From a virus, in the IMG/VR virus record IMGVR_UViG_3300020378_000026, positions 1 through 30,096 of that record: 30,096 bases of DNA. The stretch is one strand, 5' to 3'. Below the pieces are notes generated by a model. It worked only from the letters and a program-made list of their open reading frames with translations, had not been told where the DNA came from and did no database searches. Shown one piece after another: positions 1 to 30,096 of the stretch. The stretch's first letter is position 1. Each line of letters begins with the position of its first letter. Position numbers and translations under genes: made by a program.

Positions 1-574
1 TGAGTGTGTTACTTGCTAGTTTTAAAAAGAAACCAATTGCCGCACCACTTACAATACCTCCACTTGCAAAAGCAAGTACTGAAGTCATTGCACCAATTAT
101 AAATGCCGCCTTGGCAGGATTTTCTTTTGCAAATCCTCCGTAACCATCAACTATTGAAAGTATCTTTTGTCCTGCTGGATTACCTTGCAGTTTCTTTTTT
201 AATTGTCCTTTAAGATTTTCAAACTGTTGATCAAAGTTTTTAATTGGTCCACTTTGCTGTGCCGCATCGGCTAGTTTGTTAATTTGATCTGTAAGTTTTT
301 TAGCTTGGTCGCCTACTACTTGTCCTGCTTTACCCAATGCAGTTTTGTTATTGCCTGAGTCTATTGCAGTTTGTTCTGCATCACTGAAGATTTTATCAAT
401 CTGTTTAGGAGATAGATCAGCTTCTAGTAGTTTGCTCATGCCTTCTACTAATGGCCATACATCTTTTTCCCATCTACCAACGTAGATACGTTGTGCTTCT
501 GTTAGCTCTTGCCAACTTTCAGCAAGTATTGTTTGTGATTTTAAATTGTAGTTTGTAACTTCGCCTAACTTCAT
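1..574 (-). CDS. Hypothetical late phage protein, 3' end outside window
   Basis: The frame is open from an ATG at 574 to the edge of the window, about 191 codons, so the C-terminus is missing. A strong ribosome site (AAGGATAAGG) sits just upstream and the gene starts 10 bases after the previous stop, so both probably share one late mRNA. The protein starts MKLGEVTNYN. Around residues 50-60 it has the motif LSPKQIDKIF, which resembles LTPKQVDDIL in the upstream neighbour. A Lys/Gln-rich, probably helical middle follows. The last 40 visible residues are Gly/Ala-rich and hydrophobic (for example SGGIVSGAAIGFFLKLA), which could be a membrane-inserting hairpin. I do not recognise the family. Late expression suggests a virion, assembly or lysis role, but that is inference. 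Confidence 0.75.
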   Translation of the reverse strand, partial: MKLGEVTNYNLKSQTILAESWQELTEAQRIYVGRWEKDVWPLVEGMSKLLEADLSPKQIDKIFSDAEQTAIDSGNNKTALGKAGQVVGDQAKKLTDQINKLADAAQQSGPIKNFDQQFENLKGQLKKKLQGNPAGQKILSIVDGYGGFAKENPAKAAFIIGAMTSVLAFASGGIVSGAAIGFFLKLASNTL

Positions 575-584
575 TACCTTATCC

Positions 585-1139
585 TTACAATAGTGCCGCT
601 AATTCTTTTTTACCATTAGCATCTAAGCTATCGATAGCCTTTTGAATGTTAGCTGGTATACCACTAGCACCTGCTTGTCCACCTGCTGGTGCGCCAGCAC
701 CACCGGCACCCGGTTTCGGTGCGTTAGGATCTCCAGGACTTCCTGGTTCTGTTCCTGCGGCCGCTTGTCCATCACCGCCTTTGAAACTATCCTGTGCAGT
801 ATTCTGTAAGATGTCATCAACCTGTTTAGGTGTAAGCTGTCCTTGTAAACCTTTTAATCTGTTTGTAGGTAATCCTTGTTTTTTCATAAAGTCAGATACT
901 TGATCAACTGTCGGTTGTTTAGGGTTACCACCTGTTTGACCCATATATCCTCTATACTGTGTAAACAATTCTTTAGCTTTTGCGTTAGCGTCGTTTTTTC
1001 CTTGCATTCCTGCGGCGGTGCCTTTGGCACCCACGGCGCCAGCCACTTTTGCACCTACTTTACGTGCAACGTTCCCTAAGACATTACCACCGGGAGCTTC
1101 ATTAACAACGTTTTCACTTGTTATTTGCGTTATTTTCAT
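585..1139 (-). CDS. Hypothetical late phage protein with Gly/Ala/Pro-rich linker
   Basis: A protein of 184 residues beginning MKITQITSEN. An upstream in-frame ATG at 1172 exists but lies inside the late promoter box. The ATG at 1139 has an AGGAGAG ribosome site six bases upstream and is the better start. The N-terminal third is Gly/Ala/Lys-rich. The middle (about residues 75-120) looks folded and includes LTPKQVDDIL, a motif echoed in the next gene. Residues about 125-165 are a low-complexity Gly/Ala/Pro linker, and the C-terminus is a short helix-like segment ending in ELAALL. It is probably transcribed with the downstream gene from the late promoter at 1162-1169. The function is unknown. 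A structural or assembly part is plausible from timing only. Confidence 0.8.
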   Translation of the reverse strand: MKITQITSENVVNEAPGGNVLGNVARKVGAKVAGAVGAKGTAAGMQGKNDANAKAKELFTQYRGYMGQTGGNPKQPTVDQVSDFMKKQGLPTNRLKGLQGQLTPKQVDDILQNTAQDSFKGGDGQAAAGTEPGSPGDPNAPKPGAGGAGAPAGGQAGASGIPANIQKAIDSLDANGKKELAALL

Positions 1140-1161
1140 GGTTTGCTCTCCTGTTACTTTA

Positions 1162-1169
1162 TATTTATA
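1162..1169 (-). promoter_or_regulatory. T4-type late promoter (TATAAATA)
   Basis: The minus strand reads TATAAATA, an exact match to the T4 late promoter box recognised by RNA polymerase carrying gp55. The predicted start is about six bases downstream, leaving a leader of about 17 bases that contains the AGGAGAG ribosome site of the gene starting at 1139. It lies between divergent genes. Confidence 0.85.
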
Positions 1170-1191
1170 CATAATTCATCGAGTACACCCC

Positions 1192-1199
1192 GTAAATAC
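1192..1199 (+). promoter_or_regulatory. Candidate late promoter (GTAAATAC)
   Basis: A TAAATA core lies five bases before the ATG at 1204. With T4 late-promoter spacing, transcription would begin at or next to that ATG and give a leaderless mRNA. No ribosome site is present upstream. The same arrangement occurs before gene 25. Confidence 0.5.
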
Positions 1200-1203
1200 T
1201 CTT

Positions 1204-1398
1204 ATGCCTCAGAAGAGATATAATGTTATTGAGTGCGACACTAAAGAGGTTGTTACTCAATGCAGTGATGAGTATGAAGCAGATTTAACTATTGCACAGT
1301 TAGTTGATTCAAATCCTAACAAGCAATACAAAGTTGAAACTGTTGAAGTGTATGATAGTGATGCGTTCCGTTATGGACGTGATCCTGAATTGCACTAG
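1204..1398 (+). CDS. Small hypothetical protein, 64 aa
   Basis: A 64-residue protein starting MPQKRYNVIECDTK and ending RYGRDPELH. It is acidic and mixed alpha/beta in look, with the segment QYKVETVEVYDSDAF in its second half. A longer reading frame extends upstream to 1018, but that part is antisense to the minus-strand gene and overlaps its promoter, so the ATG at 1204 is preferred. There is no Shine-Dalgarno sequence; the TAAATA box five bases upstream suggests a leaderless late transcript. Two hairpins with a T-run follow the stop. The family is not recognised. That it is a real gene rests on its protein-like composition and the flanking promoter and terminator signals. Confidence 0.6.
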   Translation: MPQKRYNVIECDTKEVVTQCSDEYEADLTIAQLVDSNPNKQYKVETVEVYDSDAFRYGRDPELH

Positions 1399-1406
1399 TG
1401 TTTAGT

Positions 1407-1458
1407 AGATGAGCTTAACGCTCATCTGTGTTTTCGCTATGCTCAAACACGTTTTTTC
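1407..1458 (+). terminator. Tandem hairpins ending in T-run
   Basis: The first hairpin has an 8-bp perfect stem, AGATGAGC (1407-1414) with GCTCATCT (1420-1427), and a 5-base loop. The second has a 6-bp stem, GTGTTT (1428-1433) with AAACAC (1445-1450), followed by GTTTTTTC. Together they look like a factor-independent terminator for the small gene ending at 1398. The T-run is on the plus strand only. Confidence 0.6.
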
Positions 1459-1469
1459 ATATGTGATTA

Positions 1470-1830
1470 ATATAAGTGCGAAGCACTTTGCTATCATGTA
1501 GATAGTTGAGCCATACTTCGCCCGTCTCCGGGCAAAGTATTGTCGCCATCATGTGAGATAAGCGTACCATCTTAACAAAGTAGATTACATATTAATATGT
1601 ACAGAGGCGGAAACCCGTCAACCCCTTACTACAGCCTTCGCAATAGTCTCGGAACCCTAATATAACCCTGTTAAGCAAGTTATACTAAAGCTGTGGTTGT
1701 ATCTTTTTCACAGAGCCACGATCTTTTAATGCCTACGTTAGCATCAAGCCGTGCAACGTACCAGTTCCAGTCACAAGATCGATGTGACCTCAAGGTAAGT
1801 CGAGCTACCCCGACCAAACAATGTTGCTAT
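1470..1830 (-). ncRNA. Candidate structured non-coding RNA
   Basis: The 499 bases between 1399 and 1897 hold no convincing gene and are richer in G+C than the flanking coding DNA. Inverted repeats are dense: 1474-1488 (6 bp), 1491-1505 (5 bp), 1513-1540, a 16-base perfect palindrome at 1586-1601, 1655-1690, 1691-1713 (5 bp), 1734-1760 (9 bp with one bulge) and 1770-1788 (6 bp). Strand choice rests mainly on two stems. 1513-1540 becomes an unbroken 12-bp stem with a GAGA (GNRA) tetraloop only when read as minus-strand RNA. 1655-1690 becomes a 12-bp stem through three G-U pairs only on the minus strand. Two weaker helices (about 1605-1618 and the edge of 1491-1505) slightly favour plus. The ends are guesses. 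No known RNA class (tRNA, tmRNA, RNase P, SRP) was recognised. Confidence 0.5.
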
Positions 1831-1897
1831 ATAGTGAATTTTAATGTGCCTACACAGTATATTAGTGTATAGTATTTTGTGTTATTGTAAAAGTGGC

Positions 1898-2320
1898 TTA
1901 TTTGCCTTTTAGGCCTTCACGCAGTATCTTAGATCCACCTACTCTAACGTTTATAATGCCGTTGTAGTACTCGTCTGTTTCTAATACCCTACGTTCAAAC
2001 TGCTCTCTTGCCTCTAAGTAACTTGCTATGCCTCTGGATTCGCAGTAATACAGTATTTCTCGTGTGAACTTGTCTTCGCCTAGTTGTTGTACGTCTTGTT
2101 GTAGGTGTTCTGATGAACCCCAATAGTCTTTCCAGTCTGATTCTACCTTGCTTCTACGTTTATTCTTCTTACCTTTAAGTGGTGGTCTTGTTTTTTTAAA
2201 CTTTGCTAGTTTTTTACCTATGTATTTTTTGTTGTTGGTTGTGTTCGTGATTAGATACACGAATGCTTCACAATCCTCTGGTAATGTTTCTATTAATTTG
2301 CCCTTATATGTCCATTGCAT
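1898..2320 (-). CDS. GIY-YIG-like endonuclease-related protein
   Basis: A 140-residue protein. Near residues 20-37 it has FVYLITN followed by KKYIGKK, matching the two halves of a GIY-YIG nuclease core with the first half degenerate (VYL in place of GIY). A basic stretch follows (KKTRPPLKGKKNKRRSK), and later LEAREQFERRVL supplies candidate helix residues including the conserved acidic position. Homologues of this kind are frequent in marine T4-like phages and are annotated as putative endonucleases. The gene is last in the minus-strand run after 55-47-46 and starts eight bases after the preceding stop. A 7-bp hairpin covers the ribosome-site region. It could be a homing-type enzyme, a repair nuclease or a domesticated relative; activity cannot be judged from sequence. 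Confidence 0.65.
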   Translation of the reverse strand: MQWTYKGKLIETLPEDCEAFVYLITNTTNNKKYIGKKLAKFKKTRPPLKGKKNKRRSKVESDWKDYWGSSEHLQQDVQQLGEDKFTREILYYCESRGIASYLEAREQFERRVLETDEYYNGIINVRVGGSKILREGLKGK

Positions 2321-2322
2321 AA

Positions 2323-2341
2323 TGATACTTACTCAGTATCA
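2323..2341 (-). promoter_or_regulatory. Hairpin over the translation start region of the GIY-YIG-like gene
   Basis: TGATACT (2323-2329) and AGTATCA (2335-2341) form a perfect 7-bp stem with a 5-base loop. It covers the stop codon of the upstream small gene and ends two bases before the ATG of the GIY-YIG-like gene (2320), exactly where a ribosome site would lie. No clear Shine-Dalgarno is visible. This could limit translation, as known for some phage homing endonuclease genes. Confidence 0.45.
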
Positions 2342-2538
2342 GTGCTAGGTGTTTCTTTTTTGGCTTTGTATTCGTCTATGATTTCAACTCTACGTTCACT
2401 TGCTAGTTTGCGTATCTCACTTAACCATTTTCTAGCTGATCTTTTGGTACGTTCGCTCTTGCGTATTTCCCATGCTTCGTTGGCCTTGTAGTATTCAAGG
2501 TATGCTTTGGTTAATTTATCGTGTGTATCGTCTTTCAT
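2329..2538 (-). CDS. Small charged hypothetical protein downstream of gp46
   Basis: A 69-residue protein starting MKDDTHDKLTKAYLEYYKA. It is rich in Lys, Arg and Glu with regularly spaced hydrophobic and aromatic residues (AYLEYY, EAWEIR, RKWLSEIRKLA), so it is probably one or two long helices or a short coiled coil. It begins two bases after the gp46 stop and is almost certainly translated from the same message. A DNA-binding or partner role with the recombination nuclease is possible, but no family is recognised. Confidence 0.75.
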   Translation of the reverse strand: MKDDTHDKLTKAYLEYYKANEAWEIRKSERTKRSARKWLSEIRKLASERRVEIIDEYKAKKETPSTDTE

Positions 2539-2540
2539 TG

Positions 2541-4313
2541 TTATTGCATTATTTCAACATCATTATCATATGATGTAAATCCGTTTTCTTTAACTACTTT
2601 TAATACATTAGTTACACGACCAGCAAGTTCTTCCTTGTGCGATATTAGGTAAATGTTCTTTTGACGTTCTCTACCCATTTTCTTAAGAACACTCATGCTG
2701 TTCTCAACACCATTTGCGTCCATACCACTATCAACCAACTCATCAATAAACAATAAGTTGATGTTTTGATATAAACTTTCCCACACATCACGGAATGCCC
2801 AACTCATACCAAGTATAAGTCTATTACGTTCACCTCTACTTAGGTTATCAAAGTCTAAGTCCTGTCCTAGTTGTGTAATTTCAACACTTAGATCGTTCTT
2901 AAACACCACTGTATGCGGAAGTCCTAGCTTGTCTAAGTAGTATGTAAGTCTATTATTCAAGTATGCAAGGTTCTGATCGATGATCTTCTTACGTATAAAG
3001 CTGTCTTTGTTTGTTAGTAGCTTATATAAAAAGTCCTGGTGATCTTTTGTGCTATTAAGATCATTTACAGTATCCCAATTCACTTCTTGTATTGCAGTTT
3101 TCTCTAAATCATCAATCTGTTCTTGATATGGATCTAGTTCATCTGTCTTTTCTTGTAAACTTTTAGTCAAAGAGTCAACGTTGCCTCTGTGTTGATATGC
3201 TTCTTTGGCAGTTTCATAAAACGTATTAGGTTTTGCATCAAGTTCACCTAGCTCTGAGATCTTAGAATTTACTTTTTCTAGTTTTTCAGCCATGCTAGTT
3301 TGATAAACATGAGCATCACCATAATCTTTTTGTAACTTGTCTTTCATTTCTTCAAGTTTATCATCATGCAGTTCTTGACCACAAGCATAACACTTGGCAG
3401 TTTCTAGATCATCCAAGTCTTTACCAAGTTTGTTTACGTTGTTATCAGCTTGTTCCAATGCACGTTCAACAGTTGCTTTTTCTTTTGTAAGGTTGTTAAG
3501 ATGTTTTGTGTTTTCTTCCCATGTTTTTAGTTTCTCATGATCTTCTAGTTCGCTATCAATGTCTAGTTGTTCTAGTTCCTTGATTGCTTTTGCAAGTTTA
3601 TCACAGTCTTGCTTGTTTTGTGCAATCCAAGCCTTGCGTCTGCTGTGTAAACGTTCAATGTTTTCTTTAATCTTTTCATTACTGCTTGTTACTGCTTGTA
3701 TTCTAGCATTTTCTTCAGTAAGTCTATCTCTTGTAATACGTATTTGTTCTCTTAACAAATCAGCTTTCTCAGAAAGTAGTGTAATACCAAGTAACTGTTC
3801 AATAATAGTACGTTGATCGTTGTTCTTTAGTGCTAAGAAGGGCTCTGTGTAAGTATTAAGTGCCACAATATGCTTAAACATATCATGACTCATACCTAAT
3901 AAGTCATTTATATCTTCTTGTGTTTTACGTGAGTCACCCTGTGACTGATCTGACAGCTCTTGTTCTTCATTATTAATAAAGAACTTCATAGTATTAGGCT
4001 TACGACCTCTTTCTACTTTATATTCTTTACCATCTTTTTCAAAAGTTAGTGTAACTAACATTCCTTTATTGTTAGTTTTGTTAACTAGGTTATCTCTTCT
4101 AATGTTCGTTAGTGCTTGGCCGTACAGAGCATAAGATAATGCGTTGATTATCGTAGTTTTACCTGTACCGTTACGTGAACCAGAATCGTCACCTCCTTGA
4201 TCTAAGTTTTCGCCAAGCACTAACGTTAGTTGTTGTTTGTTAAAGTCGACTGCCTGTGTAGTATTACCCACACTCATGAAGTTTTTTACTGTAATGTTCT
4301 TTATCTTAATCAT
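2541..4313 (-). CDS. 46: Recombination endonuclease subunit gp46 (SbcC/Rad50-like ATPase)
   Basis: gp46 is the ATPase partner of gp47. Together they resect DNA ends for recombination-dependent replication and help degrade host DNA. All SMC/Rad50 hallmarks are visible in 590 residues: Walker A GSRNGTGKTT (about 45-54); a long Glu/Lys-rich coiled coil with a central zinc hook CYAC (about 308-311); the ABC signature LSRGERNRL (about 489-497); Walker B LLFIDELVDSG (about 518-528); and the switch histidine in LISHKEEL (about 557-564). Length is close to the T4 protein. The start codon overlaps the last 8 bases of gene 47 (GATGATTAA), which implies translational coupling. It is transcribed with 47 from the promoter at 5349-5377, or by read-through from gene 55. 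Confidence 0.96.
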   Translation of the reverse strand: MIKIKNITVKNFMSVGNTTQAVDFNKQQLTLVLGENLDQGGDDSGSRNGTGKTTIINALSYALYGQALTNIRRDNLVNKTNNKGMLVTLTFEKDGKEYKVERGRKPNTMKFFINNEEQELSDQSQGDSRKTQEDINDLLGMSHDMFKHIVALNTYTEPFLALKNNDQRTIIEQLLGITLLSEKADLLREQIRITRDRLTEENARIQAVTSSNEKIKENIERLHSRRKAWIAQNKQDCDKLAKAIKELEQLDIDSELEDHEKLKTWEENTKHLNNLTKEKATVERALEQADNNVNKLGKDLDDLETAKCYACGQELHDDKLEEMKDKLQKDYGDAHVYQTSMAEKLEKVNSKISELGELDAKPNTFYETAKEAYQHRGNVDSLTKSLQEKTDELDPYQEQIDDLEKTAIQEVNWDTVNDLNSTKDHQDFLYKLLTNKDSFIRKKIIDQNLAYLNNRLTYYLDKLGLPHTVVFKNDLSVEITQLGQDLDFDNLSRGERNRLILGMSWAFRDVWESLYQNINLLFIDELVDSGMDANGVENSMSVLKKMGRERQKNIYLISHKEELAGRVTNVLKVVKENGFTSYDNDVEIMQ

Positions 4314-5322
4314 CTTTACTTAAATCTCTATATATGCTCAGTAGTTTTGCTTTATCAAAGCTGTCTGATTCAATTGCTTCAATCTCTTTTGCAACAATTT
4401 CGTCTACACTTTCAAACTTTGTGATATCAATGTCTGAATTTATTTCATCATCTTGTGTATTAGGTATAAGACTAATTTCTCTACAGTCATAATCTTTCAT
4501 AAATGTTTCTTTTATGAAGTTTGCTTCTTCATAACTGATAGGCAAGTCCAATGTAACACGTAGATACATTTTACTTTTTATTAATGTGTCTTTTTCATCT
4601 AACAATCTTGAAAGTTTTACTGTTCTGTACTTCGGACAGTTCCACCAGTTTATGTATTGTGGTTCACCTCCATGTTCAAGTATCATCATACCACGTTCAT
4701 CATCCCAGGCATCTGCGTAATTGTGAGGAAGAGCATTACCTATATAATGAACTGGACCTTTTACTTGACGTTTATGGAAGTGTCCACTGAATACATATTC
4801 TTGGTTCTTGAAATGATCTGCTTGTAGTTCACCTGTGTCAGGCATCTGTACCATAGCATTCATATAAAAGTTTGGAAGTTCAAAGTGACCAAATATGTAC
4901 TTGCTTTTAATCTTAGGAATCTTTTTCCATTCATCTCCGACTAACCAAGGTATAAGTGTTGTATCACCTTCGGTCATCATTTCGTTGACCATTGTAATAC
5001 CTTCAATGTGCCTTGCAAAGTCAATTGAATTAATATCTCTTTTGTCTTTATAATATAAATCGTGGTTGCCAGGGAAGAAGTAAAACTTCTCAAACGCCTG
5101 ACCTAGCTTTTCTAGACTTCTAATAGTTGCGTCCATTGTAGTAATGTTCAAACTATTTCTGTTGTGATGCCAATCACCACAAAAGATTCCAGTTTCGCAA
5201 CCATTTTCTTTTGCTTGTTCTATATACCAATCAATAAATTCTTCACAATCATCATTATGAATCTTAGAATTACTCTTCAATCCAAAATGAATGTCTGTAA
5301 ATACTGCTACTTTCTTAAACAA
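4306..5322 (-). CDS. 47: Recombination endonuclease subunit gp47 (Mre11/SbcD-like)
   Basis: gp47 is the metal-dependent nuclease subunit of the gp46/47 complex. The phosphoesterase motifs occur in order: DIH (10-12), GDWHH (49-53), GNHD (85-88), GHF (145-147) and SGHFHKR (179-185), giving the expected Asp/His/Asn ligands for two metals. Residues after about 230 form the variable capping and ATPase-binding part and end in an acidic tail. The reading frame begins with TTG at 5322, preceded by GAGG with a 7-base spacing. No in-frame ATG lies close by, and motif I at residue 10 rules out a much later start. It has its own sigma-70-type promoter between it and gene 55. Confidence 0.96.
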   Translation of the reverse strand: MFKKVAVFTDIHFGLKSNSKIHNDDCEEFIDWYIEQAKENGCETGIFCGDWHHNRNSLNITTMDATIRSLEKLGQAFEKFYFFPGNHDLYYKDKRDINSIDFARHIEGITMVNEMMTEGDTTLIPWLVGDEWKKIPKIKSKYIFGHFELPNFYMNAMVQMPDTGELQADHFKNQEYVFSGHFHKRQVKGPVHYIGNALPHNYADAWDDERGMMILEHGGEPQYINWWNCPKYRTVKLSRLLDEKDTLIKSKMYLRVTLDLPISYEEANFIKETFMKDYDCREISLIPNTQDDEINSDIDITKFESVDEIVAKEIEAIESDSFDKAKLLSIYRDLSKDD

Positions 5323-5348
5323 AACTCTTCCTCACTGTTGATCTTAGT

Positions 5349-5377
5349 ATTGTACACGAAAAAATCGTATAAGTCAA
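5349..5377 (-). promoter_or_regulatory. Sigma-70 type promoter for genes 47-46
   Basis: On the minus strand TTGACT (5377-5372) and TACAAT (5354-5349) are separated by exactly 17 bases, close to the bacterial consensus. Transcription should start near 5342, about 20 bases before the TTG start of gene 47. The spacer contains the short inverted repeat ACGA-N5-TCGT (5356-5368), a possible protein-binding site. Confidence 0.8.
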
Positions 5378-5379
5378 CA

Positions 5380-6213
5380 CTATTTCTTATCAGAACTTTC
5401 CTTGTTGTGTTCAGCCACTGATTTTTCCCACTGACCCTGATTCTGTCTAGTAAAGGAAGGATTCATATGATTCATTTCTAATATGTCATCTCGTATATTT
5501 TGATTACGTTTTTCAATATTAATAATCCTTACAAATGAATTTGTAACTGCCGCCGTGTAGTATGCAAACGGATTGTTTGATTTTGATTCATCAAATTGTA
5601 AACCAATTTGTGTTAATTGTAATATTGCTTGACCTTTCATTTCGTCATTGTAGGTATAACCTCTAACATTACCTCTTGTTGCATAACGTTCACATAACTT
5701 CATCCACATCAAAGCTAACTTGTTTGTAGCCTGTCCATGGCTTTTGCTAAATGATCCATTACTCATTCCGCCTTCCCAATGGCTTTTGCCAACGCATATC
5801 AAGTTGTCGTTCTCATCAAACTTGTAATGCTGAAATGGTGGAAAATTAAGTTTTGTCTTCGTATCTGCAATAGTTTTGGGGTTTTTCTTTCTACCTTTTT
5901 CTTCAGGTATGTGGTCATACGTCATAATTCTAAAAATAACGTTGGTTTTTGCAATCTTTTTGTAGTCTATAGCACAATCGGCCTGCTTAACTTTCTCGCC
6001 AGCTTCTTTCCTTGCTTCATATTCCTTCAAACCAAGCCGTTTTGCCTGGTTTCTTTTAGCATCTGCTATAGTTCTTATGTTAATTTTGTCAACACTAGGT
6101 AAAATAATATCATATTGTGCATAATCGTCGTCTGTATAACTACAAAATGTGTTTTTTGACTTATGGATTTCTGATAATATATCTCTGTTGTTGAGATAGT
6201 TCACTCTTTTCAT
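5380..6213 (-). CDS. 55: Late-transcription sigma factor gp55
   Basis: gp55 replaces the host sigma factor so that RNA polymerase reads late promoters of the TATAAATA type, several of which occur in this window. The match to T4 gp55 lies at the start (VNYLNNRDILSEI, compare T4 YVNNKELLQAI) and in residues about 163-247, where GLQFDESKSNNPFAYYTAAV parallels the T4 segment [20 protein letters not shown]. Between these, roughly residues 40-160 are an insertion absent from the 185-residue T4 protein. The C-terminus is hydrophilic (EHNKESSDKK) and lacks the hydrophobic/acidic clamp-binding tail known from T4. The ATG at 6213 has GGAG nine bases upstream. A TTG at 6228 would add five residues but overlaps that ribosome site. 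It is transcribed from the sigma-70 promoter at 6246-6274. Confidence 0.9.
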   Translation of the reverse strand: MKRVNYLNNRDILSEIHKSKNTFCSYTDDDYAQYDIILPSVDKINIRTIADAKRNQAKRLGLKEYEARKEAGEKVKQADCAIDYKKIAKTNVIFRIMTYDHIPEEKGRKKNPKTIADTKTKLNFPPFQHYKFDENDNLICVGKSHWEGGMSNGSFSKSHGQATNKLALMWMKLCERYATRGNVRGYTYNDEMKGQAILQLTQIGLQFDESKSNNPFAYYTAAVTNSFVRIINIEKRNQNIRDDILEMNHMNPSFTRQNQGQWEKSVAEHNKESSDKK

Positions 6214-6245
6214 ATTTGTTTTCTCCAAACCTTAAATAATACATT

Positions 6246-6274
6246 ATTATAAACTACGCAGTTAAAAAAGTCAA
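6246..6274 (-). promoter_or_regulatory. Sigma-70 type (early) promoter for gene 55
   Basis: On the minus strand TTGACT (6274-6269), a 17-base spacer and TATAAT (6251-6246) make a near-perfect sigma-70 promoter. The start is expected near 6239, giving a leader of about 26 bases with the gene 55 ribosome site. Its -35 box directly abuts the plus-strand late promoter of gene 48. Confidence 0.88.
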
Positions 6275-6282
6275 CTAAATAC
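6275..6282 (+). promoter_or_regulatory. Late promoter (CTAAATAC) for gene 48 and baseplate block
   Basis: The TAAATA core at 6276-6281 matches the 3' six bases of the T4 late box. The predicted start near 6287 leaves a 14-base leader beginning with AGGAG, the ribosome site of the ATG at 6301. This is probably the main late promoter for 48, 53, the hub gene and 5. Confidence 0.75.
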
Positions 6283-6300
6283 TTGTAGGAGTTTACCAAA

Positions 6301-7224
6301 ATGGCAAGAAGCAATAGAAGTAACATTATAAACAGTTCGACGTATGATGCCGAGTATGCTCGTGAAGTTGCGGCAACCAAAGGCTTAACTGGATCAAATC
6401 CTCTTGAAGGACCAGCAGGTGGTAATTTTAAAATACCTGAAGTTGACTTTTCAAACATTGGTGCAGACATTGGCAAAAAAATACGTACAGCTTTAGGTGA
6501 CGTTCCAATAGGCGGAGAACAAAATCCAGGTGGATCCATAGGCGATGCACAGGTGCCAGCGAATGCAACATTTGGAAAAAGTGTTGAACGTGATTGGCGT
6601 GTTAAGTTAAGTGTACCCAATGTGTCTCCGTTTGATTCAGCGCCGATATTGCAACCCATTCGTGAAACAGGTGGATTGGTTTTTCCATACACACCTACGA
6701 TCATTGTTGCTCATAGTGCCAACTACAATTCAATAGCGCCTACACATACTAATTATCCGTATTTTGCTTACCAGAATTCACAAGTGGATCAGCTTGTTAT
6801 CACAGGCGACTTTTTTGTACAGAATGGTACAGAAGCACGTTATTGGGCAGGTGCTTTACATTATCTAAGAAGCATGACAAAAATGTTCTTTGGCGGAGAA
6901 GCAAGTACAATTGGTGCACCTCCTCCTATAGCAAAACTAAATGGTTACGGAGAACACATTTTTAATGATGTGCCTGTTATAATTACACAGTTTACAATTG
7001 ACTTACCACAAGACGTTGACTATATCTCAATGGGACTACCAGGAGAAAGCACAGGAACAACAGGAGATGCCGACAAAGACAAACGTAAGTTTATAGGTTG
7101 GGCACCTTCGCAGTCATTAATTACTGTAACAGTTCAACCAGTTTACAGCAGACGTGATATTGCTAAATTCAGTTTAAACAAATATGTCAATGGTGGATAC
7201 ATTGGTGACGGAGGATTCATCTAA
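6301..7224 (+). CDS. 48: Baseplate tail-tube cap protein (gp48/gp54 family)
   Basis: A 307-residue protein, similar in length to T4 gp54 (320) and gp48 (364), the two related proteins that join the baseplate hub to the tail tube. The first 85 residues are Gly-rich and probably extended. The conserved-looking core runs from about 105 and includes LVFPYTPTIIVAHSANY, FFVQNGTEARYWAGALHYLR, a Pro-rich APPPIAKLNGYG and ITQFTIDLPQDVDYI, typical of tube-like proteins. It is first in the plus-strand baseplate block, directly behind a late promoter with an AGGAG ribosome site. Its stop overlaps the next start (TAATG). Position and patterns favour the gp48-type cap of marine T4-like phages; gp54 is the alternative. 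Confidence 0.75.
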   Translation: MARSNRSNIINSSTYDAEYAREVAATKGLTGSNPLEGPAGGNFKIPEVDFSNIGADIGKKIRTALGDVPIGGEQNPGGSIGDAQVPANATFGKSVERDWRVKLSVPNVSPFDSAPILQPIRETGGLVFPYTPTIIVAHSANYNSIAPTHTNYPYFAYQNSQVDQLVITGDFFVQNGTEARYWAGALHYLRSMTKMFFGGEASTIGAPPPIAKLNGYGEHIFNDVPVIITQFTIDLPQDVDYISMGLPGESTGTTGDADKDKRKFIGWAPSQSLITVTVQPVYSRRDIAKFSLNKYVNGGYIGDGGFI

Positions 7225-7532
7225 TGGCCAAGTACAGTGGATCAAGTCCTTACAAGCTCACACCTGTTAACAGTACAAAAGAGTATATGGATTTCTTTAG
7301 GATCAGAACCATACCTGCAGGTAGTGATGATGTTGAATACACTATTGCACCTCAGTATAATCAAAGACCAGATCTATTAGCACATGACATTTATGATGAT
7401 GCAAGACTATGGTGGGTGTTTGCACAAAGAAATTTAGACATCATAGAAGATCCTGTATATGATTTCAAATCTGGAGTAACAATCAAAGTACCTAAGGGCG
7501 GGGCGTTAAAGAGTGCATTAGGGGGAACGTAA
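7224..7532 (+). CDS. 53: Baseplate wedge protein gp53
   Basis: A 102-residue protein, shorter than T4 gp53 (196). It contains the family's recognisable core RPDLLAHDIYDDARLWWVFA (about residues 48-67), followed by an Asp-Pro turn and the LysM-like strand pattern SGVTIKVPKG. gp53 links neighbouring wedges around the hub. The ATG shares a base with the stop of gene 48 (TAATG), so translation is coupled. The next gene starts one base after its stop. The same gene order (48, 53, large hub gene, 5, 25, 6) is common in marine T4-like phages. Confidence 0.85.
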   Translation: MAKYSGSSPYKLTPVNSTKEYMDFFRIRTIPAGSDDVEYTIAPQYNQRPDLLAHDIYDDARLWWVFAQRNLDIIEDPVYDFKSGVTIKVPKGGALKSALGGT

Positions 7533-7533
7533 T

Positions 7534-9903
7534 ATGGCGTTGACAGAAGGTGAAAAAACCGGCGGCATAGACGAAGAAAAGGATTACTCTACGCAAGGTG
7601 AAGTTTTAAACGGCAAAGCAACTACCGATACTAATAAAGGAAATCCCCATGCCAATGATGCTCAAGCATCCAATGACGGTAAGACTCAAGACAAAGAAAA
7701 AACCAAACTTGAATACGTAACAACTAAAAATCTTCAAACAAATATTTTAGAACAGTTTGTAACACACAATCAAATTTGGAGTTTGTATTGTTTAAGTCCA
7801 CACGAGATGCAGTTTCCAGATGATACCTACATGAAAAGTGAACCTGTGGTTAACATCATCAGAGGTGGTGGAGGCGGACAGAACATCGGTGAAGGACGCA
7901 GAGTTACAACTGCACAAGAATCACAATCACCATTTAGCGGTGGCGGTGGTAGAGTTGAATACTATATTGACAACGTGATGATAGAAAGTGTACTAGGTCA
8001 AGGTGGCCCAACTAGAATGCCTCCAGTACATCAATTTAGATTTGAAGTAACAGAACCTTACAGTATGGGAATGTTTTTAGAAGCATTACAAATAGCGGCT
8101 CAAACAAACGGATATAACAGTTACATTGATGCTCCTATGTGTTTGGTGTGTGATTTTGTAGGGCATACAGATGACGGACAAACAAAAAGAGTAGCAAGAA
8201 GATATTTTCCAATCCAGATGTCAGGTGCTGTAATGACAGTTGACGCAGGTGGAACAAAGTATGAGTGTGAAGCTATTGCAACAAGTGGTGCGGCAAACAG
8301 AGATTCAGTACAACGTCTACAAACAGATGTAACTGTAATTGGTGGTACTGTTGAACAAGCATTACAAAGCGGAAGCCAAAGTTTAACAAGAGTTATGAAC
8401 TCAACATTACTTGAAAGAGAAGCTACAGAAACACAGGCTTATGCAGATGAATATATTATTTTGTTTCCTAAAGCAGAAGATATTGCAAGTAAAAAACAAT
8501 TAGAAAATGACAACAGTGGCGGCGAAGCCGCAACGTATGATCCTGAAGAGGAATACAGAACAAGATATGGTGACACAGGCGGTAAGCAAGATGTTAACTA
8601 CGAGGAATGGTTTAAAAATGTTACAGGCTTTAGTGTTAAAAGATCTAAAACTTCAGATGCACTAAAAGCCAATAGTGTTGAAGTTGAAACTATGAACGAA
8701 ATAGGAAAAGGTAAGCTACTTGAAGATAAGCTAGACAAGGGCGGAGTAAGACCTGCAAACTATTACGCAAGTTATGACAAAGAAAAAAATGTTTATGAAC
8801 AAGGCAATATTGCAATACCACCTAACCTAAGAGCATTTAAATTTACAAAAGGAACAAAAGTAAACAACATAATTGAAGAAATGGTTGTTGGAAGTTCCTA
8901 TGGTAAATCCTTAACGGATAAGCAACCAGACGACAAGGGTTACAGAGAATGGTTTACAATACAAACTATGGTGTTTAGTGTTCCTGTAAAAGAAGTGCAA
9001 AGCAAAAAAGCACGTATGCCTAAGATCTATGTGTTTAAGGTTATACCTTACAAGGTTCATGCAAGTTTATGGATGAAGCCTAGTGATAATCCACCTGGTG
9101 TAAAAAATATTATTAGAGAAGCTAGAAAAGAATACAACTACATTTACACAGGTAAAAACAAAGACATCATAAACTTTGATATCAAGTACGATTATAGATT
9201 CTTTACGCCAGTACCTAAAGACAAAGGTGCTGTAGCAGAACACAACTTTGCAGGTGAATCGTCAACGGATAAAACCAAAGACGGTAAAAAACTTGTTGAA
9301 GGTGATGGTACTGAAAAAGAAACAAAGTTTCCTATGAAACAGGTTGGTGCTTCAGACGTACAACCAATTGTTTCAGGTATGGCCGCAGTTGGCGGAGATG
9401 AAAAAGATAAGATAGCAAGAGACTTTCATAACGCACTTATTAACAGTAACGTTGACTTGGTTAAATGTAATTTACAAATCATGGGTGACCCTTGGTTCTT
9501 AAGCGACAGTGGTATAGGAAACTATCAAGCTGATGCAGGACCAATAATGTTTGATGACAGTTCTACACCGCCACAGATGGATTACATAAGACAGCAGGTT
9601 TTTATTTTATTAAATTTCAAAACACCTTTTGATTATCCAGACAGTTGGAACGATTGGTTAACACCTCATGATAACTCCTTGTTAGATGCAAAAGGCGGTG
9701 CTATGACCGTGGAACCGTTTAGCGGACTTTACAGAGTAACAAGAGTATCAAGTGAATTTTCACAAGGACAGTTTAGCCAAACACTGGAACTGTTACGTAT
9801 GCCTAATCAGAGCTTGACAGATGATGAAGCAGATTCATTTATATCTAAGTTGAAAGAACAAAAAGATGCCAACAAAGCACCAGGAAAAAAGCAGGAACAA
9901 TAG
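7534..9903 (+). CDS. Large baseplate hub-type structural protein (gp27 position)
   Basis: A 789-residue protein located immediately before the gp5 spike gene, where hub proteins of contractile tails are usually encoded. The first 60 residues are charged and Gly/Asn/Lys-rich, probably disordered. From about 75 to 260 there is a folded region with Gly-rich loops (IIRGGGGGQ, SGGGGRVEYY) and the core MPPVHQFRFEVTEPYSMGMF. The middle is Lys/Glu-rich. The C-terminus contains FSGLYRVTRVSSEFSQGQF then TLELLRMPNQ, the pattern with which hub proteins of the gp27/gpD type often end. It would form the ring below the tube and hold the gp5 spike. Assignment to gp27 is by position and pattern, and the protein is twice as long as T4 gp27 (391). 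The ribosome site is GGGGGA. Confidence 0.7.
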   Translation: MALTEGEKTGGIDEEKDYSTQGEVLNGKATTDTNKGNPHANDAQASNDGKTQDKEKTKLEYVTTKNLQTNILEQFVTHNQIWSLYCLSPHEMQFPDDTYMKSEPVVNIIRGGGGGQNIGEGRRVTTAQESQSPFSGGGGRVEYYIDNVMIESVLGQGGPTRMPPVHQFRFEVTEPYSMGMFLEALQIAAQTNGYNSYIDAPMCLVCDFVGHTDDGQTKRVARRYFPIQMSGAVMTVDAGGTKYECEAIATSGAANRDSVQRLQTDVTVIGGTVEQALQSGSQSLTRVMNSTLLEREATETQAYADEYIILFPKAEDIASKKQLENDNSGGEAATYDPEEEYRTRYGDTGGKQDVNYEEWFKNVTGFSVKRSKTSDALKANSVEVETMNEIGKGKLLEDKLDKGGVRPANYYASYDKEKNVYEQGNIAIPPNLRAFKFTKGTKVNNIIEEMVVGSSYGKSLTDKQPDDKGYREWFTIQTMVFSVPVKEVQSKKARMPKIYVFKVIPYKVHASLWMKPSDNPPGVKNIIREARKEYNYIYTGKNKDIINFDIKYDYRFFTPVPKDKGAVAEHNFAGESSTDKTKDGKKLVEGDGTEKETKFPMKQVGASDVQPIVSGMAAVGGDEKDKIARDFHNALINSNVDLVKCNLQIMGDPWFLSDSGIGNYQADAGPIMFDDSSTPPQMDYIRQQVFILLNFKTPFDYPDSWNDWLTPHDNSLLDAKGGAMTVEPFSGLYRVTRVSSEFSQGQFSQTLELLRMPNQSLTDDEADSFISKLKEQKDANKAPGKKQEQ

Positions 9904-9906
9904 GAT

Positions 9907-11466
9907 ATGGCAGTACAAAGAAATCAAAACATTGATAGAACTAGTAAGCATGAAATAGTAACCATGGAGCCAGGCCCGTATGAGGCTGTGGTTATTAACA
10001 ACTTGGATCCACAGTATCATGGTGCCCTTACTGTAAACTTATTAAAAACAAACACAGCACAGAACGAAGCGTTTGCAGATGGCGAACTTTATACTGCAAA
10101 ATATCTTTCACCGTTTGCAGGTAACACACCTGCGTTTGCAAACACAAAAAATGACAGCTACAGGGAATCACAACAGAGTTATGGTATGTGGTTTGTTCCA
10201 CCAGACGTAGGAACAAAGGTACTGGTTATATTTGCAGAAGGTAATCCTAATATGTGTTACTGGATAGGTTGTGTAAATGACACATATCAAAACTTTGCAG
10301 TTCCTGGTAATGCCGCAACAACATACTTAACTGATGGCACACCTGGATACCTACAAGGTAAAAAATTACCCACGGGCGAATACAATAAAAAAATTGAAAC
10401 AGCAGTACATCAAGATCCTACAAAATTTAAAAAACCATATCAGAAAGCATTAACTGATAGCCTAATTGAACAGGGATTACTGGAAGATGAAACACGTGGT
10501 ATTACAAGTTCAAGTGCAAGACGTGAAGTACCTAGTGCAGTATTTGGAATAAGCACACCAGGACCTGTTGACAAGAGTCCAGGAGCCCCTAAGGCTAAGA
10601 TAGGATCAAAGGAAGATTTTACTACGGTATTCAAAGCAAGGCTTGGCGGTACAAGTTTTGTATTTGATGATGGTAATGACAAGTATCTAAGAAAGGAACA
10701 CGCCAGTGACGGAGCACCAGAATACGCAAACGTAAATCTTGGCGAAACTGACGGCAAGCCAGACCTTTTACACAACGAACTTGTTAGATTGCGTACACGT
10801 ACAGGACATCAAATACTTTTACATAACACGGAAGATTTAATTTACATAGGTAACAGCAGAGGTACAGCTTGGATAGAATTAACCTCAGACGGTAAGATAG
10901 ATGTTTATGCAGAAGATTCAATTAGTATGCACACTAAAAACGATTTTAATTTTACAGCAGACAGAAACGTTACAATAGAAGCAGGTGCTAATCTAAGCCT
11001 AAAAGCATCAGGCAATTATATTGGAGATAAACTTACTGTGGGCAGGGTGCAGATAGAATCAAGCAAGGATACAAATATACTTGTAGGTGGTAGCACAAAG
11101 ATCACAACGGAAATGGACTTTGATCTCAATACTGGTTTCAGTAACAAACTTACAGCAGGTTCAACAACAGAAATAAAGAGCTCAGGCAACCATATAGAAA
11201 CCGCTTCCGAAATCCATATGAATGGACCGCAGGCGGCTACGGCCGCTACCGCGTCCGCTCTGTCCGTACATCGCGTACCTGGTCACACAGCCCAGGGCAT
11301 TCTTTCACAACGCTCACCGCAAGTTGAGCCATGGACACATCATGAAAACTTAAACCCGTTGGCGTTTAAATTAGTGCTTACAGATAGGGATAGCATTACT
11401 ACAGTAACTAACCCACTACCAACCCCAACTACTCCAGATGTGTTTAAGAAGGAGTTCAAAGCATAG
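9907..11466 (+). CDS. 5: Baseplate spike protein gp5, without lysozyme domain
   Basis: A 519-residue protein. Residues about 20-130 form an OB-fold like that of gp5/VgrG, with GMWFVPPDVGTKVLVIF and GNPNMCYWIGCVND. A linker and small region with RGITSSSARREVPSAVFGI follows (about 195-215). From about 300 the pattern of a triple-stranded beta-helix appears: GTAWIELTSDGKIDVYAEDS and NVTIEAGANLSLKASGN. T4 gp5 has a lysozyme between OB-fold and helix; no lysozyme catalytic pattern is visible here, so the spike probably pierces without cell-wall digestion. The last 90 residues have His/Pro-rich sequence (HRVPGHTAQ, WTHHENLNP) that may form the tip. The corresponding DNA (about 11210-11340) is much richer in G+C than the rest of the gene. 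Confidence 0.85.
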   Translation: MAVQRNQNIDRTSKHEIVTMEPGPYEAVVINNLDPQYHGALTVNLLKTNTAQNEAFADGELYTAKYLSPFAGNTPAFANTKNDSYRESQQSYGMWFVPPDVGTKVLVIFAEGNPNMCYWIGCVNDTYQNFAVPGNAATTYLTDGTPGYLQGKKLPTGEYNKKIETAVHQDPTKFKKPYQKALTDSLIEQGLLEDETRGITSSSARREVPSAVFGISTPGPVDKSPGAPKAKIGSKEDFTTVFKARLGGTSFVFDDGNDKYLRKEHASDGAPEYANVNLGETDGKPDLLHNELVRLRTRTGHQILLHNTEDLIYIGNSRGTAWIELTSDGKIDVYAEDSISMHTKNDFNFTADRNVTIEAGANLSLKASGNYIGDKLTVGRVQIESSKDTNILVGGSTKITTEMDFDLNTGFSNKLTAGSTTEIKSSGNHIETASEIHMNGPQAATAATASALSVHRVPGHTAQGILSQRSPQVEPWTHHENLNPLAFKLVLTDRDSITTVTNPLPTPTTPDVFKKEFKA

Positions 11467-11473
11467 GTAAATA
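11466..11473 (+). promoter_or_regulatory. Candidate late promoter (GGTAAATA) for gene 25
   Basis: The TAAATA core (11468-11473) lies five bases before the ATG at 11479. By T4 late-promoter spacing the start would fall on that ATG, giving a leaderless transcript. The nearest GGAG is 24 bases upstream, too far to serve. Confidence 0.5.
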
Positions 11474-11478
11474 TTGTT

Positions 11479-11910
11479 ATGGCAGACTTATATAAAAAAA
11501 TTACAGTTCCATCAGGAGAAAAAGGTAAACCAGTTGTTACTAATCGTGCATACAAAGGGTTAAGCACGGTAAACCCTAATAACAACAGCAAATCCTTATT
11601 CGATATAGCACTGATCAAGCAGGATATACTAAATCACTTTCACATAAGACAGGGTGAAAAACTGATGAATCCTACGTTTGGAACAGTTATATGGGACGCA
11701 ATACACGAACCGCTAACAGAACCAATGAAAGAAGCAATAGCAAAGAACGTTACAACCATTGTAAACAGCGACCCTCGTGTGGTAGTAAACAGTATTAACA
11801 TAGATTCATATGAAAGCGGACTTCAAGTTGACGTAGACTTGATGTACTTGCCGTACAATATTTCGGAAAGTTTAAGACTAAAATTTGACGAAAACGCGGC
11901 CCCATATTAA
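11479..11910 (+). CDS. 25: Baseplate wedge protein gp25
   Basis: A 143-residue protein of the gp25 family, the sheath-initiating wedge subunit found in T4, contractile injection systems and type VI secretion. The family pattern is clear: SLFDIALIKQDILNHF (about 39-54), HIRQGEKLMNPTFGTVIWD (about 55-73), then IHEPLTEPMKEAI. Length is near T4 gp25 (132). The C-terminal strands (GLQVDVDLMYLPYN) fit the family fold. There is no ribosome site; a TAAATA box immediately before the ATG suggests leaderless translation, or re-initiation after gene 5, whose stop is 12 bases upstream. Confidence 0.93.
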   Translation: MADLYKKITVPSGEKGKPVVTNRAYKGLSTVNPNNNSKSLFDIALIKQDILNHFHIRQGEKLMNPTFGTVIWDAIHEPLTEPMKEAIAKNVTTIVNSDPRVVVNSINIDSYESGLQVDVDLMYLPYNISESLRLKFDENAAPY

Positions 11911-11930
11911 GTACGCATATTATGGATCAA

Positions 11931-11938
11931 AATAAATA
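11931..11938 (+). promoter_or_regulatory. Late promoter (AATAAATA) for gene 6
   Basis: It matches seven of eight bases of the T4 late box. The predicted start near 11944 gives a 14-base leader with the ribosome site AAGGA before the ATG at 11958, the same leader length as at gene 48. The 47-base gap between genes 25 and 6 is otherwise empty. Confidence 0.75.
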
Positions 11939-11957
11939 GTATTATTAAGGAAAGCAA

Positions 11958-14900
11958 ATGTCGTCAACAAATAGACAAAATAGATTATTGTTAGCTGAAG
12001 ACTGGAAAAAGGTCTATCAGTCATTTAGAAATGCGGAGTTCAAGTCTTATGACTTTGACAACTTACGCAGAACAATGATCAACTATTTGCGACAAAACTA
12101 TCCAGAAGATTTCAATGACTATATTGAATCAAGTGAATATCTTGCACTAATTGACCTTATTGCTTTCCTAGGTCAAAACCTAGCTTTCCGCGTAGATTTA
12201 AATGCAAGAGAAAACTTCTTGGAGTTAGCTGAACGTAGAGAATCTATTTTACGTTTAGCTAGACTCTTATCATATAGTCCTAAACGTAACCAATGTGCAA
12301 ACGGCTTATTGAAGTTTGAAAGTATTGCTACATCAGAAGATATTGTAGACAGCAACGGAACTAACCTAGCTAGTCAAACTATTCTATGGAATGATCCTTC
12401 AAACATCAATTGGAGAGAACAGTTTGAAAAAGTTCTTAATGCGGCATTGCCAGTAAACAGTCCAGTTGGAAAACCTATTAAGAAAGATAACGTTGAAGGA
12501 ATACCAACAGACCAGTACAGATTTGATTCAAGCAATTCAGACGTTCCTGTTTATACTTTTAGTAAAAACGTTGATGGTAAGAATATGCAGTTTCAAGTTG
12601 TTTCAACTAATGTAGAAGAAGGTGTTATTTCAGAAGAAGCACCATTGCCAGGAAACAATTTAGCATTTTTATATAGAGATGACGGGCGTGGTCCTGGAAG
12701 TACTAACTCAGGATACTTTGCACACTTTAGACAAGGTACATTAGACCAAGGTACTTTTAATGTTGACTCGCCAAGCACTAACCAAAGCATCAGTCTTGAA
12801 GCAACAAATATTAATAACACAGACCTTTGGTTATACAAACTAAATTCAATCGGTGCTGAAGAAGAAGCATGGACTAAAGTTGATTCAGTTGAAGGTAACA
12901 ACATTGTTTATAACAGCTTACGTAAAAGTGTAAGAAACATCTTTGGAACATTAAGTAAGACACAAGACAAAGTAGATTTAATTTTTAGTGATGGTACATT
13001 TGGTAACTTACCACAAGGTACATTTAGAGTTTATTACAGAACAAGTATTAATGATCAATATAATATTGTACCTGCAGATTTAGTTGCAATTAGTGTATCA
13101 ATTCCATATACATCTAAAACAGGTAATCCAGAAAGTTTAACAATTAGTCTGGAATTAAAATATACTGTAGACAATGCTACTGTTTCTGAAACTAATGCAA
13201 GTATTAGACAAAACGCACCTAGCACATATTATACACAGAATAGAATGGTTACTGGTGAAGACTACCAAGTAAGTCCATTATCAATTAGCCAAGAAATTAT
13301 TAAAACTAAAAGTGTTAACAGAACAAGTTCTGGTATTTCAAGATACTACGATTTATTAGATAGCACAGGCAAGTATAGTTCAACAAACTTATACGGTGCA
13401 GATGGTATAATTTATAAAGACAAGTTTACAGAAAAAACTTCATTTACTTTTAGTACTAAAACAGATGTACAAGGAGTTATTGCAAATCAGATAACACCTA
13501 TTCTAAGTCAAAAGCAAATGTTAAATTATTATTTGACTAACTTTCCTAAGACACTAGTTGCTGACTTGGGTGCTAAATGGTCACAGAAAACAACTACAAC
13601 AAACCAAGCAACAGGATCGTTTGTTGATGTAGCAAATTCTCCGTTACAGGTAGGAACGTTTACAAGTAGTGCATTAAAATTTATTGAGCCAGGAACATTG
13701 TTAAAATTTGTTGCTCCTACAGGACAACACTTTATGGCAGACAACAGTCATAAGCTAATGATTGGTAATGCAGATCATCCTAATGCAATAACTTACAAAT
13801 GGGTTAAGGTTGTAAGTGTTACAGGTGATGGTAGAACTGACAATGCAGATGGCACAGGGCCGATTATATTAAACGATATTATTCCAACAAATGCTGTACT
13901 TTCAGAACTAAGACCGAAGTTTAGCAAAACATTATTATCAGATGTGCAGTCACAGATTGTTGACCAAGTATTTGCTTATAAAACATTTGGATTACGTTAT
14001 GATGTAAACCTAAGACAATGGCGTATGATTACGCAAAATAACTTAGATATTACAAGTGAATTTAGCACAGGTAAAACAGGTGATGTAACTGATCAACAGT
14101 TAGACAGTTCTTGGTTATTGTTATTTGAAACAGATGGTGAAAAGTATACAATTACTTCAAGAGGACAAAGATACATTTTTGAAAGTAACGAAGAGATTAG
14201 ATTCTATTACGACAGTACAAGTAAGATATTTGATAATAGAACAGGACAAATTATTAAAGATAAGATTAGTATATTAAGTATTAACAGACAACCAGACAGT
14301 ACTAATGCGTTTACTGTAGATTATCCTTGGGAAATATCCAAGGAATACAGAGATGGAGACGGATACATTGATAGCAAGAAGGTAGAAATTACTTTCTTTG
14401 ATTCAGACAGTGACGGTGTAGTTGATGATCCAGAAACTTTTGTAACACTTGTTGATGAAACTACTAATCCATTAACGAAGTATATCTTCCAAAAGAAATA
14501 TACAACGTCAGATGGGATAGAAGATTACAAGTATATGGACAATAGTTCTAATTCAGTACAAATAAAACAAAGCGAAGGTGTAGTAGGAGCATTAAGCCAA
14601 TACACAGACGGACAAGTATTTTATCTAGTTACTGAAGATGTATTTAAAATTTACAGTTCAACAGCAGGTACACTAGCATTAACAACAGACTACAAAGCAT
14701 ACGTAGGTAGAGATGGACTTAAATTCCATTACATTCATTCTGCAGACGATGACAGTAGAATAGATCCAAGTTCAAGTAACATCATTGACACTTATTTGTT
14801 AACTAGAACTTACGATACAAACTTTAGACAATACTTAAATGGCACAATTACAAATAAACCATTACCGCCAAGTAGCGATAATTTGTTTAACAACTACGGA

Positions 14901-15494
14901 GCAGAGATTAATAAAATTAAGTCTATCAGTGATGACGTAATTTATCATCCAGTAAAATATAAAGTTTTATTTGGAGAAAAAGCTGATGCTCAAGTACAAG
15001 CTAATATAAAAATTGTAAAGAACCCAGACCAAGTTGTTAATGATAACGACATTAAGGCAAGAGTAATTAGTGCAATAAACGAATACTTTGCTTTAGAAAA
15101 CTGGGATTTCGGTGACAGTTTTCATTTCTCAGAGATGGCTACTTATGTAATGAATCAAGTTGCACCTGATCTAGTTAACATTGTAATTGTTCCTAAACAA
15201 GACTCACAGGGTTTTGGAAGTTTATATGAAATCAAGTCTGAATCAGATGAAGTTTTCATAAGTGGAGCAACAGTTGATGACGTAGCAATCATTGATGCAA
15301 TTACGGCAAGTAAATTAAAAGCATCAGGTAATGTTGTTACAACCACAACAACTACAACAAGCGGTGTTACAAGTGGATCAAGTTATACAAGTGCAACAGT
15401 TTCAAGTACAAGCAGTTCTAGTACGAGCAGTTCAAGTTCAAGTTCAAGCAGTTCTAGTTCAGGTGGTGGCGGATCGTCTGGGAGTGGATACTAA
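11958..15494 (+). CDS. 6: Baseplate wedge protein gp6, enlarged
   Basis: gp6 forms the continuous inner ring of the baseplate and belongs to the baseplate J family. The N-terminal region is diagnostic: EYLALIDLIAFLGQNLAFRV, then NARENFLELAERRESILRLA and LLSYSPKRN (about residues 60-112). A J-family segment with NAPSTYYTQNRMVTGEDYQV lies near 416-435. The C-terminal segment NWDFGDSFHFSEMATYVMNQ, then APDLVNIVIVPKQ, matches the end of T4 gp6. At 1,178 residues it is almost twice T4 gp6 (660). The extra length lies mainly between the J-family part and the C-terminal part, with beta-rich and acidic segments (FDSDSDGVVDDPETF). After the conserved end there is a Thr/Ser/Gly tail of about 50 residues. 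The stop overlaps the next start (TAATG). Confidence 0.9.
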   Translation: MSSTNRQNRLLLAEDWKKVYQSFRNAEFKSYDFDNLRRTMINYLRQNYPEDFNDYIESSEYLALIDLIAFLGQNLAFRVDLNARENFLELAERRESILRLARLLSYSPKRNQCANGLLKFESIATSEDIVDSNGTNLASQTILWNDPSNINWREQFEKVLNAALPVNSPVGKPIKKDNVEGIPTDQYRFDSSNSDVPVYTFSKNVDGKNMQFQVVSTNVEEGVISEEAPLPGNNLAFLYRDDGRGPGSTNSGYFAHFRQGTLDQGTFNVDSPSTNQSISLEATNINNTDLWLYKLNSIGAEEEAWTKVDSVEGNNIVYNSLRKSVRNIFGTLSKTQDKVDLIFSDGTFGNLPQGTFRVYYRTSINDQYNIVPADLVAISVSIPYTSKTGNPESLTISLELKYTVDNATVSETNASIRQNAPSTYYTQNRMVTGEDYQVSPLSISQEIIKTKSVNRTSSGISRYYDLLDSTGKYSSTNLYGADGIIYKDKFTEKTSFTFSTKTDVQGVIANQITPILSQKQMLNYYLTNFPKTLVADLGAKWSQKTTTTNQATGSFVDVANSPLQVGTFTSSALKFIEPGTLLKFVAPTGQHFMADNSHKLMIGNADHPNAITYKWVKVVSVTGDGRTDNADGTGPIILNDIIPTNAVLSELRPKFSKTLLSDVQSQIVDQVFAYKTFGLRYDVNLRQWRMITQNNLDITSEFSTGKTGDVTDQQLDSSWLLLFETDGEKYTITSRGQRYIFESNEEIRFYYDSTSKIFDNRTGQIIKDKISILSINRQPDSTNAFTVDYPWEISKEYRDGDGYIDSKKVEITFFDSDSDGVVDDPETFVTLVDETTNPLTKYIFQKKYTTSDGIEDYKYMDNSSNSVQIKQSEGVVGALSQYTDGQVFYLVTEDVFKIYSSTAGTLALTTDYKAYVGRDGLKFHYIHSADDDSRIDPSSSNIIDTYLLTRTYDTNFRQYLNGTITNKPLPPSSDNLFNNYGAEINKIKSISDDVIYHPVKYKVLFGEKADAQVQANIKIVKNPDQVVNDNDIKARVISAINEYFALENWDFGDSFHFSEMATYVMNQVAPDLVNIVIVPKQDSQGFGSLYEIKSESDEVFISGATVDDVAIIDAITASKLKASGNVVTTTTTTTSGVTSGSSYTSATVSSTSSSSTSSSSSSSSSSSSGGGGSSGSGY
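15338..15491 (+). repeat. Thr/Ser/Gly low-complexity tail of gp6
   Basis: The DNA runs through ACA/ACT codons and then repeated AGTTCA, AGCAGT and TCTAGT units, ending in GGTGGTGGC. It encodes a run of about seven Thr, a Ser-rich stretch including about a dozen consecutive Ser, and a Gly/Ser end. The repeated hexamers could allow replication slippage. It is probably a flexible tether. Confidence 0.8.
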
Positions 15495-18400
15495 TGTCAT
15501 ATGATGATAATCAAAACGAATATCCATTACCAGTTCCAGGACAACCAGACAACCGTAGGCGAACTAGTGCAGAACATCTGCCAAGGTATTTTCGTAGCTC
15601 TCATAACAAAAAGTTTTTACAAGGTACACTAGACCAACTTACACAACCAGGTGTTGCTGAAAAGATTAGTTCTTACTTTGGTAGAAGAATATCCAAAGCA
15701 CGTAAGGCGTCTGATAATTATGTAAGTGATGTAAGCACACAAAGAGAAAACTATCAGTTAGAGCCTGCAACAGTAATCAAGGACGAATTAAACAACGTTA
15801 CTTTTTACAAAGACTATAACGATTTAAAAAATCAAATAAAAGCATTCAACGGTACTGTAGATGACGACAGTAAATTGTTTAGTCAAGAATATTATGCTTG
15901 GAACCCTAGCATTGATTGGGATAAGTTTACAAACTTTAGAGATTACTATTGGTTAGAAAACGGACCATTAGCTATTCCTGTTGTTGGACAAGCAAGAGGT
16001 ATAACAAGCACGTACACAGTTACAAGCCAAGATGATTTAGATAACAAAGCATACGTCTTTTCATCAGAAGGACAAACATCAAACCCAACACTTAAATTAT
16101 ACAGAGGGCAAACATACAAGTTTGACATTAATACTCCGGGTATGCCTTTGTCAATCAAGACAGCTAGAACATTAGATAGTGCATACAATTATAGTGTAGG
16201 TATTAGCGACAGTACACATAGCACAGACGTTGGCGTTATAGAATTCACAGTAGACATACTTGCACCAGATACATTATATTATGTAAATGGTAATGATATT
16301 AATGCAAGTGGTTTAATACAGATTTATGATATATTAGAAAACAGTGAAATAGATGTAGAAGCAGAAATACTTGGTAAGAAAACTTACAAAATGACAAACG
16401 GATATGATTTGTCAAACGGTATGAAAGTAGATTTTCAAGGTGTTGTAACACCTGAGAAGTATGCAACAGGCAATTGGTATGTAGAGGGTGTTGGAGATTC
16501 TATTAGATTAATCAGCGAAGCAGACGTTCAAGTACCAGGTACGGTAAGCACAAACAAAGCAATTCCATTTGACAGTGAAAGTTTTGATAGAGCACCTTTC
16601 AGTAATGCTAATGCTTGGGCAAAAGACAAAGATTATATTATACAAAACAGAGCAAGTCCAAGTAAATCACAATGGGCAAGATATAACAAGTGGTTTCACA
16701 AAGATGTTTTAGAAACTGTAGCGGCAATTAATAATCAACCTAGTGATGTTAATCAAACAGGTAGAGCGGCAAGACCGATTATTGAATTTGCTTCAGACCT
16801 TAAACTTTGGAACTTTGGTACGTTTGCAAAAGACAACGTTGACTTATTAGATTCATTTACAGCTGATGTGTTTTCAACTATTGAAGGTTCATTAGGATAT
16901 AACATTGACGGTGTAGATATTGCAGACGGAATGAGAATTCTATTTACTGCTGATCCTGATACAAGAGTTGCAGGTAAAATTTTTAAAGTTAAATTTATCA
17001 CACATCAAAATATAAGACAGATAAGTTTAATTGAAGAACCAGACACTAATCCATTAGAAAATGAAACAGTATTAATCAATGATGGTACAGATTACAAAGG
17101 TAAGATGTGGTACTACAACGGTACCAAGTGGTTAGCAGGACAAGACAAAACTGCAATTAACCAATCTCCTACGTTTGACTTGTATGATCAAAGTGGTAAC
17201 AGTTTTAACAGTACAACAGTTTACAGCAATAGCACGTTTGCTGGAACAAAAATATTTTCATATAAGAAAGGTACAGGAACAAATGATCCTATACTAGGCT
17301 TTCCGTTAACTTATAGAGCATTAGAAAACACAGGTGATATTGTATTTGACTTTAACCTGCTACAAGATACGTTTACATACCAAGACGACAGTAATGCAAA
17401 CGTTACAGGTAACACGGATACTGGTCTTTTAAGAAGATATTCAGATAGAACTACATTTACATATACATCAGGTTGGACTAAAGGTTATGAAGATAGCAAA
17501 CAGTTAGTAGAGCGTCAGTATATTGTAACTACACAATACAACGACTTTGCAATTGATGTTTATGATAATAGCGGTGACATTAACGACTTGTGGGTAAGAG
17601 TTTATGTAAACAACAAAAGAAAAATGAATGGTGTAGACTTTACCATTAACAGAATTAATAAAATTGCTTATATAACATTTACTACTAATTTAAAAGCAGA
17701 TGACATACTTGTAATTAAAACAAAAAGTGATACAAAGAAAAATGCAAATGGTGTTTATGAAATAGCATCAAACTTAGAACACAATCCACTTAATAATAAT
17801 GTAAGTTCATTTACATTAGGAGAAGTTAATGATCATGTATTAAGCATTTGTGAAATGCGTGATGACTTTAAAGGTGATTTTCCTGGAACAGGTAACCTAA
17901 GAGATTTAGGAAACTTATCTGCATACGGTAATAGATTTGTTCAACACAGTGGACCTTTTAATTTAGCAAACTACCACATCACAAGTAAAGATGCTAATAT
18001 TATCAAGTCAATGCAATTTGCAAAAAGAGAATATGGTAAGTTTAGAAAGTTATTTTTACAAACAGCAAATACTTTAGGATTTGACGGACAGAATAAAATT
18101 CACTTTGATAGAGTGATGGAAAAACTTAACAAAGACAAGTCAAATGATATGCCATTCTACTTCAGTGATATGCTTGGATTTACAAGTGCTAAAATGTCAA
18201 CACACGTTGTAGACAATCCAAACACACAATATTACGCATTGAATACAGCATTTGATCTTACAACACTTTCTAACAAATCCGTAAACGTTTATATAAACGG
18301 TGTACAATTAATACACGGAATAGATTATAAGTTTGAAGCAGACTTTAGTGGATTTGTAACTATTACTAAAACAAAAGCTATAAATGATGTAATTCACATT

Positions 18401-21400
18401 TATGAATACAACACCACTGACGGAAGTTACATTCCTGCAACGCCTACTAAATTAGGTTTGTATCCTAAATTTAAACCAGAAATATTTACAGATACAACAT
18501 ACCAAGTTCCAACTAAAGTTATTCAAGGACACGATGGAAGTATTTTTGTTGCATACAATGACTTTAGAGATGACTTGCTATTAGAATTAGAAAAAAGAAT
18601 TTACAATAATATCAAAGTAGAATATGATGCTACTATGGTAAACATATTTGACTTTATAGGTGGTGAAAGCAGAGACACAGGCTTTACAAGAAAAGCAAGA
18701 GATAGAGCTTTATTACCAGAGTTTATTGAATGGAATAATGCAGTAGGTTCACCAGACTATGCAGATAATAGTTTTTGGTCAAGAACTAACAGCTTTACAT
18801 TTAATTACAGCAATACTAGTTCTCCAACAGGAAAACAAAATGCAGGTTATTGGAGAGCAATATACAAAGAAGCATATGATACTGATCGTCCTCATACACA
18901 CCCTTGGGAAATACTAGGATACAGCGAAGAGCCAACTTGGTGGCAAACTGTTTACGGTGCGGCACCTTATACAAGTGAAAATAAAATCCTATGGCAGGAC
19001 ATAGAAAAGGGTGCATATAGAATACCTAATCAGCCTGTAACTTATAACAGCAAATATGCAAGAGAAAATATTACAAGTCATATACCGGTTGATGACGGTG
19101 GTAACTTATTAAGTCCATTAGATTCTAACTATGCGAAAAATTATATTAGTAATAGAACACAGCAGACTTTTGTATTTGGTGATCAAGCACCTACAGAAAC
19201 AGCATGGCGTAGAAGTTCTGAATACCCATTTGCACTAATGATAGCATGGTTGTTAAATCAGCCAACTAAAATCTTAGGACTTGGTTATGACAGATCAAGA
19301 ATTAGACGTAACCCTGCTAAAGAAGTTGTTTACACAGAAACAAATAAAAGATTAAGACTTGCAGATATAGTATTTCCTAATACAACTACAGATACAACTC
19401 GTGTACAAACATCAGGATTTGTAAACTACGTTAATGACTACATGAATAGTAGAACTGTAAAGTATTACAAAGAATATCAAACAGATCTAAAAAATATTAA
19501 TAACCAACTAGGATTAAAGATTGGTGGATTTACAGATAAGAGTAAATTCAAACTTATTTTAGATTCAAGAACTCCTTATAACGAAGGTAATGTTTTTGTT
19601 CCTGAAGAAAACTATCAAATATTTTTAAACAAATCAAGTGTAATTGATCTTGTTCCTTACAGTGGTGTTATTGTTGAAAAGGTCCAAGGTGGCTTTGTTA
19701 TTAGAGGTTACAATTATGATAATCCTTACTTTAAATATTATTCACCTGTTAGTTTAGCAGATGATCCTGTAGTAAGAGTAGGTGGCGTAAGCCCAGACTT
19801 TGTAACTTGGACATCAGGACAGAGTTACAGCCCAGGACTTATAGTAGAATTTAGTGGACGTTATTACACAACAAAAACACAGCATACCGCAGGTGATAGT
19901 TTTGATCAAAGTATGTTTGTTGGACTTCCAGAACTTCCTATAGAAGGTGGTAGAACAGCAACATTCCATAGACAATGGAACGAAGGAATAAATGACGAGC
20001 CATTAGAACTTGCTTACGGAACGCAATTACAAACTATTCAACAAGTTGTAGACTTTATCTTAGGTTATGAAAGATATTTAAAAGCCCAAGGATTTGTTTT
20101 TGAAAATTACAACACAGAAATAAACGAAGTTGAAGACTGGCGTTTAAGTGCAAAAGAATATATGTTCTGGACTACACAGAACTGGGCAGAAAATAGTGTT
20201 ATTACTTTAAGTGCAGGTGCAAACAAAATTTGTTACTATAAAAAATATCATGTAGCTGATGACATATTTGATAACTTTTATGGCTATAACTTATACAAAG
20301 CAGATGGTAAAAAATTAATTCCTGCTTTTGCAAGTGTATATAGAGATAACGATAACAGAATAGAAATTACAACTAAAAATACTGCTGACGGAATCTTCAG
20401 TGTTAAGTTACCATTAGTACAAACTGAACACGTTGTATTATTAGACAATACAACCGTGTTTAAAGATTACATTTATGATTTAGAACCAGGCTATCGTCAA
20501 TCAAGAATTAAAGTTATGGGTTACAGAACAGATGACTGGACTGGTGGCTTTAACATTCCAGGATTTATATATGACAATGCTGAAGTTACTGAATGGTCAG
20601 ACTGGAAAGATTACGCAGTTGGTGATACAGTAAAACACAAAGAATTTTATTATGTTGCAAAAGTTAAGATTCCTGGACAAGCAAACTTTGATGCTACACA
20701 ATGGGAACGTTTAAATACAAGACCACAACCAGGATTAATTGCAAACTTTGATTACAAAGCAAAACAGTTTGAAGACTTCTATGATTTAGACACAGATAAC
20801 TTTGATACTTCGCAACAAAGAGTTGCACAGCATTTAATTGGTTATCAAAAACGTAAGTACTTAGAAAACATTATTAATGATGATGTTTCACAGTATAAGT
20901 TTTACCAAGGCTTCATTCAAGACAAAGGAACACAAAACAGTTTAACTAAATTGTTTGACGCTTTATCAAACACAGATAAAGATAGTGTAGAGTTTTTTGA
21001 AGAATGGGCTTTACGTTTAGGTCAAATAGGTGCGGCACAATCTTTTGATGAAGTAGAATATAAACTTGACGAAGCGAAATTTAGATTAAGTCCGCAACCA
21101 GTTGCACTTGTAGAATCTGTAACGGGAACAGAAACAGACTTAATTTATAGACAAAGACCATTTGAAACTTATTTAAAACCAGATGGATATAATCATAAAC
21201 CATTCCCTACAAAATATAAAGATGAGGATTATATTCAAACAGCAGGTTACGTTAATCCTGCAGATGTTAAGACACAGGTTGCAACATATGACGCAATTTT
21301 AAATATTGCAATTACTACTCTTAACATTGGTGATTATGTTTGGTCAGGCACAAACAAAACTAATACTTGGGACGTATTCAAATATTTACGTAGTGAAGAC

Positions 21401-24400
21401 AAGGTTGTTAAGCTAACAAAAAATAGTACTACAGATGAAGTTGAAATAAAATTAAACAACCAAGCAAATTATGTAAAAGATGATATCATAGGTTTAGTTG
21501 ATGTTGCTGACAATGAAAGATTTTATAAAGTATTACGTTCAGAGTTAGATACTGTTTACTGTAGCGAAAACGGAACTACAACAGATGTAGATCCTGCAAC
21601 AGGATTTGTTACATACTTTACAAGTGTTAGAGTAGCAGACCTAGAAGCGGCTAATACAAAACTTATTAACAGTGAAATAAAAGTAGGTGAAACTATTTGG
21701 GTAGACGATGATAGTTCTAGCAAGTGGTTAGTAATACAAAACAATCCTATACACAGCCAACACCAAGTTATTTCTAATGTAGAAACAGGAGATTCAAGCA
21801 CAAACTTTGGTAAAGTAATTGCTTGTGATGAAAGAAACAGTACATTAGTTGTAGGTGCAAGTGAGTCTAACAAGGTTTACATTTACAGCAGAACAAGTGA
21901 TGGTGGACAATATGTACACGCACAGACAGTAGATGCACCAACAGGCATTTACACAGGTGACGGTAAGTTTGGTACAGGACTTGCATTATCAAGAGATAGC
22001 AAGTGGTTAGTAATAGGTGCTCCGCAGGCAAGTAATGTTAAAACAAAATTTGTAGGAAACTTTACAGGTGCTCAATCTTATGCAAAAGGAGACATTGTAA
22101 ACTATCAGGAAAACTTCTGGGAAGCACAATATCCTATTTCACAGGCACAAGGTGTACTAACATTTAGCAGTTTCTATGATACGGCCTCAGTAGCTGAAGC
22201 AAGTTGGAACGGGTCAGCATATCCAGAAGTAGTTTATGCAATAAGAGGAAATTATAACTTTAACGTTCCTACTGATCATATGTTGATTAGAGCACCAGCG
22301 GCACAGTACGAAGCAACAGCGGCCGGTGATACTCTTGTATTAAACTGGGATCAGTATTCACAGAATTATCCAAACGGAATTTTACCTTTCGGAAGTAATG
22401 GACCAGGTGTGTCTGCATTTGAAGGTAACAAAATTATTGCAAGTAAAGTAGATGCAGTATTATACTTTGATAATATGTTAAGAACACCTAACGTTGGTGA
22501 TACACTTTCTACAGCAACAGCAATAGGTACAGTAGATTACATTCACGTAGAAAACATAAACCAAGCTACAGTTTATATTAAAGATTTAAATGGTGTGTTT
22601 ACAGATAGCGGTAGTGCATCACTTGGTACGCAAAACATGGGAACTTATGTTACAGTTAATCCTTTGAATTCTGCAATAACATTTGGCGGCTGGTGGAAAG
22701 TTACTGGTTTACCAAGTTTTACTACAACAACTAAAACTGTTACAACACCACAATTTGTAGTACAGGATATTATTACACAGTCAGAAAGTAAATCACCTGA
22801 AATATACTATAACACAATGGACGATGCGTATGCGTTGAACCAAGTTGCTGATCCAACAAAAGGTGGCTTAATAGGACATCTAAGTTTCTACAACAAACAA
22901 GGTATGCCAGATCTAAGTCCATACTGGTTCTTTAGAGCACCTAAGGCTTGGACAGATACTTTAACTGCTGGCGATACTTTTAAGATGTTTATTAATAAAG
23001 TAAGAAACAGTTTAGGAACAGTATTTGATCCTGCAACATTAGGACTTGATACTTCTTACACTAACCAAACAGCAGGACATCAGGTTTATGATTTGTGGGA
23101 CGGTTACGTAGATGTTACATTTACAAACTTTGATAACCAAGGTGATCCGTTTATTCCACAAATAGGACAAACAATTACTGATCAACTAACAGGTGCAACT
23201 GCCGAAGTTGCTTATATACAAGAGCAGTTACTAGATGTTAGATTATATGTTAAAAACAGAGTTGGTACATTTAGCTTTGGTAATTTACACGCGGCAACAA
23301 GTACCATTGCAATTAAAGATGGTGTAAGTCCAGGTATTGATAGATTATCAGGTAGACTAGACAACGCAAATATGTCTAGCAACTTAACTGGTAAATTAGT
23401 TGTTGTTAGATTTACAGACTCAACACAATTACCTGTAACTACTCCTACGTTTAAAAACGAGATTGAGATACACGTTTACAATGATAGAACTGTAAATGGT
23501 GTAGCAAGAACACCTAACTTTCCTAATCCACTTAACAAGGATTGGACACAGGTTTCTGCACTTAAAACAGATTCAACTGGAACTCCTAGTGCATTCACTA
23601 ACGAAGGTGCATACTTTGTTTATGAAAAAATGGGTACAGGATTGTTTAGTTACCAACATGGTTACACAAATCCACAAAGAGATAATAACAGATATCTAGG
23701 TACACAAATAGAATTACAAAAATCAAATACTACAAATGATTTTTACAGATTGTTTATTAGTGCTCCAGGAAGTTTAAATGTAAGCAACAGCGGTAGAATA
23801 CACTTTGTTAATCACGGTACAGATACAGACGGTACAGAATATGAATGGGGTAGAAGTAAGAACCAATTCTTTAGAGGCGAATATGATGCCGCACAAACGT
23901 ATTACACAAACGATATTGTTTTATATCAAGGTAGCTTCTATCAGTCAGACACTAACCTAACACCAGGTGCGTTTAATCTAAGTTACTGGAGATTGTTAGC
24001 AAACAACATAGACTACATTGGCTACATTCCAAACGACACAGGACTAACAGTAACTGATGACAGTACATTTGATAAAGCAAACTTAATACAGTATGCACAT
24101 CCGTTCTCAGTAAGTAAATTCGGAGACGTACTTGCAACTGTGGCAGACTTTAATAACAGTGATCCTAAGATTATAATTTACAGAATTAATAACGGACACT
24201 ATGAATTTTCACAGATGATTCCTGCACCAAGTGTTGGAATAAAATATGGAAGTGCAGTTAGCTTAAATGACGTAGGAGATATGTTAGCCATTGGTGCACC
24301 GCAAGACGATACCCGTGCAGATAACAATGGTAAGGTATTCATTTATACAAGTGTTGATGGTGTGTTCAGTGAAACACAAACATTGTTTAGTCCTGAGAAT

Positions 24401-27400
24401 GACGTAGCAGAAAGATTTGGAGCCGCAGTAGACTTTGAAGGCAATGATTTAATTGTAAGTTCTAAAGGTGGAGACCTTGTAACAAGCACAACGTTTGATG
24501 TGTTGTCAACTACATTTGATAATAACTTAACACAGTTTGAAAGTGTAAACACAGATAGTGGACAAGTGTTCTTGTATCAGAAAGTACAAAACAAATTATT
24601 ATATGCAGAGAAGTTTAATTATAAAAATGCTTCAGTAGAAAGATTCGGCGAATACTTATTATTCAACGAGAATCACGTTTATGTTCCAATGCCAGAACTT
24701 TCCGTAACTGACAATAACTTTATAGGTACGTTGTTAGATTACAAGAGAGATAGAGGAGTTCTACCTTGGAAAACTTTACATCAACCAACTGACCAAGTTG
24801 ACTTGAGCAAGTTTAGAGGTGTGTTTATTTACACTATGGGACCAAACCCTGTAGCACAACAAATAGATTACATTGATCCTATACAAGGAAAAATTGCAGG
24901 TGCGGCCGAAGAAGAATTAACTTATAAAACACATTACGATCCTGCTGTTTATACTAACGGAACTAACACACCAACAACTGTAATTGATCCAGATAACTAC
25001 TGGAATGATGCAAACGTTGGCAGACTATGGTGGGATATAAGCACAGCTAAATTTGTAAATCCATACCAAGGAAATATAATTTACAATACAGCTAACTGGA
25101 ATAAATTATTCACAGGTGCAAGTATTGATGTTTATGAGTGGATTGAAAGCACACTTACTCCTACACAATGGAACGCAACAACAGATACAGAAGAAGGACT
25201 TGCAAAAGGTATAAGTGGTACAGCTAAAGACGTAAACACTTTTGTACAAATACAAGTTTATGATCCAATATCAAAAGGATTTAGCAACAAGTATTACTAT
25301 TGGGTTAAAGACAAAAAAATTATTCCGAATGTAGAGTGGAGAAAAACTTCTGCTTATGACGTATCACAATTAATTTCAGATCCGATGGCAATGGGTCAAA
25401 AATTTGTTGCACTTTACGGAAATGATAAATTTGGATTATACAACTGTGAATCACTTGTAAGTGGACCAGACAATGCTATTAATTTCCGTTATTGGAAGAT
25501 TGATAACAAACAGATTAATATACATAATCAATATCAACTGCTTTCAGAAGGTTTAGGTACAAGCAAACCAAATGCAGATATTGAACGTAAATGGTATGAC
25601 AGTTTAATTGGTGTTGACACTAACGAAAGACCGGTGCCAGACACTATCTTAAGTGAAAAACAAAAATATGGTATACTAGACAGACCAAGACAAGGTATGT
25701 TTAAAAACCGTGTAGAAGCTCTAAAACAAACTGTTGAAAGAGCTAACAGATCACTGAAAGAAAATTTAATTGTTGACGAACTAGATTTAACTGCTTTCTT
25801 AAGCAAAGATCCTACACCAACATTATTAAGCAGAACTTTTGATAAGTCAGTTACTACAAATGCAGAACTACAATTTGTTGGAGTATCAAATGTTATTCCA
25901 GCAGTACTAACGCCTGTATTTGAAAACGGCAAATTATTAAGAGTTGAAGTTACAAATGGTGGTAAAGGATACGTTACAGTTCCAACATATGACTTTGGAC
26001 TTGTAGGCAACGGAAGTGGTGCAGAGATTATACTTGAAATGAATACAGCAGGTACTATTACAAGTGCTACTGTTAAAAATTCAGGTTCAGGATATCCTAG
26101 CACAACAACATTAGAAGTAAGAAAATATAGTGTGCTTGTTACTGCTGACGAAACTGTTAGTAACAAATGGGCTATATATGCCTACAATAACACAACTAAA
26201 CTTTGGGAAAGAACTTCAAGTCAAAGTTACGACACTACTAAATGGTGGAGTTATATTGATTGGTATGATACAGGTTACAGCGAATTTACAGACATTAACT
26301 TCCTAGTTGATTACTCATATGAGCTAGAAGGATTAAATGATGATGTAGGTGATATTGTAAAAATTAGTACAATAGGATCAGGTGGCTGGTTGCTACTAGA
26401 AAAGATTAGCGATAACGGTGCAGACTATACAACAAAATATAAAACTGTTGGTAGAGAAAACGGAACTATAGAATTATCGTCGGCACTATATGATCCAGCA
26501 AGTAGTAACATTGGTTACGATGGATTAAGTTATGATACTTCATTCTATGACGATCAACCTACATTAGAGTTAAGAAAAATCTTAACAGCATTGAGAGATG
26601 ATATCTTTATAAACGAGCTTGATGTAGAATACAACAAACTATTCTTTGCAAGTGTAAGGTATGCTTTTGCTGAACAACCAAACGTTGACTGGGCATTTAA
26701 AACTTCATTCCTTAAAGCTAAACATAACGCAGGTGATTTAACACAAAAAATTACTTTTGAAAATGACAGCTTACCAAGTTATGAGGATTTTGTTAATGAA
26801 GCTAAACCATACAAAACTAAAATTAGAGAATACATAAGTTCTTACACTAAAACAGATCCAACAGGAACAGGTGTAACAGACTTTGATATACCACCAGCTT
26901 ACAGTAGCGATGATGGTAAGATTGTACCTTCAAGTTTAAAAGTTAAAGATGATGTAATCTATGGACAAGATGCAAACATTGTAGACTATCCTAACAAGTA
27001 CTGGGCTGACAATGTAGGCTTTGAAGTATTAAAGGTTAATATCAAGAACGGTGGAACAGGTTACTTAGATGTACCATTAGTTAAATTTGCAGGCGGTGGC
27101 GGATCCGGTGCAACTGCAACAGCTACACTTGGTACAGGTGGATCAATAAAATACATTACAGTTACAAATCCAGGTAGCGGATACCTAAGTGCTCCTACAG
27201 TTACTATTGAAGGAACACAATCAAATGGATCAATACCAGCAGTAGTATCAGCACAGCTAGGAAATAGTAAAGTTAGAGCATTACATCATGTATCTAAGTT
27301 TGATAGAGTTACAGGAACGTTCTTAATTACTACACTAACACAAACAGAAAACTTTACAGGTACAGGAAGTAAAACTACATTCAACCTAACATGGCCAATG

Positions 27401-30096
27401 GATTTAAGAAAAACTTTGGTAGAAGTTACTGTAGATGGTGTTGAATCATTACAAAGTGAATACACTTACAGCAACGTTGAATACACAGATAAGACTTACA
27501 TAAGAAACAAAGGTCAAATTGTATTCAGTGAACCTCCGGCAAATAATGCTGTGATCGTTGTTAAGTATTCTAAAGCTATTACTATGTTACAGGCACAGGA
27601 TAGAATTAACTTGTTCTATAGCCCAACAACAGGTATGTTAGGTAATGATGTATCACAGTTAATGGACGGTATTGACTACGGTGGAATTGAAGTTAAGAGT
27701 TTCACGTTTGGTGCAGGAACAGGTTGGGCTAGTGATCCTTACTACACAACAACTTGGGACACTTATGATAATACATATGAAGATGAAGTCTTTACACTAG
27801 ACGGAAGTACAAATGTATTTGCACTTGCTAAACCATTAGAGAATGGTGTAGTATATAACGTATACAAAAATGGTGTTAGAGTTGACGATCCACAATATGA
27901 TGGTTCAACAGTTCCTACAAATGTTAATGCTGTTATGCAAAGCATTACAGGATCAGGACAAACAACAATACACCTTGATGAAGAAAAGATTCCAACAGTA
28001 GCAAATGATGTTATTGTAATTAGAAAAGCAACAAGTGATGGATCATTTATTCCAGATCCAGATGGATATGATACGTTAGTACAAGGTGGTGACCTAGCTT
28101 ATGCTACTGCCAAAGGTATTAACGCAGAAGAAATTGTTATTGACGGTGACGGATTTGTTACTCCATTAACTTCTAAAGGTCCTGAAGAACTTGTTCCAGG
28201 ACAAGTATTAGATACGTTGGATATTAAAGTTTATGAAAGAACTGGTGACGGTTCAAGTGTATTACACAGTTACAACTATTTAGGTGACGGAACAAACAAA
28301 GACTTTGATATTAATTACGTACCAATGAGTCAAAAAGATGTCTGGGTAAAAGTACATGGCACTATTCTAGCTCACACTGAATTTACAGTTGACTATCAGA
28401 ATAAAAAATTAAAGTTAACAACTGCTCCAGGCGACAAACAGCAAGTACATATTATTACAATGAGTAATAACGGTGAGAAAATACTTGACGTTGATCAATT
28501 TGTAGGTGACGGTTCAACTGCACAATTTGTAACAAGTATTAAATTTAAACCAACATTAAGTTTCTTCTTAACAGTTGACGGAGAAACAACTAACGTTGAT
28601 ATGGCAGAAACAGATGGAACTTATGCACAAAAAGGAATGTGTGTATTCAAGTTAGGTCAAGCACCTGCTAACAGTACAATAATACAGTATGCAATATTTG
28701 ATAGTGAAAGTAAATCATTCTCACAGATTGCAACAGATATATTTACAGGTGATGGAACAAACAAAGAATTTGCTCTTGCACAAACTCCACTTAACCAAAA
28801 ACCATTAGAACATAATGTAATTGTTAAGGTTGGAAACAAAATATTAAAGGCAGGATACAATCAACAGTTTAACGTAACAACAGCAGTAAGAGAATATCAA
28901 TTAAAAGATTATCAAATTACTCAAGCTGGTGTTGGTGCAAACCAAGTTAGAGTGTTCCTAAACGGAACAGAAATTACATTGTCAACAAGTTGGAACTGGA
29001 ATACGTTTAATGCTTCAGTAGAATTATTTGCTGACGTAGGTAATGATGGTGATGTGTTAGATGTATATGTAATTGATGGCGGCGAGTACGCATTTGGTTA
29101 CTTGGACGGAAACGGATTATGGGTTGAAACTCCAGGTAAAGTTTATCTTGATACTGCTCCTGCAAACAATGAAAGTGTAATTGTTTACCAGTTAACTAAT
29201 CATGATGTAAGAAAAATTGAAAGAATTAACTTAGACATAGTTACACGTAACCCAATTACAGTTGGTACAGATAATTACACAGAATATCATCAGCTTACAA
29301 ATGGTATTATTAAATTACGCAAAGCGGCCATTGATGCTGAATATGTGTGGTTAGTAGTAAACGGTGATTTATTAACTCCAAGTGTTGATTATTACTTACA
29401 AGATGATAAGCAAACTATTAGAGTTGTAGTAGATCTTAATGCTAATGACGTTATAGAGTTGATACACTTCTCAAACAGCACAATAGTTGGTAAGTTTGGT
29501 TACAGACAGTTTAAAGATATGTTGAACAGAACGCACTTTAAACGTTTAGGTGATGATGTAGAGTACACATTAGCAAACAACTTAAACTGGTATGATACTA
29601 AGATATTTGTAACAAACGCAGATAGCTTACCACAGCCAAACAGAGATAAAGGTATTCCGGGCATTGTATTCATTGGCGGAGAACGTATTGAATACTATCT
29701 AAAAGAAGATGGTGCTCTAAGACAGTTACGCAGAGGTACACTAGGAACAGGTATTAAAACAATACACACAGCAGGAACACAGGTGATTGATCAGAGTGTT
29801 TACCAGACTGTACCTTATAAAGATGAGATGAGAACACAGACATTTACAGCAGATGGCTCAACTAGAGCTGTAACTGTAGACTTTGTTCCAAATAACGTAA
29901 ACGAATTTGAAGTTTTTGTAGGTGGGCGTAGATTACGCAAAAATGCGATAAGTTCCTTCAATCCAAGCAATGATTTGGACAGTCCAGAAGGAGATATTAC
30001 ACTACCGGCAGAATTTAGTGTTGATGGAGTCAATCCAGTGGTAACACTAACTAATACACCAGCGATTAACACCAAGATAATGGTGGTTAGACGCAT
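15494..30096 (+). CDS. Giant baseplate-proximal structural protein, 3' end outside window
   Basis: One frame is open from the ATG at 15494 (coupled to gp6 by TAATG; GGGAG upstream) to the edge of the window: at least 4,867 codons. It lies where T4 has gene 7, but I see no clear gp7 match. The N-terminus (MSYDDNQNEYPLPVPGQPD, then helical regions to about 90) may dock on the baseplate. A long beta-rich, Asn/Thr/Tyr-rich body follows with recognisable modules: chitin-binding-like modules near residues 1437, 1699, 2187 and 2794; FG-GAP-like propeller repeats near 2100-2180 and 2873-3115; Gly-Tyr repeat domains near 3484-3540 and 3848-3907; and at least six GDGS-type beta repeats between about 3953 and 4818. 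Such modules bind sugars or proteins, so a peripheral, host-contact role is plausible. Giant proteins follow gp6 in other marine T4-like phages. Confidence 0.88.
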   Translation, partial: MSYDDNQNEYPLPVPGQPDNRRRTSAEHLPRYFRSSHNKKFLQGTLDQLTQPGVAEKISSYFGRRISKARKASDNYVSDVSTQRENYQLEPATVIKDELNNVTFYKDYNDLKNQIKAFNGTVDDDSKLFSQEYYAWNPSIDWDKFTNFRDYYWLENGPLAIPVVGQARGITSTYTVTSQDDLDNKAYVFSSEGQTSNPTLKLYRGQTYKFDINTPGMPLSIKTARTLDSAYNYSVGISDSTHSTDVGVIEFTVDILAPDTLYYVNGNDINASGLIQIYDILENSEIDVEAEILGKKTYKMTNGYDLSNGMKVDFQGVVTPEKYATGNWYVEGVGDSIRLISEADVQVPGTVSTNKAIPFDSESFDRAPFSNANAWAKDKDYIIQNRASPSKSQWARYNKWFHKDVLETVAAINNQPSDVNQTGRAARPIIEFASDLKLWNFGTFAKDNVDLLDSFTADVFSTIEGSLGYNIDGVDIADGMRILFTADPDTRVAGKIFKVKFITHQNIRQISLIEEPDTNPLENETVLINDGTDYKGKMWYYNGTKWLAGQDKTAINQSPTFDLYDQSGNSFNSTTVYSNSTFAGTKIFSYKKGTGTNDPILGFPLTYRALENTGDIVFDFNLLQDTFTYQDDSNANVTGNTDTGLLRRYSDRTTFTYTSGWTKGYEDSKQLVERQYIVTTQYNDFAIDVYDNSGDINDLWVRVYVNNKRKMNGVDFTINRINKIAYITFTTNLKADDILVIKTKSDTKKNANGVYEIASNLEHNPLNNNVSSFTLGEVNDHVLSICEMRDDFKGDFPGTGNLRDLGNLSAYGNRFVQHSGPFNLANYHITSKDANIIKSMQFAKREYGKFRKLFLQTANTLGFDGQNKIHFDRVMEKLNKDKSNDMPFYFSDMLGFTSAKMSTHVVDNPNTQYYALNTAFDLTTLSNKSVNVYINGVQLIHGIDYKFEADFSGFVTITKTKAINDVIHIYEYNTTDGSYIPATPTKLGLYPKFKPEIFTDTTYQVPTKVIQGHDGSIFVAYNDFRDDLLLELEKRIYNNIKVEYDATMVNIFDFIGGESRDTGFTRKARDRALLPEFIEWNNAVGSPDYADNSFWSRTNSFTFNYSNTSSPTGKQNAGYWRAIYKEAYDTDRPHTHPWEILGYSEEPTWWQTVYGAAPYTSENKILWQDIEKGAYRIPNQPVTYNSKYARENITSHIPVDDGGNLLSPLDSNYAKNYISNRTQQTFVFGDQAPTETAWRRSSEYPFALMIAWLLNQPTKILGLGYDRSRIRRNPAKEVVYTETNKRLRLADIVFPNTTTDTTRVQTSGFVNYVNDYMNSRTVKYYKEYQTDLKNINNQLGLKIGGFTDKSKFKLILDSRTPYNEGNVFVPEENYQIFLNKSSVIDLVPYSGVIVEKVQGGFVIRGYNYDNPYFKYYSPVSLADDPVVRVGGVSPDFVTWTSGQSYSPGLIVEFSGRYYTTKTQHTAGDSFDQSMFVGLPELPIEGGRTATFHRQWNEGINDEPLELAYGTQLQTIQQVVDFILGYERYLKAQGFVFENYNTEINEVEDWRLSAKEYMFWTTQNWAENSVITLSAGANKICYYKKYHVADDIFDNFYGYNLYKADGKKLIPAFASVYRDNDNRIEITTKNTADGIFSVKLPLVQTEHVVLLDNTTVFKDYIYDLEPGYRQSRIKVMGYRTDDWTGGFNIPGFIYDNAEVTEWSDWKDYAVGDTVKHKEFYYVAKVKIPGQANFDATQWERLNTRPQPGLIANFDYKAKQFEDFYDLDTDNFDTSQQRVAQHLIGYQKRKYLENIINDDVSQYKFYQGFIQDKGTQNSLTKLFDALSNTDKDSVEFFEEWALRLGQIGAAQSFDEVEYKLDEAKFRLSPQPVALVESVTGTETDLIYRQRPFETYLKPDGYNHKPFPTKYKDEDYIQTAGYVNPADVKTQVATYDAILNIAITTLNIGDYVWSGTNKTNTWDVFKYLRSEDKVVKLTKNSTTDEVEIKLNNQANYVKDDIIGLVDVADNERFYKVLRSELDTVYCSENGTTTDVDPATGFVTYFTSVRVADLEAANTKLINSEIKVGETIWVDDDSSSKWLVIQNNPIHSQHQVISNVETGDSSTNFGKVIACDERNSTLVVGASESNKVYIYSRTSDGGQYVHAQTVDAPTGIYTGDGKFGTGLALSRDSKWLVIGAPQASNVKTKFVGNFTGAQSYAKGDIVNYQENFWEAQYPISQAQGVLTFSSFYDTASVAEASWNGSAYPEVVYAIRGNYNFNVPTDHMLIRAPAAQYEATAAGDTLVLNWDQYSQNYPNGILPFGSNGPGVSAFEGNKIIASKVDAVLYFDNMLRTPNVGDTLSTATAIGTVDYIHVENINQATVYIKDLNGVFTDSGSASLGTQNMGTYVTVNPLNSAITFGGWWKVTGLPSFTTTTKTVTTPQFVVQDIITQSESKSPEIYYNTMDDAYALNQVADPTKGGLIGHLSFYNKQGMPDLSPYWFFRAPKAWTDTLTAGDTFKMFINKVRNSLGTVFDPATLGLDTSYTNQTAGHQVYDLWDGYVDVTFTNFDNQGDPFIPQIGQTITDQLTGATAEVAYIQEQLLDVRLYVKNRVGTFSFGNLHAATSTIAIKDGVSPGIDRLSGRLDNANMSSNLTGKLVVVRFTDSTQLPVTTPTFKNEIEIHVYNDRTVNGVARTPNFPNPLNKDWTQVSALKTDSTGTPSAFTNEGAYFVYEKMGTGLFSYQHGYTNPQRDNNRYLGTQIELQKSNTTNDFYRLFISAPGSLNVSNSGRIHFVNHGTDTDGTEYEWGRSKNQFFRGEYDAAQTYYTNDIVLYQGSFYQSDTNLTPGAFNLSYWRLLANNIDYIGYIPNDTGLTVTDDSTFDKANLIQYAHPFSVSKFGDVLATVADFNNSDPKIIIYRINNGHYEFSQMIPAPSVGIKYGSAVSLNDVGDMLAIGAPQDDTRADNNGKVFIYTSVDGVFSETQTLFSPENDVAERFGAAVDFEGNDLIVSSKGGDLVTSTTFDVLSTTFDNNLTQFESVNTDSGQVFLYQKVQNKLLYAEKFNYKNASVERFGEYLLFNENHVYVPMPELSVTDNNFIGTLLDYKRDRGVLPWKTLHQPTDQVDLSKFRGVFIYTMGPNPVAQQIDYIDPIQGKIAGAAEEELTYKTHYDPAVYTNGTNTPTTVIDPDNYWNDANVGRLWWDISTAKFVNPYQGNIIYNTANWNKLFTGASIDVYEWIESTLTPTQWNATTDTEEGLAKGISGTAKDVNTFVQIQVYDPISKGFSNKYYYWVKDKKIIPNVEWRKTSAYDVSQLISDPMAMGQKFVALYGNDKFGLYNCESLVSGPDNAINFRYWKIDNKQINIHNQYQLLSEGLGTSKPNADIERKWYDSLIGVDTNERPVPDTILSEKQKYGILDRPRQGMFKNRVEALKQTVERANRSLKENLIVDELDLTAFLSKDPTPTLLSRTFDKSVTTNAELQFVGVSNVIPAVLTPVFENGKLLRVEVTNGGKGYVTVPTYDFGLVGNGSGAEIILEMNTAGTITSATVKNSGSGYPSTTTLEVRKYSVLVTADETVSNKWAIYAYNNTTKLWERTSSQSYDTTKWWSYIDWYDTGYSEFTDINFLVDYSYELEGLNDDVGDIVKISTIGSGGWLLLEKISDNGADYTTKYKTVGRENGTIELSSALYDPASSNIGYDGLSYDTSFYDDQPTLELRKILTALRDDIFINELDVEYNKLFFASVRYAFAEQPNVDWAFKTSFLKAKHNAGDLTQKITFENDSLPSYEDFVNEAKPYKTKIREYISSYTKTDPTGTGVTDFDIPPAYSSDDGKIVPSSLKVKDDVIYGQDANIVDYPNKYWADNVGFEVLKVNIKNGGTGYLDVPLVKFAGGGGSGATATATLGTGGSIKYITVTNPGSGYLSAPTVTIEGTQSNGSIPAVVSAQLGNSKVRALHHVSKFDRVTGTFLITTLTQTENFTGTGSKTTFNLTWPMDLRKTLVEVTVDGVESLQSEYTYSNVEYTDKTYIRNKGQIVFSEPPANNAVIVVKYSKAITMLQAQDRINLFYSPTTGMLGNDVSQLMDGIDYGGIEVKSFTFGAGTGWASDPYYTTTWDTYDNTYEDEVFTLDGSTNVFALAKPLENGVVYNVYKNGVRVDDPQYDGSTVPTNVNAVMQSITGSGQTTIHLDEEKIPTVANDVIVIRKATSDGSFIPDPDGYDTLVQGGDLAYATAKGINAEEIVIDGDGFVTPLTSKGPEELVPGQVLDTLDIKVYERTGDGSSVLHSYNYLGDGTNKDFDINYVPMSQKDVWVKVHGTILAHTEFTVDYQNKKLKLTTAPGDKQQVHIITMSNNGEKILDVDQFVGDGSTAQFVTSIKFKPTLSFFLTVDGETTNVDMAETDGTYAQKGMCVFKLGQAPANSTIIQYAIFDSESKSFSQIATDIFTGDGTNKEFALAQTPLNQKPLEHNVIVKVGNKILKAGYNQQFNVTTAVREYQLKDYQITQAGVGANQVRVFLNGTEITLSTSWNWNTFNASVELFADVGNDGDVLDVYVIDGGEYAFGYLDGNGLWVETPGKVYLDTAPANNESVIVYQLTNHDVRKIERINLDIVTRNPITVGTDNYTEYHQLTNGIIKLRKAAIDAEYVWLVVNGDLLTPSVDYYLQDDKQTIRVVVDLNANDVIELIHFSNSTIVGKFGYRQFKDMLNRTHFKRLGDDVEYTLANNLNWYDTKIFVTNADSLPQPNRDKGIPGIVFIGGERIEYYLKEDGALRQLRRGTLGTGIKTIHTAGTQVIDQSVYQTVPYKDEMRTQTFTADGSTRAVTVDFVPNNVNEFEVFVGGRRLRKNAISSFNPSNDLDSPEGDITLPAEFSVDGVNPVVTLTNTPAINTKIMVVRR
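19803..20715 (+). repeat. Two chitin-binding-like modules in the giant protein
   Basis: Residues from about 1437 (WTSGQSYSPGLIVEFSGRYY) and about 1700 (WSDWKDYAVGDTVKHKEFYY) share the pattern W-x-Y-x2-G-D-x-V-x4-x-Y-Y. The second closes with FDATQWERL. This is the arrangement of the CBM5/12 fold of chitinases and phage tail proteins. Two further copies are at 22052-22130 and 23875-23999. Assignment is by pattern only. Confidence 0.55.
21797..22030 (+). repeat. FG-GAP-like propeller repeats, first block
   Basis: Two units: NFGKVIACDERNSTLVVGAS with NKVYIYSR, and KFGTGLALSRDSKWLVIGAP. They fit the FG-GAP pattern (FG, then a strand, LvVGAP, then KVyIY) of integrin-type beta-propeller blades. 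The second unit stops where a chitin-binding-like module begins, and the propeller pattern resumes about 2 kb later. Confidence 0.6.
24110..24841 (+). repeat. FG-GAP-like propeller repeats, second block
   Basis: Four further units: KFGDVLATVADFNN with KIIIYRI; KYGSAVSLNDVGDMLAIGAP with GKVFIYT; RFGAAVDFEGNDLIVSS with GQVFLYQK; and RFGEYLLFNENHVYVP with GVFIYTMG. Together with the first block this gives about six blades, near the seven of a complete propeller. Confidence 0.6.
25944..26120 (+). repeat. Gly-Tyr beta-repeat domain, copy 1
   Basis: The sequence contains VTNGGKGYVTVPTYDF, NGSGAEI, then VKNSGSGYPSTTTLEV. The pattern GG-x-GY-x3-P, GSGA, GSGY-x3-P is repeated at 27035-27214, which suggests a small beta-structured module. 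Confidence 0.6.
27035..27214 (+). repeat. Gly-Tyr beta-repeat domain, copy 2
   Basis: IKNGGTGYLDVPLVKFAGG, GSGATATATLG, then VTNPGSGYLSAPTVTIEG. It is the same pattern as copy 1 and matches it more regularly. Confidence 0.6.
27351..29945 (+). repeat. GDGS-type beta repeats of the giant protein
   Basis: At least six units open with F-x-G-D-G-S/T-x3-F: FTGTGSKTTFNL (27351), FTLDGSTNVFAL (27791), YLGDGTNKDFDI (28279), FVGDGSTAQFVT (28499), FTGDGTNKEFAL (28742) and FTADGSTRAVTV (29840). Most continue with a strand such as VWVKVHGT, NVIVKVGNK or EFEVFVGGR. Spacing varies from about 200 to 1,100 bases, so other domains are inserted. Similar units occur in phage tail fibre and baseplate proteins. 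Confidence 0.65.

Follow-up and report, generated by a model that had tools for sequence, protein, structure and literature searches.

A Structured RNA Family of Marine Phages Carrying Two Identical Short Words That Change in Concert

Introduction

Large structured RNAs are, to our knowledge, rare in phages, and we know of none whose function is settled. More than once, large bacterial RNAs encoded beside nucleases or polymerases have proved to act as a guide or template of a new kind, and HEARO or omega RNAs are guides for IscB. RAGATH-18 RNAs are described in one report as having proved to be guides of TnpB (PMC11061315). In DRT10, mutation of either A or A' alone kills repeat addition, while mutation of both restores it (PMC12632851), and the DRT2 RNA has a pseudoknot (PMC12039810). 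Among the RNAs of phages, GOLLD and ROOL form homo-oligomeric, RNA-only assemblies (PMC12286853), and Melnitz, a marine T4-like phage related to the one studied here, has a two-piece tmRNA (PMC9004378).

The RNA described here resembles each of these systems in part. Like GOLLD and ROOL, it is a large, ornate and pseudoknotted phage RNA, but it is shorter, no Rfam covariance-model match links it to them (at gathering scores or at E ≤ 10), no tRNA genes lie beside it, and it carries a pair of identical words, termed X, which change in concert between viruses. Such a pair is not known to us from GOLLD or ROOL, and it separates the RNA from the large phage RNAs known to us. With the DRT10 and DRT2 RNAs and telomerase RNA it shares a pseudoknot and two identical short words of which the identity, not the sequence, is kept, whereas the present phages (16 large contigs searched) lack a reverse transcriptase, and a conserved hairpin lies between the words. 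As with RAGATH-18 reRNA and TnpB, or HEARO/omega RNA and IscB, a conserved RNA adjoins a DNA endonuclease gene in mobile DNA; here, however, the nuclease is of the GIY-YIG type, gene and RNA are separable, and there is no long guide. Like the tmRNA of Melnitz, it is a structured RNA of a related marine T4-like phage, but it has no tRNA-like domain. The family occurs commonly among marine T4-like phages and extends to a second type of phage; Rfam 15 does not contain it. Its concerted words are a functional handle that GOLLD and ROOL lack, since whatever covaries with X in phage or host would be the partner.

Genomic Setting

The window, namely the whole stretch of DNA that was analysed (30,096 nt; IMG/VR record IMGVR_UViG_3300020378_000026), is a fragment of a marine T4-like phage in which we recognise genes for the late sigma factor gp55, for gp47/gp46 (SbcD/SbcC) and for the baseplate. 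On the minus strand, gp46 is followed by a 69-codon reading frame, a SegE-type gene and the RNA region. A sequence-only reading of this DNA had pointed to about 500 gene-free bases, and indeed nothing convincing lies between the gene end at 1398 and the SegE gene at 2320–1898. That reading had taken all of 1399–1897 for a probable structured minus-strand RNA; the RNA itself stands, while its extent had to be trimmed to about 1840–1470, and the pseudoknot, the link to SegE and the two identical X words had been missed. The features of the locus are as follows.

1204–1398, plus strand: small conserved gene, 64 aa, convergent to the RNA (tblastn homologues at many loci, down to 31–50% identity)
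1404–1457, plus strand: hairpins, probable terminator of gene 1204–1398, with a terminator-like site at 1405–1429; outside the RNA core
1470–1840, minus strand: structured non-coding RNA gene with approximate ends (24 aligned homologues show covariation and conservation; more than 300 loci)
1898–2320, minus strand: SegE-type GIY-YIG endonuclease gene (PF19835, E 6.7e-35), directly upstream of the RNA

The predicted plus-strand gene is a genuine one, whose homologues occupy the matching place in many contigs, and its 64-aa product gave no Pfam or PHROG match. The hairpins at 1404–1457 are probably the terminator of this convergent gene; they are missing or altered in the homologue alignment in four loci (L026, L035, L037, L042) and, being terminator-like on the plus strand, were left out of the RNA.

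A Folded RNA on the Minus Strand

The minus strand almost certainly encodes a conserved structured RNA. Folded alone, it reaches −148 kcal/mol (z = −5.4), and none of 100 dinucleotide shuffles is as stable, whereas the result for the plus strand is less marked (−126.5, z = −2.5). The minus-strand asymmetry that had been noticed in the single sequence extends to the whole family: over the 91 pairs of the fold model in 24 sequences, G-U cells number 191 and A-C cells 49, an excess that places the RNA on the minus strand. Covariation shows the putative phage RNA to be an independent, tertiary-folded molecule of about 350–400 nt, roughly 370 nt in the window.

The fold model was derived from the 24-sequence alignment with RNAalifold, and its 91 pairs include a long-range pseudoknot. 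Covariation among homologous marine phage contigs, proposed earlier as a check on the RNA, proved strong, the full model having 84.2% of cells paired, 48 pairs with two-sided changes and a covariation score of 0.321. Shuffles gave 74.2% of cells paired, 31.9 two-sided pairs and a score of 0.163, none of 500 reaching the real score, and controls in which the 3' partners were slid by 1–3 columns gave 39–47% of cells paired and a score of at most 0.117. In the same 24-sequence test, the measure of further pair types showed no excess over shuffles. From 5' to 3', the elements of the fold are as follows.

1753–1827, minus strand: 5' domain, in which P1 closes P2, P3 and P4
1827–1823/1757–1753, minus strand: P1, 100% of cells paired
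1814–1809/1804–1799, minus strand: P2, 100% of cells paired
1797–1794/1762–1759, minus strand: P3, two-sided changes in 4 of 4 pairs
1789–1783/1775–1769, minus strand: P4, two-sided changes in 7 of 7 pairs
1693–1746, minus strand: hairpins P5 (1746–1727) and P6 (1719–1693)
1655–1690, minus strand: hairpin P7, 62% of cells paired, two-sided changes in 7 of 11 pairs
1675–1666, minus strand: 5' strand of the pseudoknot, which is the P7 loop, pairing with 1580–1571
1581–1631, minus strand: three-way domain of P10, P9/P9a and P9b
1631–1629/1583–1581, minus strand: P10, 100% paired, two-sided changes in 3 of 3 pairs
1626–1603, minus strand: P9/P9a, with P9 100% paired
1601–1586, minus strand: P9b, 87% paired
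1571–1580, minus strand: 3' strand of the pseudoknot, 10 bp with 1675–1666, found by RNAalifold
1558–1570, minus strand: hairpin P11, with the first X copy just 3' of it
1514–1539, minus strand: hairpin P12 with a GAGA loop, between both X copies, 93.7% of cells paired
1475–1487, minus strand: hairpin P13, AGUGC-UUC-GCACU, 60% of cells paired, sequence variable

P5 is weaker, with 55% of cells paired, while P6 is 100% paired, shows two-sided changes in 3 of 4 pairs, and has a conserved loop, CUCUGUGAAAAAG..CAA. The pseudoknot helix has 92.5% of cells paired and two-sided changes in 6 of 10 pairs. P12, which reads UACUUUGCCC-GGAGAC-GGGCGAAGUA on the minus strand from 1539 to 1514, corresponds to the hairpin with a GAGA tetraloop that the sequence-only reading had placed at 1513–1540; the hairpin is genuine, contains a U-G pair that exists on the minus strand only, and is kept in all homologues examined. 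P13 probably belongs to the 3' part of the RNA.

Family Distribution and Subtypes

A search of IMG/VR for SegE relatives yielded 80 loci, and iterated nhmmer gave 79 RNA matches among 82 loci, directly behind SegE. The collection was then extended by further SegE queries and by two scans for short RNA motifs that excluded X, and the family now numbers more than 300 viral contigs or loci, which are highly redundant. It comprises subtypes A (that of the window), B, C, D and a type of T7-like phages, and an nhmmer search with no query but the window sequence finds B and C as well (E 1e-11 to 8e-10). In type C, the equivalent pseudoknot helix is built from other letters (CUCUA/UAGAG, CUCCA/UGGAG, CGUAA/UUACG), with 78 of 80 cells paired against a shuffled mean of 66, a value not reached by any of 2000 shuffles.

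The RNA is a new family. It had earlier resisted assignment to any known RNA, and searches of Rfam 15 with the window and other members gave no match at gathering scores and nothing convincing at E ≤ 10. A weak alignment to RAGATH-23 (RF03099) over P11, the first X copy and P12 (17.5 bits, E = 2.1) is probably due to chance, as it is far below the gathering score of 92.6 and absent in other members. A blastn search with RNA queries from six members against 50,697 annotated phage records, among which the near records of the window are possibly absent, found nothing relevant. Identity as a tmRNA or tRNA was rejected, ARAGORN finding neither in the window; its failure to list tRNA genes in the large contigs came from an unproven scripted setup and carries no weight. 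A group I or group II intron was likewise rejected, since there is no Rfam match to an intron core, and the RNA sits between complete genes in both genome settings and interrupts none.

Matches in bacterial genomes were confined to two phage contigs binned in a Neomarinimicrobiota MAG. These (L468 and L469; PBPT01000016.1 and PBPT01000082.1) carry nearly the same T4-like phage locus with the RNA; their appearance is that of phage sequences placed in the bacterial bin, and they may point to a host. In L138 (3440–3960), L144, L150 and L360, an extra conserved 5' stretch, GGUUAGCGGGCCAGA..UACCGCUGUGGAAAAG, lies upstream of the aligned core, so that in type B and the T7-like type the RNA may be 450–500 nt long. 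In contigs that are not T4-like (L462, of 6.6 kb in a record of 25.9 kb, L466 and L440), the RNA adjoins late genes, and in L462 its neighbour is a probable terminase small subunit (PHROG match E 6e-8).

Two Words Changing in Concert

The two copies of X flank P12, with a spacing of 46–72 nt across the family, and both words are probably single-stranded.

1548–1554, minus strand: word X, copy 1, ACAUGAU, 3' of P11, varying jointly with copy 2
1493–1499, minus strand: word X, copy 2, ACAUGAU, varying jointly with copy 1

About 20 different X words are known, among them ACAUGAA, GCAUGAU, UCGUGAU, UCUUGAU, ACUUGAU, UCAUGAU, AUAUGAU, UCGAGAU, AGAUAAU, ACAGGAA, ACAGAAA, ACAUAAA, ACAUCAA, ACGUGAA, GAAUAAU, UGCCAAG, UGUCAAG and UGUGAAG. 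Positions 2–4 take all four bases and position 6 is an invariant A, and even close relatives differ, as in UC[A/U/G]UGAU within type C. All 164 modules have the same bases at positions 1–6 of both copies, and 96% also at position 7; agreement in the adjacent positions −6 to −1 is no better than chance or falls below it. This table was made by repeat picking, and the automatic finder picked wrong repeats in 22 of 187 modules; the 22 omitted modules are mostly cut at contig ends, and the copies agree wherever both sites are readable. Because the table had been built by choosing repeats, the check was repeated in fixed alignment columns, in which the copies of subtypes B, C and the T7-like type agree save for three type C rows that are off by one gap, and one of the four rows of subtype D is misaligned. 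Fixed columns show the agreement in subtype A too: in alignment A1, which was built regardless of repeats, ACAUGAU, AGAUAAU and GCAUGAU switch at both sites. This concerted variation between viruses suggests that the RNA grips one partner twice.

The Partner of X

No complement to X was found inside the RNA or within 2.5 kb of it. For 11 phage genomes, orthologous genes and shared-flank sites were scanned as far as the sequences were covered; the X sites came up, which serves as a positive control, but no complement that tracks X did. Nor were the words enriched or depleted to any telling degree in the covered portions of their own phage genomes. Hence X is either matched outside the searched phage DNA or needs only to match itself, and the former would imply a trans-acting RNA with two identical recognition words. 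Two candidates for pairing were rejected. Pairing with tRNA anticodon loops had the appeal of the invariant A at position 6 (opposite U33), but was rejected by reasoning: position 2 would imply a base 37 that is wrong for the tRNAs of such codons, and one X word would correspond to a stop codon. A kissing interaction between the two copies through self-complementarity was rejected as well, most words being non-palindromic.

The explanation that we prefer, as possible if short of probable, is that the RNA acts in trans and that its pair of identical X words serves to engage a single external partner, which is most likely a nucleic acid. The 5' domain, the pseudoknot core (the P7 loop and the strand before P11) and P12 would position the two words around P12, the RNA would act alone or with a protein, and its two words would meet a common external partner; base pairing is the likeliest mode of contact, and the paired nucleic acid would differ between phage–host pairs. 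A shared, variable partner would lead to some 20 X sequences while both copies remain identical, and the free change of X among close relatives favours base pairing over protein binding. We infer a base-pairing partner from the freedom of the sequence together with the identity of the copies, the phage genomes being partly covered; the invariant A at position 6 counts against base pairing, as a freely varying partner does not require it. More specifically, and with greater reserve, the RNA may be a paired guide, with two identical, freely changeable words of 6–7 nt acting on one external nucleic acid, possibly host-encoded. If so, it would represent a dual-word kind of RNA not described before, whose words co-evolve through one shared partner.

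CsrB-type RNAs bind CsrA, and a comparable role here as a protein decoy or sponge, in which a dimeric phage or host RNA-binding protein holds both X copies and the words follow changes in the protein, seems unlikely but deserves weight. Two identical short motifs that adjoin hairpins would suit such a role, as would the failure to find a complementary nucleic acid in the RNA, its surrounding 2.5 kb and the 11 partly covered genomes; on the other hand, there are some 20 words, three of their positions accept any base, and they vary even among close relatives, a freedom rarely seen in the specificity of a protein.

It is quite improbable that the RNA is the template of a repeat-adding polymerase, with X1 and X2 in the role that the realignment words A and A' have in telomerase RNA and the DRT10 RNA. 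The X pair does provide two identical realignment words, with identity as the sole constraint, which is what DRT10 needs, and a pseudoknot is present, as in DRT2. However, reverse transcriptase (PF00078) is absent in 16 phage contigs of 70–268 kb, a host enzyme being possible, and the stable, covarying P12 lies inside the would-be template, where it would block copying; the lack of the enzyme and this hairpin between the words are the grounds for rating the template low, and the variable X spacing also speaks against it.

Very improbable, finally, is a role of X at the DNA level, either as direct repeats for site-specific recombination or as duplicated target sites around a mobile hairpin. The overlap regions of recombinases have identity as their sole requirement, and the words are 7-bp identical direct repeats around a hairpin; yet P12 and X occur in every complete member, which argues against a fresh insertion, inverted arms beside X are absent, and the G-U asymmetry and covariation are marks of selection on RNA.

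Relation of the RNA to SegE

Counting the loci that were selected by the RNA and extend at least 900 nt upstream of it, 122 of 127 have SegE immediately before the RNA. The other five (L360, L373, L379, L462, L466) belong to other phages, in which the RNA stands among other genes; in L350 and L379, SegE lies directly downstream of the RNA, and one 25.9 kb record, that of L462, has the RNA without SegE. Conversely, closely related SegEs (73–75% identity) lack the RNA in L133, L159, L161, L081 and Melnitz, the last of which does not carry it beside its SegE. In the SegE tree, the RNA-less proteins are nested in the RNA-linked clade, and unrelated SegEs stand beside the RNA in the exceptional phages, those of T7-like contigs coming from other lineages. 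The strict co-occurrence of RNA and nuclease expected of omega or reRNA guides was not found.

As SegE and the RNA are separable, we take SegE to be a neighbour of the RNA, probably a homing endonuclease drawn more than once to this conserved gene and less probably the protein partner of the RNA; a guided nuclease is kept as a rival. That the RNA is the working part of a SegE ribonucleoprotein, for instance the guide of a GIY-YIG nuclease, we regard as improbable. T4 SegE is known as a protein-only homing enzyme, and the close but RNA-less SegEs, the SegE-free record and the foreign lineages of the T7-like SegEs all speak against it. What favours it is the adjacency, upstream or downstream, together with the precedent of RAGATH-18 RNAs as TnpB guides, as described in one report (PMC11061315). 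Against our preferred view, SegE and the RNA keep together in T4-like contigs more strictly than one would expect of a homing gene that has no tie to the RNA.

In T4-like contigs the RNA follows segE immediately and on the same strand, a placement that would also suit a cis-acting RNA, that is, a segE 3' UTR that controls transcript stability or termination and has no partner in trans. This is rather unlikely, since T7-like contigs have the RNA elsewhere, with segE not upstream, and its size, pseudoknot and concerted X words exceed the needs of a UTR hairpin.

Two observations concern neighbouring proteins. In the window, a reading frame at 15494–30094 (plus strand) stays open for more than 4867 aa and runs off the end; homologous giant proteins occur in related contigs and measure 4937 aa in one cluster of these. 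The SegE-type GIY-YIG proteins of marine phages, as seen among tblastn matches in the phage collection, are often annotated as 'NAD synthetase', a label that is apparently a propagated misannotation.
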